From: Bacteroidales bacterium
GTDB taxonomy: Bacteria; Bacteroidota; Bacteroidia; Bacteroidales; Marinilabiliaceae
Direction of reading: 5' to 3'
Assembly (NCBI GenBank): GCA_024401355.1
Contig: JAKSLF010000001.1
Location: 62,001 to 126,000 of the forward strand
DNA: 64,000 bases
Shown: positions 1-64,000 of the stretch, one piece after another
How positions within the stretch are numbered: position 1 is the stretch's first letter
Layout of the letters: each line of letters begins with the position of its first letter
Translations under genes and position numbers: made by a program
Notes under the pieces: model-generated
What the model was told of the DNA's origin: nothing
The model's database searches: none
The model's input: the letters and a program-made list of their open reading frames with translations, nothing else

Positions 1-2207
1 GTCTGAATCTGCGTACTCTGATATGTAATGCTGTGAACAGTTCCTCGTATACCGTCGCACTCTATTATCTCACCAACTCTCACACGTCCGGCCATGAGCG
101 AAATGCCATAGAAGAAGTTGTTGAGGATATCCTTCATCGCGAAACCGACACCTGTTGCCAAGCCGGCAGTAACTATTGATATGCCTGAGCTTGGTACATT
201 CATCAATACAAGAGCAATTATGAAGAAAATGCCCCAGATAACTATCGATATGATATTGTTGCCCAGAGCTATATTAGCCTGTGCATTGGCATTGCTGCTG
301 TGTTCAACATGATAGTTGTATGCCGATCTAAGAATGTAGTTGATGAACTTGAATATAAAGTACATTCCGCTTACAGCCACAATCTTTATCAGCGACAGCT
401 CAAAAGCATCCTCAAACTTGATGAAGTCATACAGGAAAACGTCTTTGCAAGTCTCCGACATATCAAAAATGTCTGCCGCCCAATAGATACACAATGGTAT
501 CGAGAATACAGTCAGCAACGGTATAATCGTCATGTTGAGCAGATCGCCAAACCATGTGAGCTTAAAGTATTTGCCATTCTTCGCATGGTAAGCAGTCATC
601 ACCTCTTTCTGTGACTCCTCTGATTCATACACATCCTTGATGCTCTCCAGAAGGAACTTGTCCTCATAAATCTTCATAGCATCATAGCAGCAAGTGATGC
701 CGTGTATGCAAGTGAGCTGCATCATCCACCACATGAAAATCTGTACTGCAAGCAGAGTGAATCCACACCAGCTGGCAATGCAAGAAATCAGGATAGTCGC
801 AAATGAAATCCATGTGTAGAACTTGTCGACCGACTCCACTGAGTGGCTGTATTTCTTCACGCCAGTATACTGGAAAATCGTTGCTATGAGCAATACAGGA
901 GGGAACACGAGGCTCACAACGCTGTTAGGCACGAATATTATGCGGAAAAGTATCACAAAGAATCCCATTGCCATGATTGGCAAGTAGAGACGTACGCCGT
1001 ATTTAATTTTTTGAGGTTTCAGTCTGAATAGCAACGAAGCTACTATGGCCGACATGAGCAAAGTGAACTCCACCAGCAGACTGCTCGCCATCTTGAAGAA
1101 ATTGTCATTCACAAAGTAGCTTATCATGAACAGAACCACCGAGAACAGAACCATCGAACAAGCGGTGATGTAGTAGTTCTTTCTATGTTCAAAATTCTCT
1201 CCCTTCAGCCTTGCTGGGACAACAAACCTTATGACTATGTTACATAGCAGAATCGCCAACATAAGGTAGAACACAACAATAAAGGTAAAGAATATTACCT
1301 TCGGACCCTTCCATTGCGATTTGACATGCTCTTCACCCGTCTCGATATACTTTTCTTTGATGTCGTGAATAGCTGCGTCAAGGTAGTACGGAAAGCCAAT
1401 AATCATGGTGACAAAATTAGTCTCGCCATTCTTGAATATGTTCTGCTTTATGAATTCATATTTCTCTTCCGCATAGTCATTTAGTTTCTTTAGTCTTTCT
1501 CCTGTTGCTATGTAATCCTCTGAGTCCTGAACAATGTTGTTATGTACGTCGATGAGTGCGTCTCGTATTGACTTCGCTATGTTTATACACGAATCTCTTA
1601 CAGCCTGCTGCTGTGGTGTAAGCATGAAATTTTTTCTGCCGCTTCCGTTGACTGTCGTCAGAAGACTATCCACTATCATGGTGCTTATGCTGTCATGGTC
1701 ATGTTTCAATGCAACGCTGTCGCTTAGTTCATGTGAATGTCCTTCGTGATGAATCTGGTGAATAGCTGTCCCGTCTTCGTTGGCCAGTGTGTCTGCGATA
1801 ATTCTTGGTGGCAAAGCCATAAGTGACTCTATAAGGCGGTCATATCTTTCTATGTCACTCTCAACCTTGCTCAATATACCATAATATGGCTGTTGCTGAC
1901 GCTTGAATTCGTTATACTGGTCTGTTGCCTCGTTACATGCGTATGTGAGGTTAAAGATGTAGTCTTGCTTCTGTGAAAACAGAATAAGTGCAGTCTGGTT
2001 ACTACGCTGAATCAGGTCGAGCATCTTTTCGTGCTGCATCTCGTCAAACATCTTGTACTTTTTCAAGTTCTCCTCCTGTCGCTTCTTGAGCTGAACAAGT
2101 TCGTCGCGCAGCACTTGAAGAGTATGTACAAGATCGCTTTCGTTCAATACGGCCTGTGATGGCACGATGAACAGAATAAGCATCAGAATAGTAAGCAGCT
2201 TTTTCAT
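1..2207 (-). CDS. MscS-family mechanosensitive ion channel, 3' end outside the window
   Basis: The reading frame is open from an ATG at 2207 to the left edge, so the C-terminus is missing. The N-terminus looks like a signal peptide (MKKLLTILMLILFIVPSQA). A long hydrophilic, partly coiled-coil region of about 250 residues follows, then many hydrophobic membrane segments. The last visible residues hold the classic MscS pore and beta-domain motif (GVGFAMKDILNNFFYGISLM, then VRVGEIIECDGIRG). The size and long N-terminal extension resemble the large MscK/MscM-type channels, which release solutes on hypo-osmotic shock. It is the third gene of a minus-strand operon, 30 bases after the DUF3137 gene. 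The family call is firm; the true ligand or gating stimulus is unknown. Confidence 0.9.
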   Translation of the reverse strand, partial: MKKLLTILMLILFIVPSQAVLNESDLVHTLQVLRDELVQLKKRQEENLKKYKMFDEMQHEKMLDLIQRSNQTALILFSQKQDYIFNLTYACNEATDQYNEFKRQQQPYYGILSKVESDIERYDRLIESLMALPPRIIADTLANEDGTAIHQIHHEGHSHELSDSVALKHDHDSISTMIVDSLLTTVNGSGRKNFMLTPQQQAVRDSCINIAKSIRDALIDVHNNIVQDSEDYIATGERLKKLNDYAEEKYEFIKQNIFKNGETNFVTMIIGFPYYLDAAIHDIKEKYIETGEEHVKSQWKGPKVIFFTFIVVFYLMLAILLCNIVIRFVVPARLKGENFEHRKNYYITACSMVLFSVVLFMISYFVNDNFFKMASSLLVEFTLLMSAIVASLLFRLKPQKIKYGVRLYLPIMAMGFFVILFRIIFVPNSVVSLVFPPVLLIATIFQYTGVKKYSHSVESVDKFYTWISFATILISCIASWCGFTLLAVQIFMWWMMQLTCIHGITCCYDAMKIYEDKFLLESIKDVYESEESQKEVMTAYHAKNGKYFKLTWFGDLLNMTIIPLLTVFSIPLCIYWAADIFDMSETCKDVFLYDFIKFEDAFELSLIKIVAVSGMYFIFKFINYILRSAYNYHVEHSSNANAQANIALGNNIISIVIWGIFFIIALVLMNVPSSGISIVTAGLATGVGFAMKDILNNFFYGISLMAGRVRVGEIIECDGIRGTVHSITYQSTQIQ

Positions 2208-2237
2208 ACGATAATAGGTGTATGTGGTTAGACAAGG

Positions 2238-3161
2238 TTAAGCCATTGCCTCGACAATGTTTACCATCTCTTTTATGACCATGAAGTCCTCCTTGACACG
2301 TTCCGACTTCAGTCTTATTAATATGCGGGCCTCAAATCGGTTACGCAGACTAGGTACGAGTATCAGCATTCTGTTCTTGTAGAACGATACAGTCATGTCG
2401 CTCTCGCCCATGCTCTGCTTGATGGTGTTATATAGCTTTGTGAAGCGTTGCTGCATATCTGCAGTCATGATGGTTCTGCACTCCTCTTCGTTGTTGGTGT
2501 ACGTGTCAAAGAGTTTTTCGTATCCGGCATCATCCATCTTGACCTTGTTGAAAGTGGCGTCAGTGCCTTCGATGGTTTTGAGCGTAGTCATGATGATGTT
2601 GCCATTCATCATTCGGTCATATTCTGCATCGAATGCCATTCCGTCGAACTGGTGGATTGTCTGCTTTTTCGACTTGCCGTTGACCGTCAGTGTCTCAGAA
2701 TAATAGAGATGTGCTTCGCAAAAAACGAAGCGAGTATTCTCAATCTTTCCGCTGATGCCATCCTCATGGGCAAACAACTGATTGCTATGCTTCTTGAAAA
2801 TCATCGACGAGAAGAACGTGCTCTCGTCCACACCCGATTTTGCCTCGTATGCCGCATTGGGACAAATCTCACCGACCAGTATCGGCATTATATCCTTCTT
2901 GTACTGTCTGTCCAGATTGATAAATGTCGTGCTTAGTGCAATGCACATCACAAGGATGATGACAACAACAGCAATGATAGTCAGCGATATAGCTCCAAGA
3001 CTGAAGTAGTAGAATAGAGTCGCACAAACCGCCACCGCCAACAGCAGTCCTACAAGAAAACCACGGCTGTAGGCCTTGCGTCGTTTCTTCTCCATCGTGG
3101 CAAGTGTCTCTTCAACCTGCCCCTCAATTCTATTCCACGATTCTTCAGCGTTCATTGTCAT
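2238..3161 (-). CDS. DUF3137-family membrane protein
   Basis: A 307-residue protein with a charged N-terminus and two hydrophobic segments at about residues 33-52 and 57-82. A soluble domain follows with the look of the DUF3137 family: a conserved region of the type FFSSMIFKK...F.GEDGISGKI, a middle part describing a beta-rich core, and a C-terminal segment with paired basic residues. I know no established function for the family. It lies 11 bases after the acyltransferase fusion gene and 30 bases before the MscS gene, so it is probably co-expressed with both in the inner membrane. No odd features seen. Confidence 0.75.
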   Translation of the reverse strand: MTMNAEESWNRIEGQVEETLATMEKKRRKAYSRGFLVGLLLAVAVCATLFYYFSLGAISLTIIAVVVIILVMCIALSTTFINLDRQYKKDIMPILVGEICPNAAYEAKSGVDESTFFSSMIFKKHSNQLFAHEDGISGKIENTRFVFCEAHLYYSETLTVNGKSKKQTIHQFDGMAFDAEYDRMMNGNIIMTTLKTIEGTDATFNKVKMDDAGYEKLFDTYTNNEEECRTIMTADMQQRFTKLYNTIKQSMGESDMTVSFYKNRMLILVPSLRNRFEARILIRLKSERVKEDFMVIKEMVNIVEAMA

Positions 3162-3172
3162 TCTATTGTTTA

Positions 3173-5662
3173 TTATCCTACCATCTGGTTGTTCTCGATG
3201 CGCTTGTATACTGTGTCAGTCAGCTTCTCGTATGTCGAGTCTTTCTGTTTGCTTGGGTATACAGGATCAAGGAACTCTACCTCTACTTTGTGAGGTCGTG
3301 GCAAAATTGTTCCCTTAGGCATAGCGTCAAATGCGCCCTTGATTGACACAGGAACAACAGGAACGTTCAGCTCCTGGCTCAGGATGGCAAAAGTCTTCTT
3401 GAATTCACCAAGTTTTCCACTTGTAGTACGAGTGCCTTCTGGGAATATCACAATGTTCTTCTTCTGCTTCAGGGCTTCGGCGAGCTTCTGTATTGAGTCC
3501 TTCACATTCGACATGTCGACAATGATTATGTTGTGTCGGTTTGCGATGAACTTCAGCAACGGACGCTTGATATGTTCCTTCTTCGCATAGAGGTATGTAT
3601 TGCGTATCATTCTGAATTTAAGGAACGACATCACGAACATTCCATCGAGGAACGACTGATGGTTTGGTGCTATGATACAAGGCTCCTGAGGGATATTCTC
3701 CACACCCTTGCCAGTCAGCTTGAAGAACATCTTGAAGAAGAGCTTCGACACCTTGACCAAGATGCCTCCAGTAAACCAAGTCTCTGGCAAGCGCAAGTTG
3801 GTGTGCTCTTTCAGTATCTTTTTCCAGTCAATCTTTTCTACCTCGATGCGTGTCTTGTAGTCGGCCACATACTCAGCCATATCGCTTACAGTCTTGAAAG
3901 CCGTAATCTGGTCGGTAGTGATCTCCATGCCAAAAGTAGACTGAAGGAACACCTGGAGTCCCACTTTGTCAAGTGAGTCAAATGCCAGATCAAGTTCAAT
4001 ATGGTCAGTAGGCTTCATCTTGCATCGCTTCTCATCCTGGATATACTTCTTGATGATGCGATACTCCTCAAGGTCAGGGTCTTTTACAACGACATCCTCC
4101 TGAGGCTCATTCTTTGAAGTCAGAAGTGCATTGAGTTTGAATCTCTGCAGTTTGTCGAGCTTTGTGCGTGGGAGGTCGCCTCTATAGACAAACAAGCTCA
4201 TCAGCTTCTTGTATGGAGCAACCGTGAGGTTGTATGGCTCGAGCACTTCACGCTTCAATGTGTTTTCCACTTCCTCGTCAGAGAGAGTCTGAGCCCAAGC
4301 AGGCTGAGGCACAATGATAGCTCTTAGAAGGTCACCGTCCTGTATGACGCCTGCCTCCTTGACATATTCCTGATAGTTCTCAATCTTGAACTCAATCTCG
4401 TTAGGGTTCACATTCTTGCCGTTGGAGAGAACAATAATCTCTTTCCTTCTTCCTGTGATCACTACTCGTCCCTTCTCGTCGAGATATCCAAGGTCGCCGG
4501 TGTAGAGCCAGCCGTCTTTCAGTATGTCTGCAGTCTCCTCGGGACGGTTGTAGTAGCCCTGCATAATGTTCTTGCCCTTGGCACACACTTCGCCGTCACG
4601 TATCTCTACTTGTACTGATGGCATTGGCTGTCCAGATGCTCCTGGGCAAATATCGTCAGGTCGTGTGAACGAAATCATCGGAGCAGCCTCCGTCATTCCA
4701 TATCCTTCAAGAACGTCCAGACCCAAAGTCTTCAGTCCGATGCCAATCTCCTTGTCAAGTGCTGCACCGCCACTCACGCAATACATTATCTTTCCGCCCA
4801 TCTTAGTCCTTACCGACTTGAAGATTATGCGTGAAAGAGTTCTGCTACCTATTGCTGCACACATCTTGAAGAGCATGCGTGTCACAAAGTTGGCGTCTAT
4901 CTTGTTCTTGATACCCTTGTAGAGAGTCGACCAGAGTCGTGGTACACCTATTATGATAGCGATATGGTTGTCCTGAAGTGTAGCCATTATGTCACCAGCC
5001 GCCATTGATGGAGCAAATGCTACACCGCCACCAGCCAATATTGGAGCGACAAGTGAACCTACAAGAGGCAATACGTGGTGGAGTGGAAGCAATATCATGG
5101 TCTTCCTCTCCTCGTTGAAGATAGGCACTTCAACAGAAACCGCTCTGATGTTAGAGTTCATGTTCTCAAACGAGAGCATTACTCCCTTTGGTGAACCCGT
5201 TGTTCCCGAAGTATATATGATGAGCGCAGTCTCGTCATCTTCATATTTGATGTCGGCCTTTTCGCCCTTCAGTTCTATGCGTTCATAGTCGTCAATGATA
5301 CATATCTTGACGTTAAGTCCTGCCTCAGCCATTGCAGCTTTTGCTGTCTCGCATTTCTCGTTTGAGGTCCAGATGCACTCTGGCTGGCAGTCCTTTATGA
5401 TGTATGCAATATCATGCACAGTCGATGTTGCGTCAACAGGCACAGCTATGCCCCTGTTGAGCCATATAGAGAAGAGAGCGTATGCCCATCCCTCACGATT
5501 CTCGCTGAGGATGATAGTCTTTGGTCGGTGGGCCATAGCTCCCTCGCCACTTCTTTTTGGTGTGTATTCGGCAAACATGCTGATGCGCACGAGCATTTCG
5601 CTATAGCTAATGTCGTGATTTCCAGCGGTCATCGCCGTCTTATTGAAGTCCTTTATCATCAT
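3173..5662 (-). CDS. Acyl-ACP/CoA synthetase - ACP - acylglycerol-phosphate acyltransferase fusion
   Basis: An 829-residue three-part protein. Residues 1-480 are an AMP-forming acyl synthetase: the P-loop reads IIYTSGTTGSPKG at about 149-160, and the YTGDLG and GRRKEIIVLSNGKN motifs come later. About residues 540-610 form a carrier-like domain with a phosphopantetheine-type motif (LAFDSLD). The last 190 residues are a PlsC-type acyltransferase with NHQSFLD (the HX4D motif) and FPEGTRT. Known relatives such as Aas activate free fatty acids and pass them to lysophospholipid. This protein has its own carrier domain between the two enzymes, suggesting internal acyl transfer for phospholipid repair or synthesis. 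It is the first gene of an operon with the DUF3137 and MscS genes. The exact acyl acceptor is inference. Confidence 0.88.
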   Translation of the reverse strand: MMIKDFNKTAMTAGNHDISYSEMLVRISMFAEYTPKRSGEGAMAHRPKTIILSENREGWAYALFSIWLNRGIAVPVDATSTVHDIAYIIKDCQPECIWTSNEKCETAKAAMAEAGLNVKICIIDDYERIELKGEKADIKYEDDETALIIYTSGTTGSPKGVMLSFENMNSNIRAVSVEVPIFNEERKTMILLPLHHVLPLVGSLVAPILAGGGVAFAPSMAAGDIMATLQDNHIAIIIGVPRLWSTLYKGIKNKIDANFVTRMLFKMCAAIGSRTLSRIIFKSVRTKMGGKIMYCVSGGAALDKEIGIGLKTLGLDVLEGYGMTEAAPMISFTRPDDICPGASGQPMPSVQVEIRDGEVCAKGKNIMQGYYNRPEETADILKDGWLYTGDLGYLDEKGRVVITGRRKEIIVLSNGKNVNPNEIEFKIENYQEYVKEAGVIQDGDLLRAIIVPQPAWAQTLSDEEVENTLKREVLEPYNLTVAPYKKLMSLFVYRGDLPRTKLDKLQRFKLNALLTSKNEPQEDVVVKDPDLEEYRIIKKYIQDEKRCKMKPTDHIELDLAFDSLDKVGLQVFLQSTFGMEITTDQITAFKTVSDMAEYVADYKTRIEVEKIDWKKILKEHTNLRLPETWFTGGILVKVSKLFFKMFFKLTGKGVENIPQEPCIIAPNHQSFLDGMFVMSFLKFRMIRNTYLYAKKEHIKRPLLKFIANRHNIIIVDMSNVKDSIQKLAEALKQKKNIVIFPEGTRTTSGKLGEFKKTFAILSQELNVPVVPVSIKGAFDAMPKGTILPRPHKVEVEFLDPVYPSKQKDSTYEKLTDTVYKRIENNQMVG

Positions 5663-5688
5663 TATCGATTTTTATGACAACTTTGGGA

Positions 5689-5696
5689 CAAAGTTA
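5689..5696 (-). promoter_or_regulatory. Bacteroidota -7 element (TAACTTTG) for the acyltransferase operon
   Basis: TAACTTTG on the minus strand matches TAnnTTTG and lies 27 bases before the ATG at 5662. I found no good -33 TTTG at the usual distance, so this is a one-box call. Confidence 0.5.
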
Positions 5697-5743
5697 GTAA
5701 TTTTTTGGCTAATGTAGGGCGTTTTACTATTAAAAGATGAAGT

Positions 5744-5782
5744 CGGCTCTCATGACAGCATATTCTTCTGTCGTGAGAGCCG
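5744..5782. terminator. Hairpin terminator between tyrS and the acyltransferase operon
   Basis: A 15-base stem with one G-U pair (CGGCTCTCATGACAG against CTGTCGTGAGAGCCG) and a 9-base loop. It has a T-rich tail on both sides (CTGTTTTTATT on plus, TCTTTTAAT on minus). It lies 25 bases after the tyrS stop, so it most likely ends the dapD-hisA-tyrS transcript. Confidence 0.8.
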
Positions 5783-5806
5783 GCCTGTTTTTATTGTTTG
5801 TTACCG

Positions 5807-7093
5807 TTATTTTACCACGATAATGTAGAAGTTCTTCTTACCTTTCTGGATGAGAATATACTTGCCGTTGAGCAAAGCGTCCTTACCTATTGTCAGGTCA
5901 GCATTGTCGGTCTTCTCCTTGTTAATCTGGAGTCCTACAAGGTTGCGGCGCAATTCACTCTTCGATGGGAATACTGGTGCCTCTGCAGTGAGAAGGTCAG
6001 TAAGGCTAATGCCTGCCTCAATCTTCGACTTCTCCACTTCGTATGTTGGCACTCCGTCAAATACCGAGAGGAAAGTCTCCTCGTCCATCTTGTGAAGTGT
6101 CTCGACCGAACCCTTGCCAAACAATATCTGTGATGCCTCAATAGCTGCGTCGAGTGCTTCCTTGCCGTGTACCATGATTGTCACCTCCTCTGCAAGTCTC
6201 TTCTGCATTGGACGGCGACCTGGATCTTCAGCCTGCTCCTTTGCAAGGGCTTCAATTTCCTCGCGCGACAGCATAGTGAAAATCTTCATGTACTTCTCTG
6301 CGTCAGCATCCGAAGCGTTCAGCCAGAACTGGTAGAACTTGTATGGGCTAGTCTTCTCTGGGTCGAGCCAGATGTTACCGCTCTCAGTCTTGCCAAATTT
6401 ACCACCGTCGGCCTTAGTCATAAGTGGACAAGTCAAGGCAAATGCCTCTCCACCTGCCATACGACGGATGAGTTCTGTTCCTGTTGTGATGTTGCCCCAC
6501 TGGTCTGAACCACCCATCTGCAGTCTGCATCCTTCATGCTGATAGAGATAGTAGAAATCGTAGCCCTGAAGCAGCTGATATGAGAATTCTGTGAACGACA
6601 TACCCACTGACGAGTCACGCGAGAGACGTTTCTTCACCGAATCTTTTGCCATCATGTAGTTCACTGTGATGTGCTTGCCTATGTCACGTATGAAATTCAG
6701 GAACGAGTAGTCCTTCATCCAGTCGTAGTTGTTCACAAGCTTTGCTGCATTTGGAGCATCCGAGTCAAAGTCAAGGAACTTTGCGAGCTGCTTCTTGATG
6801 CAGTCCTGGTTGTGGCGCAAAGTCTCTTCGTCGAGCAGGTTACGCTCTGCCGACTTCATCGATGGGTCGCCAATCATGCCAGTCGCACCACCGACAAGAG
6901 CAATCGGACGGTGTCCTGCATTCTGGAAGTGCTTCAGCATCATTACTGATACAAGGTGACCAACATGAAGCGAGTCAGCTGTAGGGTCGATGCCTACGTA
7001 TGCCGATGTTAGTTCTTTCTGTAGCTGTTCTTCTGTGCCTGGCATCATTTCGGCTATCATGCCACGCCACTTCAATTCTTCAACAAAATTCAT
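5807..7093 (-). CDS. tyrS: Tyrosyl-tRNA synthetase
   Basis: 428 residues, the normal length for bacterial TyrS. It charges tRNA-Tyr with tyrosine in the cytoplasm. The class I HIGH-like motif is seen as [11 protein letters not shown] near residue 43, and the KMSKS-like motif as KFGKTESG near 232. The GSDQWGN tyrosine-binding segment is present, as is a C-terminal S4-like RNA-binding region (about 360-428). It is the last gene of the dapD-hisA-tyrS run, 35 bases after hisA, and is followed by a strong hairpin terminator. Placement with amino-acid synthesis genes is unremarkable. Confident call. Confidence 0.97.
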
Positions 7094-7128
7094 CTAAGTA
7101 CTATTCTTATTATTTCTTTTTTGATTCT

Positions 7129-7845
7129 TTATAGGTACGCCTGAAGGTCTGCCATGCTTATGCGGTTCTCATAAATGGCTTTGCCGATAATCACAGCTGG
7201 TATGCCTTTCTCATTCAGCTTCCTGACATCATCGATACAGCTCACTCCGCCACTTGCTACTAGCCAGAGGTCGCTTATCTCGTCGAGCATTTCGCGATAG
7301 AGTTCAGTTGCCGGACCCTGCAGCATGCCGTCGCGGCTGATGTCTGTGCAGATCACCTTGCGTATACCTTTTTCATAATACGATTTTACGAAAGGCATCA
7401 GCTCCGCATCAGTGTCTTCAAGCCATCCTGTGACAGCCACTTTCCTGTCCTTCACGTCGGCACCAAGTATTATCTTCTCGCTGCCATATTTCTCTATCCA
7501 GCCTGTAAACTCCTCTGGTTTCTTGACGGCTATGCTACCGCCAGTCACCATCGACGCTCCGCAGTCGAATGCTATGTTCAGGTCGTCTGTGCTCTTGAGT
7601 CCTCCACCAAAGTCGACAGTCAGTTTCGTAGCCGATGTGATGGCTCTCAGCACTTCATGATTGACTATGTGACCAGCCTTAGCTCCGTCAAGGTCCACTA
7701 GATGCAGACGACGTATGCCGTTGTCTTCAAACATCTTCGCCACTTCAACAGGGTTCTCGTTATACACTTTCTTGGTGCCGTAGTCACCTTTCGAAAGGCG
7801 CACACACTTGCCGCCTATCATGTCAATCGCTGGTATTATCTCCAT
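7129..7845 (-). CDS. hisA: HisA, ProFAR isomerase of histidine synthesis
   Basis: A 238-residue TIM-barrel enzyme that isomerises N'-(5'-phosphoribosyl)formimino-AICAR-ribonucleotide to the phosphoribulosyl form, the fourth step of histidine synthesis. It starts with the HisA signature [20 protein letters not shown]. The catalytic Asp8 (in AIDMIGG) and the second catalytic Asp ([13 protein letters not shown]) are both seen, as is the phosphate-binding loop (VASGGV...). No other his gene is in the window, so it is separated from the hisH-A-F-I order that is common elsewhere. It sits 15 bases after dapD. Confidence 0.95.
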
Positions 7846-7860
7846 TCAGTTGTTCTATTT

Positions 7861-8685
7861 TTAGACTGCTACGTTGAAGTCACGCAGACAGTCGTTGAGT
7901 GATGTCTTCCTGTCAGTCGACTCCTTGCGTTTGCCAATTATCAGCGCACATGAGGTGCCAAATTCGCCCGCAGGGAATTTCTTCATTATTGTTCCTGGTA
8001 TTACTACCGAACGTGGTGGTACATAGCCCTTCGTGATTATTGGCTCTGCACCTGTCACGTCTACTATCTTTGTCGATCCTGTAAGCACAGTTCCCGCACC
8101 AAGCACGGCCTCTGTTCCTACGTGGCAGCCTTCCACTACGATGCAGCGTGAACCAATGAATGCATGGTCTTCGATGATAACTGGTGCAGCCTGCACTGGC
8201 TCAAGCACACCACCAATGCCAACACCACCGCTCAAGTGAACACCGCGTCCTATCTGTGCACAGCTGCCTACTGTTGCCCAGGTGTCTACCATCGTGCCAC
8301 TTCCTACTCGTGCTCCGATGTTGACGTATGATGGCATCAGCACAGCGCCTCGCTCTATGTATGAACCATATCTTGCTACCGCTGGTGGCACTACTCGTAC
8401 ACCAAGCGCTTCGTAGTTTTTCTTCAATGGCACTTTATCATTATAGTCGTATGGACCCACCTCTATTGGCTTCATCTGCTGAAGTGGGAAATAGAGAATG
8501 ACGGCTTTCTTTATCCATTCATTCACTTTCCACTCGCCATTTTCCAGTGGTTCAGCCACTCTGAAAAGTCCCTTGTCAAGCAGGTCAACTACGATGTTGA
8601 TGCTATCTTTGGTTCTGTTGTCGCTGAGCAGTTCGCGGTTGTCCCACGCTGCTTCCACAATCTCTTTAAGCTCTGTTATTTCCAT
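7861..8685 (-). CDS. dapD: Tetrahydrodipicolinate N-succinyltransferase
   Basis: 274 residues, the usual DapD length. It transfers succinyl from succinyl-CoA to tetrahydrodipicolinate on the route to meso-diaminopimelate and lysine, for peptidoglycan and protein. The middle of the protein is a left-handed beta-helix of hexapeptide repeats (VNIGARVGSGTMVDTWATVG...). The conserved GGVGIGGVLEPVQA and IGSRCIVVEG segments are present. The helical N-terminal domain (about 1-100) is typical of DapD. It is first in the dapD-hisA-tyrS operon, with a TAACTTTG -7 box upstream. Confidence 0.96.
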   Translation of the reverse strand: MEITELKEIVEAAWDNRELLSDNRTKDSINIVVDLLDKGLFRVAEPLENGEWKVNEWIKKAVILYFPLQQMKPIEVGPYDYNDKVPLKKNYEALGVRVVPPAVARYGSYIERGAVLMPSYVNIGARVGSGTMVDTWATVGSCAQIGRGVHLSGGVGIGGVLEPVQAAPVIIEDHAFIGSRCIVVEGCHVGTEAVLGAGTVLTGSTKIVDVTGAEPIITKGYVPPRSVVIPGTIMKKFPAGEFGTSCALIIGKRKESTDRKTSLNDCLRDFNVAV

Positions 8686-8773
8686 ACCTACTTTTTCTTT
8701 TGTTGTCTTTAACTTGTTATACTATGTGTTGCTTTTTTGCCGTTTTTACTTACATAGTCTAACTTTAACGACA

Positions 8774-8781
8774 CAAAGTTA
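8774..8781 (-). promoter_or_regulatory. -7 element (TAACTTTG) for dapD-hisA-tyrS
   Basis: TAACTTTG on the minus strand, 89 bases before the dapD start, fits the TAnnTTTG consensus. No convincing -33 box is seen. The long leader of about 80 bases holds no obvious riboswitch. Confidence 0.45.
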
Positions 8782-8807
8782 GGCATTTTTTCTATATTTC
8801 TATATTA

Positions 8808-11363
8808 TTACCTTACAATTATCTTCTTAAAAGTCTCTCCTGCTTTCACAATGTAAATTCCTGAGGCAGGAACGACGATAGTTTTTAACTCTTTGCTACA
8901 TTCGCCTTCCGCAACAGTCCTGCCCATCACGTCAACTACGCTATAGCTCTCGCCTTCAGCTCCATCGATGCTTATTGCATGACCATTCACCCTGATGCTC
9001 TTCTCAGCCTTGGCATTCTCTATGCCTGTAGCTTTGCTATACATCAGGTGCACGGTGATGATGCCGTCCTTGGCAGCACTCGAGAGCAGCTTCTTTGTCA
9101 ACTTTGTCTTGCTGTTGAGCTCCTCGGCCACGTTGTTGCCTACCCACACTTTCTCTGGTGCCACCGCAGTCTCTATCTCTATCTCATCATCTTCATTGGC
9201 GAAGAAGAGAGGATTGATAAGTCCGGCTTCGCTCTCGGTAGCTCCGTTGATGTCGTAGACGATTTTGACAGCAGGCTTCGATAGTTCTGTAGCCATGATA
9301 GGGTGCATCTTGCCCTTGCTCCACTCGCTTGTGTAATCTCCAGTATATCCCTTGCCTGCGTAGTTGAGCCAGTATGCTGGTTCGCCACTCGCCATCTCCT
9401 CGTCGGTATACTCTCTGCAGTCATTGTTCACGTCGCTCGAAGGTGTGGCGCTAAGGCTCTTGTTCTTCTTGCGGTTGTTGCAGACCTTCCTTGTCTGGCC
9501 AGCGTTACGTCCGACGCCCATGTTCTGCATGATGACGATGTTGCGCTTGTTGCCTTCCGCTTCTATTCCATATTTGTAGAATTCAACTACGTGGTCAAGT
9601 GTTCCATAGTTGTCGACAATGAAACAGCCTATCGACTTCTCATCGTTCTCGATCTCTTCGTCACACATTACCGAACCGCTGACCACACATTTCTTTATCG
9701 TTCCCCTATTCTCTTTTGCCAGGATAGGGTAGTATGTATATTCGCCGTCAACCACCTTGTTGTCGTCTCCAGCCATTACGTTCATGTTCTCGACGTTGAG
9801 GTTTTTTATCTCGGCACCCTCGTCGATATGTCCAAAAAGTGTGTTGTCGCTATTGGCCGCGTCTCCGCCGAATATGATGCTATGTCCCTGTCCGTCAAAG
9901 ATGCCCTTGAAAGGGTGCTCTGCCGTGCCGAGAGTCTGCCATGTCACGTTGTCAGCATCAAGGTCGAAATCCTCCGTGAGAGCAATGGAAATCTCCTCGC
10001 CTTCGCGAATTTTCTCGCCACTATTGACAGCCCACACAATGAAGCCGTAGCTACCCTTTTCAAGACTCAATGCAATGACTTCTTCTTCATCACCTGCTAC
10101 GTTTTGTTTTGTAATAAAACTGAAGCCTGTGAATTTGTCTGCGAAAACTGTGCCAGTATATTTTTCTCTATAACCTTCACTTCCATCAAGCAAATATTCA
10201 TGCACGAAGAATCTTTTGACATTTGTCGGGAAAATACTTGTCAATTTTTCAATCACACTCTCTTGAAAAAGAAATACATATTTTAGGTTACTACATGTGG
10301 CAAAATCATAAACGCTAATTTTTTCGACATTACTTGGAATTGTAATAAGCTCAATTCCGCTACAACCATCGAATACGTATGTTCCCATCTCTGTCAAACT
10401 ATTTGGAATTACAAAACTTGTTATGCTAGCGCAGTCTCTGAAAACATTATTGCCAATAGTTGTAATGCTATTGGGAAGTATTATTTCACTAAGGCTGGAG
10501 CATCCAGAAAATGTGTCGTTGCCTAGACTTTTGACTCCATTGGGAATTTCGATAGTTCCTACAAGGCTGCTGCAGCCTAAAAACGCTTTTTCGCCAATGC
10601 TGGTGATTGTGCTTGGCAATGTGATGCTTTTAAGTCCACTACAACCATTAAACATTGATTCACTAATGCTCGTTACACCGTCGGGGATAATGACATTCTC
10701 GAGTTTGCTGCATCCAGAGAAAATAGATTTATCGAAAGTTTTTACACTGCTAGGAATCGTTACGCTCGTCAAGTTACTACAGCTATAAAACGCACCTAAG
10801 CCAATTGTCGTCACACCTTCGGGAATCACAATATTCGTCAGTTTTTTGCAACCACTCAAAAGGTTACTGCCAATTGTTTTGATGCTATTAGGCAATCTGA
10901 TACTCGTGAGTCCACTACAGCCTTGAAACGCATGAGTACCAATACTTGTTACGCTGTTTGGAATGTCGATACTTGTCAGTCCGCTGCAATTATAAAAACT
11001 TTGGTAACCAATGCTTGTCAGACTACTTGGTAACGTAATGTTTTCGATACTACTACAACCATAAAAAGATCCCTTTCCAATACTTGTAACTGTATTGGAG
11101 AAAGTGACGTTTTTAAGATTACTATGTCCGTAAAATTCGTATTGTCCTATTGATGTTACGTCTTCGGTTATTACAACACTTTTTATTGATGATTTATATG
11201 AACTCCAAGGTTGTCCTGTATATGAAACTGATTCAAAATTCTTCGTTATCGTCAGCACACCCTCGCTGTCGAGCGACCATCCGTCGCCACTTCCTACTAT
11301 TGTCTGACCCCATGCAAGCACGGAGTATAAAAACATCGCTATAAGTGTAACCTGTTTTTTCAT
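8808..11363 (-). CDS. Secreted T9SS cargo protein with BspA-type leucine-rich repeats
   Basis: I chose the ATG at 11363 because it begins a clear signal peptide (MKKQVTLIAMFLYSVLAWGQ); an upstream in-frame ATG would add nine residues before it. Residues about 50-370 are tandem BspA/LRR_5 repeats of about 23 residues (IPNSVTSIG..AFQGCSGLTS), typical of surface-adhesin proteins. A GLUG-like segment follows (GTAEHPFKGIFDGQGHSIIF). Next is a C-terminal module shared almost word for word with the three other cargo genes in this window (RNIVIMQNMGVGRNAGQ, then SGEPAYWLNY). The end is a T9SS type A sorting domain (YSVVDVMGRTVAEG ... GIYIVKAGETFKKIIVR). Export to the cell surface is well supported; the binding target is unknown. 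Confidence 0.9.
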   Translation of the reverse strand: MKKQVTLIAMFLYSVLAWGQTIVGSGDGWSLDSEGVLTITKNFESVSYTGQPWSSYKSSIKSVVITEDVTSIGQYEFYGHSNLKNVTFSNTVTSIGKGSFYGCSSIENITLPSSLTSIGYQSFYNCSGLTSIDIPNSVTSIGTHAFQGCSGLTSIRLPNSIKTIGSNLLSGCKKLTNIVIPEGVTTIGLGAFYSCSNLTSVTIPSSVKTFDKSIFSGCSKLENVIIPDGVTSISESMFNGCSGLKSITLPSTITSIGEKAFLGCSSLVGTIEIPNGVKSLGNDTFSGCSSLSEIILPNSITTIGNNVFRDCASITSFVIPNSLTEMGTYVFDGCSGIELITIPSNVEKISVYDFATCSNLKYVFLFQESVIEKLTSIFPTNVKRFFVHEYLLDGSEGYREKYTGTVFADKFTGFSFITKQNVAGDEEEVIALSLEKGSYGFIVWAVNSGEKIREGEEISIALTEDFDLDADNVTWQTLGTAEHPFKGIFDGQGHSIIFGGDAANSDNTLFGHIDEGAEIKNLNVENMNVMAGDDNKVVDGEYTYYPILAKENRGTIKKCVVSGSVMCDEEIENDEKSIGCFIVDNYGTLDHVVEFYKYGIEAEGNKRNIVIMQNMGVGRNAGQTRKVCNNRKKNKSLSATPSSDVNNDCREYTDEEMASGEPAYWLNYAGKGYTGDYTSEWSKGKMHPIMATELSKPAVKIVYDINGATESEAGLINPLFFANEDDEIEIETAVAPEKVWVGNNVAEELNSKTKLTKKLLSSAAKDGIITVHLMYSKATGIENAKAEKSIRVNGHAISIDGAEGESYSVVDVMGRTVAEGECSKELKTIVVPASGIYIVKAGETFKKIIVR

Positions 11364-11405
11364 ATTGATGATGATATCTTTATATTTCATGCCGTCCTTC
11401 CTCTT

Positions 11406-14400
11406 TTATTTCACCACAATCTTCTGCACCATGTCACCAGCTTTCACTACATATATTCCGGCTGCTGGCACTACTATTGTCTTTTCTCCATTCGCTTCGC
11501 CTTCCGCAACAGTCCTACCCATCACGTCAACGATGCTATAGCTCTCGCCTTCGGCTCCCTCGATGCTTATCGCATGACCATTCACCCTGATGCTCTTCTC
11601 AGCCTTGGCATTCTCTATGCCTGTAGCTTTGCTATACATCAGGTGCACGGTGATGATGCCGTCCTTGGCAGCACTCGAGAGCAGCTTCTTCGTCAGCTTA
11701 GCTTTGCTGTTGAGCTCCTCGGCTATGTTGTTGCCTAACCATACTTTCTCTGGCGCTACTGCTGTCTCTATCTCTATCTCGTCGTCTTCGTTGGCGAAGA
11801 ATACAGGGTCTTTAAGTCCGGCATAGCTCTCGCTCGCTCCTTCTATCTCATACACCACCTTCACCGCTGGCTTTGACAGCTCTGTAGCCATGATAGGGTG
11901 CATCTTGCCCTTGCTCCATGTCCTTGTGTATACTCCAGTATATCCCTTGCCCGAGTAGTTGAGCCAGTAGGCTGGTTCGCCATTTGCCATCTCCTCGTCA
12001 GTATACTCTCTTATGTCGTTGTTCACGTCGCTGCCGTCAGCGGCCATGAGGCTCTTGTTCTTGTTCTTGTTGTTGTTGCAGACCTTCTTTACCTGACCAG
12101 CGTTACGTCCGACGCCCATGTTCTGCATGATGACGATGTTGCGCTTGTTGCCAGCTACGGTCTCCTCCTTCTGGTTGGTGAAGTATCCCACTACGTGTTC
12201 CATCTTTCCTTTGTTCACGGCTACGATGCATCCCTTTGCCTTCGATGCGTCAACGTTCTCGTCATATACTACTGCTCCCGTTACTACGCAGTTCTTTATC
12301 GTTCCGTTGTTCTCCTCGGCCAGGATAGGGTAGAACACATCCTCGCCCAGCGTTACTTTGCTCTCCTCTGTGGCGTTGACGTTGGCGTTCTCCACTACTA
12401 TGTTCTTCACCTGTCCACTCTCAGCTATGTTTCCGAAGAGTGCCGTCTCTGCCGATACCTTCACTTCAGTCTCGCCCTCAGCCTTGTCGTCCGCCAGTCT
12501 GATGACGTTGCCCTGACCCTCGAAGGTGCCGGTGAAAGGATGCTCGGCAGTACCTATCTTAGCGATGGCAGGAGCCGATTCCTCTTCGCTCGCTGTCAGG
12601 TCGAGTGGCTCCTCCAGCGTGATGATGATGTTCTCAGCTATCGACGCTCCGCTGTTCACCAGCGATGCTATCTCCTCTACTTTGGTGTCTTCCTTGACCA
12701 CTACTTGAAGGGTGTTTGTCGCCTCATCGTATGCTATATCATTTCCACCTTCTCCTTCTGGTGTTAGTGTGTTTGTAGAAATGACATTCGTGAGCTTCAA
12801 TTCTCCAACTAACATCTCCATACGATCCTCTGGAGCCGATACGAGGCGTGCACTTCTAAGGATTACTTTGGCTTTGTCTATGTTGAAATCCTCACAGTCT
12901 GGCACAACAACAGTCACATTGTCTTGTGGCGTGAAGATATTGTCAGCATATTCTACTTCACCATTACATGCCAGATTAAGCATCTTGAATGTAGCCTCGT
13001 TATCTTCATTTTTCAAGCCTGTGACTTTTATAGGCAATGGCCATACATTATCAACCCAAAACCTTTCTCTGATGTCCACTATTGGGTCTGTGCCGTTATA
13101 GCCCGTGAGTTCTGCAATATTTGCTTTGATGTCATATTTGTATGTGAAACCTTCTACATTATACTCTCCCGTCGAAAGTTTAATGTTTTCACCTTGTTCA
13201 GATGATTCCTTTTTGTCTGTGAACACTTTTACGTTATCGTTCAGTGAAGTTCTTCTTTGATCATTTGAAGAGAACGCTCCAGCTATATATACGGCTTCTA
13301 ATTCGTTAAAACTACTAAATGCATTGTTTGTTATTTCTTCAGTATAAATAATTAGCCTTTTTATATCTACTCCATCTTTTGTAGGAATTCCATCGGCACT
13401 TATTTCAACCTTCTTGTCACCAAATCCATTTGGGACGGTAACGACATCGCTATCACCAACATATTCTTTTATTTTTAGGTTGTTTACACCAAAATCAAGA
13501 ATAATAAGTCCGTCATAGTCTGTGCCTACATCCATCGCGTTATTCGCAGATGCAAACCATTCTTCTCTTAATTCGCTTTCAAAATCGTCATTTGTGACTA
13601 TTAACAAATCACATTTATTAAATTCTAATTGTGATTCATCGCCAATGGGTTCAAATGATCTTTTGCTAATGTCTATTGTGTTACATTTTGTATTGTCGAA
13701 TGCCTTCCAATATATTTTTATTTCAGATTCTGAAGCCTCAAAGTTTATTCTTTCTATGCTTTCACATGAGCCAAAATAGTTTATATAATTTACACTATAC
13801 GTTTTCCCTGAGCTAACAATTGTTTCAGGGATAGTCAATTCTTCTGCATCCTTGTTAACCAAGTTTATTATGTGAGCTTCATTGTTGTATACTACATAGA
13901 AAAAGTCATCAACATTTTCGTAAAATGCATCTTTGTCAGTTATGTTTGTTGCTTCGTCGTTAAAAGCAGGATTTTCTCCCAATATTACTAATATCTTACT
14001 ATTGTCATTGAAATCTATGTAAAAATCTTCCTCGAGTTTTAAATTTCTAAAGTCAACTAATGTCAGACCCTTTAGTTCATTAAATGTTTGTGCTTCAAGG
14101 GAAAGTTCAGGATTTTCGTTGAAGCTGATAGCCACAACATTCTCATTTGTTCCCAACGACTCTATTGCAACCACACTATTCCCATCTATTTCACTTGGTA
14201 TTGTAATCGAATATTCGTCACCAATATATCCAGTAATGGTCGCATCACCAGTCGCGGTTTTCGTATATTTCCATTTTCCGTCTATTGAAGTTACCTCGAC
14301 AGGCGTCTGAACATCAACATAAAAAGTGATGGTCTCACCATTAGCCATCTTGCTAAGATCCATCTTGTATTTGCCATCTGGACTTTCAACTTCTCCTTCA

Positions 14401-14669
14401 CTCCCGTTAGGTGTGATTTTATATTTTAGAGTTTTCCCTTCAATCTTTTCACATTCAAGATACGATACGCTGCCGACCATAAAATTGTTATTGCCAATGT
14501 TTGTGAAATAGTCGATAGTTTTCCCATCCCCCCAATCACTACCATTATTCGCTAATTGTGCTTTAGATTCATAATCAGATGCAGATGTATCAAAATTAAT
14601 GCTAAAGATTTGTCCCCACGCCACAACCGCGCAGAGCATCATCATAAAAGTTGAAATTAGTCTATTCAT
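11406..14669 (-). CDS. Large secreted T9SS cargo protein, paralogue of the preceding cargo gene
   Basis: The ATG at 14669 starts a signal peptide (MNRLISTFMMMLCAVVAWGQ); longer in-frame starts upstream would bury it and overlap the promoter, so I rejected them. Residues about 20-600 are a unique beta-rich N-terminal region with BspA-like fragments (TITGYIGDEYSITIPSEIDG) but no regular repeat. From about residue 640 the protein matches its neighbour: a GLUG-like segment (GTAEHPFTGTFEGQGNVI), RNIVIMQNMGVGRNAGQ, SGEPAYWLNYSGKGYTG, then the T9SS type A tail ending in GIYVVKAGDMVQKIVVK. The gene follows its own promoter; the LRR cargo gene comes 42 bases after it and may be co-transcribed. Function beyond secretion is unknown. 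Confidence 0.88.
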   Translation of the reverse strand: MNRLISTFMMMLCAVVAWGQIFSINFDTSASDYESKAQLANNGSDWGDGKTIDYFTNIGNNNFMVGSVSYLECEKIEGKTLKYKITPNGSEGEVESPDGKYKMDLSKMANGETITFYVDVQTPVEVTSIDGKWKYTKTATGDATITGYIGDEYSITIPSEIDGNSVVAIESLGTNENVVAISFNENPELSLEAQTFNELKGLTLVDFRNLKLEEDFYIDFNDNSKILVILGENPAFNDEATNITDKDAFYENVDDFFYVVYNNEAHIINLVNKDAEELTIPETIVSSGKTYSVNYINYFGSCESIERINFEASESEIKIYWKAFDNTKCNTIDISKRSFEPIGDESQLEFNKCDLLIVTNDDFESELREEWFASANNAMDVGTDYDGLIILDFGVNNLKIKEYVGDSDVVTVPNGFGDKKVEISADGIPTKDGVDIKRLIIYTEEITNNAFSSFNELEAVYIAGAFSSNDQRRTSLNDNVKVFTDKKESSEQGENIKLSTGEYNVEGFTYKYDIKANIAELTGYNGTDPIVDIRERFWVDNVWPLPIKVTGLKNEDNEATFKMLNLACNGEVEYADNIFTPQDNVTVVVPDCEDFNIDKAKVILRSARLVSAPEDRMEMLVGELKLTNVISTNTLTPEGEGGNDIAYDEATNTLQVVVKEDTKVEEIASLVNSGASIAENIIITLEEPLDLTASEEESAPAIAKIGTAEHPFTGTFEGQGNVIRLADDKAEGETEVKVSAETALFGNIAESGQVKNIVVENANVNATEESKVTLGEDVFYPILAEENNGTIKNCVVTGAVVYDENVDASKAKGCIVAVNKGKMEHVVGYFTNQKEETVAGNKRNIVIMQNMGVGRNAGQVKKVCNNNKNKNKSLMAADGSDVNNDIREYTDEEMANGEPAYWLNYSGKGYTGVYTRTWSKGKMHPIMATELSKPAVKVVYEIEGASESYAGLKDPVFFANEDDEIEIETAVAPEKVWLGNNIAEELNSKAKLTKKLLSSAAKDGIITVHLMYSKATGIENAKAEKSIRVNGHAISIEGAEGESYSIVDVMGRTVAEGEANGEKTIVVPAAGIYVVKAGDMVQKIVVK

Positions 14670-14715
14670 TGTATATTCGTTTTTGTTGTTTCCTTGCTTA
14701 GTTTTTATTATTTGG

Positions 14716-14747
14716 CAAATATACATTATTTTTCTCATATTCCGCAA
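14716..14747 (-). promoter_or_regulatory. Promoter for the 11.4-14.7 kb cargo gene
   Basis: On the minus strand TTG at 14747-14745 is followed after 21 bases by TATATTTG at 14723-14716, a good Bacteroidota promoter. It places the start of transcription near 14710, about 40 bases before the chosen ATG. Confidence 0.7.
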
Positions 14748-14815
14748 TTTATTCCACTTTATGTGCTTCACTCACTCTTTTTCTACCCCCGTTAGCCGAC
14801 TCTTATCTTCCCACG

Positions 14816-15556
14816 CTACCTGATATCCAATTCTCCCAGCACTTCCACCGACTTCAGCCCACCAAATCCCGGTATGTGCAACGCATAGAATTCTTCCATC
14901 ATCCCTATCGCTCTCCGTCGCTCCTCCAGCGTCATCTTCACTTCTTCCAGTCTCCCCAGCTCCATCTCGCCTACTCTCGCCCATAGTTTCGCCTCTTCTC
15001 CTTGCAGTATGTGTCTGTGGCTTGGTGGCGTCTCTACATATTCTCCATTCATCAGGTCAAAGACTCCTCCCCTCATCACTACATCCCAGCCACTTACGTC
15101 CGGCTCAAATCCCAACAGCCTCGTCAGCCTCCACATGAAGTATAGGTGGAAGTTGTAGATCCCTTCCATCCCTTCGTCCAATGCCATGACCGAGTCCCTG
15201 ACATATTCATATACATTCCCATCGGCCATCTCGTCTTTAACCGACCTCATCACCAGTTCCATCATGAAGATTCCTATCGAACGCTTCATCGGGTCAAACG
15301 GCAACGATGCCAACGGATGTTTTATGTGCACTTCCTTCACTCTGTCTATCGTCCCGTGCCTGCTCTCCTCACCGTCTATCTCCACTATCGATAGCGGCAT
15401 CAGCAACGGCATCATCTCTTTCCGTTTCTTGCCTGTCGATTTCACCATGTAGCTCCTGCGACCTCGGCTCTCGGTCAATACGTTCACTATCACGCACCCT
15501 TCGCCATACTTCACCCCGTTCAGCACTATGCCTTCTGTCTTCGTCTCGCCTGCCAT
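14816..15556 (-). CDS. recO: DNA repair protein RecO
   Basis: 246 residues. RecO loads RecA on gapped DNA together with RecR and anneals complementary strands. The N-terminal OB-fold begins with ETKTEGIVLNGVKYGEGCVI, the usual RecO opening, and the rest is the helical C-terminal domain. It begins 7 bases after the priA stop, so the two replication/repair genes form one transcript. The zinc-binding cysteines of many Gram-positive RecO proteins are not seen, as is usual in Gram-negative forms. Its coding strand is rich in purine-ending codons (ATA, GTG, CTG), unlike the plus-strand genes nearby. Confidence 0.93.
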   Translation of the reverse strand: MAGETKTEGIVLNGVKYGEGCVIVNVLTESRGRRSYMVKSTGKKRKEMMPLLMPLSIVEIDGEESRHGTIDRVKEVHIKHPLASLPFDPMKRSIGIFMMELVMRSVKDEMADGNVYEYVRDSVMALDEGMEGIYNFHLYFMWRLTRLLGFEPDVSGWDVVMRGGVFDLMNGEYVETPPSHRHILQGEEAKLWARVGEMELGRLEEVKMTLEERRRAIGMMEEFYALHIPGFGGLKSVEVLGELDIR

Positions 15557-15563
15557 CTCTCTG

Positions 15564-18062
15564 CTAATATGGGTCTACATCTACGTTCCACAACACTCCT
15601 TTATACTGGTCCTGACTCAATATCCTGTTCATGCAGTCGGTCATTATCGCTTTCACTTTCGCTGGCGAACTCCCTTTGTCTATCTTCACTATTATCCTCT
15701 CAAGATAGTATGTCGCTATGCGGCTTATCTCTGGCTCCTGCGGACCTAGCACCCTGTTGCCGAATATGCTCTTCAACGCATATCCTGCTTCCATGGCCGC
15801 ATGTTGAGCTGTTGTCCACTCTTTGTGCTTCACGATGATGTTCACCATCCTGTCAAATGGTGGATAATGATACATCTCTCGCTCGGCAAGCTGCTCCCTC
15901 GCGTTGGCTTCATAGTCGTTTTCTACTATGTGACGCACTACGTTGTGGTCCGCCTGGCGCGTCTGCAGTATCACCTGACCTCGCTTCCCGTGTCGACCTG
16001 CTCGTCCACTCACCTGCGATATCATCTGGAAGCAACGCTCATACGCCCTGAAGTCTGGCATGTTCAGCATGTTGTCCGCATTCATGATGCCTACCGTCGA
16101 TACTCTCTCAAAGTCAAGTCCTTTCGATATCATCTGAGTGCCTACAAGTATGTCATATTTGTAGTTCTCAAAGTCGCCTATTATCTTCTCGTATGCCTGC
16201 CTGCTCCGCGCCGTGTCCAGGTCCATCCTTACCACTCGCGCCTCAGGAAAAACACTCTTCACTTCTTCCTCTATCTTCTCTGTGCCATACCCCTGAGGCT
16301 CTATCCTTGGGTTCCCACAACACGGACATGTCTGTGGCAACTGTATCGTGTATGAACAGTAGTGGCATACCAGCTGATGCGTGTTCTTGTGATATGTCAG
16401 GCTTACGTCGCAGTTCTCACATTTCGGCACCCACGCACATTGAGTACATTCCACGTATGGCGAAAATCCTCGCCTGTTCTGGAATAGTATCACCTGCTCG
16501 CCACCTCTCAATGCCTTGTCTATCGTCTCTTTCAGTCTCAGCGAGAATATCGACGCACTCTTGTCCTCATGATAATGCATCAGCTTCTTATGACGCGCCT
16601 CTTTCATGTCTACTGTCACTATCTCCGGCATCTCAATGCCAGCATAGCGCTTCTTCAGCTCTACATATCCATATCGCCCCGTCATGGCGTTGTTGTAGCT
16701 TTCGTATGAAGGTGTGGCGCTGCCCATCAGCACTTTCCCTCCATGTATCAGGGCTAGCACGTTCGCCATGTCTCTGGCGTTGTATCTTGGCGCCGGGTCA
16801 AATTGCTTGTATGAGGTCTCGTGCTCCTCGTCTACTATTATCAGTCCCAGGTCTCTGAACGGCAGCATTATCGACGATCTTACTCCCAAGATCACTTTAT
16901 ACTCGTTGCCAGCCAGCAGCTTGTTCCATACTTCCACTCGCTCCGCATCGTTAAATTTCGAGTGATACACTCCAAGGTCTTTCCCGAAGTGCTTTCTCAG
17001 TCGTTGCGTTATCTGCGTCGTCAAGGCTATCTCGGGCAGCAGGTAGAGCGCTTGCCTGCCCTCTGCTATGCATTTCTTTATCAGGTGTATGTATATCTCG
17101 GTCTTGCCGCTCGAGGTGACGCCCATCAGCAGGGTAGTGGTCTTCTCTTTCCAGTTTCCCTCTATTTCGTCCATCGCTCTCTGCTGCTCTTCCGACAGCT
17201 CGTGCGCCTCTTCGGTTGCCGTCTCCCCATTCTCTATCCTCGAGATGTTCTGCTTCTCGGCCGTCAGCAGACCTTTCTTTACCAGCTCGTTGAGTGCCGT
17301 GGTGCTCATCCCCGCTTTCGACGCTGTCTCACGTCTGAGCAGACCTCCGTTTTTCGCCTTCGTCAGTCCACCGGCCTGGCTTAGAAACTGCATCAGAGAT
17401 TCCAGCTGCTTCGGCGCTTTCGATAGCTTCTCCATCCACTCCGACAGAGCTGCATCACTTCTATATTCACTCGCTATACCATAGAATACATCGGTCTTGG
17501 GCTTATACGCATCTCGCAATTCCTCGCTGATGAACAAGGCGTCCATCGACAACAGTTTCTTTATCTGCGGCAGGACGTTGAATCTCATTTTCTCATCTTC
17601 TGCTGTGCTGACATATTGCTGCACATCGCTGATGGTGCATACCTTCTTCAGCTCAACAAAGTTCAATATCATCTCCTGACGCTCACTCAATGGTGCGTCC
17701 GCCTCAAAATCAGCATTGTATATCAACCTGCTCTCGCTTTCTAGCTTCAATCCCGATGGAAGTGCCGCTCTGTATATCTCACCCAGCGAACAGCAGTAGT
17801 AGTCTGCCATCCAATCCCACATTCGCAGCTGACGATCCACTACTATCGGGGTCTGGTCCACCACTTGCTGTATCGGCTTCGTCTCATATTCCGGCTTCTC
17901 GTCATGCAGACGCCTCACTATCCCCGAATACGATTTCTTCTTGCCAAATTGCACCACAACTCTGCTCCCCACTTCAAGGTCGCCATTCATCTCCTCCGGC
18001 ACGCTGTAGGTAAACAGCTTCTGCAACGGCACGGGCAATATTATGTCTGCATACTGACTCAT
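15564..18062 (-). CDS. priA: Primosomal protein N' (PriA helicase)
   Basis: The ATG at 18062 gives the normal PriA opening (MSQYADIILPVPLQKLFTYS); an upstream in-frame ATG would add eight basic residues. About 832 residues. It restarts stalled replication forks by loading the replicative helicase. It shows the N-terminal DNA-binding domain, the Walker A motif (GVTSSGKTEIY), the DEEH box, the zinc-binding cysteine pairs between the two helicase lobes (CTQC, CENC, CHYC, CPCC), and motif VI (QVSGRAGRHGKRG). It is the first gene of a priA-recO pair. Confidence 0.96.
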   Translation of the reverse strand: MSQYADIILPVPLQKLFTYSVPEEMNGDLEVGSRVVVQFGKKKSYSGIVRRLHDEKPEYETKPIQQVVDQTPIVVDRQLRMWDWMADYYCCSLGEIYRAALPSGLKLESESRLIYNADFEADAPLSERQEMILNFVELKKVCTISDVQQYVSTAEDEKMRFNVLPQIKKLLSMDALFISEELRDAYKPKTDVFYGIASEYRSDAALSEWMEKLSKAPKQLESLMQFLSQAGGLTKAKNGGLLRRETASKAGMSTTALNELVKKGLLTAEKQNISRIENGETATEEAHELSEEQQRAMDEIEGNWKEKTTTLLMGVTSSGKTEIYIHLIKKCIAEGRQALYLLPEIALTTQITQRLRKHFGKDLGVYHSKFNDAERVEVWNKLLAGNEYKVILGVRSSIMLPFRDLGLIIVDEEHETSYKQFDPAPRYNARDMANVLALIHGGKVLMGSATPSYESYNNAMTGRYGYVELKKRYAGIEMPEIVTVDMKEARHKKLMHYHEDKSASIFSLRLKETIDKALRGGEQVILFQNRRGFSPYVECTQCAWVPKCENCDVSLTYHKNTHQLVCHYCSYTIQLPQTCPCCGNPRIEPQGYGTEKIEEEVKSVFPEARVVRMDLDTARSRQAYEKIIGDFENYKYDILVGTQMISKGLDFERVSTVGIMNADNMLNMPDFRAYERCFQMISQVSGRAGRHGKRGQVILQTRQADHNVVRHIVENDYEANAREQLAEREMYHYPPFDRMVNIIVKHKEWTTAQHAAMEAGYALKSIFGNRVLGPQEPEISRIATYYLERIIVKIDKGSSPAKVKAIMTDCMNRILSQDQYKGVLWNVDVDPY

Positions 18063-18310
18063 CTGACTCCTTTTTTTCTTCCGCAAAGATATTAAAACTT
18101 TCCCTATTTTTCACATACCAATACACCACTTTTACCGCCTCCCAATAATTCACTCTTTTAACACTCCAAACACGTACTTTCGAGCTTATCTCACCCTTAT
18201 TTAACCCTACCTTCAACTTAACTTTGTCTATAAAATGTCGAACATTCAACCTACTTTTATCGGACCTTCAACCTACCCTTGCCGAATCTTTAGCCTAATT
18301 TTCCACGACT

Positions 18311-18342
18311 TTTGTATTTTGTTTTTTTATTTCTTACTTTTG
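18311..18342 (+). promoter_or_regulatory. Promoter for nudC
   Basis: TTTG (18311-18314), 20-base spacer, TACTTTTG (18335-18342). It predicts transcription from about 18348, which supports the start at 18379 rather than the longer frame beginning at 18235. Confidence 0.72.
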
Positions 18343-18378
18343 GGAAAAATAAGCAGTATCAATCATCCTTTTATAAAG

Positions 18379-19152
18379 ATGTTCACTAACAACCCTATAA
18401 ATTCTCAATGTCGCCCCATCGCTATCTGCGGTCGCGACGCTATCCTTCGTTCCGACGGTTCTCCTCTTACGCCTTCCGATTTCGATGCTCTTTTGGCTTC
18501 TCTTTCGGTCGACGACCATTTCGAGGAGAAGGAGACTAACATACATGTCCTCTCTTTTAAGACTGCCGACGGACTGTCGTCCGACTACCTTCTGACACCT
18601 ATCCGACAGCTCTTTGCCGACCTCCCCGACGATGAGGTTCTCCTCTACGCCCGTGCTCGTGCCATAGCTACCTGGCGAGCCAACACTCGCTTCTGCGGAC
18701 GTTGCGGTTCTCCTCTCAACGAACATCCCGAACTCTCCGCTCGCCTCTGCCCAGCTTGCTCCAACCTTATCTTCCCCCGCATCGAACCTTGCATCATTGT
18801 CGCCGTCCGCAAGAATGGCAAGATCCTCCTCGCTCGCCATGTCCAGCGCAATCAGGATATCTATGCCTGCATCGCCGGATTTATGGAGGCCGGAGAGTCT
18901 GCTGAACATGCCGTGCAACGAGAAATTTTCGAGGAGGTTGGCATCAAGGTCAAGAATATCCGCTATTTCGGTAGCCAAAGCTGGCCTTTCCCTGCTCAAC
19001 TCATGCTCGGCTTTACTGCCGACTATGATTCGGGCGATATCAACCTCCAAAAGGACGAGATTTCCGACGCTCAATGGTTCGACCCCGATTCCTGCCAGGC
19101 TAGCCCCCGACCAGGATCTATCGCCTACCGTCTTATCCATTCTCACTTTTAG
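18379..19152 (+). CDS. nudC: NAD+ diphosphatase / decapping Nudix hydrolase NudC
   Basis: With the ATG at 18379 the product is 257 residues, the size of E. coli NudC. NudC splits NADH or NAD+ into NMN(H) and AMP and removes NAD caps from RNA. The zinc ribbon is visible (CGRCG ... CPAC), then the Nudix box (GFMEAGESAEHAVQREIFEE), and the NudC signature near the end as SQSWPFPAQ (family consensus SQPWPFPxS, so one substitution). An in-frame extension of 48 hydrophobic residues upstream lies over the promoter and was rejected. The gene stands alone and is C-rich in third codon positions like its plus-strand neighbours. Confidence 0.9.
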   Translation: MFTNNPINSQCRPIAICGRDAILRSDGSPLTPSDFDALLASLSVDDHFEEKETNIHVLSFKTADGLSSDYLLTPIRQLFADLPDDEVLLYARARAIATWRANTRFCGRCGSPLNEHPELSARLCPACSNLIFPRIEPCIIVAVRKNGKILLARHVQRNQDIYACIAGFMEAGESAEHAVQREIFEEVGIKVKNIRYFGSQSWPFPAQLMLGFTADYDSGDINLQKDEISDAQWFDPDSCQASPRPGSIAYRLIHSHF

Positions 19153-19207
19153 TCTCTATTTTAGGGTCTTTTAGCGACTGACATAGAGGATTTTCGCGTT
19201 TTTTTGC

Positions 19208-19215
19208 TACCTTTG
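19208..19215 (+). promoter_or_regulatory. -7 element (TACCTTTG) for cimA
   Basis: TACCTTTG matches TAnnTTTG and lies 43 bases before the cimA ATG. The -33 region is not convincing. Confidence 0.5.
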
Positions 19216-19258
19216 CATCCAAATTTTTCTCTGCCTCGGCAGATAAACTCTTTTTGCA

Positions 19259-20788
19259 ATGATTGAAATACTCGACACAACTCTTCGCGACGGTGAACAA
19301 ACAGCCGGTGTCTCGTTCAATACCAACGAGAAACTGACTATCGCGAAGCTGTTGCTTGATGATATAAATGTCGACCGCATCGAGGTCGCTTCAGCTCGCG
19401 TCTCTAGTGGCGAACTCGAGGCTTTTGGCACCATCTGTCAATGGGCTCAGCAAAACGGACACCTCGGACGCGTCGAGGCTCTCGGTTTTGTCGACAATGG
19501 AGTCTCTATCGACTGGATCGCCAACGCCGGCGGTAAGGTCATGAACCTACTCACTAAAGGTTCACTCCGACATGTCACTATGCAGCTCAAGAAGACTCCT
19601 GAAGAGCACCTCGCCGACATCAAGGCCAATATCGAAATGGCTGCTAAACGCGGCCTCGAGGTCAACCTCTATCTCGAGGATTGGTCCAACGGCATGATCC
19701 ACTCTCCCGAGTATGTAAAGTATATGCTCGACCATCTTCAGCATCTGCCTATCCGCCGTTTCATGCTGCCCGACACTCTCGGCATCCTCTGTCCCGACCA
19801 GACTCTGCAGTTCTGCCAGCAGATGGTAAAGATGTACCCGGCTCTCCAGTTCGATTTCCACGCTCACAACGACTACGATATGGCTGTTGCCAATGTCTAC
19901 TCGGCTCTCAAGGCCGGCATCACTGGCATACATACTACTGTCAACGGTCTCGGTGAACGCGCCGGCAACGCTCCTCTCGCTAGCGTCATCGGCATACTCA
20001 ACGACCATCTCGGCGAAGAAAATAGTCTCGACGAACATCGACTGACTTACATCTGCCGAATGGTCGAGACACTTAGCGGCATCCGCATCCCAGACAATAA
20101 GCCTATTGTCGGCGACTCCGTCTTTACACAATGCTCTGGCGTTCACGCCGATGGTGATAATAAGGACAACCTCTATGTCAACAAGCTCCTCCCCGAGCGT
20201 TTCGGACGTGTCCGTAAATACGCTCTCGGCAAGACTTCTGGCAAGGCCAATATCAATAAGAATCTCGAGGAACTCGGCATTCACCTCAGCCCCGAACAGA
20301 TCAAGCTCGTCACTAAGCGCATCATCGAACTCGGCGACAAGAAGGAGAATGTCACTACCGAAGACCTCCCTTTCATCATCTCCGATGTCCTCCGTGGTGG
20401 TAATAATGCTGGTAGCACTACTACCGACAATATACATATAGTCAACTATTCTCTCAACCTTACTCGCGGACTCAAGCCTGTCGCTACTGTCCGCATCTCT
20501 ATCCATGGTAAGGAATATGAGCAGACTTCTGCCGGCGACGGACAGTACGACGCTTTCATGAAGGCACTCTGGAAGATCTACGAGAAGCTTGGCAAGAACC
20601 ATCCGCTCCTCGTCGACTATAAGGTCTCTATCCCTCCTGGAGGCAAGACCGACGCTCTCGTCGAAACTGTCATCTCATGGAATAATAACGGACAGGAAAT
20701 CCGCACACGCGGACTCGATGCCGACCAGACTGAAGCCGCTATCAAGGCTACTGTCAAGATGCTCAATATTGTCGAACAGCGCTCATAA
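19259..20788 (+). CDS. cimA: (R)-citramalate synthase, Leptospira type
   Basis: A 509-residue DRE-TIM metallolyase that resembles Leptospira citramalate synthase more than LeuA. It has [17 protein letters not shown], then RIEVASARVSSGELEAF, KVMNLLTKGSLRH and YLEDWSNG; the C-terminal regulatory domain has GDGQYDAFMKAL and IPPGGKTDALVET. From memory these segments match the Leptospira enzyme closely, while the leuA in this window has the LeuA forms ([14 protein letters not shown]). The enzyme joins acetyl-CoA and pyruvate; with LeuCD and LeuB it gives 2-oxobutyrate for isoleucine without threonine. Similar genes in Bacteroides are often labelled as a second 2-isopropylmalate synthase. rdgB follows after 20 bases. 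Confidence 0.85.
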   Translation: MIEILDTTLRDGEQTAGVSFNTNEKLTIAKLLLDDINVDRIEVASARVSSGELEAFGTICQWAQQNGHLGRVEALGFVDNGVSIDWIANAGGKVMNLLTKGSLRHVTMQLKKTPEEHLADIKANIEMAAKRGLEVNLYLEDWSNGMIHSPEYVKYMLDHLQHLPIRRFMLPDTLGILCPDQTLQFCQQMVKMYPALQFDFHAHNDYDMAVANVYSALKAGITGIHTTVNGLGERAGNAPLASVIGILNDHLGEENSLDEHRLTYICRMVETLSGIRIPDNKPIVGDSVFTQCSGVHADGDNKDNLYVNKLLPERFGRVRKYALGKTSGKANINKNLEELGIHLSPEQIKLVTKRIIELGDKKENVTTEDLPFIISDVLRGGNNAGSTTTDNIHIVNYSLNLTRGLKPVATVRISIHGKEYEQTSAGDGQYDAFMKALWKIYEKLGKNHPLLVDYKVSIPPGGKTDALVETVISWNNNGQEIRTRGLDADQTEAAIKATVKMLNIVEQRS

Positions 20789-20808
20789 CCGCATAATTCT
20801 ATTCTCTC

Positions 20809-21414
20809 ATGCGTAAGTTCCTATTCGCTTCACACAACCATAATAAGGCTAAGGAGATCAACGCTATCCTCGCTAAGTCTTCCGATGCCGAACTCTCTGT
20901 CGTCACTCTCGACGAGATGGGACTCTCTGAGGATATCCCCGAAACGGCCGACACTCTCGAAGGCAACGCCATCATCAAGGCACAATACGCTTTCCAGCAT
21001 ACCGGCAATGAGGCTTTCGCCGACGATACAGGTCTCGAGGTCGAGGCCCTCAACGGCGCTCCTGGTGTCCATACCGCTCGATTCGCCGACGAGTCGTGCG
21101 ACCCGAATAAGAATATGGCCAAGCTTCTCGACCTTCTCGCTAATGTCGACAACCGCAAGGCTCGCTTCCGTACAGCTATTGCATATATCGACAATGACGG
21201 AAACCAGCACCTCTTCGAGGGCATCGTCAATGGTCGCATAGCTCTGCATAAGTCAGGTTGCGAAGGTTTTGGCTACGACCCTGTCTTCATCCCTGATGAA
21301 AACAATCCTAACGGACTCACTTTCGCCGAGATGTCTCTCGATGCAAAGAATCTCATCAGCCATCGCGCTCGTGCCATAGCACAATTCATCGACTACATAA
21401 CAAAGATCAATTGA
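20809..21414 (+). CDS. rdgB: Non-canonical purine NTP pyrophosphatase (RdgB/HAM1)
   Basis: 201 residues, the family's usual size. It removes ITP, dITP and XTP from the nucleotide pool. The opening KFLFASHNHNKAKEINAIL is the SxNxxK substrate motif region; ADDTGLEVEALNGAPGVHTAR holds the catalytic Asp and the conserved SGL-like segment (here TGL); GFGYDPVF and the C-terminal SHRARA motif are present. It lies in a run cimA-rdgB-porZ-acyltransferase with short gaps or overlaps; its stop codon overlaps the TTG start of the next gene. Confidence 0.95.
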   Translation: MRKFLFASHNHNKAKEINAILAKSSDAELSVVTLDEMGLSEDIPETADTLEGNAIIKAQYAFQHTGNEAFADDTGLEVEALNGAPGVHTARFADESCDPNKNMAKLLDLLANVDNRKARFRTAIAYIDNDGNQHLFEGIVNGRIALHKSGCEGFGYDPVFIPDENNPNGLTFAEMSLDAKNLISHRARAIAQFIDYITKIN

Positions 21415-23744
21415 AATTTCTAATTTCCATACTCTTCCTTCTGGCAGTCATTTCATCATCTGCTCAGTGGACAAGCCACTTGTCCATCAAGTCATGCTCC
21501 ATGTCTGTCATGACCGACGAGGGACCAGTGGCCGGCAATAACGTTGGATTCTTCCTCAAAAGCAACGACGGCTCTCTCGTCGAGTTCACCAAGGCCAACC
21601 ATCTCTCCGATATCAACATCTCTGCTCTCGATGCCGACGGCTCAAAGGTTTATGTCGGATATGCCAACGGTAATATTGATATCGTCGATGTGCGCGAGTT
21701 CACCAAGGTCAATATCCCAGAATTCAAAAACTATACTCTCGTCGACGACAAGACTATCAACAGAATATATCATCACGGCAATTTCATCTATTGCTCTACC
21801 AACAGCGGACTCCTCGTGGTCAACGTCCAGAAGCAGGAGATAGTTTCCCGCTACATTGTCGACAAGGATGCCGTGCCCAAGGTCAATGCCTCGGTTGTCA
21901 TGGGCGACTCGCTATATGTGGCCACTTCGGCCGGACTCTATCGAGCTCCACTCGCTAGCCGCATCCTCGAAAATTCTAGCCAATGGACTCTCTGCGATGA
22001 CCTGACGACCAATTACTGCGATGTCACTTCTATCGGTGGTCTGATTGTCGCCGCCAAGGGCTCCAGGGGCGGAACGAATGAAATACTGGTATATAGGAAC
22101 GGCAAGCGTGAACATTTCTCGAATGTCCAGAATTTTCGCAACCTCTCAACCGACTTGTCCACTCTCCTCGTTACCTCTTATGGCAATATCACTCTCATCA
22201 GCCAAGGCAACATCGTCGACGGCAACTATGATGCTGTTGACAGCCGTAGTACCTGCCACCTCAACGAGTCAAGAATATCATTCACTAGCTATTATGCCTC
22301 TATCTTTCACGGTGAAATAGTTATCGCTGATGCCAACCGCGGACTGATGGTTGTCCACGCCTCCAACAACGACGCCTACACCGCCGCTCCCAATGGGCCG
22401 GATAGCAACAATACTTTCGAACTCCTTGCTACACGCGATGCTGTCTATTGCACAGCCGGAGGTGTCACTCCTGCTTGGAACCCTCTCAACCGAAATATGC
22501 AGGTCCACAGGTTTAAGGACGGACAATGGGCTTCTGCCAATGCCGGCAAGAATGATGCTTTGCGTATAGCTATCAATCCTCTCAAGACCGACTCTATACT
22601 TGTCTCTTCATGGGGTAGCGGCATTTATAAGTATTTTGATGGCAAGTTGTCACGACTCTATACTGGCAGCAATTCTGGCATCAAGGATTATGCCGGAAGA
22701 GATGGACTCACTTGGATTGGTGCTCTCACCTACGATTCTAAAGGCAATCTCTTCGCATCTAATGCTTTGGTCTCGCCTGGCATGACTCTACTCGCTGCCG
22801 AAAGTGGACTATGGACTCCTCTCGACTATATGGCGTTCAACAATACCGAGTGCAGCAAACTCATTTTTACTTCCAACGGACATGGATGGGTTCTCATGCC
22901 TCATGCGGATAATATCGGTACGTGCGTCTTCGATATCAATGGCACTCCTGATGACAATTCTGACGACATATTTCGTAGTGCCAATGATTTCCCCGAAGAC
23001 GATCGCGACCGTGGTGCTTTCTCTCTCGTCAATCAGGATGGTGAGGTGTTCGCTCGCTACGCTAGTGACATTGTCGAGGATAAGGATGGTATCATCTGGC
23101 TCACTACTGAAAACGGACTGCTCACTTTCCGCGATGATAAGGATTTCTTCGATATCGCTACTCCTGTCTTCCACCAGATTAAGGTCCCTCGCAACGATGG
23201 TACTAATTTCGCCGACTATCTTCTCGATGGTATCGACCTTACTGCCATCGCTCTTGATGGAGCTAACCGTAAGTGGATCGGTACTCGTAACGATGGCGTC
23301 TATCTCGTGAGCGCCGACGGTCTCGAGACTATCTACCATTTTAATGCCGACAATAGTCCGCTCTTTTCCAATGAGATAAGGTCTATTGCTGTCAGCCCGT
23401 CTTCTGGCGAGGTCTATATCGCTACATATTATGGAATTATCTCTTTCCATGGCGATGCTACCGAACCCGAGCAAAGCATGAGCCAAATCTCTGTCTATCC
23501 TAATCCTGTCAGACCTGCTTACAATGGTAGTGTCACTATGAACGGTTTTACTGATGGCGCTTATGTCAAGATTACCGATATCAACGGACGTCTGCTCTAT
23601 TCTACTCGCTCTGTCGGCGGTAGTGTCATCTGGAATTGTCGTAATCTCGACGGACAAAAGGCTTCTACTGGTGTCTATGTCGTTTGGGCTGTAAGCGAGG
23701 ATGGCAAGGAAAAGGCTGTCGCCAGAATTGCTGTTGTTAAATGA
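21411..23744 (+). CDS. porZ: PorZ-like T9SS attachment-complex protein
   Basis: 777 residues, close to the 776 of Porphyromonas gingivalis PorZ. The start is TTG at 21411, overlapping the rdgB TGA by four bases; it is supported by the signal peptide (MKFLISILFLLAVISSSAQW). The body is beta-propeller-like: early DINISALDADGSKVYVGYANG and INRIYHHGNFIYCSTNSGL blades, later ASDIVEDKDGIIWLTTENGL and DGANRKWIGTRNDGVYL. The end is a T9SS-type C-terminal domain (ISVYPNPVRP ... ITDINGRLLYS). PorZ works with PorU, PorV and PorQ on the cell surface to anchor T9SS cargo. The alternative is an ordinary two-component-type propeller cargo, but length and architecture favour PorZ. Confidence 0.75.
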   Translation: MKFLISILFLLAVISSSAQWTSHLSIKSCSMSVMTDEGPVAGNNVGFFLKSNDGSLVEFTKANHLSDINISALDADGSKVYVGYANGNIDIVDVREFTKVNIPEFKNYTLVDDKTINRIYHHGNFIYCSTNSGLLVVNVQKQEIVSRYIVDKDAVPKVNASVVMGDSLYVATSAGLYRAPLASRILENSSQWTLCDDLTTNYCDVTSIGGLIVAAKGSRGGTNEILVYRNGKREHFSNVQNFRNLSTDLSTLLVTSYGNITLISQGNIVDGNYDAVDSRSTCHLNESRISFTSYYASIFHGEIVIADANRGLMVVHASNNDAYTAAPNGPDSNNTFELLATRDAVYCTAGGVTPAWNPLNRNMQVHRFKDGQWASANAGKNDALRIAINPLKTDSILVSSWGSGIYKYFDGKLSRLYTGSNSGIKDYAGRDGLTWIGALTYDSKGNLFASNALVSPGMTLLAAESGLWTPLDYMAFNNTECSKLIFTSNGHGWVLMPHADNIGTCVFDINGTPDDNSDDIFRSANDFPEDDRDRGAFSLVNQDGEVFARYASDIVEDKDGIIWLTTENGLLTFRDDKDFFDIATPVFHQIKVPRNDGTNFADYLLDGIDLTAIALDGANRKWIGTRNDGVYLVSADGLETIYHFNADNSPLFSNEIRSIAVSPSSGEVYIATYYGIISFHGDATEPEQSMSQISVYPNPVRPAYNGSVTMNGFTDGAYVKITDINGRLLYSTRSVGGSVIWNCRNLDGQKASTGVYVVWAVSEDGKEKAVARIAVVK

Positions 23745-24709
23745 TTCCTATGAACGATAGAGTTGCATACGTCGACGTCGCCAAGGGCATTGTGATGTCT
23801 GCAGTGGTGTTCCATCATTGTGTCAGCGCTTTTCATGCTGATACCGAACCTTTCTGGGGCGATGCTGTCGATTATATTGGCTCTTTCCACATGGCTATGT
23901 TTTTTATGCTCTCCGGATTCTTTGCAAAGGCTGATGCTTGGCTCACTTTTTTTAGGAAGAAATGGCACTCTTTGCTGCTTCCTCTCGTCGTGGTATATCT
24001 TTTTTCATTTTTGGTTGCTTTGGCTATCCAGCGCCTTATGCCTGGCGTTCTCAAGAATGATGTCTCGATATGGAATATATTCCTTAGCCATTCTTTTACC
24101 AATGGCCCTATTTGGTTCCTCTCTTCTCTCTTCGCTTCTCTCGTGCTTTTTCAGGCTGTCCTGCACTTGACTCGCGAGTGGCAAAGGGCTCTGGCGGTTG
24201 TTATCCTGAGCACTATAGGCTACTATTGGAATGCTGTTTGCCCTCTCCGTATGCCTCTTTTCTGGGATGTCGGCTTTACCGCCCTCGTCTTCGTCTATCT
24301 CGGCTACCATTTGCGCCGTTGGCTCGACATGGTTGATAATAAGCTCATCCTCTCGCTTCTTGCTTTCGTCGGCATGGCTCTCCCTTTCTTGGTCAGCTTC
24401 TCTCTCTGCAAGCAGGATAATGCTAATCAGGGACCTATCTATTTTAGTGTGCCGGTTGTTTCTATTGTTTCTATAGGCTTCTGCTCTTTTGCCAAGCTTA
24501 TTGACTCTTGCCGACCTCTCCAGTATGTCGGACGATATTCTCTCATCTTCCTCTGTTTCCACAATTTTTTCGTCATGGCGGTCTCTATTCTGGTCGCCCG
24601 TCTCGGACTTCATGACTCTTGCTCTATAGCCTTGGGTTATATATTGGTGATGTCGCTCACCTCCGCTTTTGTAATTCCTGTCCGACGCTATCTTGGTCGC
24701 ATTTTCTAA
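23741..24709 (+). CDS. Membrane acyltransferase (acyltransferase 3 family)
   Basis: 322 residues with about ten hydrophobic segments. The N-terminus DVAKGIVMSAVVFHHCV has the catalytic His of the acyltransferase-3/OafA-type family, and MAMFFMLSGFFAK follows in the second membrane segment. Such proteins O-acetylate or otherwise acylate surface polysaccharides. The ATG at 23741 overlaps the porZ stop by four bases; an internal ATG at 23750 is equally possible. Placement directly after porZ, which in P. gingivalis interacts with A-LPS, hints at a role in surface-polysaccharide modification; that link is inference. Confidence 0.82.
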   Translation: MIPMNDRVAYVDVAKGIVMSAVVFHHCVSAFHADTEPFWGDAVDYIGSFHMAMFFMLSGFFAKADAWLTFFRKKWHSLLLPLVVVYLFSFLVALAIQRLMPGVLKNDVSIWNIFLSHSFTNGPIWFLSSLFASLVLFQAVLHLTREWQRALAVVILSTIGYYWNAVCPLRMPLFWDVGFTALVFVYLGYHLRRWLDMVDNKLILSLLAFVGMALPFLVSFSLCKQDNANQGPIYFSVPVVSIVSIGFCSFAKLIDSCRPLQYVGRYSLIFLCFHNFFVMAVSILVARLGLHDSCSIALGYILVMSLTSAFVIPVRRYLGRIF

Positions 24710-24721
24710 TCCCAAATAAAA

Positions 24722-24747
24722 AAGGCCACCCCTTTCGGAGCAGCCTT
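24722..24747. terminator. Bidirectional terminator between the acyltransferase gene and leuB
   Basis: Stem AAGGC/GCCTT with an inner CCCC/GGAG-type arm and a TTTCG loop region. It is followed on the minus strand by a six-T run, a good leuB terminator; the plus strand gives only TTCTTC. Confidence 0.7.
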
Positions 24748-24770
24748 CTTCTATCTGTAGCTTAATCTGA

Positions 24771-25850
24771 TTATGCCTTCTTGATGTAGTCTACAATCCA
24801 TGCACCAACTTCCTTTGTGCCATACTTGCCTGCACCTTCAACCTGAATCTCTGGTGTACGTACGTTCTGGTCAAGTGATGCGTCTACTGCCTTGCGGACA
24901 AGCTCGCCCTCTGCCTTGAGGTTGAAGTACTCAAACAACATCGCTACTGAAAGTATCTGCGCCAATGGATTAGCTATGTTCAATCCCTTGCCCTGTGGCC
25001 ATGAACCATGGATTGGCTCAAATACTGGTGTCGACGATCCTGTCGATGCCGATGGAAGCAGACCCATCGAACCTGTGATTACTGATCCCTCGTCTGTCAA
25101 GATGTCACCAAAGGTGTTCTCTGTTACCATGACGTCGAAGAACTTAGGATCCTGTATCATACGCATCGCTGCATTGTCTACATACATGAAGTCTGTTGTC
25201 ACGTCTGGATACTTTGGAGCCATCTCCTGTGCTATCTTTCTCCAGAGGCGGCTCGAAGCAAGTACGTTCGCCTTGTCCACTACTGTCAAATGCTTTCTGC
25301 GCTGACGTGCATACTGATATCCTACCTCCAGGATTCGCTCTACCTCAGGACGTGTATAGTAGTTTGTGTCCAATGCTTCCTCTACACCGTTTGCATTGAT
25401 TGTTGGCTCTACCTTCTTGCCAAAGTACATACCACCTGTCAACTCACGGATGCAGATGAAGTCCGCACCACGTACTATCTCGTCCTTCAATGGACTCTTG
25501 TGGATAAGACAATCAAATGTTGTCACCGGACGTATGTTCGCATACAAACCAAGCTTCTTACGCATTGCAAGAAGTCCCTGCTCTGGACGTACCTTCGCTG
25601 TTGGGTTGTTGTCAAACTTTGGATCGCCTACGCTCGCAAAAAGTACTGCGTCCGCTTCCTCACATACCTTAAATGTCTCCTCTGGAAATGGATCGCCTAC
25701 TTCGTCAATCGCGTGAGCACCACAAAGTGCTTCCTTGAATGATACCTTGTGACCGAACTTCTCGGCTACTGCTGACAATACGGCTACTCCCTGCTCCATA
25801 ATCTCTGGACCAATGCCGTCTCCTGCCAATACTGCAATTTTAAGTTCCAT
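24771..25850 (-). CDS. leuB: 3-isopropylmalate dehydrogenase
   Basis: 359 residues, normal for LeuB. It oxidises and decarboxylates 3-isopropylmalate to 2-oxoisocaproate with NAD+. The opening [16 protein letters not shown], the metal and substrate region ([15 protein letters not shown], then VDNAAMRMI), and the NAD-binding [12 protein letters not shown] with FEPIHGSWP are all present. The same enzyme class processes 3-methylmalate from the citramalate route, so it probably serves both pathways here. It is divergent from ilvC and far from leuA-leuCD (14 kb away). Confidence 0.96.
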
Positions 25851-25908
25851 ATTTTGCGTGTTTATTATTATTTTCTTGTTTTTATTGACTTCTTCCCTTT
25901 TTTCGGCG

Positions 25909-25916
25909 CAAAAGTA
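25909..25916 (-). promoter_or_regulatory. -7 element (TACTTTTG) for leuB
   Basis: TACTTTTG on the minus strand, 59 bases before the leuB ATG, fits TAnnTTTG. The -33 region is weak. The 203-base leuB-ilvC gap is otherwise AT-rich; I see no leader peptide or riboswitch in it. Confidence 0.45.
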
Positions 25917-25968
25917 ATAAATTATGCGCTATTATCAGCCCTTATTTTTATTTTTTAATTACAATGAC

Positions 25969-25999
25969 TTTGCAATATGAAAAAAGTAGCCTATCTTTG
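25969..25999 (+). promoter_or_regulatory. Promoter for ilvC
   Basis: TTTG (25969-25972), 19-base spacer, TATCTTTG (25992-25999): a near-ideal Bacteroidota promoter, 54 bases before the ilvC ATG. Confidence 0.8.
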
Positions 26000-26053
26000 C
26001 CGAGTTAAGTGAACCGAAAATAATATATAACATTATACATTTATTCGAATAAA

Positions 26054-27097
26054 ATGGCAAAAATGAATTTTGGTGGTGTCATCGAAGAAGTGATGACACG
26101 CGAAGAGTTCCCTCTTGACAAGGCACGCGAAGTGCTCAAGGACGAGACTATTGCAGTAATCGGTTATGGTGTACAGGGCCCTGGCCAGTCACTCAACCTC
26201 CGCGACAACGGTTTCAATGTTATCGTTGGTCAGCGTCCGGGCAAGACTTTTGACAAGGCTGTCGCTGATGGCTGGGTGCCAGGCAAGACTCTCTTCAGCA
26301 TCGAAGAGGCTGCTCAGAAGGCTACTATCGTTATGTGCCTCCTCTCTGACGCCGCTGTTATGTCTGTATGGCCAACTCTCAAGCAGTACCTCACTCCTGG
26401 TAAGGCGCTCTACTTCTCACACGGTTTCGCTATCACTTGGAGCGACCGCACTGGTGTAGTCCCACAGAAGGATATCGACGTTATCATGGTCGCTCCTAAG
26501 GGTTCTGGTACTTCACTCCGTACTATGTTCCTCGAAGGCCGTGGCCTTAACTCTTCATACGCCGTTTACCAGGACGCTACTGGTAAGGCTCTTCAGCGCA
26601 CTCTCGCTCTCGGTATCGGTATCGGTTCTGGATACATGTTCGAGACTACTTTCCAGCGCGAGGCTACTTCTGACCTCACTGGCGAGCGCGGCTCACTCAT
26701 GGGTGCTATCCAGGGTCTCCTCCTCGCTCAGTACGAGGTGCTCCGCGAAAACGGACACACTCCTTCTGAGGCTTTCAACGAAACTGTTGAGGAACTCACT
26801 CAGTCACTCATGCCTCTCTTCGCTAAGAACGGTATGGACTGGATGTACGCTAACTGCTCTACTACTGCACAGCGCGGTGCACTCGACTGGATGGGACCTT
26901 TCCACGACGCTTGCAAGCCTGTAGTTCAGAAGCTCTACGCTAACGTTAAGTGCGGCAACGAAGCTCAGATCTCTATCGACGCCAACTCTAAGCCTGACTA
27001 CCGTGAGGGACTCGAGAAGGAGTTGAAGGCTCTCCGCGAAAGCGAAATGTGGCAGACTGCTGTTACTGTTCGTAAGCTCCGCCCTGAGAACAACTAA
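26054..27097 (+). CDS. ilvC: Ketol-acid reductoisomerase
   Basis: 347 residues, a class I (short) KARI. It rearranges and reduces acetolactate or acetohydroxybutyrate in valine, leucine and isoleucine synthesis. The nucleotide-binding motif reads IAVIGYGVQGPGQSLNLRD, which differs from the GSQGHAHALN form of E. coli but is, from memory, usual in Bacteroidota. The metal-binding and catalytic segments follow (APKGSGTSLR, DLTGERGSLMGA, CSTTAQRGALDW). Its codons are strongly biased to CTC, ATC and GCT, as expected for a highly expressed gene here. It is monocistronic, with its own promoter and terminator. Confidence 0.96.
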   Translation: MAKMNFGGVIEEVMTREEFPLDKAREVLKDETIAVIGYGVQGPGQSLNLRDNGFNVIVGQRPGKTFDKAVADGWVPGKTLFSIEEAAQKATIVMCLLSDAAVMSVWPTLKQYLTPGKALYFSHGFAITWSDRTGVVPQKDIDVIMVAPKGSGTSLRTMFLEGRGLNSSYAVYQDATGKALQRTLALGIGIGSGYMFETTFQREATSDLTGERGSLMGAIQGLLLAQYEVLRENGHTPSEAFNETVEELTQSLMPLFAKNGMDWMYANCSTTAQRGALDWMGPFHDACKPVVQKLYANVKCGNEAQISIDANSKPDYREGLEKELKALRESEMWQTAVTVRKLRPENN

Positions 27098-27122
27098 TAG
27101 TTTCTTATACTATTATATATAT

Positions 27123-27154
27123 AAGCGATGCGCCTCGTGGCGTGTCGCTTTTTT
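27123..27154 (+). terminator. ilvC terminator
   Basis: Hairpin AAGCGA/TCGCTT with inner GCGCC/GGCG, then a T-run (TTTTTTG), starting 25 bases after the ilvC stop. Confidence 0.85.
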
Positions 27155-27177
27155 GTTTACAAAAAGTGTCCAACCCG

Positions 27178-27209
27178 TTTGGATAAGTGTAAGAAAATGT
27201 GTATCTTTG
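27178..27209 (+). promoter_or_regulatory. Promoter for the 27.3 kb cargo gene
   Basis: TTTG (27178-27181), 20-base spacer, TATCTTTG (27202-27209), 50 bases before the ATG. The -33 box lies within a small palindrome (TCCAA CCCGT TTGGA), a possible regulator site. Confidence 0.78.
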
Positions 27210-27259
27210 TCAAATATAAAATAATTATAACACAATAAACAATTTAAAATCTAAGCGAA

Positions 27260-30200
27260 ATGAAACAGCTTTACTTCAGTTTTATGACGATGCTCCTCGC
27301 TATCGTCGGTGTAGTGATGCCTAATGTAGTCGGAGCGCAAATTATCTATACCAATGCTAGCACCAAGGTGTCTGGCATAGAAGATAGTGAACAGAATCCT
27401 ACTAGCATTACAATACCAGAACGCGCAGTAGGCGCCAACAATCCTGTTAGTTCTATTTCTATACCATCGATGCCAAAATCATTGCGTAGTATGACAATCG
27501 ATGCCAATGCTACTATTGAGGATTTCGACGCCGGCAATCTCCGTCAGATAGAGGTCAAGTATCTCGACACCTACCTCCAGCTCAAGGAAAAACTTAAGAA
27601 TACCAACGTTCTCGTCAATCTGGTGACAAGTGATAATATGGGATTCGAATACGCCATTTGCGGACAGAAGGCTATCGGTCAGGTCACTTACAATGAATAT
27701 GCAGTCGTAGGCTTAGGTCAATCGGCAGAGCCAGGGAACCCTTTGTCTCTTTCTATTAACGGACGTGATCAGATATACGACAGAATCAACCTTATATCCG
27801 TAGACAACAGAGCAAAGCAACTCATAATTAATGTACGTAAAGGTGTCGAGTTGTCGTTCGACATAAACACTTTTGATGCACTTCCTAATCTCGAAGCAGT
27901 CTTTTTCAACCTCGATGACGCCGATGTTTTGACTGAGTCAATCGAAAATCTCTGCAAGAAACAAGATAGAACATTTGATGTCATTCTCAACCGAGGAAGT
28001 GCTGAAGATTATTTTAATGTATTCCTTTATTATGGTAGGTTAGAATTTGGCGACATCACTTATTCTGTATCCTATGATGGTGATAATTACAACTCATTTG
28101 TTGCCTATGTCGAAAATATAAATAAGCAGGAATTGACTGAGCTCACCATCCCTCAGTCAATAAAATATCATGGTTTCGATGTTCGAGTTGTTGGTGTCAA
28201 TCGCGGTGGCGGTAACGCATCATCTGTTAAGACGTTGAACGTTGAATCATACCTCAATGAAACTTATCTTGACGGCTTTTCTGATTTTAATAATCTGGAA
28301 AATTTAGTGTTGAAGAAACTTGAAACTGAATGTTCTTGGATATCTAATATTGATTTGTTGTCGCTTACTAATCTGAAAAATATCGTCGTTAATGGGGATG
28401 TTTATTCTGATGTCAACAGTTTAGTTAGCCAAGCTATAAGTGAAGCCAAAGAACAAGGACTAAATCAATATAAAGCTCCACAGGTTGTCTTCTCTCTTCC
28501 ATCCACTGAAAAATGGCCAGCAGGCATAGTAGAGCTTTCTGCCGAAGACCTGATGGAATTTAATAGCAAGGTTGACCTCAACGTCAAAGAATATACTTTC
28601 AAACTGACAGAGAACATTTATCTTACGTCATCTGATACTAAATGGATTCATTCAGAATGGTTATATTCTTATGTCAATTGGACAAGTGAGAATCCTATCA
28701 CTCTCAAGGAAGGCTGGACTTTCGACGGTCAGGGACATGTTATTGTGCTCGGTAATGACCAGAATAATACTACTACACCGATGTTTAACAGCGTAGAAGC
28801 TGGTGCCACAGTCAAGAATCTTTTCATTAAAGGTTCTGGCCGTGCTGCTGACTCCGAAAAAGGCGTCTTGTCTCCATTCATTTTGACAAATAATGGTATG
28901 GTCACACGTTGTGCTGTGGCGTCGATGTCTTATATTATTGAAAATTTACAAACTACCAGCACACAAAGTCTTTCTGTTGGTTTGCTTGTAGGTGTAAATA
29001 ATGGTACTGTAAAAGAATGTGGTGTTTATAATAGTTCAATAAGTTATAAAAATGAAAGCCCTCGAAATAATGCCGTATTCAACATCGGCGGTCTCATCGG
29101 CGATAGTGAAAATGGTTCGGTTATTGATTGTTTAGCTTATAGTCAGGATGGGTCCTTGTTAGAAGATGTCGCTATTATTGGTAATACATCATTTTCTATG
29201 TATTTGGGCTTTGTTGCAGGTAGCTTGAGCAATAATGCAGATCTCAGAAAAAATGTCTTCTATAGTAATTATGGTGAAGATCAAGATGGAGAAATTAAGC
29301 CATCAAAGCAGTCACCTAATAATAAGGAGACATTTTTGCAGGATTCCTATGTACTTAATCGCTCAAGTGAATCTGATTATAGTTTCTTTGATAAAGTTGA
29401 AAACCCTGCCGCATGGACATATCTGACAAGTTATTATTTGGAGACAAACGATTTGTACAATGAATTATCTGTTGGTGATAATATAGTTGCAGTCACACCA
29501 ATGATGCAGAACAATGTCAGCTACGACCAGAATAGCAAGTCAATTGTTCTCACCGCAGGTAATGCCTCTGAGTGGGAATCTGTTGTCAGCATGATACTTG
29601 ACAACTACGACCAGTTCAAGAATGCGACTATCAAGCTTGACAACGATATCATCTTCGATAGCGAAGAGATAGAGGCCTTCGCAGGCGATGGAAATATTGT
29701 TGCAGTCCAGGATTATTTCGCCGAGTGGACTTTATTGGGCTACTCTTACCAGCCTTTCCTCGGTACTCTCGATGGTCAGGGACACTCTTTTGTCAATCCA
29801 GTTGTTGCCGACAGTTATGCTGATGGCATGTTCGGCTACCTTGGTGATGGCGCTGAAATCAAGAATATCAACATAGTCAACGCGGCTTTCATCATGGAGA
29901 AGCCTGATAATGATATTTTCTCATCTTTGTCTAAGAGCGACGATGGCAAGACTATTTATATAGGTATCCTTGCTCAGGACAACAAGGGTTCAATCAACAA
30001 CTGCTCTTTCTCGGGCAACCTTTTCGTCGATATGGCTTTTGCCAGTGAATGTGCTGTTCAGGGCTACAACTTCCAATGGACTCCAGTAGCTCAGGAAATG
30101 CCAGCCACTGCTTCCCTCACCAACTCGCTCTTCTTCATAACCAACATCGAGCATGTTGATGAGCTCTCACTCTCCGACGGCGCCAACAAACGCAACATCG

Positions 30201-30934
30201 TCATCATGCAGAATATGGGCGTCGGACGTAATGCCGGACAAACTCAGAAGGTCTGCAACAACCGCAAGAACAAGAATAAGAGCCTCTCCGCTTCTCCTGC
30301 TGCCGATGTCAACAACGACTATCGCGAGTATACCGACGACGAAATGGCTTCAGGCGAACCAGCCTACTGGCTCAACTATACCGGCAAAGGCTATTCCGGC
30401 ATCTACTCTCGCCAGTGGAGCAAAGGCAAGATGTATCCTATCATGGCTACCGAACTCTCTAAGCCTGCTGTCAAAATCGTCTACGATATCGACGGAGCTA
30501 CCGAGAGCGAAGCCGGACTTGTCAATCCTCTCTTCTTCGCCAACGAAGATGACGATATTGAAATCAATCTGACTTCTGTACCTGATAAGGTCTGGGTCGG
30601 CGACGGAGCTAAGGAACTCAATAGCTCTTCCAAAATCACCAAGAAGCTCCTCGCGTCCGCTTGCAAGAATGGTATCGTCACCATCCACCTCAAGTATGGC
30701 GACCCTACTGCTATCGACTCTCCGGAGTCTTCACTCGCTACTTCGATTACAGCCAACGGACAGACTATCGTTATCGCTAATGCTGCCGGCTCTGACTATA
30801 GCATAGTCGACCTCCTCGGACATTCCGTCGCTAGCGGTTCTGTCAATTCTTCTATGAAGTCTATCATCGTACCTTCAGCTGGTATCTATATCGTCAAGGT
30901 AGGTGATTTGGTCAAGAAGATTGTCATTAGATAA
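27260..30934 (+). CDS. Very large secreted T9SS cargo protein
   Basis: 1224 residues with a signal peptide (QLYFSFMTMLLAIVGVVMPN, then VVGAQ). The first 480 residues are a unique beta-rich region. Two GLUG-like blocks follow (GWTFDGQGHVIVLGN near 485 and GTLDGQGHSFVNPV near 835), with repeated NNGTV/NKGSI-type segments. The C-terminus is the module shared with the other cargo genes (RNIVIMQNMGVGRNAGQ, SGEPAYWLNYTGKGYSG) and a T9SS type A tail (YSIVDLLGHSVASG ... GIYIVKVGDLVKKIVIR). A 262-base part of this module is identical to the next cargo gene. Cell-surface location is well supported; function is unknown. Confidence 0.88.
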   Translation: MKQLYFSFMTMLLAIVGVVMPNVVGAQIIYTNASTKVSGIEDSEQNPTSITIPERAVGANNPVSSISIPSMPKSLRSMTIDANATIEDFDAGNLRQIEVKYLDTYLQLKEKLKNTNVLVNLVTSDNMGFEYAICGQKAIGQVTYNEYAVVGLGQSAEPGNPLSLSINGRDQIYDRINLISVDNRAKQLIINVRKGVELSFDINTFDALPNLEAVFFNLDDADVLTESIENLCKKQDRTFDVILNRGSAEDYFNVFLYYGRLEFGDITYSVSYDGDNYNSFVAYVENINKQELTELTIPQSIKYHGFDVRVVGVNRGGGNASSVKTLNVESYLNETYLDGFSDFNNLENLVLKKLETECSWISNIDLLSLTNLKNIVVNGDVYSDVNSLVSQAISEAKEQGLNQYKAPQVVFSLPSTEKWPAGIVELSAEDLMEFNSKVDLNVKEYTFKLTENIYLTSSDTKWIHSEWLYSYVNWTSENPITLKEGWTFDGQGHVIVLGNDQNNTTTPMFNSVEAGATVKNLFIKGSGRAADSEKGVLSPFILTNNGMVTRCAVASMSYIIENLQTTSTQSLSVGLLVGVNNGTVKECGVYNSSISYKNESPRNNAVFNIGGLIGDSENGSVIDCLAYSQDGSLLEDVAIIGNTSFSMYLGFVAGSLSNNADLRKNVFYSNYGEDQDGEIKPSKQSPNNKETFLQDSYVLNRSSESDYSFFDKVENPAAWTYLTSYYLETNDLYNELSVGDNIVAVTPMMQNNVSYDQNSKSIVLTAGNASEWESVVSMILDNYDQFKNATIKLDNDIIFDSEEIEAFAGDGNIVAVQDYFAEWTLLGYSYQPFLGTLDGQGHSFVNPVVADSYADGMFGYLGDGAEIKNINIVNAAFIMEKPDNDIFSSLSKSDDGKTIYIGILAQDNKGSINNCSFSGNLFVDMAFASECAVQGYNFQWTPVAQEMPATASLTNSLFFITNIEHVDELSLSDGANKRNIVIMQNMGVGRNAGQTQKVCNNRKNKNKSLSASPAADVNNDYREYTDDEMASGEPAYWLNYTGKGYSGIYSRQWSKGKMYPIMATELSKPAVKIVYDIDGATESEAGLVNPLFFANEDDDIEINLTSVPDKVWVGDGAKELNSSSKITKKLLASACKNGIVTIHLKYGDPTAIDSPESSLATSITANGQTIVIANAAGSDYSIVDLLGHSVASGSVNSSMKSIIVPSAGIYIVKVGDLVKKIVIR
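30206..30467 (+). repeat. 262-base segment identical to 33357-33618
   Basis: Inside the shared C-terminal module. Comparing by eye with offset 3151, every base matches between flanking mismatches at 30205 and 30468. Sequence on both sides is diverged. Confidence 0.85.
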
Positions 30935-30989
30935 TATTGTCCTATTTCTACTTTCTATGCCCTTTCGCATCCTCTTTTGTTATGCAAGG

Positions 30990-31022
30990 GATTCCGTAGG
31001 GATACCGTATGGATACCGTAGG
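30990..31022 (+). repeat. Three tandem 11-base repeats (GGATaCCGTAg)
   Basis: GGATTCCGTAG, GGATACCGTAT and GGATACCGTAG follow without a gap, and a partial GGAATAG comes after. They lie 43-75 bases before the ATG at 31065, in the promoter region of the next cargo gene, where I find no clean -7 box. Confidence 0.75.
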
Positions 31023-31064
31023 AATAGATTTATAAGGTAAATTGTTATATTTTGGATGTTGTAT

Positions 31065-34000
31065 ATGAAAAAGTTTTTGTTGTCCGGACTCCTGTTTCTC
31101 GCCTCGCTCTCTGTCTTGGCAGAACCTATATCAGTCATCTACTGGTCTGACGATTGGGATGATAATACTCTGGGTATATATACTATCGATGTTGACGAAA
31201 ATGATAATTATTATATAAGTAATGCTCAAAATTTGCCTTCACAGGTCAAAATCCACTGCTGGGACCAAGCCTATGTAGATAAAGACCAAAATGTGTATAC
31301 TATCAAGGGAATAACTTCTTTGGGTACTTCTGATGTGGTTAAGCAGGTGTCTTTTGGTTCTGCCGATGAAGACTTCTCTATTGCTTCAGATGCATTTAGT
31401 GGTTTGTCCAATCTTAAGGTCCTCGATGTCTCTGAATCATCTATGGCGCCATTTGTTTCTATTAGTCTGCCTTCTACTGTCGACTACGTGGTGAAGAGTC
31501 AATATGACGAGTCAGTTCCATCGACTCCTGAAGGATGGAATGTTGTAAGCAAGTTGCCAAGTTGGTACACCGGAGTTGAACCATATCTATATGAAAAGTG
31601 CTACTACAATATTCAGAATGACAATGGCGTGCTCAAGTCAACTCTTGTCGGTTTCCAGAAAGAGTCCTATGATGGTCATAACAAGGTGCGTAAGGTAGGC
31701 GGTTTCACTATATATGATAATAATAGTGGTGAATCTTTAAATGTCACTTTATCTTCTATTGATATTGATGAAAATATTAACAAACTCAATTCTCTAGAAA
31801 CGATCTGCCTGATGGGCTATTTTGATGCTAATACATTGAAAAGTCTCAACACTGGTTCTCTCAATAATTATTGCAAAAAATTAGGATTCCAAAATTATTA
31901 CACATGGCAGTTCGCTAATTTTACTTCGGGATTAAATAATGTTGTTCAGTATTGTGATACCGTGAGGTACGATGATAATAATAAATATAAGGTAATGACC
32001 ATTGAAAGCTCCGGTAATGATGACTATTACTATAAACCCAAGGCTGTAGTCGGAGTTTGTGATGGTTTCTTTTGTAATGGTGGCCGCATCGTATTGGGCG
32101 ATGCCAATGGTGTAAACAATATTACTGAACTTAAGAGTTTAGGTGCCAACAAGGATATTGAGAGTGTATCTATAACTGTTAAGCAAGAAGCCACCATTGC
32201 CGATGATGCTTTTTCTGGCATGAAAAATCTTAAGGCGATAAGGCTCATTGCAGAATCATATTATAAAGGTAATGAATATGTGACTGACAAAATATCTTTG
32301 CCTAACGTTGAAGGCGTCAATTTTATCGTTTCTGACGATGAGAAAAAAGAAAATTTCCTGAATCAGGAAAATGTATACTCCGACGCTGAAGTCCCTTCCA
32401 CCTATGGTGGCGATAATGACGTTTTTGTTTTCAAACAGGTTACAATTGATAGAGCTGAACTCGAAATTAACCTTAATAATGCTGGTCACGTTTTGGACCT
32501 CCCTTCGTTCTACTTCTACCATTATTTTGGCATTCCTTTAAAGAAGATGTCTTGTACCAATCTCGATGTTGATCACGAAATCGTTAGGGCCATCTTCTCT
32601 CGCGATTTCATGGCTGATGAATTGGATTTGCCTTCCGACATTTCTGTTATTGATTTGACTAAGGTCGATGTCCGCAGATCTTCTTGGGCTAGAGACATCG
32701 ATTTGACTGGCGCCGACTATGTCATTATTTCCAAGTCCGACTATCAGTCTATGAGTGATAAAGTAATGGGATGGGAATTTTCTGAAATAAATGAGAATTG
32801 CCAAATAATCACTCCATCGTCTTTTCATAATGAAGAAGTCGTCGAGCTTACTGCTAATAGTTTCCCTAGTCTGGCCGAGGATATATATAAAGGTTTTTAC
32901 CCTAATAAACACTATGTGTTTAAGCTTGATGAAGATATCGATGTCAACTCTTCACTTTATAGTATCGAATTAAATAAAGGTTGGATTTTCGACGGTCAGG
33001 GACATAGTATCATATTTGGTGGAAACATGGCTAATAGCAACAACGCACTATTTGGACTTGTTGACGAAGATGCCGAGGTCAAAAACCTCACGGTCGAGAA
33101 TCTCAATGTCATGGCTGGAGACAGAAGCAAAGTTGTTGACGACGAATACACATATTATCCTATCCTGGCAAGGGAGAACAAGGGAACAATCAAGAACTGC
33201 GTTGTCAGCGGTTCGGTAATGTGCGACGAAGATCTCCAGAATGATGACAAATCGATTGCCTGTTTCGTTGTCGATAACTCTGGAATGCTCGACCATGTTG
33301 TTGAATTCTATAATTATGGACAACAAGTCGAAGGTAACAAACGCAATATCGTCATAATGCAGAATATGGGCGTCGGACGTAATGCCGGACAAACTCAGAA
33401 GGTCTGCAACAACCGCAAGAACAAGAATAAGAGCCTCTCCGCTTCTCCTGCTGCCGATGTCAACAACGACTATCGCGAGTATACCGACGACGAAATGGCT
33501 TCAGGCGAACCAGCCTACTGGCTCAACTATACCGGCAAAGGCTATTCCGGCATCTACTCTCGCCAGTGGAGCAAAGGCAAGATGTATCCTATCATGGCTA
33601 CCGAACTCTCTAAGCCTGTTGTCAAGATAGTCTACGATATCAACGGAGCTACCGAGAGTGAAGCCGGACTTATCAATCCTCTCTTCTTTGCCAACGAAGA
33701 CGACGATGTAGAAATCAATCTGACTTCTGTACCTGATAAGGTCTGGGTCGGCGATGGCGCCAAGGAACTCAATAGCGTTTCTAAAATAACCAAGAAGCTC
33801 CTCTCGTCTGCTTGCAAGAATGGCATCGTCACAATCCACCTCAGCTACGGAAATGCAACCGACATCGCTGATGTCGACGCTTCCGCTCAGGTCAAGATAA
33901 CAGCCAATGGTCAGGCTATTCTTGTCAACAATGCCGAAAACCAGAACTATACCATTTTCGACATACTCGGACATGTCATTGCCAATGGCACTATCGATAG

Positions 34001-34085
34001 TCAGGCTAAGACCATCAACCTCCCGTCCTCTGGCATCTATGTCGCCAAGGTCGGCGACAATGTGAAAAAGGTGGTTGTTAGATGA
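31065..34085 (+). CDS. Large secreted T9SS cargo protein
   Basis: The ATG at 31065 begins the signal peptide (MKKFLLSGLLFLASLSVLA); an ATG three codons upstream is less likely. 1006 residues. The N-terminal 600 residues are unique, with some BspA-like fragments (IASDAFSGLSNLKVLDVS, IADDAFSGMKNLKAIRL). A GLUG-like block follows (GWIFDGQGHSIIFGG) that closely matches the 8.8 kb paralogue. The end is the shared module and a T9SS type A tail (YTIFDILGHVIANG ... GIYVAKVGDNVKKVVVR). The last 300 residues are near-identical to the preceding gene while the front is not. Surface location is supported; target unknown. Confidence 0.88.
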   Translation: MKKFLLSGLLFLASLSVLAEPISVIYWSDDWDDNTLGIYTIDVDENDNYYISNAQNLPSQVKIHCWDQAYVDKDQNVYTIKGITSLGTSDVVKQVSFGSADEDFSIASDAFSGLSNLKVLDVSESSMAPFVSISLPSTVDYVVKSQYDESVPSTPEGWNVVSKLPSWYTGVEPYLYEKCYYNIQNDNGVLKSTLVGFQKESYDGHNKVRKVGGFTIYDNNSGESLNVTLSSIDIDENINKLNSLETICLMGYFDANTLKSLNTGSLNNYCKKLGFQNYYTWQFANFTSGLNNVVQYCDTVRYDDNNKYKVMTIESSGNDDYYYKPKAVVGVCDGFFCNGGRIVLGDANGVNNITELKSLGANKDIESVSITVKQEATIADDAFSGMKNLKAIRLIAESYYKGNEYVTDKISLPNVEGVNFIVSDDEKKENFLNQENVYSDAEVPSTYGGDNDVFVFKQVTIDRAELEINLNNAGHVLDLPSFYFYHYFGIPLKKMSCTNLDVDHEIVRAIFSRDFMADELDLPSDISVIDLTKVDVRRSSWARDIDLTGADYVIISKSDYQSMSDKVMGWEFSEINENCQIITPSSFHNEEVVELTANSFPSLAEDIYKGFYPNKHYVFKLDEDIDVNSSLYSIELNKGWIFDGQGHSIIFGGNMANSNNALFGLVDEDAEVKNLTVENLNVMAGDRSKVVDDEYTYYPILARENKGTIKNCVVSGSVMCDEDLQNDDKSIACFVVDNSGMLDHVVEFYNYGQQVEGNKRNIVIMQNMGVGRNAGQTQKVCNNRKNKNKSLSASPAADVNNDYREYTDDEMASGEPAYWLNYTGKGYSGIYSRQWSKGKMYPIMATELSKPVVKIVYDINGATESEAGLINPLFFANEDDDVEINLTSVPDKVWVGDGAKELNSVSKITKKLLSSACKNGIVTIHLSYGNATDIADVDASAQVKITANGQAILVNNAENQNYTIFDILGHVIANGTIDSQAKTINLPSSGIYVAKVGDNVKKVVVR
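33357..33618 (+). repeat. 262-base segment identical to 30206-30467
   Basis: Second copy of the identical segment in the shared C-terminal module; flanking bases 33356 and 33619 differ from the first copy. Confidence 0.85.
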
Positions 34086-34096
34086 TTATGACTATA

Positions 34097-34141
34097 AAAA
34101 CAGACGGGCGCTACTTGAAAACGGTGGCGCCTGTTTTGCTT
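34097..34141 (+). terminator. Terminator after the second plus-strand cargo gene
   Basis: Hairpin with GGCGC/GCGCC inner stem and AACA/TGTT outer stem separated by a small bulge, followed by TTTTGCTTTTTG. Confidence 0.7.
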
Positions 34142-34199
34142 TTTGACTCACCGAATAACAATTTAGCAATTATTCAGTATTTTTGTAAGAAAAAAAGTG

Positions 34200-34207
34200 T
34201 ACTTTTG
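34200..34207 (+). promoter_or_regulatory. -7 element (TACTTTTG) for carB
   Basis: TACTTTTG lies 55 bases before the carB ATG. The nearest TTTG is only 14 bases upstream, so the -33 box is uncertain. Confidence 0.5.
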
Positions 34208-34261
34208 CAACTTGAAAAAGAATGACTATTTAGGTTTAAACCTTTAAGATAATTACTCATT

Positions 34262-37200
34262 ATGAAACACGAAGTCAGAAAAGTTGTCATACTCGGTTCT
34301 GGAGCCTTGAAGATTGGCGAGGCTGGCGAGTTTGACTATTCTGGTTCTCAGGCCTTGAAGGCGCTGAAGGAAGAAGGAGTGCATACTGTACTCATCAACC
34401 CTAACATTGCAACAATCCAGACATCGGAGAATATTGCAGACAAGATATATTTCCTGCCAGTAACTCCTTACTTCGTTGAACAGGTTATCAAGAAGGAAAA
34501 GCCAGACGGCATCCTCCTCTCGTTTGGTGGACAGACCGCTCTCAACTGCGGTATCCAGCTCTTCGAGCAGAAGATTCTTGAAAAATACAATGTCAGAGTG
34601 CTCGGTACTCCTATCCAGGCTATTATCGACACAGAAGACCGTGAAATATTTGCCAATAAGCTCAAGGAAATCGACGTCAAGACTCCTAAGAGCATCGCTG
34701 TAGAAAGCGTACAGGATGCACTCAAGGCTTCCGACGAAATCGGATTCCCTATCATCGTCCGCGCAGCATATACCCTCGGCGGTATGGGCTCCGGATTCTG
34801 TAATAATAAGGAAGAACTTATCGCTCGTGCAGAAAACGCTCTCTCTTATTCCAACCAGATCCTCGTCGAAGAGTCACTCAAGGGCTGGAAGGAAGTCGAG
34901 TATGAGGTCGTTCGTGATGCTTATGACAACTGTATCACCGTTTGTAACATGGAAAACTTCGACCCACTCGGCATTCATACCGGTGAGTCTATCGTCGTTG
35001 CTCCATCACAGACTCTCTCTAACTCTGAATACCACAAGCTCCGCGAGCTCGCTATAAAGATTATTCGTCACGTGGGTATCGTCGGCGAGTGTAACGTTCA
35101 GTACGCTCTCGACCCATTCTCTGAAGACTATCGTGTCATCGAGGTTAACGCTCGTCTCTCACGTTCTTCCGCACTCGCTTCTAAGGCTACTGGTTATCCA
35201 TTGGCTTTCGTCGCTGCTAAGTTGTCACTCGGCTACGGACTTTGGGAGCTTAAGAACTCTGTAACTAAGACTACTCCTGCATACTTCGAGCCTGCTCTCG
35301 ACTATATCGTCTGCAAGATCCCTCGTTGGGACCTCGGTAAGTTCACTGGCGTTAGCAAGCAGATCGGCTCATCAATGAAGTCCGTCGGCGAAATTATGGC
35401 TATCGGACGTTCATTCGAAGAGGTTATACAGAAGGGTCTCCGTATGGTCGGACAAGGTACTCACGGCTTCGTCGGCAACCAGCCTCTCAAGGGCATGGAT
35501 ATCGTCGAGGAACTCAAGAATCCTACCGACAAGCGCGTCTACGCTATCGCCGAAGGTTTCGAAAAGGGCATGACTGTCAAGGAAATTCACGATCTTACTA
35601 AGATTGACAACTGGTTCCTCGAGAAACTCTACCATATCTTCAATGTTAAGAACCAGCTTGCTAAGTGCGACAGCATCGCTGCTGTTAGCGACGACCTCCT
35701 CCTCGAGGCTAAGAAGGCTGGCTTCTCCGACTTCCAGATCGCTCGTCTCGTATTCAAGGACAAGAGCCGCAAGATGGAAGAGCAGAATCTCGAAGTTCGC
35801 GAAAACAGAAAGAAGCGTGGTATCGTCCCTGTCGTTAAGCAGATCGATACTATGGCCGGCGAGTTCCCAGCACAGATCAATTACCTTTACCTTACATATA
35901 GCGGAACGGCTAACGACGTCAAGTATCTTGGCGACCACCGCTCTGTTATCGTTCTCGGTTCTGGTGCCTACCGCATCGGTTCTTCTGTCGAGTTCGACTG
36001 GTGTTCGGTAAATGCTATCAATACTATTAAGAAGCAGGGCCTCCGCTCTATCATGATCAACTACAACCCTGAGACTGTGTCTACCGACTATGATGTCTGC
36101 GACCGTCTCTACTTCGATGAGTTGACTGAAGAGCGTGTTCTCGATATTATCGACCTCGAGAATCCTAAGGGCGTCATCGTTTCTGTGGGCGGACAGATTC
36201 CTAACAATCTCGCCATGAAGCTCCACCGTTGCAATGTGCCTATACTCGGTACTTCTCCTATCAACATCGACCGCGCCGAGAACCGACAGAAGTTCTCTTC
36301 TATGTGCGACGAACTTGGTGTCGATCAGCCTCGCTGGAGCGAACTTACTACTATCGACGATATCTACTCGTTTGTCGACAAGGTCGGCTTCCCTGTACTC
36401 GTTCGACCTTCATACGTGCTTTCCGGAGCTGCAATGAATGTCGTATCTAATAAGGAAGAGCTCGAATACTTCCTCAACCTTGCCGCTAATGTCTCTAAGG
36501 AATTCCCTGTAGTGGTTTCCGAGTTCATCGAGCAGGCTAAGGAAATTGAAATCGACGCTGTTGCACAGAATGGCGAAGTACTCGCTTATGCTATCTCTGA
36601 ACATATCGAGTTCGCCGGCGTTCACTCAGGCGACGCCACTATCGTATTCCCTCCACAGAAGCTCTATGTCGAAACTATCAAGAGAATTAAGAAGATAGCT
36701 CGTCAAATCGCTAAGGCTCTCGAAATTAGCGGTCCATTCAATATGCAGGTTCTTGCCAAGAACAACGATATCAAGGTTATCGAATGTAACCTCCGTGCTT
36801 CACGAAGCTTCCCATTCGTCTCTAAGGTATTGAAGGTTAACCTCATCGAACTCGCTACTCGAGTAATGCTCGGCATGGATGTCGAAAAGCCTTCTAAGGA
36901 TCTCTTCGATATCGACTACGTCGGCATCAAGGCTCCTCAGTTCTCATTCGCTCGACTCCAGAAGGCCGACCCAGTTCTTGGCGTCGACATGTCTTCTACT
37001 GGTGAGGTAGGATGTCTCGGCGAAACTTTCGACGACGCTGTGCTTCAGTCTATGCTTTCAGTAGGCTACCGCATCCCTGCTAAGGGTGGCAATATCCTTA
37101 TCTCTTCTGGACCTGCTCGCTCTAAGACCGAATTGCTCGAGGGTGCACGTATGCTCGCTCAGAAGGGTTACAACCTCTTCGCTACTGGCGGCACACACAG

Positions 37201-37486
37201 ATTCCTTTCTGAAAACGGTGTCGACGCTACTTTGCTCCACTGGCCTGATGAGGATGTTAAGCCTAACGTTATGGACTACATCCACGAGAAGAAGATCGAC
37301 TTGGTTGTCAACATACCTAAGAATCTTACTCACAACGAGCTCAAGAACGGATACAAGATCCGCCGCGACGCTATCGACTTCAATATTCCATTGATCACTA
37401 ATGCACGTCTCGCATCTGCATTTATCAGAGCATTCTGCAAGATGGATATTAGCGAAATTAGCATCAAGGCTTGGGATGAATATTAG
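34262..37486 (+). CDS. carB: Carbamoyl-phosphate synthase, large subunit
   Basis: 1074 residues, full CarB length. It makes carbamoyl phosphate from bicarbonate, ATP and ammonia for arginine and pyrimidine synthesis. Two homologous ATP-grasp halves are seen (LGSGALKIGEAGEFDYSGSQ at the start, LGSGAYRIGSSVEFDWCSV in the middle), then the MGS-like regulatory domain (ATGGTHRFLSENGVDATLLH). The small glutaminase subunit carA, usually adjacent, is not in the window. The gene has its own -7 box and is followed by an inverted repeat. Y-ending codons dominate, in line with the strand bias of this half. Confidence 0.96.
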   Translation: MKHEVRKVVILGSGALKIGEAGEFDYSGSQALKALKEEGVHTVLINPNIATIQTSENIADKIYFLPVTPYFVEQVIKKEKPDGILLSFGGQTALNCGIQLFEQKILEKYNVRVLGTPIQAIIDTEDREIFANKLKEIDVKTPKSIAVESVQDALKASDEIGFPIIVRAAYTLGGMGSGFCNNKEELIARAENALSYSNQILVEESLKGWKEVEYEVVRDAYDNCITVCNMENFDPLGIHTGESIVVAPSQTLSNSEYHKLRELAIKIIRHVGIVGECNVQYALDPFSEDYRVIEVNARLSRSSALASKATGYPLAFVAAKLSLGYGLWELKNSVTKTTPAYFEPALDYIVCKIPRWDLGKFTGVSKQIGSSMKSVGEIMAIGRSFEEVIQKGLRMVGQGTHGFVGNQPLKGMDIVEELKNPTDKRVYAIAEGFEKGMTVKEIHDLTKIDNWFLEKLYHIFNVKNQLAKCDSIAAVSDDLLLEAKKAGFSDFQIARLVFKDKSRKMEEQNLEVRENRKKRGIVPVVKQIDTMAGEFPAQINYLYLTYSGTANDVKYLGDHRSVIVLGSGAYRIGSSVEFDWCSVNAINTIKKQGLRSIMINYNPETVSTDYDVCDRLYFDELTEERVLDIIDLENPKGVIVSVGGQIPNNLAMKLHRCNVPILGTSPINIDRAENRQKFSSMCDELGVDQPRWSELTTIDDIYSFVDKVGFPVLVRPSYVLSGAAMNVVSNKEELEYFLNLAANVSKEFPVVVSEFIEQAKEIEIDAVAQNGEVLAYAISEHIEFAGVHSGDATIVFPPQKLYVETIKRIKKIARQIAKALEISGPFNMQVLAKNNDIKVIECNLRASRSFPFVSKVLKVNLIELATRVMLGMDVEKPSKDLFDIDYVGIKAPQFSFARLQKADPVLGVDMSSTGEVGCLGETFDDAVLQSMLSVGYRIPAKGGNILISSGPARSKTELLEGARMLAQKGYNLFATGGTHRFLSENGVDATLLHWPDEDVKPNVMDYIHEKKIDLVVNIPKNLTHNELKNGYKIRRDAIDFNIPLITNARLASAFIRAFCKMDISEISIKAWDEY

Positions 37487-37507
37487 CAGTTGCTAAAAAA
37501 TATAAAA

Positions 37508-37550
37508 ATATACGCCATTAGTGAAACCATATTTCTCTGATGGCGTATAT
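37508..37550. terminator. Inverted repeat after carB, possible terminator
   Basis: Perfect 11-base stem (ATATACGCCAT/ATGGCGTATAT) with a 21-base loop. There is no T-run on the plus strand, so termination is uncertain; it may instead protect the carB mRNA end. Confidence 0.5.
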
Positions 37551-37603
37551 GCATATAAAAAGACTTGTAATTATAAACAAACTACAAAACAATAAATCAA
37601 ACT

Positions 37604-38344
37604 ATGAACGTAAAGAATCTTATTTTGTCAGTAGCCCTCTCAGCAGGACTCGTGTTCACTGGTTGCTCTAGCATGAGCACAACAGCAAAGTCTACAACTA
37701 AGGGTGCTGCTATCGGTGCTGGCGCTGGTGCTGTAGTAGGTGCAGGTACTGGTCTCGCAGTTGCTGCTATCGGTGGTAAGAACAAGAAGAAGGCAGTTAT
37801 CATTGGTGCTGCTGCTGGTACTGCTGTAGGTGCAACTGCAGGTGCAATCATCGGTAACAAGATCGGTAAGAAGAAGCAGGCTCTCGAAGAGGCAGCTGCA
37901 AATGCTGCATTTGAGGAGACAGAAGACGTAAACGGCAACAAGGCTCTTCAGGTTACTTTCTCTGAGGGTGCTCTTCAGTTCGCTACAGGTAAGGCTGCTC
38001 TCGGTGCAAAGGCTAAGACTGAGCTCGCTGATTTCGCTAAGAGCCTCGTAGCTGGTGAAGCTTCAGGTGAGATTTACAACGTACAGGTTATCGGTTACAC
38101 TGATAACACAGGTAGCGAAGCAGCTAACCAGAAGGTTTCTGACGCTCGTGCTAAGTCTGTAGCTGACGTTCTCACTGCTAACGGCGTTTCTAATGCTCAT
38201 ATCGCTAACGGTGGTCTTCCACTTCAGAACTATGTAGCTGACAACGCAACTGCTGAAGGTCGTGCTAAGAACCGTCGTGTAGAGGTTTACATCACTGCTT
38301 CACAGGAGATGATTGACGCTGCTAACAACGGCACATTGAAGTAA
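37604..38344 (+). CDS. OmpA-family lipoprotein with glycine-zipper segment
   Basis: 246 residues. A lipoprotein signal ends in LVFTG-C21, so it is lipid-anchored. Residues about 35-90 are a glycine-zipper stretch (GAAIGAGAGAVVGAGTGLAV ... GAIIGNKIG), expected to sit in or on the membrane. Residues 130-240 are an OmpA-like peptidoglycan-binding domain (VIGYTDNTGSEAANQKVSDA ... AEGRAKNRRVEVYI). This layout is typical of YiaD-like proteins that tie the outer membrane to peptidoglycan. It is monocistronic, with a good terminator. Codons are Gly/Ala rich and biased, which suggests high expression. Confidence 0.92.
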   Translation: MNVKNLILSVALSAGLVFTGCSSMSTTAKSTTKGAAIGAGAGAVVGAGTGLAVAAIGGKNKKKAVIIGAAAGTAVGATAGAIIGNKIGKKKQALEEAAANAAFEETEDVNGNKALQVTFSEGALQFATGKAALGAKAKTELADFAKSLVAGEASGEIYNVQVIGYTDNTGSEAANQKVSDARAKSVADVLTANGVSNAHIANGGLPLQNYVADNATAEGRAKNRRVEVYITASQEMIDAANNGTLK

Positions 38345-38365
38345 TTTTACCTTCAAATCTAATAT

Positions 38366-38397
38366 GGCTCATCCCCGAATAGGGGATGGGCTTTTTT
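38366..38397 (+). terminator. Terminator after the OmpA-like gene
   Basis: Stem GCTCATCCCC/GGGGATGGGC (one G-U pair), loop GAATA, then six T. Confidence 0.9.
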
Positions 38398-38430
38398 ATG
38401 TTGGGTGGCACTCACTTTTTACGCCTTTGT

Positions 38431-38462
38431 TTTGTATTTGTGAAAAAGGTTGATTAATTTTG
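38431..38462 (+). promoter_or_regulatory. Promoter of the leu leader and leuA-leuCD operon
   Basis: TTTG (38431-38434), 20-base spacer, TAATTTTG (38455-38462). Transcription would start near 38468, about 15 bases before the leader ORF and 175 bases before leuA. Confidence 0.78.
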
Positions 38463-38482
38463 CGGGTGTAAAATAAATTGAA

Positions 38483-38548
38483 ATGATAAAGTCGCTCAAC
38501 ATACTAGCTCTGGGCCTATTGGGTGGTCTTCTATTGGTTAAGCCATAG
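38483..38548 (+). CDS. leuL: Candidate leucine-rich leader peptide of the leu operon
   Basis: A 21-codon ORF (ATG 38483, TAG 38546) between the operon promoter and a terminator-like hairpin. Eight of 21 residues are leucine, all between residues 5 and 18, including LL and LLL runs; codons are mixed (CTC, CTA, CTG, CTT, TTG). Position, Leu content, promoter in front and attenuator behind are what a leucine-sensing transcription-attenuation leader looks like in enterobacteria. It could instead be chance: the peptide is also hydrophobic, like a signal peptide fragment. No database check was possible. Confidence 0.6.
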   Translation: MIKSLNILALGLLGGLLLVKP

Positions 38549-38586
38549 GAGTGAGATGCGGTGTGTTATGAATGACAAAACAATAC

Positions 38587-38625
38587 AAGGCCCTTCCCAC
38601 TCTCTGAGGTGAGAAAGGCCTTTTT
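38587..38625 (+). terminator. Attenuator-like hairpin 20 bases before leuA
   Basis: Outer stem AAGGCC/GGCCTT, inner pairs TTC/GAA and CAC/GTG across mismatches, loop near TCTCTGA, then five T. It lies between the leader ORF and the leuA ATG, so it must be read through for expression. The leader ORF contains GGGCCT (38512-38517), complementary to AGGCCC (38588-38593) of the hairpin's 5' arm, a possible competing pairing. Confidence 0.75.
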
Positions 38626-38644
38626 AATTATATATAAGCAAAAC

Positions 38645-40144
38645 ATGGATAATAGAGTCTACATTTTCGACACGACACTGCGTGATGGTGAGCAGGTGCC
38701 AGGATGCCAGCTCAACACTGTTGAGAAGATTCAAGTCGCTAAGCAGCTTGAGGCATTGGGCGTTGACGTGATTGAAGCAGGTTTCCCTGTGTCAAGTCCT
38801 GGTGACTTCAATTCAGTAGTTGAAATTTCTAAGGCCGTTACGTGGCCAACTATATGTGCACTAACACGTGCCGTTGAAAAGGATATTGATGCTGCTGCCG
38901 AGGCTCTAAAGTTCGCTAAGCATAAGCGTATTCATACTGGTATCGGTACTTCCGATTCTCACATCAAATATAAGTTCAATTCAACACGTGAAGAGATTAT
39001 CGAACGTGCTGTGAAGGCTGTTAAGTACGCTCGTCGCTACGTTGATGATGTCGAGTTCTATTGTGAAGATGCCGGACGTACCGACAATGATTACCTCGCA
39101 CGTGTTGTTGAGGCTGTTATCAAGGCTGGCGCTACTGTCGTTAATATCCCTGATACCAACGGCTATTGTCTCCCTGCCGATTTCGGTGCTAAGATCAAGT
39201 ATCTTTTCGACCATGTCGATGGCATCGACAATGCTATTATCTCTACTCACTGCCACAACGACCTCGGTATGGCAACTGCCAATACTATGGCTGGTGTGCT
39301 CAATGGTGCTCGACAGATTGAGGTTACTATCAATGGTATCGGTGAACGTGCCGGCAACACTTCTCTCGAAGAGTGTGCCATGATCATGAAGTGTCACCAC
39401 GACCTCGGACTTGTTACCAATATCAATACTCAGAAGATCTATCCAACAAGCCGCATGGTCTCAAGCCTCATGAACATGCCTGTTCAGCCAAACAAGGCTA
39501 TCGTTGGACGTAACGCTTTCGCTCATTCATCTGGCATCCACCAGGATGGTGTGCTCAAGAATAAGTCGACATACGAAATCATGGATCCACACGATGTGGG
39601 TATCGACGATAACTCTATCGTACTTACTGCTCGTTCAGGCCGTGCTGCTCTTAAGCATCGTCTCGCAGTTCTTGGTGTTAACCTCGAAGGCGAACGTCTT
39701 GACAAGACTTACGAGAAGTTCCTCGAACTCGCTGATAAGAAGAAGGAAATCAACGACGACGACCTCCTCATCCTCGGTGGTGTCGATATAAAGGAAAATC
39801 ATCACCTCAAACTCGACTTCCTCCAGGTTACAAGTGGTGTGGGTGTTCGTCCTGTTGCTTCGGTTGGCGTCGATATCGCTGGTGAGAAGTTCGAGGCTGC
39901 TGCTACAGGTAATGGTCCTGTCGATGCATCAATCAATGCTCTCAAGCAGATCATCAAGCGTCACATGACTATCAAGGAGTTTACCATCCAGAGCATCAAC
40001 AAGGGATCTGACGATACATGTAAGGTTCACATGCAGGTTGAGCACGAAGGTCGCATCTACTACGGCTTCAGTGCTAATACCGACATCGTCAGCGCTTCTG
40101 TCGAGGCATATATCGACTGTATCAATAAGTTCGTACGTAAATAA
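38645..40144 (+). CDS. leuA: 2-isopropylmalate synthase
   Basis: The ATG at 38645 gives [20 protein letters not shown], the usual LeuA opening; an in-frame ATG at 38609 would lie inside the attenuator and is rejected. About 499 residues. It condenses acetyl-CoA with 2-oxoisovalerate, the first leucine-specific step. It has [14 protein letters not shown], the HCHNDLGMA metal-binding HxH region, NGIGERAGN and the C-terminal leucine-feedback domain (about 390-499). It is clearly different from cimA at 19.3 kb. The fused leuCD gene follows after 18 bases. Confidence 0.95.
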
Positions 40145-40162
40145 TAGAAACCAAAGAATATA

Positions 40163-42286
40163 ATGAATACTTTATTTGATAAGATCTGGGATGCACATGT
40201 AGTGCAGAAGGTCGAGGACGGACCTACCCAGCTTTACATCGATCGTCTCTATGCTCATGAGGTTACTTCACCTCAGGCTTTTGACACTTTGCGCGACAAG
40301 GGCATCAAGGCTTTCCGCCCTGACCATGTTGTTGCTATGCCAGACCATAATACACCTTCTGATCAGCAGAAGAACATTAGCGATCCAATAGGCTGCAAGC
40401 AGGTTGATACTCTTTCATCAAACTGCGCCGAGTTCGGCATCAAGCACTTTGCAATGGGTACTAAGGACAATGGTATTATCCATGTTGTTGGTCCTGAGAA
40501 GGCTCTCTCTTTGCCTGGCATGACTATCGTTTGTGGCGACTCACATACTTCAACTCACGGTGCTGTAGGTGCAATCGCTATGGGTATCGGTACTTCTGAG
40601 GTTGCTCAGGTTCTCGCTTCACAGTGTATTCTCCAGAGCAAGCCAAAGACAATGCGTATCAATATCGAAGGTCAGCTTCAGCCTGGCGTTACTGCCAAGG
40701 ATGTAGCTCTCTATATCATGGCTCAGGTTACTACTTCAGGTGCTACTGGCTATGCTGTTGAATATGCTGGTTCTGCAATCCGCAATATGAGCATGGAAGG
40801 TCGTCTGACTCTCTCTAACCTCTCTATCGAGATGGGTTCACGTGCAGGTCTTATTGCTCCTGACGAGACTACTTTCGCTTACCTCAAGGATCGTGAGTAT
40901 GCTCCTAAGGGTGCTGAGTGGGATGCTGCTGTTGCTAAGTGGCGTCAGCTCAAGAGCGATGACAATGCAGTATTCGACAAGGAACTTACTTTCAAGGCTG
41001 AGGATATCAAGCCTCGTATCACATACGGTACAAACCCAGGTGCAGGTATTGCAATTGATGAGTGCATTCCTACAACCGACGGCATGAGCGAAAGCGAAAA
41101 GGCTCAGTTCATCAGCCAGCTCGACTATATGCAGTTCAAGCCAGGCCAGAAGCTCGAGGGTACTCCAGTTGATTATGTATTCCTTGGCGCATGTACTAAC
41201 GGTCGTATCGAAGACTTCCGTGCATTCGCTTCTGTAGTTAAGGGTAAGAAGAAGGCGGCTAATGTTGTTGCATGGCTCGTTCCTGGTTCATGGCTCGTTC
41301 GTCAGCAGATCATTGAAGAGGGTATCGACAAGATTCTTGAGGAGTCTGGCTTCGAACTTCGTCTTCCTTCATGCTCATCATGCTTGGCTATGAACCCAGA
41401 TAAGGTGCCAGCAGGCAAGCTCTCAATCTCTACTTCAAACCGTAACTTCGTTGGTCGTCAGGGACCAGGTGCACGTACTATCTTGGCTTCTCCACTTACA
41501 GTAGCAGCCAGCGCCATCACAGGTAAGGTGACAGACCCACGTACACTTGAGATTTCAGCTATTGCTGCTCCTGAGGTTACAAAGGTTGTAGCTGCTCAGC
41601 CACAGGATTGCCCTAACTGCGCATTCGGTGCAACAAAGAGTGCACAGGCTGCCGACGGTGCTAAGTCTGTTCATAAGGCATTCAACGTTGTTAAGTCAAC
41701 ATGCTTGCCTATCAACATCGATAACAACAACACAGATAATATCATTCCAGCTCGCTACCTTGCGTTCACAACTCGTGATCCTAAGTTCTATGGCGATGCC
41801 TTCATGCACGATATCCGCTTCGATGCCAACAACAAGCCAGTTGCCGATTTCGTAATGAACGTAGCTCCATTCAACGAGACACCATCAGAGGGCAAGCGCG
41901 AGATCATCATCGGTGGCAAGAACTGGGGTTCTGGTTCGAGCCGTGAACATGCAGCATGGGCTATTGCAGGTTATGGCATTCGCGTCGTAATCAGCTCTTC
42001 ATTCGCTGATATTCACCGCAACAACCTCCTCAACTGCTTCGTACTTCCTGTTATCGTGAGTGAGGAATTCCGTCAGGAACTTCTTGCTTCTGTCGAGAAG
42101 GATGCCAACACTATCGTTACTGTTGACGTTCCTAATCAGACTGTTACTAACGAAGCAACAGGACACTCTGAAAAGTTCGACATCAATGGCTACAAGAAGT
42201 ATTGCCTCTTGAACGGCTATGATGACATCGACTACTTGTTGTCAAAGGAGAGCGATATCGTATCGTTCGAAAAGGCAAGAAAGTAA
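40163..42286 (+). CDS. leuCD: Isopropylmalate isomerase, large and small subunits fused (LeuC-LeuD)
   Basis: One 707-residue ORF holds both subunits that are normally separate. Residues 1-455 are LeuC, with the three [4Fe-4S] cysteines in [11 protein letters not shown] and [13 protein letters not shown]. Residues about 505-700 are LeuD, with [11 protein letters not shown] and [13 protein letters not shown]. The linker (about 455-505) contains a CPNC motif. It isomerises 2- to 3-isopropylmalate, and citramalate to 3-methylmalate for the cimA route. The order LeuC then LeuD is that of the fused fungal Leu1 enzyme; I know it as unusual in bacteria. I see no stop or frame change at the junction. 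A hairpin terminator follows. Confidence 0.93.
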
Positions 42287-42311
42287 TTCTCTGTAGAGCA
42301 GAAATAACAAA

Positions 42312-42345
42312 AATCGCATGGATTGCTTCGGCAATCTGTGCGATT
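42312..42345. terminator. Bidirectional terminator between leuCD and acpH
   Basis: 15-base arms (AATCGCATGGATTGC / GCAATCTGTGCGATT) with a central two-base mismatch and a TTCG tetraloop. The T-run is poor on plus (GTTAT); on minus TTTTTGTT follows. Confidence 0.75.
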
Positions 42346-42384
42346 GTTATAAATGTTGTTGGTGAAAATTGAGAATAAGAACAA

Positions 42385-42999
42385 TTAGTCCTCGCGAATG
42401 TCCTTCAGTTCTTCATCTACCATAGCCTGTATCTGAGGATAGAATTGATGAAACTGGGCTTCGATAGTGTTATAATTGTCTTTGAGTATTTTTATGGCAT
42501 CTTGTGTGTTCCCTGGTAGAGATGTGTTGCGTGCCATGATGTTGAGCGAACGACCTAATCCGGCAAGATTAGCATAGTTCTCCAGACGTCGGCTCTTGAT
42601 TAGGAATGGAAGCATCTTCTTGACATCGCCTGGAAGACGGAAGTAGTTGAAAAGAAGAATGCGATGTACGCGACTCACGAATTTGCCAAGAGAGACTTGA
42701 GGCATTCGGGGTAGTTCTTTCTGCATCTCTGCCCATTGAAGAGCAAGGAAATGATCATAGTACATGTCGCAGATGACTCCTGCATAACGTCCGAAAGATT
42801 CCTTGAGCATTAATGAGGTCTCTTTGACTAAAGGGTGATTGTCGGTGAAATCGTCAATTTTGCGATGTAGGAGAATGCCTGTACGAACACGAGGTGCATA
42901 TCTTGAGTAGTTGCTGCCCTTAACATAGTCGCCTATGAAATTGCCGAGCATCACCTCTGAATTGTCGTGTGACAAAGCCAAATGAGCCAAATAATTCAT
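42385..42999 (-). CDS. acpH: ACP phosphodiesterase (AcpH, DUF479)
   Basis: 204 residues, typical of AcpH, which removes phosphopantetheine from acyl-carrier protein. The opening MNYLAHLALSHDNSEVMLGN and the following FIGDYVKG are the family's hallmark; the metal-binding His/Asp residues are seen in GILLHRKIDDFTDNHP and CDMYYDHFLA. It stands alone on the minus strand, with a terminator facing leuCD. With the carrier proteins in this window (two in the pigment cluster, one in the acyltransferase fusion) it may have several substrates, but that is only context. Confidence 0.9.
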   Translation of the reverse strand: MNYLAHLALSHDNSEVMLGNFIGDYVKGSNYSRYAPRVRTGILLHRKIDDFTDNHPLVKETSLMLKESFGRYAGVICDMYYDHFLALQWAEMQKELPRMPQVSLGKFVSRVHRILLFNYFRLPGDVKKMLPFLIKSRRLENYANLAGLGRSLNIMARNTSLPGNTQDAIKILKDNYNTIEAQFHQFYPQIQAMVDEELKDIRED

Positions 43000-43092
43000 G
43001 ATTCTTACCGCAAAACAACTTTTATTTGATTATTTTTGCCAATACAAAACTACATAAAAGAAAAGAATAAAACAAATAATAATCCTATTCAC

Positions 43093-43410
43093 ATGCTTAA
43101 AGAACTTAATGGTAGTAACTTCGAAGAAGAAGTACTGAAGGCTGAAGGGCTGGTAATGGTCGACTTTTGGGCTGTTTGGTGCAGTCCATGCAGGGCGCTT
43201 TCTCCTATCGTAGAATCGGTTGCCACAGAAATGGATAGTGTGGTAAAAGTATGTAAATATGATGTGGAAAGTGATGCTGACATTCCATCTAGATATGGAG
43301 TAATGAGTATTCCTGCATTGCTATTCTTCAAGAATGGAGAGCTTGTTGACAAGTCAATTGGTTTGGTCTCAAAGGCTAAACTCGTTGAAAAGATAAACTC
43401 TCTTTTGTGA
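43093..43410 (+). CDS. trxA: Thioredoxin with CSPC active site
   Basis: The ATG at 43093 gives a 105-residue product, the size of classical thioredoxin; the frame is open 57 bases further upstream, but that stretch codes for a polar, low-complexity sequence. It reduces protein disulfides in the cytoplasm. The fold motifs are present (VMVDFWAVWCSPCRALSPIV and the cis-Pro in MSIPALLFFKNGE). The active site reads WCSPC instead of the common WCGPC. It is monocistronic as far as I can see. Confidence 0.9.
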   Translation: MLKELNGSNFEEEVLKAEGLVMVDFWAVWCSPCRALSPIVESVATEMDSVVKVCKYDVESDADIPSRYGVMSIPALLFFKNGELVDKSIGLVSKAKLVEKINSLL

Positions 43411-43490
43411 CTTTCGTTGAAAACATGCCTGTGTTCGTAGAGCAAAAGTTACTTTTGTTGATGAAATCAAGCCGTTTGCTGAATTTATTT

Positions 43491-43519
43491 TTTGCGGTGG
43501 AAAAACAATTATATCTTTG
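43491..43519 (+). promoter_or_regulatory. Promoter of the probable ncRNA before ribD
   Basis: TTTG (43491-43494), 17-base spacer, TATCTTTG (43512-43519). The -7 box is perfect; the spacer is slightly short. It is over 240 bases before ribD. Confidence 0.65.
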
Positions 43520-43523
43520 TGTC

Positions 43524-43740
43524 GTGAGCTTGAGAGAAAAGCCTAACGGAATTTCTTGATTGTTTACTGATTGATTGAATATAAGTTTTTCATAAATAGA
43601 GGTTTGATTTTGGAATGCCGTGAGGCATACCTTTGTAGCCAACGGGCTCTACGATTGTTATTAAGTTTTTATTTCGAATGAAATAACTCACACACGCAAA
43701 TTTCGGGCATGGTTTTAGAAGACAAAACCGTGCCCGAAGT
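43524..43740 (+). ncRNA. Probable structured small RNA, about 215 nt
   Basis: Nothing codes between trxA and ribD (353 bases). A TATCTTTG promoter box starts the stretch and a 15-base-pair hairpin with T-rich tail ends it at 43738. The 5' end (GUGAG, near 43524) can pair with CUCAC near 43687, closing a long structure. Inside are short hairpins: AGAAA/UUUCU, AUGCC-GUGA-GGCAU with GG/CC below it, AGCC/GGCU, and AUUUC-GAAU-GAAAU. The promoter-to-terminator design and size are like the Bacteroidales-1/6S-like RNAs reported from this order, but I cannot confirm the family. It could also be a long 5' leader of ribD. Confidence 0.55.
43702..43738 (+). terminator. Strong hairpin terminator before ribD
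   Basis: 15-base stem TTCGGGCATGGTTTT/AAAACCGTGCCCGAA with one G-U pair and a 7-base loop, then GTTTGTTTG. It ends 40 bases before the ribD ATG. Confidence 0.82.
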
Positions 43741-43777
43741 TTGTTTGTATAACTATAATAGTATGAAGCTATATAAT

Positions 43778-44797
43778 ATGCATGAATCTATAAAGGAAAC
43801 CGAGGACGAGAAATATATGCGTCGTGCCATACAATTAGCAAAGTGTGGTGAAGGATTGACTTATCCTAATCCTATGGTCGGTGCTGTGATAGTCCGAAAC
43901 GGTGAGATAATAGGTGAAGGCTATCACATAAAGGCAGGTACTGGCCATGCAGAGGTCAATGCTGTTAATAGCGTTGCCGACAAGTCATTGTTACGTGATG
44001 CGACAATATATGTGAGCCTTGAACCTTGTTCACATTATGGCAAGACACCGCCATGTGCGAAACTGATAATAGATATGCAGATAGCGAGAATAGTCGTTGG
44101 ATGCATCGATTCTTTTTCTGAAGTCAGCGGTAGAGGTATAAAGATGTTGCGTGATGCTGGTCGGGAAGTAGTTGTTGGTGTGTTGAATGATGAATGCAGA
44201 GAACTTAACAAGAGGTTCTTTACGTACCATGAGAAGCATCGTCCATACGTAATATTAAAGTGGGCTCAATCTGCTGATGGTTTTATAGATAGAAATAGAA
44301 GTGCGGCGGAAAAAGCCTCTATGATAACAGATGAACATAGTCATAGACTTGTGCATAAGCAACGTGCATCGGAACAGGCAATACTTGTCGGAGGCAATAC
44401 AATACGAATGGATAATCCTTCGCTTACGACAAGAAGCTATGCCGGGACAAGCCCCAAACGTTATGTATATTCACCATCAGGAAATTTAGCTGCTGAAGCA
44501 AGGGTTTTCAATGATGGAGGAGAGACAACTGTTATTTCGGATGCGGCTACACCGGAAGAAATCTTGTCACGCATATATTCTGACGGAATGCAGTCGGTAA
44601 TCGTAGAGGGTGGAAGGCAGACTCTACAGACATTCATAGATGCTGGGATTTGGGATGAAGCCCACATTTATACAAGTCAGGTGTTGATCGGTGATGGTGT
44701 CAAGGCTCCTAAGATCTGTATTGACAATATGAAAATAGAGGAATCGTCTGTTTCGTCAACATGTCGACTTATGGTTGTCCGTAACATTCAACAATGA
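43778..44797 (+). CDS. ribD: Riboflavin deaminase-reductase RibD
   Basis: I take the ATG at 43778 (MHESIKETEDEKYMRRAIQL); an in-frame ATG at 43763 is possible, and anything earlier lies inside the hairpin. About 339 residues. It makes steps two and three of riboflavin synthesis. The N-terminal cytidine-deaminase-like domain has GHAEVNAV and PCSHYGKTPPC (zinc ligands); the C-terminal reductase domain has KWAQSADGFI and the SVIVEGGRQTLQTF segment. No other rib gene is near and I find no FMN riboswitch upstream. Confidence 0.93.
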   Translation: MHESIKETEDEKYMRRAIQLAKCGEGLTYPNPMVGAVIVRNGEIIGEGYHIKAGTGHAEVNAVNSVADKSLLRDATIYVSLEPCSHYGKTPPCAKLIIDMQIARIVVGCIDSFSEVSGRGIKMLRDAGREVVVGVLNDECRELNKRFFTYHEKHRPYVILKWAQSADGFIDRNRSAAEKASMITDEHSHRLVHKQRASEQAILVGGNTIRMDNPSLTTRSYAGTSPKRYVYSPSGNLAAEARVFNDGGETTVISDAATPEEILSRIYSDGMQSVIVEGGRQTLQTFIDAGIWDEAHIYTSQVLIGDGVKAPKICIDNMKIEESSVSSTCRLMVVRNIQQ

Positions 44798-44846
44798 TGC
44801 TACACGATGATATTGAAAAATGCTAGAAGACTTTTTACATTTATCG

Positions 44847-44877
44847 TTGCACACGGATAATTTTAGTCTTATATTTG
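44847..44877 (+). promoter_or_regulatory. Promoter of argF'-argB with flanking ACGGATAA repeats
   Basis: TTG (44847-44849), 20-base spacer, TATATTTG (44870-44877). The octamer ACGGATAA occurs at 44853-44860 in the spacer and again at 44889-44896 downstream of the -7 box, 36 bases apart in the same direction. Confidence 0.72.
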
Positions 44878-44924
44878 CATTATAATATACGGATAAAAAG
44901 ATATAACAAAAACACTATAATAAA

Positions 44925-45893
44925 ATGAACAAGTTTCTTACAGTAGGTGATATCGGAGACCTCAATGCAGCGCTCAAGGAGGCTCAGGAGGTAAAGAAGA
45001 ATCCATTTGGATGGCAGCATCTTGGCAAGAACAAGACTATGCTCATAGTATTCTTCAATTCATCGCTCCGTACACGTTTGTCAACTCAGAAGGCAGCCAT
45101 GAACTTAGGTATGAATGTAATCGTATTGAACGTAAATGGTGACAGCTGGAAACTTGAAACAGAGATGGGTGTTGTCATGGATGGTGACAAGACAGAACAC
45201 TTGCGTGAGGCTATCCCTGTAATGGGTTCATATTGCGATATCATAGGAGTGCGTTCATTTGCTCGTTTTGAAAATCGTGATTGGGATTACAACGAAACAA
45301 TACTTCAGCAGTTTATCCAGTACTCTGGCAAGCCAGTGATAAGTCTTGAAAGTGCGACACGTCATCCGTGTCAGGCTTTTGCCGACCTTATTACAATAGA
45401 GGAGTACAAGACCAAGAAGCGTCCTAAGGTTGTTCTTACATGGGCACCACATCCAAAGGCACTTCCACAGGCTGTTCCGAACTCGTTTGCAGAATGGATG
45501 AAGGCAGCTGATGTTGACTTTGTATTTACAGCACCAGAAGGATATGACCTTGCTCCAGACATTATGGAGGGTCTGACACCAGAGCGTGACCAGATGAAAG
45601 CATTTAAGGATGCCGACTTCATCTATGCAAAGAACTGGTCGAGCTACGAACAATATGGTCAGATACTTGGCGACTGCCATGACCCAAAGTGGGCTTCGTG
45701 GACAGTAGACATGGCACACATGGACGTCACAAACAATGCCAAGTTTATGCATTGCCTTCCAGTTCGTCGTAACATGATAGTAACTGATGAGGTTATAGAC
45801 AGCCCTAATAGCATTGTAATTCCTGAGGCAGCCAACCGTGTTGTGTCGGCTCAGGTTGTTATTAAACGAATGCTCGAAGCAATTCAGAAGTAA
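44925..45893 (+). CDS. argF': N-acetyl/N-succinylornithine carbamoyltransferase (ArgF')
   Basis: 322 residues. Opening MNKFLTVGDIGDLNAALKEA and the carbamoyl-phosphate site FFNSSLRTRLSTQKAAMNLG match the Bacteroides acyl-ornithine transcarbamylase, not standard ArgF. These enzymes carbamoylate acylated ornithine in arginine synthesis. HCLPVRRNMIVTDEV near the end is conserved. The position that separates succinyl- from acetyl-using enzymes (Pro90 in the B. fragilis enzyme, Glu92 in the Xanthomonas enzyme, from memory) is Thr90 here (DGDKTEHLREA). The acyl group used is therefore open. argB starts 5 bases after the stop. Confidence 0.93.
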   Translation: MNKFLTVGDIGDLNAALKEAQEVKKNPFGWQHLGKNKTMLIVFFNSSLRTRLSTQKAAMNLGMNVIVLNVNGDSWKLETEMGVVMDGDKTEHLREAIPVMGSYCDIIGVRSFARFENRDWDYNETILQQFIQYSGKPVISLESATRHPCQAFADLITIEEYKTKKRPKVVLTWAPHPKALPQAVPNSFAEWMKAADVDFVFTAPEGYDLAPDIMEGLTPERDQMKAFKDADFIYAKNWSSYEQYGQILGDCHDPKWASWTVDMAHMDVTNNAKFMHCLPVRRNMIVTDEVIDSPNSIVIPEAANRVVSAQVVIKRMLEAIQK

Positions 45894-45897
45894 GCGT

Positions 45898-46665
45898 ATG
45901 GAACTAACACTTATAAAAGTTGGAGGAGCTGTTGTAGAAGACAAGACAACTCTCAATACACTTCTTGACGACTTTGCAGCCATGAAGGGCAACAAGTTGC
46001 TTGTACATGGTGGCGGACGTGCGGCAGACAAAATGCTGAATCGTCTGGGCGTAGAGATAAAGAAAGTTGACGGACGACGCATAACAGACCAGGAGACAAT
46101 AGATGTTGTGACAATGGTGTATGCGGGTCTTGTTAACAAGAACATCATAGCTCAGCTTCAGAAGCGTGGTGTTAATGCGTTAGGATTTACGGGTGCCGAC
46201 CTCAACATCATACTATCGCACAAGCGACCAGTCAAAACTATAGACTATGGTTTTGTAGGTGATGTAGAAAGCGTACAGACAGACGTGTTGTTCTCATTGA
46301 TAGAACAGGGTGCGGTGCCAGTAGTATCGCCTATCACTCATGATGGCAAGGGACAGTTGCTAAACACAAATGCTGACACTATTGCCTCTGAGCTGTCGCG
46401 TGCATTGGCGAAGTCGTGTGACGTAACGCTTGTTTACTGCTTTGAGAAGCCAGGCGTATTGATGGATGCTAACGATGACACTTCGGTAATACCTACACTT
46501 ACATACGAAAAATTCAAGGAGTACCAGGCATCTGGCATTATCAATGAAGGTATGATACCTAAACTTGACAATGGTTTTGATGCCATACGAATGGGAGTGA
46601 AGAGTGTAGTCATTACAAATACTGACGGATTGAAGAACGGAGGTGGAACACGTCTTGTTCTTTAG
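45898..46665 (+). CDS. argB: Acetylglutamate kinase (or succinylglutamate kinase)
   Basis: With the ATG at 45898 the product is 255 residues, normal for ArgB. It phosphorylates N-acyl-glutamate in arginine synthesis. The opening LTLIKVGGAVVEDKTTL, the nucleotide-binding HGGGRAADKML and the C-terminal GIINEGMIPKLDNGFDA segment are clear. An earlier in-frame ATG (45838) would overlap argF' by 56 bases and lacks family similarity. It is directly coupled to argF', whose substrate has the same acyl group, so the two must agree on acetyl or succinyl. A strong terminator follows. Confidence 0.95.
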   Translation: MELTLIKVGGAVVEDKTTLNTLLDDFAAMKGNKLLVHGGGRAADKMLNRLGVEIKKVDGRRITDQETIDVVTMVYAGLVNKNIIAQLQKRGVNALGFTGADLNIILSHKRPVKTIDYGFVGDVESVQTDVLFSLIEQGAVPVVSPITHDGKGQLLNTNADTIASELSRALAKSCDVTLVYCFEKPGVLMDANDDTSVIPTLTYEKFKEYQASGIINEGMIPKLDNGFDAIRMGVKSVVITNTDGLKNGGGTRLVL

Positions 46666-46681
46666 TGGAATAGACTAACAG

Positions 46682-46736
46682 CCATATATTGCCTAGGGAC
46701 GGTTAGAGACGGCAATGGGCAATATATGGTTTTTTA
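46682..46736 (+). terminator. Terminator of argF'-argB
   Basis: 12-base perfect stem (CCATATATTGCC/GGCAATATATGG) with a 24-base loop, then TTTTTT. Confidence 0.85.
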
Positions 46737-46790
46737 TGAAATTCTCGATAGATCCCCCAATTATTGGAAAATCTACAAAATCAATAGTAA

Positions 46791-48329
46791 ATGCTAGTAA
46801 AAACATACGGTGCAGCTGTCAGCGGAATAGATGCCTTGACAGTTACAATGGAAGTTGACGTTTGTGCTGGAGTAAGATTCTTTATTGTAGGATTGCCAGA
46901 CAATGCAGTAAAAGAGAGTGAGCATCGAATAGATGCTGCGATGAGAGTCAGCGGATGGAATTGGCCAGGCAAGCAGATAGTCATAAACATGGCTCCGGCA
47001 GACATACGCAAAGAAGGTTCGGCATACGACTTACCACTTGCAATAGGAATAATAGCTGGAAATGAACAAATATCAAATGAGTCTCTGCATAAATATCTCA
47101 TAATGGGTGAGCTGTCTCTTGATGGTAGCCTTGTGCCAATAAAGGGAGCCTTGCCAATGGCAATGATGGCCAAGAACGAAGGGTTTGAGGGTTGCATATT
47201 CCCATCAGAGAATGCGAAAGAAGCGGCTATAGTTGATGGTATAAAAATATATGGAGCAGAAAACCTTAAACAGGTTGCAGAATTCCTGGACAAAGGTACA
47301 GGCATGGAGCCTGTAGAGATAGATATAGATGAGGAATTCCGCAAGGCGACAGGAATGTCGGACTTTGATTTTGCGGAAGTAAAAGGTCAGGAGAATGTAA
47401 AGAGGGCGCTTGAAATAGCAGCTGCTGGTGGTCATAACATATTGATGATTGGTTCGCCGGGTTCGGGAAAGAGCATGATGGCCAAGAGAATGCCATCGAT
47501 ATTGCCTCCATTGACAATGGAAGAGGCTCTTGAGACAACCAAGATACATTCGGTAGCGGGAAAGATAAAAGGTGACACATCATTATTGACTCGCAGACCA
47601 TTCAGAAGTCCACATCACACAATATCGGACGTGGCACTTGTTGGTGGTGGTACATATCCTCAGCCGGGTGAGATATCGTTGGCACACAATGGAGTGTTGT
47701 TTTTGGATGAATTGCCTGAGTTTAAGCGAACGGTATTGGAGGTTATGCGTCAGCCATTGGAGGACCGCACGATATCGATATCGCGTTCGAGATTTACTGT
47801 GGAGTATCCGGCAAGTTTCATGTTGGTGGCGAGTATGAATCCATGTCCTTGTGGTTATTACAATGATCCGGCAAGGGCGTGTACGTGTCCGCCGGGATTG
47901 GTGAAGAAGTATTTGGGCAGAATATCTGGTCCGTTGCTTGACAGAATAGATTTGCATGTGGAAGTGGTGCCAGTACCGTTTGACAAGTTGGCAGATGCTC
48001 CGGCATCGGAATCGAGTGCAGTTATAAAAGCGAGAGTTGTAAAGGCACGTGAGATACAGAGCAGGAGGTATGCGGATTATCCTGGAATACATTGTAATGC
48101 TCAGATGACTCCGAAGATGCAAGCGAAATTTTCGCAACCAGACGAGGCAGGTCAGCAGATACTGAAGATGGCGATGAGTAAACTTGGACTTTCGGCCAGA
48201 GCATACGACAGGATATTGAAAGTAGCCAGGACAATAGCAGACCTTGAAGGTATGGAATCGATTCAGGCGTCGCATATTGCTGAGGCAATACAATATAGAA
48301 GTCTTGACAGAGAGACTTGGGGAGAGTAG
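46791..48329 (+). CDS. comM: YifB/ComM-family Mg chelatase-like AAA+ ATPase
   Basis: 512 residues, the family's usual length. It has an N-terminal Lon-protease-like fold (KTYGAAVSGIDALTVTMEVD), the AAA+ core (GSPGSGKSMMAKRMP Walker A, GVLFLDELPEF Walker B) and the C-terminal Mg-chelatase domain with SARAYDRILKVARTIADLEG. ComM is a branch-migrating helicase that helps integrate DNA during natural transformation; many Bacteroidota have it without proven competence. Its 3' terminator overlaps the end of the convergent dnaG. Confidence 0.93.
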   Translation: MLVKTYGAAVSGIDALTVTMEVDVCAGVRFFIVGLPDNAVKESEHRIDAAMRVSGWNWPGKQIVINMAPADIRKEGSAYDLPLAIGIIAGNEQISNESLHKYLIMGELSLDGSLVPIKGALPMAMMAKNEGFEGCIFPSENAKEAAIVDGIKIYGAENLKQVAEFLDKGTGMEPVEIDIDEEFRKATGMSDFDFAEVKGQENVKRALEIAAAGGHNILMIGSPGSGKSMMAKRMPSILPPLTMEEALETTKIHSVAGKIKGDTSLLTRRPFRSPHHTISDVALVGGGTYPQPGEISLAHNGVLFLDELPEFKRTVLEVMRQPLEDRTISISRSRFTVEYPASFMLVASMNPCPCGYYNDPARACTCPPGLVKKYLGRISGPLLDRIDLHVEVVPVPFDKLADAPASESSAVIKARVVKAREIQSRRYADYPGIHCNAQMTPKMQAKFSQPDEAGQQILKMAMSKLGLSARAYDRILKVARTIADLEGMESIQASHIAEAIQYRSLDRETWGE

Positions 48330-48356
48330 AGATTAGTAGTAATTGACGATAAAGAT

Positions 48357-48403
48357 GGCAACCGTGTAATGGAGTTTAGAAGACTCTGTTGCCGGTTGCT
48401 TTT
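48357..48403. terminator. Terminator of comM overlapping the dnaG 3' end
   Basis: GCAACCG (48358-48364) pairs with CGGTTGC (48393-48399), with an inner GAGT/ACTC hairpin, then TTTT. The far arm lies within the last codons of dnaG. Confidence 0.7.
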
Positions 48404-50397
48404 GCTATTAGTCGTTTGGCTTCGTTGTAGACCATCAGTTGTCGGAGGATGTCGTTTTTGGCATCATCGGAGGCACCGTTTTGTTCGGCTTGGGCGAGTT
48501 CGTTTTTCAGTCGGGTTATTTCCTGCTTAACCTTCTTGATACGCATTTCGTTGAGGAGATGCGGAATCAGTTCGTCGAGCTGGTCTTTTTCTTCGACCAT
48601 GGTATAGAAACGTTGGTGGTATTTGCTCAGTTTGTATTTTGAGCCGATGAGGTCGGCGGCGAGAGAGCAGATAGCGGGGTCGGACTGATTGACGAAAAAT
48701 TCGGGTTTTATGATAGAATGGTCGGGTGCATCGATATATGCTTGTATGAGTTGAGCGATATCGGGGTTGATGCAAGGGAGACCATCTTTTTCGAGTTGCT
48801 GTATGATGTATTCGCCGACAGTTGTTGGGCTGTCGGAATTGGCGAAGAGTGGGTGGTCGATGTAGTTGACGAAATATCTTGCGAGTTCTCGTTCTTCGAA
48901 GAGGAAAGGGTTGGCACGTTTGGCGAGCATTTCGTCGTAGGAGTGGACGAGGTCGGCCGTGGCAGATGGTGTTTGGGCCATCTGTTGTTCGTTGAGGTTG
49001 ACGGAGTCGGCGGCTCGTTGTGCCTGTTCTTCGTTACGTTGCTGTATGTTTCTTTTTTCTATGTCGTCGAATTTCTTGTGTGCGGAATCGACGAGGACCT
49101 TTTGTAGTACATCGAAGAGAGTTGCCTCGTCGATGTTCATTATTTTGCTACACTCCTGGACGTAGATAGTGCGGAGTATGGTGTCTTGTACCTTGGATAT
49201 GGTGAGTACCATATCGTTGATTATTTCAGAAGTCTTTGTTGGGTCGCCCTTGGCGTCGTCGAGGAGGAGTTTTGCCTTGAACTGTATGAAGTCGGTCTGG
49301 TGAGCTTCGATGTAGGCGACGTATTCGTCGGCGTTGTGAGTGCGTGCGAAGGAATCAGGGTCTTCTCCGTCGGGGAGGAGGAGGACCTTGACATTCATGC
49401 CTTCGGCGAGAACCATGTCGATACCTCTGACAGCGGCGTGGATACCGGCAGAGTCGCCATCGTAGAGTACGGTAATATTGTTGGTGAACTTCTTGATGAC
49501 GTGGATTTGTCCGGTAGTGAGTGAAGTGCCACAGGAAGCGATAGTATTGGTGAGTCCGGCCTGGTGCATGCTGATGACGTCGGTATATCCTTCGACGAGG
49601 TAGCATCGGTCTTTGCGGACTATTTCGGACTTAGCCTGGAACATGCCGTAGACGACATCGCTCTTGTGGTAGAGGACGCTTTCGTTGGAGTTGATGTATT
49701 TAGCGGCCTTGTCGCTTTTGACCATGACACGTCCGCCGAAGCCGATAACACGTCCGGAGATGCTATGTATAGGGAACATGACACGTCCGAAATACTTGTC
49801 GACCTTGTATCCGTTATCTCCGAAGATGGAGAGTGATGCTTCCTTGAGGAATTCCTCTTTATATCCGTGCTGAAGTGCGAGTTGTGTGAAAGCGTCGCGT
49901 TTGCTGAGTGAGAATCCGAGTTCGAACTTTCGGATAGTATCGTCGCGGAAACCGCGTTCGCCACGGAAATATGGTAATCCGACAGAAATACCTTCGGGAG
50001 AGTTCCAGAGATTGTCGATGAAAGTCTGTCGGGCGAATTCGAGTGCTGCGGAGACGCTTTCGCGGAGGCTGACAGCTTGTTCCTGTTCGGGAGTGAGCTG
50101 TTCGTCCTTGACTTGTATGCCGAATCGAGGTCCGAGGTATTTTATAGCTTCGAAGAAAGTGAGGTGTTCGTGCTCCATGACGAAAGTGACGGCGTTGCCG
50201 GCTTTGCCACAGCCGAAGCATTTGTAGATGCCTTTGGCTTTGGAGACGTAGAAGGAAGGTGTTTTTTCGTTGTGGAAAGGACAGCAGCCGATGTGGTTCG
50301 CGCCTCTTTTGGAGAGAGACACGAAGTCGCCAATAATATCTACGATATTGGAATTGGCGGTTTCCTTGACGGTTTCTATGGTCTGCTGGTCAATCAT
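48376..50397 (-). CDS. dnaG: DNA primase
   Basis: 673 residues. Primase lays RNA primers for replication. The N-terminal CHC2 zinc finger is complete (CCPFHNEKTPSFYVSK ... CFGCGKAGN); the TOPRIM core has EGYTDVISMHQAG and the DGDSAG motif; the C-terminal helicase-interaction region is longer and Gln/Glu rich. Its ATG overlaps the stop of the upstream ASCH-domain gene by four bases (ATGA), so the pair is translationally coupled. Its coding strand is pyrimidine-ending, unlike the plus-strand genes next to it. Confidence 0.96.
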   Translation of the reverse strand: MIDQQTIETVKETANSNIVDIIGDFVSLSKRGANHIGCCPFHNEKTPSFYVSKAKGIYKCFGCGKAGNAVTFVMEHEHLTFFEAIKYLGPRFGIQVKDEQLTPEQEQAVSLRESVSAALEFARQTFIDNLWNSPEGISVGLPYFRGERGFRDDTIRKFELGFSLSKRDAFTQLALQHGYKEEFLKEASLSIFGDNGYKVDKYFGRVMFPIHSISGRVIGFGGRVMVKSDKAAKYINSNESVLYHKSDVVYGMFQAKSEIVRKDRCYLVEGYTDVISMHQAGLTNTIASCGTSLTTGQIHVIKKFTNNITVLYDGDSAGIHAAVRGIDMVLAEGMNVKVLLLPDGEDPDSFARTHNADEYVAYIEAHQTDFIQFKAKLLLDDAKGDPTKTSEIINDMVLTISKVQDTILRTIYVQECSKIMNIDEATLFDVLQKVLVDSAHKKFDDIEKRNIQQRNEEQAQRAADSVNLNEQQMAQTPSATADLVHSYDEMLAKRANPFLFEERELARYFVNYIDHPLFANSDSPTTVGEYIIQQLEKDGLPCINPDIAQLIQAYIDAPDHSIIKPEFFVNQSDPAICSLAADLIGSKYKLSKYHQRFYTMVEEKDQLDELIPHLLNEMRIKKVKQEITRLKNELAQAEQNGASDDAKNDILRQLMVYNEAKRLIAKATGNRVF

Positions 50398-51176
50398 TTA
50401 GAGATCCACATTTTGCGTAGTCCGAGGTCGATGAGCAGGCATTCCCAGGGACGTTCTGGTTCGTATATGGAGGGCATGGATATTTCGTTGCCATCGTTGT
50501 CGATGCGAACTCCGGCGTTAATATCCTTGATGCTGAAAAGAGCACGTTGCTGCCCGAAAGAAATTTCTATGGTATCGACAGGTGCGAGAGTGTAGAGTGA
50601 AGGGTCGGGGAATAGTCCGCAAATCTCGATATCTTCGTCGATGAAGAGGTCGATGGCGCGGTATTCACCTGATGAGTATCTGTTGAAAGCGGATTCTCCG
50701 ACAGGGATGCGGAGTTTGCCGTTGTCGTAGGACACCTTGTTGCATGTGGGTTTGAGCTGCTGGCTGAGCATGGACTGGGAGATGGTGGAAGTGTTGCCAG
50801 TAGGCTTAGTGAGAGCCTTGGCAGGAATGTGCTGGTTGAAGAACATTGGGTTGGCGAGTCGCCATTTGGGGTTGGTTTCTTCGTTGTCCCACATGGAGTA
50901 TGTTTCCTTGACGCAGTCGATGATGTCGACAGTACCTATGACGGAGTTGGTTTTCATCTCGTCGAATTCGGGAAGGTTGCCGAGGTATATGGCGTTGAGG
51001 ATTGTGGATACCCATTCATAGGGTTTGTCGAGTAGTATTTCGCTGTCGACGGGTGTTGATGAAGATACGACGATCACTCGGCCTCGGAACTGGAGGTCGC
51101 CGACGGCATCAGCGATGTCGACAATTCCATGGCATACGAGAGATGCCCATGGTTGAGGTAGAGTGATGTATTTCAT
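50394..51176 (-). CDS. ASCH-domain protein coupled to dnaG
   Basis: 260 residues. The N-terminus YITLPQPWASLVCHGIVDIA matches the ASCH/PUA-like RNA-binding fold (family pattern of the type LSIRQPWASLI.SG.KD.E); conserved ASCH continuation is seen at VIGTVDIIDCV. The C-terminal half (about 120-260) has no fold I recognise. ASCH domains are linked to RNA binding or modified-nucleotide processing. It starts 6 bases after its own TATCTTTG -7 box region and is the first gene of an operon with dnaG. Precise function unknown. Confidence 0.75.
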   Translation of the reverse strand: MKYITLPQPWASLVCHGIVDIADAVGDLQFRGRVIVVSSSTPVDSEILLDKPYEWVSTILNAIYLGNLPEFDEMKTNSVIGTVDIIDCVKETYSMWDNEETNPKWRLANPMFFNQHIPAKALTKPTGNTSTISQSMLSQQLKPTCNKVSYDNGKLRIPVGESAFNRYSSGEYRAIDLFIDEDIEICGLFPDPSLYTLAPVDTIEISFGQQRALFSIKDINAGVRIDNDGNEISMPSIYEPERPWECLLIDLGLRKMWISK

Positions 51177-51181
51177 GCTTG

Positions 51182-51189
51182 CAAAGATA
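51182..51189 (-). promoter_or_regulatory. -7 element (TATCTTTG) for the ASCH-dnaG operon
   Basis: TATCTTTG on the minus strand, only 6 bases before the ATG at 51176. The very short leader means the mRNA is leaderless or nearly so. The -33 box is weak. Confidence 0.6.
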
Positions 51190-51310
51190 ATATATAATTA
51201 CGAAAAACGAAATATGATTTTTGGTTGAGAGTAGGGCAAGGGTAGGGTAAAGGTATGGTATAGTTATGGCGAAAGTACGTGTTAGCTTTTGTTTTTGATG
51301 TTTTTAGTTG

Positions 51311-51318
51311 TATATTTG
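51311..51318 (+). promoter_or_regulatory. -7 element (TATATTTG) for the small orphan gene
   Basis: TATATTTG fits the consensus and puts the transcript start near 51324, supporting the ATG at 51367 rather than one at 51289. Confidence 0.6.
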
Positions 51319-51366
51319 CGTGGTGGAGCGGTTGAGCTTCTTTTTTCAGTTATATATAGGTATAGT

Positions 51367-51777
51367 ATGGCGAGATTGGAGTTGGCTGATGGTTGCAGTT
51401 TGAGACGTGCGAGGAGAGTGATGACTGAGCGAGGCTCGGGCTTCAGGTTGACCTTGCGTGGTGGGAGACTGTATACGATGAAGAGAGTGAGATGTGTTCA
51501 GCCGGATAGTGTGGAGCAGTTGAAGTGCAGGGAATTGCTGGTGAGGGCGAATGAGTTGGCGAGGAGGGATTTTGAGGAAGTGGAGAAAGTGGAATATTGG
51601 AAGAAGAAGGCTGAGGAGACGGGTTATAAGACGGCGAGAGGATGTGCGAGGGCGTGGTATGTGAGGAAGCTGAAGGAGAGAGTTGTGGAGATGGAGAGGA
51701 GAGAGATGGAGAAGAGGGAAGCGAAGAATAGTGAGATGGTGGGAAGTGTGAGTGGAGTTGTTTGGAGTAAGGAATAA
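51367..51777 (+). CDS. Small basic coiled-coil hypothetical protein
   Basis: With the ATG at 51367 (MARLELADGCSLRRARRVMT) the product is 136 residues; the longer frame from 51289 would run through the promoter. It is very rich in Arg, Lys and Glu and mostly helical; residues about 60-120 look like a coiled coil (VEKVEYWKKKAEETGYKTAR, then KLKERVVEMERREMEKREA). No family recognised. It stands alone; the next 228 bases to 52005 hold only AT-rich sequence and the next promoter. Codons follow the G-rich strand bias of the region. Confidence 0.55.
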   Translation: MARLELADGCSLRRARRVMTERGSGFRLTLRGGRLYTMKRVRCVQPDSVEQLKCRELLVRANELARRDFEEVEKVEYWKKKAEETGYKTARGCARAWYVRKLKERVVEMERREMEKREAKNSEMVGSVSGVVWSKE

Positions 51778-52005
51778 GGAAGTGGCGGAAAGTTTGAGGA
51801 TTGGTGATGTTGTGAGTGATGGTATAGTATGTGGGCGACGTGGAGTTGGGTGGAAGGAGTATTGTGGTCTTGTGAGATGGCGGAGGCGGATGGGCATGTC
51901 AAAAAATTAGACGATTATTCTTGTATTCATATAAAAAAGCAGGTGTTTGATATTTTTGTGGTGGAAAATTATTAGTTTTGTCATGCTAATAGAAAAAAGA
52001 GACAG

Positions 52006-52476
52006 ATGAAAAAGATATTATTGATATTGTTTGCATGTGTAGCGATGTGTGTATCGGCAGGAGCGCAGGTAGTAGCTTCGGGTTCGGTAGCATCGTTGAA
52101 GGGCAAGACGAGAGTGAATGTAGAATTTGACTATTCGGAGACGATGGTCAAGAAGTCGCTCAACACGGTTGCGGAGTTGAAGGCGATGGGTGATGAGGAC
52201 TGGGTGAAGGATTTGCCTGAAGATGAGTCGGATTGCATCGAGACGCTGAATGATGCGTTGGAGAGATATATGGTATTTGGGAAGTCGGAGAATGTGGACT
52301 GTGAGATGGTGATCAAGATTCTTGCGATAGATAAGGACTTGAACAATCCGCGAGCAGAAGTGACATTCAAGGACAAGAGTGGTGCGGAGCTGCTGAAGCT
52401 GGTGAATGTGATGGATGATGACATCAACGGTCTGGGCAAGAGAGTGGCTCGAGTGCTGAAGCGCGGACTGAGATAA
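52006..52476 (+). CDS. Small secreted protein, first of three tandem paralogues
   Basis: 156 residues with a signal peptide (KKILLILFACVAMCVSAGAQ). After it comes GSVASLKGKTRVNVEFDYSE, which the third copy repeats closely (GSISALKGYTRSEIVFDYSR). Other shared points are an acidic DW motif near residue 65, a central block of paired strands, and a basic C-terminal helix (LGKRVARVLKRGLR). I recognise no named family. A possible -7 box (TAGTTTTG at 51973-51980) lies upstream. Predicted periplasmic or surface, function unknown. Confidence 0.8.
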   Translation: MKKILLILFACVAMCVSAGAQVVASGSVASLKGKTRVNVEFDYSETMVKKSLNTVAELKAMGDEDWVKDLPEDESDCIETLNDALERYMVFGKSENVDCEMVIKILAIDKDLNNPRAEVTFKDKSGAELLKLVNVMDDDINGLGKRVARVLKRGLR

Positions 52477-52544
52477 GGGGATTGTGTGGGGCTAATGTTT
52501 TTGGTATATATATAATACATAAATAAAACATAAATAAAAGTAGT

Positions 52545-53126
52545 ATGAAGAAATTTTTGTTGTCGGCATTTTTAATGCTTTTGAGCTTGTCATCATTTGC
52601 AGGAGCAAAGGATGTGAAACTGGTGTCTGGTGATGCATCGGTCATTGCTGTAAAGGGTATGTCAGTCCGTGTAGAGTTTGACTATTCAGAATGTCAGATA
52701 TATGACATGGGCGAGAAGAAATTCTTTGACATCGATGAGTATATGAAATTCAAGGGTGAAGACTGGGTGCGTGACCTTCCGGGTGAGTTGAGAAAAGCGG
52801 AGGATGCTTTCCTTGAAGAATTCAATGATGAATCGAAGAAGGCTCAGGTGGTAGGAAGCTCGGCAGAAGCGGAGTACACAATGGTATTCAAGTTGAAGGA
52901 ATTCAGCTATGGCAAGCCGGTAGTATTCTTCCGCAGCGACATAGCGTGGGGAACAGGAGTGGTAGAGATAGTGAAGACAGCGACAAAGGAGACAGTAGCC
53001 ACATTTGAATTTGTAAAGGTGGACGGTGCGGTTGCTGGTGGAATAGCAGCCATGGAGTTGCGTCGTGAGCAATGCTATGAGCATGTGGCAGAGGCAATGG
53101 CAAAGACATTGAACAAAATCAAATAA
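52545..53126 (+). CDS. Small secreted protein, second of three tandem paralogues
   Basis: 193 residues with a signal peptide (KKFLLSAFLMLLSLSSFA). It keeps the motif VKGMSVRVEFDYSE and the DWVRDLP motif also found in the first copy (DWVKDLP), but is longer and more diverged, with Cys in the motif's next residues and a C-terminal helix ending AKTLNKIK. Gap to the first copy is 68 bases and to the third 7 bases, so at least the second and third are co-transcribed. Function unknown. Confidence 0.78.
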   Translation: MKKFLLSAFLMLLSLSSFAGAKDVKLVSGDASVIAVKGMSVRVEFDYSECQIYDMGEKKFFDIDEYMKFKGEDWVRDLPGELRKAEDAFLEEFNDESKKAQVVGSSAEAEYTMVFKLKEFSYGKPVVFFRSDIAWGTGVVEIVKTATKETVATFEFVKVDGAVAGGIAAMELRREQCYEHVAEAMAKTLNKIK

Positions 53127-53133
53127 ATAGAGC

Positions 53134-53610
53134 ATGAGAAAGATATTATTATTGGCAATATTCATTGTCAGCTGTGTTGTCTCGAATGGACAGGCGGTAA
53201 AGTCGGGTTCGATATCGGCACTTAAGGGTTATACACGTTCGGAAATAGTCTTTGACTATTCGAGGACTCAGGTAAAGAATTCGGCCATAGATGCGGCAAC
53301 CTTGATAGCAGAGAATGGGAGCGACTGGGGTCGTAAGCGTCAGCGCCAGGAAGAGTGGTGCATAGGCTCGATCAACGACGACCTGAAGGGAGCGCTGGTA
53401 TGTGGAAAGGGAGCGAAAGCGGACCTTAAGATGACATTGTATGTAGAGAGCATCAAGGCAGACCTTGACGATCCACAGGTTACGGTAGTCTTTACAGACA
53501 AGGATGGGAATGAGATACTTGTGCTGGAGAAGATAGGTGACGACGACTTCAATGGCGTTGGTCATATAATCGGATCGTACTTGAGGAAGCAGTTGAGGAG
53601 ATTGAAGTAG
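53134..53610 (+). CDS. Small secreted protein, third of three tandem paralogues
   Basis: 158 residues with a signal peptide (RKILLLAIFIVSCVVSNGQ). It has GSISALKGYTRSEIVFDYSR, the DW motif (GSDWGRKR), a region of paired strands with VTVVFTDKDGNEILVLEKIG, and a basic C-terminal helix (SYLRKQLRRLK). It is closer to the first copy than to the second. A hairpin follows 20 bases after the stop, and then the pigment-type cluster begins. Confidence 0.8.
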   Translation: MRKILLLAIFIVSCVVSNGQAVKSGSISALKGYTRSEIVFDYSRTQVKNSAIDAATLIAENGSDWGRKRQRQEEWCIGSINDDLKGALVCGKGAKADLKMTLYVESIKADLDDPQVTVVFTDKDGNEILVLEKIGDDDFNGVGHIIGSYLRKQLRRLK

Positions 53611-53629
53611 AAACAAGAGAATAAAAAAT

Positions 53630-53664
53630 GAAGTCGCAAGAGGGAAAAGACCTTTTGCGACTTC
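53630..53664 (+). terminator. Hairpin between the paralogues and the pigment cluster
   Basis: 10-base perfect stem (GAAGTCGCAA/TTGCGACTTC), 15-base loop, then TTGTCGG. It ends only 15 bases before the ATG of the next gene, with no clear promoter between, so read-through or partial termination is likely. Confidence 0.65.
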
Positions 53665-53679
53665 TTGTCGGTATATTGT

Positions 53680-55173
53680 ATGTATGACGTAGTGATAATA
53701 GGCAGCGGACTTGGCGGACTTTCGTGCGGAACGATATTGGCGAAGGAAGGTCTGCGAGTGTGTGTCGTAGAGCAGCACCGCATAGCGGGAGGCTGCCTGC
53801 AGTCGTTCATGCGCAACGGGAAGACCTTTGACACGGGAATACATTATGTTGGGAGCATGAAAGAGGGTCAGCTGATGAGGCACTTCCTGAAATATTATGG
53901 AATAGAAGAGAAAGTAAGGACGATAGATGTAGATGAGGAAGCGTATGAGACAGTAGTGATAAAGGGGAAAGAGTATAGGCTGCCGACGGGGAGGGAGAGA
54001 TTTGTAGAAGAGATGAGCAGGCAGTTTCCTGCAGAGAGGGAAGGGCTGGAGAAGCTGATGGAGAAAATAATGGAAGTGAAGAACTCGATAAGTGTCGAGA
54101 TGCTGAAAGAGGGGAAGATAAGTGACGTGGATATGCAGAAATATATGGCGGTATCGGCATCGGAAATGATAGACAGTCATATAGGTGACGAGACGCTGAG
54201 GAAGATAATGGGTGGCTGTTCGATGCTGTTTGGCGGTGAGAGAGAGACATCGTGCTTCTATCACTATGCGATGGTTATAGGGTCGAACGTGGAGGGGTCG
54301 CAGAGGATATTGGGCGGAAGCCAGACGCTGGCGAATGCCATGGTGGAGAAGATAGAAGAGGCAGGAGGGAAAGTGATGACAGAGCGGAGAGTGACGAAAA
54401 TAGCAACTGGCGGAACTGGGATGGTGACGGGGATAGAGACAGACAAGGGTGAGACATTGACAGGAAAGTATTACATATCGGCGATACATCCGAGCCAGAC
54501 CTTTGAGATATTGGAGAAGACGCCGGTAGTGAAGCAGCCGTTCGTAAAGAGGATGAAAGAGCTGAAGAACTCGTACGGACTGTTTTCGGTATATGTAGTG
54601 TTGAAGGAGAAGAGCGTGCCATTTAGGAACACATTCTACCTGATACATGACGGTGACACATGGTTTGACGAAGAGTATCAGGCAGGGAGATATGACGACA
54701 TGTCGTTCATGGTGAGTTTCAAGCCATCGGAAGACGGGAAGTGGGCGGAGACAGCATCGCTGATAGCGCCTGTATCGGCGAAGGACTATGAGAAGTGGGC
54801 AGAGACAGAAGTGGGCAGACGTGGAGAAGAGTATGAGAGATGGAAAAGTGGGTTGGCGGAGACGCTGATAGAGAGATATGAGAAGATGTATCCAGGGATG
54901 AAAGCCGGGATAGACAAAATATATACAGCATCGCCGCTGACATTCAGAGACTACACGTTGACTCCGGGCGGATCGGCATACGGAATACTGAAAAACTACA
55001 AGAACCCGTTGCCGACGATAATACCGACTCAGACGAAGCTTGGGAACCTGTTGTTGACGGGTCAGAACATCTTTGTGCCTGGAGCCATTGGGGTGACCAT
55101 GACAGCAGCGATAACGTGTGCGAATATAGTGGGTGAAGAGAAACTGGCAAAGAAGATAGGAAACTTAAACTAG
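53680..55173 (+). CDS. FAD-dependent oxidoreductase (carotenoid isomerase/retinol reductase-like)
   Basis: The ATG at 53680 gives MYDVVIIGSGLGGLSCGTIL, a perfect N-terminal FAD-binding motif; a TTG at 53665 is less likely. About 497 residues. The family pattern continues (VVEQHRIAGGCLQSFMRNG, then FDTGIHYVG) and ends with the LLTGQNIFVPGAIG segment near the C-terminus. Relatives are CrtISO/phytoene desaturase and all-trans-retinol 13,14-reductase types. As first gene of a cluster with ketosynthase, ACPs and tyrosine ammonia-lyase, it probably changes double bonds of a polyene chain. The substrate is inference. Confidence 0.85.
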   Translation: MYDVVIIGSGLGGLSCGTILAKEGLRVCVVEQHRIAGGCLQSFMRNGKTFDTGIHYVGSMKEGQLMRHFLKYYGIEEKVRTIDVDEEAYETVVIKGKEYRLPTGRERFVEEMSRQFPAEREGLEKLMEKIMEVKNSISVEMLKEGKISDVDMQKYMAVSASEMIDSHIGDETLRKIMGGCSMLFGGERETSCFYHYAMVIGSNVEGSQRILGGSQTLANAMVEKIEEAGGKVMTERRVTKIATGGTGMVTGIETDKGETLTGKYYISAIHPSQTFEILEKTPVVKQPFVKRMKELKNSYGLFSVYVVLKEKSVPFRNTFYLIHDGDTWFDEEYQAGRYDDMSFMVSFKPSEDGKWAETASLIAPVSAKDYEKWAETEVGRRGEEYERWKSGLAETLIERYEKMYPGMKAGIDKIYTASPLTFRDYTLTPGGSAYGILKNYKNPLPTIIPTQTKLGNLLLTGQNIFVPGAIGVTMTAAITCANIVGEEKLAKKIGNLN

Positions 55174-55179
55174 GAAGAG

Positions 55180-56397
55180 ATGAGAAGAGTAGTAATAACA
55201 GGACTAGGAATATTCTCGAGCATAGGCAATGGAGTAGACGAAGTGGCCAGATCGTTGCGAGAGGGGAAGAGTGGCATAGGCTTGAGCAAAGAGCGTTTGG
55301 CGCTTGGCTACAGGTCGGGGCTGATGGGTATGTTGCCAGAGATAGACGTGAAAGACGTGCTGGACAGGAAGAGCAGACTGCGCTTTGCGGAGCATGGCGT
55401 CTATGAATATATAGCAGTAAAAGAAGCCTTGAAAATGGCTGGGATGGACGACGCCTACCTAAAATCGAACGAAGTGGGCATCATCATGGGCAACGACAGT
55501 TCGGCGAAAGCCGTAATTGAGGGTGTGGACATCATAAGAGAGAAGCACCTGACGCAGCTGGTAGGTTCGGGCAACGTCTTCCAGGTGATGAACTCGACCT
55601 TGTCGATGAATCTGGCGGTATCTCTTGGCATCAAGGGAGTGAGCTTCACGGTGTCGGCGGCGTGTTCGAGCAGCAGTCATGCGATAGGCCTGGCGACGAC
55701 ATTGATAAGGAGCGGCATCCAGGAAAGGATAATATGTGGTGGAGCTCAGGAAGTGAATGAATTCAGCGTAGGCAGCTTTGACGGCATAGCGGCATTCTCG
55801 ACAAGGATGGATGAGCCGACGAAAGCCTCGAGACCGTTTGACATGGGAAGAGACGGGTTGGTGCCGAGTGGTGGTGGTGCGGCCGTCATAGTGGAGAGCA
55901 TGGAATCGGCATTGTCGCGAGGAGCGACCATATTGGGTGAGATAGTAGGATATGGAGTCTCGACGAGTGGTGAGCATCTGACGATACCGACCTCGGAAGG
56001 ACCGTATACAGCCATGAAGCGAGCCATAGAAGACGCAGGCATGGAAGTGAGTGACATAGACTATATCAATGCACATGCGACATCGACCAAGATAGGTGAC
56101 GCTAATGAAGCGGAAGCGATAGTGAAACTGATGGGTGAGTGGAAGCCGCTGGTTACATCGACGAAATCGATGACAGGACATGAGTTGTGGATGGCTGGTG
56201 CGAGTGAGATAGTATATTCGACCTTGATGATGAATGAGGGCTTTGTGGCGCCGAACATCAACCTTGAGGAGAAAGACCCTAAGGCGGTTGGACTAGACAT
56301 ACCGACGAAAGTCGTGGAGAAGAAGATAGATGCATACCTGTCGAACTCGTTTGGCTTTGGCGGAACGAATGCGGCACTTGTAGTAAAAAAAATATAA
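55180..56397 (+). CDS. Beta-ketoacyl-ACP synthase of the aryl-polyene-like cluster
   Basis: 405 residues, FabF/FabB fold. The catalytic triad is complete: Cys162 in SAACSSSSHAIG, His299 in NAHATST, His334 in STKSMTGHELWMAG. NAHATST replaces the NAHGTST of housekeeping FabF, as in FabB-like enzymes. It extends an acyl-ACP chain by two carbons. It follows the FAD enzyme after 6 bases and precedes an ACP gene by 13, so it is in one operon. Context points to polyene extension rather than fatty-acid synthesis. Confidence 0.9.
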   Translation: MRRVVITGLGIFSSIGNGVDEVARSLREGKSGIGLSKERLALGYRSGLMGMLPEIDVKDVLDRKSRLRFAEHGVYEYIAVKEALKMAGMDDAYLKSNEVGIIMGNDSSAKAVIEGVDIIREKHLTQLVGSGNVFQVMNSTLSMNLAVSLGIKGVSFTVSAACSSSSHAIGLATTLIRSGIQERIICGGAQEVNEFSVGSFDGIAAFSTRMDEPTKASRPFDMGRDGLVPSGGGAAVIVESMESALSRGATILGEIVGYGVSTSGEHLTIPTSEGPYTAMKRAIEDAGMEVSDIDYINAHATSTKIGDANEAEAIVKLMGEWKPLVTSTKSMTGHELWMAGASEIVYSTLMMNEGFVAPNINLEEKDPKAVGLDIPTKVVEKKIDAYLSNSFGFGGTNAALVVKKI

Positions 56398-56410
56398 GAA
56401 ACAGAATAGA

Positions 56411-56659
56411 ATGGAAAAGAATGAAATGCAGAAGAAGCTGATAGAGATGTTGGCTGAAGAATTTGAAGTAGAAGCGACAGACATAAAGCCAGAAGACCCG
56501 CTGATGGAGACATTGGGACTGGACAGTCTGGACATGATAGACGTAGCGGTATTGATAGAGAAGAACTTTGGAGTGGTGCTGGTGCAGGAAGACTTCAAGA
56601 ACCTGGTAAGCTTTGAAGACTTTTATGGAGTGATAGAGAAGAAAGTGAACGCGAAGTGA
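56411..56659 (+). CDS. Acyl carrier protein (cluster ACP 1)
   Basis: 82 residues, strongly acidic, with the phosphopantetheine site Ser39 in LGLDSLDMIDV. Length and helices are normal for an ACP. It is placed between the ketosynthase and the ammonia-lyase and probably carries the aryl or polyene intermediate. A second, more distant ACP lies at 60.8 kb. Confidence 0.92.
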   Translation: MEKNEMQKKLIEMLAEEFEVEATDIKPEDPLMETLGLDSLDMIDVAVLIEKNFGVVLVQEDFKNLVSFEDFYGVIEKKVNAK

Positions 56660-56709
56660 TTCTGGTGAAGCGTAGTAGATGAAGAATCAATAAACGTAAG
56701 ACTAAGTAT

Positions 56710-58242
56710 ATGGAACTTGAGGAAATATATGATATACTCTTTGAGGACAAGAAGATAGAGATAAGTCAGGAAGAGCGCAAGAAAGTGGAGGAGTGCTATG
56801 ACTTTCTGGAGGAATTCAAGAAAGACAAAGTGATATATGGCATCAACACGGGCTTTGGTCCGATGGCTCAGTACAGAGTGAGTGACGAGCACCTGAAAGA
56901 GCTGCAGTATAACATCATCAGATCGCATTCGTCGGGTGCAGGTGAGGCAATGCCCCTGATAGCGGTGAAAGCGGCGATGATAGCGAGATACATGACCTTC
57001 ATGCAATGCAGAAGTGGAGTGCATCCGATGGTAGTGGACCAGATAGTGTCGTATATAAACAACGACATAATACCATACGTGCCTCAGCATGGAAGTGTGG
57101 GTGCGAGTGGTGACCTTGTGCAGCTGGCTCACATAGCCTATACATTGATAGGTGAGGGAGAAGTGCATTATGAGGGAGAGTGGATGGAGACCAAAGAAGC
57201 ATTGAAGCGAGCAGGGTTGAAGCCGATGGAGATACATGGTAGAGATGGACTGTCGGTAGTGAATGGCACAGCGATGATGACCGGTTTGGGCCTGGTGAAC
57301 CTGATATATGCGAAGAGGATAGCCGAGTGGGTGATAATGTTGTCGGTGATGACAAATGAGATAGCAGGATCGTATGACGACTTCATGACCACAGAGCTAA
57401 ACAGCGTCAGACGTCAGGACGGTCAGCAGGACGTAGCGGCGATGATGCGTGAGATAGCGAAGGGAAGCAAGATGATGTCGAAGAGGCAGGTGGAGCTGTA
57501 TAACGGAACTCAGGAGACATTGTTCAAGAAGAAAGTGCAGCCATATTATTCGTTGCGATGCATACCTCAGGTGATGGGTCCGGTAGTGGAAGTGTTGAAA
57601 AATGCGGAGCGAGTGCTGATAAACGAAGTGAACTCGGCAGATGACAATCCGATAGTGGATCCGGAGGCGAAAATGATATATCATGGTGGCAACTTCCACG
57701 GCGACTACATCTCGTTTGAGATGGACAAGCTGAAGATAGCGACGACGAAGATGACCATGCTTGCAGAGAGACAGATGAACTATCTGTTTCATGACAAGAT
57801 AAACGAGATAGAGTATAAAGGCAAGAGTCTGCCTCCATTTGTGAACCTTGGAGTGCTGGGCTTGAACTATGGCATGCAGGCATGCCAGTTTACTGCGACC
57901 TCGACCACGGCAGAGAGCCAGACATTGTCGAACCCGATGTATGTGCACTCGATACCGAACAACAACGACAACCAGGACATCGTCAGCATGGGAACGAACT
58001 CGGCTCTGATAGCCAAGCATGTAGTGGACAACGCATACCAGGTAGTAGCAATACACATGATGACCGTGTGTCAGGCGATAGACTGCCTTGGATGTTATGA
58101 CGACATGAGCGAGAAGAGCAAGGAAGTGTATGACGAAGTGAGAAGCTTCTTTGGAGCGTTCAGAGACGACACGGAGAAATATACGGACATAGCGAACATG
58201 GAGAAATATCTGCGTGTAAAATCGCTGGAGCTGGGGTTGTGA
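56710..58242 (+). CDS. Aromatic amino-acid ammonia-lyase, probably tyrosine ammonia-lyase
   Basis: 510 residues. The MIO-forming Ala-Ser-Gly is at 132-134 (HGSVGASGDLVQLAH). Long segments agree with the tyrosine ammonia-lyase of Flavobacterium johnsoniae as I remember it: YGINTGFGPMAQYR, YNIIRSHSSG, YHGGNFHGDYISFEMDKLK, NPMYVHSIPNNNDNQD. That enzyme starts flexirubin synthesis by making 4-coumarate from tyrosine. Histidine ammonia-lyase is the alternative, but the RSHSSG active-site form and the cluster favour tyrosine. It is the fourth gene of the operon. Confidence 0.88.
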   Translation: MELEEIYDILFEDKKIEISQEERKKVEECYDFLEEFKKDKVIYGINTGFGPMAQYRVSDEHLKELQYNIIRSHSSGAGEAMPLIAVKAAMIARYMTFMQCRSGVHPMVVDQIVSYINNDIIPYVPQHGSVGASGDLVQLAHIAYTLIGEGEVHYEGEWMETKEALKRAGLKPMEIHGRDGLSVVNGTAMMTGLGLVNLIYAKRIAEWVIMLSVMTNEIAGSYDDFMTTELNSVRRQDGQQDVAAMMREIAKGSKMMSKRQVELYNGTQETLFKKKVQPYYSLRCIPQVMGPVVEVLKNAERVLINEVNSADDNPIVDPEAKMIYHGGNFHGDYISFEMDKLKIATTKMTMLAERQMNYLFHDKINEIEYKGKSLPPFVNLGVLGLNYGMQACQFTATSTTAESQTLSNPMYVHSIPNNNDNQDIVSMGTNSALIAKHVVDNAYQVVAIHMMTVCQAIDCLGCYDDMSEKSKEVYDEVRSFFGAFRDDTEKYTDIANMEKYLRVKSLELGL

Positions 58243-58334
58243 ATCCGTTAAGTGAAATACTGAAAAGGAGTGTCTGGTGATGCGGAATAGAGATAAAAAG
58301 TGGTGGTTATTCGGTGTAGTTTGATTAATTGTCG

Positions 58335-58342
58335 TATATTTG
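58335..58342 (+). promoter_or_regulatory. -7 element (TATATTTG) for the PurF-like gene
   Basis: TATATTTG fits the consensus, 80 bases before the ATG. The TTTG at 58320 is too close to be a -33 box. The 179-base gap before the gene holds nothing else I can name. Confidence 0.55.
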
Positions 58343-58421
58343 CGTAGTCAAAGCTGTCGTTCATGAATAGTGGCGGTTGCGGGACGTATTTATATTTTTA
58401 GCATAAAAACCAATAATATAG

Positions 58422-59831
58422 ATGAGCGGATTTTTCGGAACAGTATCGTCAGAAGATTGTGTATCAGAAGTCTTCTATGGCACGGACTATCATTCGCACC
58501 TTGGCACAAAGCGAGGTGGCATGACCATATTCTCGAAGGGTAAGGGCTTTCAGAGAGCCATACACAGTCTGGAAAACGGATACTTCAGGAACAAGTTTGA
58601 AGCGGACATCGCGACATTTGAGGGAACAGCCGGCATAGGTTGTATAAGTGACACAGAGGCTCAGCCACTTGTAGTATTCTCTCATTTGGGAAGATTTGCG
58701 ATAAGCACCGTATCCAAGATAAACAATCTGGATGAACTTGCAGACCATCTGCTCAAGCAGGGCAAGACCTTTGCAGAGACGAGTCAGGGTGGAATAAATC
58801 CGACAGAGCTTGTTGCGATGCTGATATGCGAGAAGTCGTCGTTCAAAGAGGGCATAGAATTCGTGTATGAGAGCATCAAGGGATCGTGCTCGATATTGAT
58901 ATTGAATGGTGAGGAGATAATAGCGGGCCGTGATAAGCTTGGTAGAACTCCGATAGTGATAGGCAAGAAAGAAGGTGCGACATGTGTAGCATCGGAGACA
59001 TGTTCATTCTTGAACCTGGGCTATCAGATAGAGAAATATATTGGTCCGGGCGAGATAGTATCAGTAAAGGCCAATGAATATAACACCATAAGAGAGGCCA
59101 ACAAGAAGATGCAGGTATGCTCGTTCCTGTGGGTATATTATGGTTATCCACCATCATGCTATGAAGGCATCAACGTAGATGAGTCGCGTTATCGCTGCGG
59201 ATGCAAGCTGGCAGAGAAAGACGACGTTGAGGGAGCAGACTTTGTAGCTGGCATCCCTGACTCGGGTACGGGACATGCGATGGGTTACAGCCACAAGTCG
59301 GGATTGCCACTCATGCGTCCATATTCGAAGTACACACCGACATGGCCACGAAGCTTCATGCCACAGAACCAGTCGATGAGAGAGCTTGTAGCGAAGATGA
59401 AGCTGATACCAAACGGAGCGTTGATAAAGGACAAGAAGGGAATCTTCCTGGACGACTCGATAGTGAGAGGAACTCAGTTGAGAGACAACGTGATAGACTT
59501 GACAAATGCGGGCATCAAGGAAGTGCACATGCGTGTAGCGTGTCCACCATTGATTTATCCATGTGAGTATTTGAACTTCAGCCGTTCGAGGACAACATTG
59601 GAGCTTGCGACACGTAAGGCGATAATAAAGCTTGAGGGCAAGGAGGATGTAGACTTCTCGAAGTATGCGGATCCGGACTCACAGGAATACAAGAACATGG
59701 TAGAGCAGATAAGGAAAGACCTTGGTTTGACGACGTTGAAATTCCAGCGTCTGGAGGACCTTGTTGACGCCATCGGCTTGCCAAAAGAGTGCTTGTGTAC
59801 ACACTGCTGGGACAACTCGAGCTGGGGATAG
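58422..59831 (+). CDS. PurF-like amidophosphoribosyltransferase homologue lacking the catalytic Cys2
   Basis: 469 residues, full PurF length. Normal PurF begins MCG, and Cys2 becomes the glutaminase nucleophile. Here codon 2 is AGC: the protein starts MSGFFGTVSSEDCV. The rest of the glutaminase domain is kept, as is the PRPP site (GIFLDDSIVRGTQLRDN near 345-360). So glutamine-dependent activity is doubtful; it may use ammonia, have a Ser nucleophile, or do another job. It has its own promoter box and terminator inside the pigment cluster. An ATG further upstream giving a Cys2 is not present. Family is certain, function is not. Confidence 0.85.
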   Translation: MSGFFGTVSSEDCVSEVFYGTDYHSHLGTKRGGMTIFSKGKGFQRAIHSLENGYFRNKFEADIATFEGTAGIGCISDTEAQPLVVFSHLGRFAISTVSKINNLDELADHLLKQGKTFAETSQGGINPTELVAMLICEKSSFKEGIEFVYESIKGSCSILILNGEEIIAGRDKLGRTPIVIGKKEGATCVASETCSFLNLGYQIEKYIGPGEIVSVKANEYNTIREANKKMQVCSFLWVYYGYPPSCYEGINVDESRYRCGCKLAEKDDVEGADFVAGIPDSGTGHAMGYSHKSGLPLMRPYSKYTPTWPRSFMPQNQSMRELVAKMKLIPNGALIKDKKGIFLDDSIVRGTQLRDNVIDLTNAGIKEVHMRVACPPLIYPCEYLNFSRSRTTLELATRKAIIKLEGKEDVDFSKYADPDSQEYKNMVEQIRKDLGLTTLKFQRLEDLVDAIGLPKECLCTHCWDNSSWG

Positions 59832-59855
59832 AGTAAAGAAAGAGCGATATAAAAC

Positions 59856-59888
59856 AAATCGCTGCCTTTTTGGAGGGCGGCGATTTTT
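59856..59888 (+). terminator. Terminator of the PurF-like gene
   Basis: Stem AAATCGC/GCGATTT with inner GCC/GGC, 24 bases after the stop, then TTTTTG. Confidence 0.8.
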
Positions 59889-59917
59889 GTGTTTTCATGA
59901 TTTATTTTGTAACTTTG
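59886..59917 (+). promoter_or_regulatory. Promoter of fabG and the second half of the pigment cluster
   Basis: TTTG (59886-59889), 20-base spacer, TAACTTTG (59910-59917). It shares its -33 box with the tail of the terminator just before it. Confidence 0.75.
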
Positions 59918-59957
59918 CAGCATAATATGCCATATAAGGTAAAAAAGGAACATATAT

Positions 59958-60695
59958 ATGAGATATGCATTAGTAACAGGTGGCAGCCGAGGAATCGGTC
60001 GTGCGATATGTGTCAAGCTTGCGAGTCAGGGTTATCACGTATTGATAAACTATGTATCGAACGAGGCTAAGGCGCTGGAGACATTGGCGTTGACCAAGGA
60101 AGCCGGCACAGAGGGTGAGATCATCAAATTTGATGTAGCGAACCTGGAGGAGACCACAGCTGCGCTTGAGAAGTGGCAGGAAGACAACAAGGACAACAAA
60201 GAGGCATATATAGATGTGCTGGTGAACAATGCAGGTGTGACATCTGACGCATTGCTTCCGTTGATGGAGCCAGAGTCGTGGCACAAAGTGTTGAGCACCT
60301 CGCTTGACGGATTCTTCAATGTAACGAGAACCGTAGTGAAGAAGATGGTACGCAAGAAGCATGGCCGCATCATCAACATGGCATCTGTATCGGGCTTGAT
60401 AGGCTTGCCAGGCCAGTGTAACTATTCGGCAGCGAAGGGCGCTATAATATCTGCGACCAAGGCATTGTCGAAGGAGCTTGGTGTGAAGAACATCACAGTG
60501 AATGCGATAGCTCCGGGCTTCATCAAGACAGACATGACAAGTTCGCTTGACGAAGAGGAGTTGAAGAAGGGCATATCGCTTGGTCGTTTTGGCGAGGCGG
60601 AGGAAGTGGCAGCCCTTGCGGCATTCCTTGCATCGGAAGATGCAGCATATATCACAGGTGAGACAATAGCCATCACAGGTGGTTTGCGTGGTTAA
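59958..60695 (+). CDS. 3-oxoacyl-ACP reductase (FabG-like SDR)
   Basis: 245 residues. Opening YALVTGGSRGIGRAICVKL is the Rossmann TGxxxGIG motif; the catalytic set is Ser in NMASVSGLIG, then Tyr and Lys in NYSAAKGAI; the C-terminus ends in TGETIAITGGLRG, as in FabG. It reduces beta-ketoacyl groups on ACP with NADPH. Its placement between the PurF-like gene and ACP 2, in a cluster with ketosynthase and dehydratase, makes a polyene ketoreductase the likeliest role, though it could serve fatty-acid synthesis. Confidence 0.92.
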   Translation: MRYALVTGGSRGIGRAICVKLASQGYHVLINYVSNEAKALETLALTKEAGTEGEIIKFDVANLEETTAALEKWQEDNKDNKEAYIDVLVNNAGVTSDALLPLMEPESWHKVLSTSLDGFFNVTRTVVKKMVRKKHGRIINMASVSGLIGLPGQCNYSAAKGAIISATKALSKELGVKNITVNAIAPGFIKTDMTSSLDEEELKKGISLGRFGEAEEVAALAAFLASEDAAYITGETIAITGGLRG

Positions 60696-60725
60696 TGCGA
60701 AACAGAACTAAAACAGAGATAAAAA

Positions 60726-60758
60726 ATGAGAGACGGAGTATGGAGCTTCGTCTCTCAT
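60726..60758 (+). terminator. Hairpin between fabG and ACP 2, weak or no terminator
   Basis: 10-base perfect stem (ATGAGAGACG/CGTCTCTCAT) but no T-run after it (CATCGTTAAAAAG). More likely a partial terminator, an RNA-processing site or an mRNA-stabilising hairpin. Confidence 0.5.
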
Positions 60759-60791
60759 CATCGTTAAAAAGCTAAGCAGGAATCGAACAGA

Positions 60792-61013
60792 ATGGAAGAG
60801 CTAAAAAGAGCTTTGGCAGAGGAGTTTGAGGTGAGCATTGACGAGATGCGACCTGAGGCTAAATATGTCGATGTGCTTGGCCTGGACAGTCTTGACATCG
60901 TAGATGCCATAGTGTTGATAGAGGGAGTTACGGGAGTGAAACTGGCGAAAGGTGACATCAGAAAAGACGGTACCTTTGGTGAGTTGTTTGAGACGATAGC
61001 GTCGAAGAAATAG
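60792..61013 (+). CDS. Acyl carrier protein (cluster ACP 2)
   Basis: 73 residues with the phosphopantetheine Ser33 in LGLDSLDIVDA. It is shorter than ACP 1 and differs at most other positions, so it probably has another partner, such as the acyltransferase directly after it (20 bases). No other family is plausible. Confidence 0.9.
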   Translation: MEELKRALAEEFEVSIDEMRPEAKYVDVLGLDSLDIVDAIVLIEGVTGVKLAKGDIRKDGTFGELFETIASKK

Positions 61014-61032
61014 AGAAGGGGGAAAGAGGGCA

Positions 61033-61920
61033 GTGGCAGAGAAGAAGTGGAGTGGCAAATCGCGAGGCGGTGCGTTTGGGACATGGTTTTTCGTGGTGAC
61101 GCTGAAATATCTTGGTGTTGGGGCGGCGTATGTGCTATTGGCATTTGTGGCGCCATATTTTGTATTGTTCGCGCCTAAGGGCAGACGAGCGATAATGAAA
61201 TACAACAGAGAGATACTGGGCTATGGACGATGGAAATCGCTATGGAAAGTCTTTGTACACTTCTATGTGTTTGGGCAGACAATAATAGACAAGATAGCTC
61301 TAAAGCATGGAATAGAAAAGCCATACACCTTTGACTACATAAACTACGAGGAATTCCTGAAAGTGCTTGACTCGGGCACAGGAGTAATAATCATAGGTGC
61401 ACATGTAGGATCGTGGGAAGTTGGTGCGCCATATTTCAACAAATATGGTAAAGACATGAACATAGTGATGCTAGATGGGGAGTATGAGCAGATAAAGAGA
61501 GTGATAGAAGACGGTGCGGAGAAGCAGCCATTCAAGATAATACCATTGGGCACAGATGGTCTGGACTCGATATTGAAGATAAAGGCGGCCTTGGACAGGA
61601 AAGAGTATGTATGTTTTCAGGGCGACCGATATATGGACGAGGAGAACAGCATAGAGAGGGAATTCATGGGGAAGAAAGCGAGATTTCCGAAAGGACTGTT
61701 CCAGGTGGCGGCAAAGCTTGGTGTGCCAGTGGTGTATTACTATGCCATGAGGGAGAACGGGAAGAGATATAGCTTTTCGTTTGAGATAGCGAATACGGAG
61801 TCGAAGAATTCGAAAGAACGCTTTGGCAAGATAGTAGACCAATATATAGAAACACTGGAGAAGACAGTGAAGAGACATCCGCAGCAGTGGTTTAACTTCT
61901 ATGACTTCTGGAGTGAATAA
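61033..61920 (+). CDS. LpxL/HtrB-like lysophospholipid acyltransferase
   Basis: 295 residues starting with GTG at 61033, the only start in frame close to ACP 2. One N-terminal membrane segment (about 17-45), then the HX4E-type catalytic motif (GAHVGSWEVG) typical of the LpxL/HtrB group; CFQGDRYMDEENSIE and FPKGLFQVAAKLGVPVVYYY are further acyltransferase blocks. In aryl-polyene clusters such enzymes are thought to attach the chain to a membrane lipid. The acceptor is inference. Confidence 0.83.
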   Translation: MAEKKWSGKSRGGAFGTWFFVVTLKYLGVGAAYVLLAFVAPYFVLFAPKGRRAIMKYNREILGYGRWKSLWKVFVHFYVFGQTIIDKIALKHGIEKPYTFDYINYEEFLKVLDSGTGVIIIGAHVGSWEVGAPYFNKYGKDMNIVMLDGEYEQIKRVIEDGAEKQPFKIIPLGTDGLDSILKIKAALDRKEYVCFQGDRYMDEENSIEREFMGKKARFPKGLFQVAAKLGVPVVYYYAMRENGKRYSFSFEIANTESKNSKERFGKIVDQYIETLEKTVKRHPQQWFNFYDFWSE

Positions 61921-61936
61921 AACAAAGAAAAAGAAA

Positions 61937-63025
61937 ATGAAACTGTTTCCGGATCTTGAGAAGAAATATACTAAAGAGAGCCAATCGGCGAAGACAGCCC
62001 AGCGCCTTGCGCAGGAGATCGCCTTTGCTCCGATGGTTTTCCAGGTGTCGAGACTGATGGTGAAGTTTGGCATACTGCAGGCATTGCAGGACAACAAGGA
62101 AGGCTTGACACAGAAAGAGATAGCAGAGAAATGTGAGTTGAGTGACTATGCAGCGCAGGTGTTGCTTGAAGCATCGCTATCGATAGGAACGGTATTGTTT
62201 CAGAACGAGAAATATGTAATGTCGAAAGCGGGATGGTTTCTGTTGAACGACGTGATGGTGAAAGCCAACATGGACTTCAACCATGACGTGAACTATCTGG
62301 GACTGTTCAGACTTGAGGAGTCGCTGAAGAATGGCAAGCCTGAGGGCTTGAAAGTATTTGGCAACTGGCCAACGATATATGAAGGACTGTCGCAGTTGCC
62401 AGAGCAGGTGCAGAAGAGCTGGTTTGGCTTTGACCATTTCTATTCGGACAACTCGTTCAAGGAAGCTCTGGAGATAGTGTTTGGCGGAGGGAAGACCAAG
62501 ACCCTGCTAGACGTAGGTGGAAACACAGGACGATGGGCATTGCAGTGTGTGGGTTATGACAAAGACGTCAATGTGACAATCATGGACCTGCCACAGCAGA
62601 TAGAGATGATGAAGAAGCAGACAGCGGGGAAGGAAGGTGCGGAACGAATACACGGTCACGGAGCCAATCTGCTGGATGCAAAAGTGCCATTCCCAAAACG
62701 TTTTGATGCCATTTGGATGAGCCAGTTCCTGGACTGCTTCTCGGAAGCGGAAGTGACTAGCATACTGATGAGAGCGGCGCAGTCGATGGATGAAGGCAGC
62801 ACACTCTACATAATGGAGACCTATTGGGACAGGCAGAAATATGAGACAGCGGCATATTGCCTGACACTGACAAGCATATATTTCACCGCATTGGCAAACG
62901 GCAACAGCAAGATGTATCATTCGGAAGACATGGAGCGATGTGTAAAAGCAGCCGGATTGAAAGTGGTGAAAGTGCATGACGGTCTAGGCATGGGACATTC
63001 AATCTTCGAGTGTAAACTAGCCTAG
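61937..63025 (+). CDS. SAM-dependent O-methyltransferase
   Basis: The ATG at 61937 lies 16 bases after the upstream stop; the frame is open to 61901, but that would overlap the acyltransferase. About 362 residues. A winged-helix dimerisation domain is followed by the SAM-binding core (KTLLDVGGNTGRWALQC, the GxGxxG-like motif I; then ANLLDAKVPFP and MSQFLDCF). The layout is that of plant-like/bacterial O-methyltransferase family 2. It probably methylates the aryl head group, as in aryl-polyene clusters. Confidence 0.83.
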   Translation: MKLFPDLEKKYTKESQSAKTAQRLAQEIAFAPMVFQVSRLMVKFGILQALQDNKEGLTQKEIAEKCELSDYAAQVLLEASLSIGTVLFQNEKYVMSKAGWFLLNDVMVKANMDFNHDVNYLGLFRLEESLKNGKPEGLKVFGNWPTIYEGLSQLPEQVQKSWFGFDHFYSDNSFKEALEIVFGGGKTKTLLDVGGNTGRWALQCVGYDKDVNVTIMDLPQQIEMMKKQTAGKEGAERIHGHGANLLDAKVPFPKRFDAIWMSQFLDCFSEAEVTSILMRAAQSMDEGSTLYIMETYWDRQKYETAAYCLTLTSIYFTALANGNSKMYHSEDMERCVKAAGLKVVKVHDGLGMGHSIFECKLA

Positions 63026-63065
63026 TATAGAATAATAACATTTGCAACCATAAAATAGAGAAAAG

Positions 63066-63503
63066 ATGGGAACACCAGTAGTAGCGGGAGCAGACATCTG
63101 CAAATACATACCCCAGAGAAAGCCAATAGTAATGATTGACTCGTTTTATGGGATAAGTGAAGAGCAGGGCAATGCGACATCGGTGTCGGGCTTGACAATA
63201 GGTGAGGACAACCTATTTGTTGAGGACGGGCAGATGATAGACAGCGGCATCATTGAGCACATAGCTCAGAGTGGTGCGATGCAGATAGGCTATGACAGCA
63301 TAAGCAACGGCAGACCGGTGCCGCTGGGCTTCATAGGATCGGTGAATAAGTTGACGATAAACAGATTGCCAAAAGTGGGTGAGACACTGAATACCACAAT
63401 AGTCTTTGAGGCTCAGGTAGGTGACATTACCCTGATAGGTGCAACAGTAAAGATAGGAGACGAGACCATAGCGTCGGGCAAGATGAAAGTGGCGACAAAA
63501 TAA
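63066..63503 (+). CDS. Hot-dog fold 3-hydroxyacyl-ACP dehydratase-like protein
   Basis: 145 residues. ICKYIPQRKPIVMIDSFYGI resembles the FabA/FabZ opening (LPHRPPFL.VD); the catalytic-site region reads GIIEHIAQSGAMQIGYDS, keeping the His-Ile-Ala-Gln part but not the usual PGV. Together with ketosynthase and reductase it would complete the polyene-extension cycle by water removal. Closest known type: ApeP/ApeI of aryl-polyene clusters. Assignment rests on motif and context. Confidence 0.75.
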   Translation: MGTPVVAGADICKYIPQRKPIVMIDSFYGISEEQGNATSVSGLTIGEDNLFVEDGQMIDSGIIEHIAQSGAMQIGYDSISNGRPVPLGFIGSVNKLTINRLPKVGETLNTTIVFEAQVGDITLIGATVKIGDETIASGKMKVATK

Positions 63504-63546
63504 ACACTGGATTATTGCCGGGCAATTGTCGGGCAGCAGTCTGACG

Positions 63547-64000
63547 ATGGCAGGAAAGAGCAGAAAAGAGATGGCAAAGAGGCAGAAGACAAGAGAGGCA
63601 GCGTTGACGTGCAGGACAGAAGTGCTTGTAAGATTCAGTGACGTAGACGCCATGAAAGTGGCGTGGCATGGGTCGTATGTGGCATATCTGGAAGACGGAC
63701 GCGAAGCCTTTGGCATAGCATATCCAAAAGGATTGGGCTATGCTGACTACTTCCAGTCGGGCTATGTTGCTCCGGTAGTGAACATGAACATCAACTACAA
63801 GCAGTCGCTGAGATGTGGTGATACGGCCATAGTGGAAGTGCGTTACATAGCGACGGAAGCTGCAAAGATAATATTTGAGTATGTGATATACAGGAAATCG
63901 GACATGGCCATCATGGCGACAGCCGAGACAACGCAGGTATTCACCACATACGAAGGAGAGATGCAGTATACATGTCCGGACTTCTATGAGAAGTGGAAAG
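63547..64000 (+). CDS. 4-hydroxybenzoyl-CoA-type thioesterase, 3' end outside the window
   Basis: The ATG at 63547 opens a frame that runs off the right edge (151 residues seen). The hot-dog thioesterase pattern is clear: VLVRFSDVDAMKVAWHGSYV with the catalytic Asp, then YLEDGREAFG and INYKQSLRCGD. A basic N-terminus of about 20 residues precedes it. In aryl-polyene clusters such a thioesterase frees or hands over the chain. It starts 43 bases after the dehydratase-like gene. Confidence 0.8.
   Translation, partial: MAGKSRKEMAKRQKTREAALTCRTEVLVRFSDVDAMKVAWHGSYVAYLEDGREAFGIAYPKGLGYADYFQSGYVAPVVNMNINYKQSLRCGDTAIVEVRYIATEAAKIIFEYVIYRKSDMAIMATAETTQVFTTYEGEMQYTCPDFYEKWK

Follow-up and report, generated by a model that had tools for sequence, protein, structure and literature searches.

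Organization of the leuA upstream region

The region under study lies within a stretch of 64,000 nucleotides from a Bacteroidales genome, here called the window, and is flanked at its 5' side by a gene for an OmpA-like lipoprotein (37604-38344) and at its 3' side by leuA, the putatively controlled gene, which encodes 2-isopropylmalate synthase on the + strand (38645-40144; TIGR00973 and NF002086 matched above their cut-offs). The OmpA-like gene is followed by a terminator-like hairpin of its own (38366-38392, + strand), detected by a hairpin scan and in the sequence, which would keep the leuA transcript apart from that gene. Downstream of leuA, after a gap of 18 bases, a profile match identified a leuC-leuD fusion of 707 residues in one frame (40163-42286, + strand), presumably part of the same operon.

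A first-pass annotation of this stretch had listed a promoter, a 21-codon ORF with eight Leu, a terminator-like hairpin with a T-run and then leuA, and had seen in them the layout of ribosome-mediated attenuation. All four features were recovered in that order, the promoter being of Bacteroidota type: a TTTG element of the -33 type (38431-38434) stands 20 bases 5' of a -7-type element, TAATTTTG (38455-38462), both on the + strand, fitting the Bacteroides promoter consensus, TTTG-N19-21-TAnnTTTG. An RNA start near 38468 would be expected. Among 60 leaders with enough 5' sequence (L025 had 33 bases only), TAnnTTTG was present 8-55 bases 5' of the leader ATG in 56, versus 4.9% in shuffled sequences; a simple sigma-70 promoter scan was uninformative for this phylum.

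At 19262-20629 the window contains another LeuA-like gene, a distant one with 29% identity. A TAnnTTTG element was identified by eye beside it, and no complete ATG ORF of 10-45 codons was found in the 400 bases around its start.

The leader ORF

The ORF for the putative leader peptide MIKSLNILALGLLGGLLLVKP runs from ATG to TAG at 38483-38548 (+ strand); eight of its 21 codons are for Leu, starting at 38495, 38504, 38510, 38516, 38519, 38528, 38531 and 38534, and similar peptides were found at three same-genus leuA loci. A short ORF rich in codons for the product of the pathway is thereby located 3' of the promoter. CTA makes up 3 of the 8 Leu codons, versus 4.1% in nine nearby genes (P ~0.003). 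When the 300-base upstream region was shuffled, an ATG ORF of 12-40 codons in which Leu occurs eight times or more and makes up at least 35% of the residues appeared in 6 of 3000 shuffles. However, the window contains 466 short ATG ORFs, and among those with at least six Leu three exceed the leader ORF in Leu fraction; the leader ORF alone is therefore moderate evidence, and its place and conservation decide. Three ORFs of the window also passed a scan that required of a short ORF either a residue run or a high density of I/L/V, together with a T-run hairpin within 100 bases, the hairpin of the leuA leader being the strongest of them (-15.5 versus -11.1 and -11.3 kcal/mol).

RNA elements and predicted folds

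Four segments can be assigned on the + strand. Region 1 comprises the control codons CTT CTA TTG (38528-38538) and pairs with 38542-38551, region 2 (GGAGUGAGA, 38548-38556) begins with the final base of the leader stop and is common to helices 1:2 and 2:3, and region 3 (38587-38603) comprises the 5' arm of the terminator together with the start of its loop, of which 38595-38603 pairs with region 2. The terminator hairpin, helix 3:4 (38587-38622; -15.5 kcal/mol), with its T-run at 38621-38625, places an intrinsic terminator between the leader ORF and leuA; its stem contains two C.A mismatches on the + strand, and a simple scanner reports the hairpin on the - strand only. The 2:3 helix carries one A.C mismatch (38554 x 38597), and the 1:2 helix does not stand out when folded (-9.4 kcal/mol, z -0.53).

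The first reading of the sequence had found no second, nested antiterminator, a statement that has to be revised, as region 2 pairs with the 5' arm of the terminator and excludes the terminator. In fold predictions the nascent RNA 38549-38604, which ends before region 4, takes the antiterminator form (-12.5 kcal/mol), and RNA from 38560 onward takes the terminator form (-19.1 kcal/mol). The entire leader to 38604, or its part from 38512, is predicted to fold differently, which means that the model needs a ribosome. With all the RNA from 38512 free, the predicted fold takes instead a pairing of GGGCCT (38512-38517) with AGGCCC (38588-38593), which had been pointed out in the first-pass annotation. 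Both motifs are present; their pairing is not conserved in the same-genus leaders L005, L006 and L095, and is for that reason probably not the switch.

Leaders and covariation outside the genus

A scan with LeuA, from which the best 80 of 523 loci were kept (a choice that biases the set to near relatives), contributed to a set of 98 regions upstream of leuA or ilvD. A script accepted a region when it had a short ORF dense in I/L/V and a T-run hairpin at most 90 bases 3' of it. Accepted were 64 of the 98 regions, namely 50 of 82 leuA regions, in which the ORF is rich in Leu or Leu/Ile, and 14 of 16 ilvD regions; the comparison with relatives suggested earlier is thus borne out for the leader and the hairpin. 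No leader was accepted in 32 leuA and 2 ilvD regions, and in 15 of those 32 leuA regions the end of a protein with a SEMWxT motif, which we take to be IlvC, lies just 5' of leuA. Examples of the leaders are MKSLNLLNGLIIIRLQGAGGSDRACI from a Prevotellaceae MAG (L082), MIQNSLHILGLNISIILLAKVGGSGCCA from a Bacteroides (L019) and MEQILRNSLLNSLGIIIILLWQQDRK from Parabacteroides faecalis (L048). Two of the 64 were left out of the alignments, L035 for an implausible hairpin and L007 as distant and with an odd hairpin.

In most other Bacteroidales the end of the ORF (e.g. GGA AGT GAG AAA GGT) is complementary to the 5' arm of the terminator (CCTTTCTCACTTCC). In 54 of the 64 regions the best duplex that the end of the leader forms with region 3 was better than 95% of shuffles, and in 37 it was better than 99%; of the leuA leaders outside the genus, 41 of 44 are over the 95% line, as are 12 of the 14 ilvD leaders.

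Covariation was analyzed in alignments of these 44 leuA leaders, which come from Bacteroidales outside the genus of the window. Helix 2:3 was paired in 98.6-99.1% of cells, with 5 of 8 pairs changed on both sides; the corresponding values were 84.9% and 7 of 14 for helix 1:2, and 85.1% and 7 of 13 for helix 3:4. For each helix, none of 500 shuffles reached the observed covariation score or fraction of cells paired, and both values were lower in every slid register; as the rows are kin to each other, such shuffle counts are not probabilities. Weaker measures were less decisive: pairs changed on both sides were equalled in 29 of 500 shuffles for 1:2 and in 3 of 500 for 3:4, pair types in 335 and 96 of 500, respectively, and in 23 of 500 for 2:3 in alignment A3, and one slid register of 1:2 has 22 cells changed on both sides versus 20. 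The compensatory changes asked of relatives are therefore found in the helices of the 44 leaders. An antiterminator is present in these relatives, and in the window it is assigned by homologous position and by the fold of the nascent RNA. Likewise, region 1 overlaps the control codons and pairs with region 2 in the 44 relatives, a pairing that is weak in the genus and in the window alone; these codons read ATT ATT ATT in Prevotella and CTT CTA TTG in the window.

Moreover, a covariance model (R1) was built from the 44 outside leaders, with no sequence of the genus of the window. When 150 of 839 first-look candidates of the window's own genome were scored, the window element (38519-38625) ranked first, at E 3.7e-4, followed by the ilvD leader at E 0.003, E-values from this model being rough; the third match was the opposite strand of the window's leuA hairpin.

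Pairing and codon content inside the genus

Within the genus, leuA was found in 14 of 15 genomes (in G010 split over contig ends), the remaining one having a distant paralogue only, and ilvD in all 15. For the 2:3 duplex all four genus leuA leaders fall short of the 5% line: of 300 shuffles, 138 were as good for the window, 29 for L005, 21 for L006 and 69 for L095, and three of the four carry an A.C mismatch in this helix. Covariation of 2:3 was absent in the genus alignment A1 (cells 282 of 500 shuffles, score 422 of 500), in which L121, L123 and L127 are misregistered, and also in A4, which leaves out these three and L129 (no pair changed on both sides, 498 of 500 shuffles). In A4, four of the nine 2:3 pairs are always paired, with little or no change in sequence; at the remaining five, pairing is lost in some rows without compensation, one such loss being the A.C mismatch seen in leuA leaders; judged from the aligned sequences, 2:3 pairing within the genus is maintained by unchanged sequence. 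Helix 1:2 is weak in A4 (score 37 of 500 shuffles, cells 104 of 500). The compensatory changes expected of close relatives thus did not appear, no helix showing clear covariation inside the genus, and the pairing statistics of the window and its genus lend no support to the antiterminator; the case for the window accordingly rests on homology to covarying leaders, on the match to the model and on the codons.

In the four members of the genus in which leuA stands apart, the leuA leaders contain 7-9 Leu, 1-3 Ile and 0-1 Val, and the five ilvD leaders of the same genomes (G005 has two) contain 5-8 Val and 1-5 Leu. The eight ilvD leaders of ilv-leu operons in the genus are mixed, with 4-6 Leu, 2-4 Ile and 2-7 Val; ilvD and leuA are linked on one contig in six of these operons (in L128 via a leuA fragment) and across contigs in two (L122 and L126), where an IlvC-like end before leuA is the sole support of the link. 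The ilvD leader L118, in whose genome leuA was not found, has 4 Leu, 2 Ile and 7 Val. By their codons, then, the leaders of this genus track operon content, and genomes in which leuA and ilvD are separate and the codons of each leader suit its gene represent a natural experiment on the re-specification of a sensor.

Two further arrangements were observed in the genus. At L117 and L120 (genomes G001 and G004) ilvD lacks a leader though leuA lies behind an ilvC-like gene, an apparent loss of the attenuator. At L088-L092, which are ilv-leu operons, a strong T-run hairpin with no leader stands between the ilvC-like gene and leuA, perhaps serving as a partial terminator.

Other leaders in the genome and in the phylum

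The genome of the window has further leaders. A Val/Leu leader, MTRLFNIQVLHVVVVLLVVMP, is located 5' of ilvD (L115, C1:18598-18702), and the stretch GCCATA(A)GGAGTGAGA that it has in common with the leu leader suggests that the leader of one operon was copied to the other and its codons changed. On contig C5, a His leader (MNNLHQHHHHHTDD, L133) precedes hisG and a Trp leader (MNSNWWWWRLTSNKPE, L134) precedes trpE, with T-run hairpins of -13.8 and -18.3 kcal/mol, respectively; thrA of this genome has no evident leader.

Scanning 296 genomes of the phylum with R1 gave matches in 9 of them, at 12 places, under strict filters that make the result one of existence and not of frequency. With the genes behind the matches named by reading the downstream proteins, the matches lie before leuA (L136, L137 and the window), before ilvD (L142, L145 and L146) and, with Trp runs, before trpE-like genes (L139, L141 and L144). 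L140 and L147, on one contig of G271, are Ile leaders before a branched-chain aminotransferase-like gene; these two, MKTNSNIIIISIIIRSFE and MKTNMNIIIISIIIRSFE, are nearly identical and in tandem, each with its own T-run hairpin. Finally, L138 is a Met/Cys leader, MMQMCMMMCCCM, before a metY-like (O-acetylhomoserine sulfhydrylase-like) gene. This leader or variants of it were found in 8 of 8 homologues matched from residue 1 with at least 72% identity (L156-L162 and L163; L156 is the L138 locus, and the partial L164 and distant paralogues were left out), and in all seven loci that were checked a terminator is present and region 2 is complementary, the pairing being computed here without shuffles. 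From its sequence, the Met/Cys leader is a candidate attenuator.

These leaders could represent one Bacteroidota attenuator design whose sensor has been re-specified by codon change as operons split or fused, a reading for and against which we see the chances as even. It would comprise control codons that form region 1, a region 2 of the GUGAGA type and a region 3 of the CCUUUCUCAC type, with sensors for Leu, Val/Leu, Ile, Trp and Met/Cys (MMQMCMMMCCC, before the O-acetylhomoserine sulfhydrylase-like gene). Classical attenuation requires a ribosome close behind the RNA polymerase; the conserved elements therefore suggest such coupling in Bacteroidota, and the common design, if true, would extend close transcription-translation coupling phylum-wide.

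Proposed mechanism and alternative explanations

We consider it very probable, from the comparisons above, that the window element is a classical four-segment ribosome-mediated attenuator, with charged leucyl-tRNA as the sensed signal and leuA, probably also leuCD, under its control. Sequence comparison establishes the leader ORF and its position, the three alternative helices of the relatives and the match between codons and operon content; the start of transcription, the stalling of the ribosome, termination and the response to leucine are what we infer from them. RNA polymerase would start near 38468 and the leader ORF would be translated. When leucine is short, the ribosome would wait at the Leu-Leu-Leu codons (38528-38536) and cover region 1, so that region 2 (38548-38556) could pair with region 3 (38595-38603); with 2:3 formed the terminator would be blocked and leuA transcribed. 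When leucine is ample, the ribosome would reach the stop codon (38546-38548) and cover region 2, so that the 3:4 terminator (38587-38622) could form. If translation did not take place, 1:2 would form and the terminator would again win.

A leader acting on translation, whose hairpin hides the leuA start or from which ribosomes re-initiate, seems to us quite unlikely. Re-initiation from a leader stop near the gene has been hypothesised for several phyla including Bacteroidetes (PMC4833913), but the stop codon of the present leader lies 96 bases 5' of leuA, versus a peak at 11-14 bases for Bacteroidetes in that paper, and the hairpin closes with a T-run like an intrinsic terminator. In addition, the gap between hairpin and gene varies from 15 to 119 bases across the 44 relatives, which is too variable for masking of a start site. 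Coincidence would mean that leuA happens to follow a short ORF with many Leu codons and a common terminator for transcripts from upstream. It would agree with the presence of equally Leu-rich short ORFs in the window and with the weak pairing statistics of window and genus; we judge it very unlikely, however, given that a separate terminator-like hairpin (38366-38392) follows the upstream gene, that leader, promoter and helices are conserved with covariation outside the genus, and that the relatives' model gives the window element the top rank in its genome.

In the four genus leuA leaders the peptides resemble each other and are hydrophobic, as a functional small peptide with the hairpin as its terminator would be, yet their composition tracks operon content and in relatives the region 1 codons pair with region 2, making a function of the peptide itself highly improbable. 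A leader binding tRNA or a metabolite (T-box or riboswitch), with an incidental ORF, would show the same order of 5' element, terminator and gene, but is hardly to be expected here, where only about 120 bases separate the expected RNA start from the terminator, about half of them ORF, and where Rfam gives no family at gathering level anywhere in the window and, within 38400-38680, no hit up to E 1 either. In ten relative loci Rfam gave five weak matches, far below cut-offs, to microRNA or staphylococcal families.

Comparison with known systems

Attenuators of this kind are already known, also in the phylum, from Bacteroid-trp RNA and from clues in Flavobacterium. Cases of leu or ilv attenuation in Bacteroidota may already be predicted by Lopatovskaya et al. 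2010 (Mol Biol 44:128). Bacteroid-trp RNA (RF01692, in the list given in PMC2864571) belongs to the same phylum as the window and concerns Trp, not Leu; the window leader has no Trp. RF01692 matches a Trp-run leader, MQTLVLNNNWWWRLRKHNS, in a same-genus genome with 48.7 bits, versus a cut-off of 49, before a gene named trpE-like by reading; it has no match in the genome of the window (G000) and none above the cut-off in the 15 same-genus genomes. Besides Bacteroid-trp, the literature found for the phylum among open-licence PubMed Central papers consists of one report, on the transcriptome of Flavobacterium psychrophilum, with clues to leader peptides before amino-acid operons; its passages on these leaders mention neither a leu leader nor a structure (PMC9723704). 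In another phylum and another operon, Corynebacterium ilvBNC is a branched-chain operon reported to have an attenuator or a leader ORF that is conserved (PMC10272879, PMC11857589), and is likened to the window by that description only. The authors of PMC2965389 (2010) stated that they knew of no leader-peptide system demonstrated outside Proteobacteria and Actinobacteria, with the exception of ermC. A published leu or ilv attenuator of Bacteroidota, or its structure, was not found among open-licence PubMed Central papers, and the present comparison of structures supports attenuation of branched-chain amino-acid operons in this phylum.

The classical systems for comparison are the enterobacterial leu attenuator, leuL-leuABCD, and the ilv and trp attenuators. 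Unlike the enterobacterial leu attenuator, the window element has a Bacteroidota promoter and no Rfam match. The position of region 2 also differs: in the genus of the window it starts at or near the leader stop, whereas 43 of the 44 leaders from other Bacteroidales have its start within the ORF. The window element resembles the enterobacterial leu attenuator in its leader with a run of Leu, in the control codons within region 1, in the terminator, in the mutually exclusive helices 1:2, 2:3 and 3:4 and in having leuA downstream.
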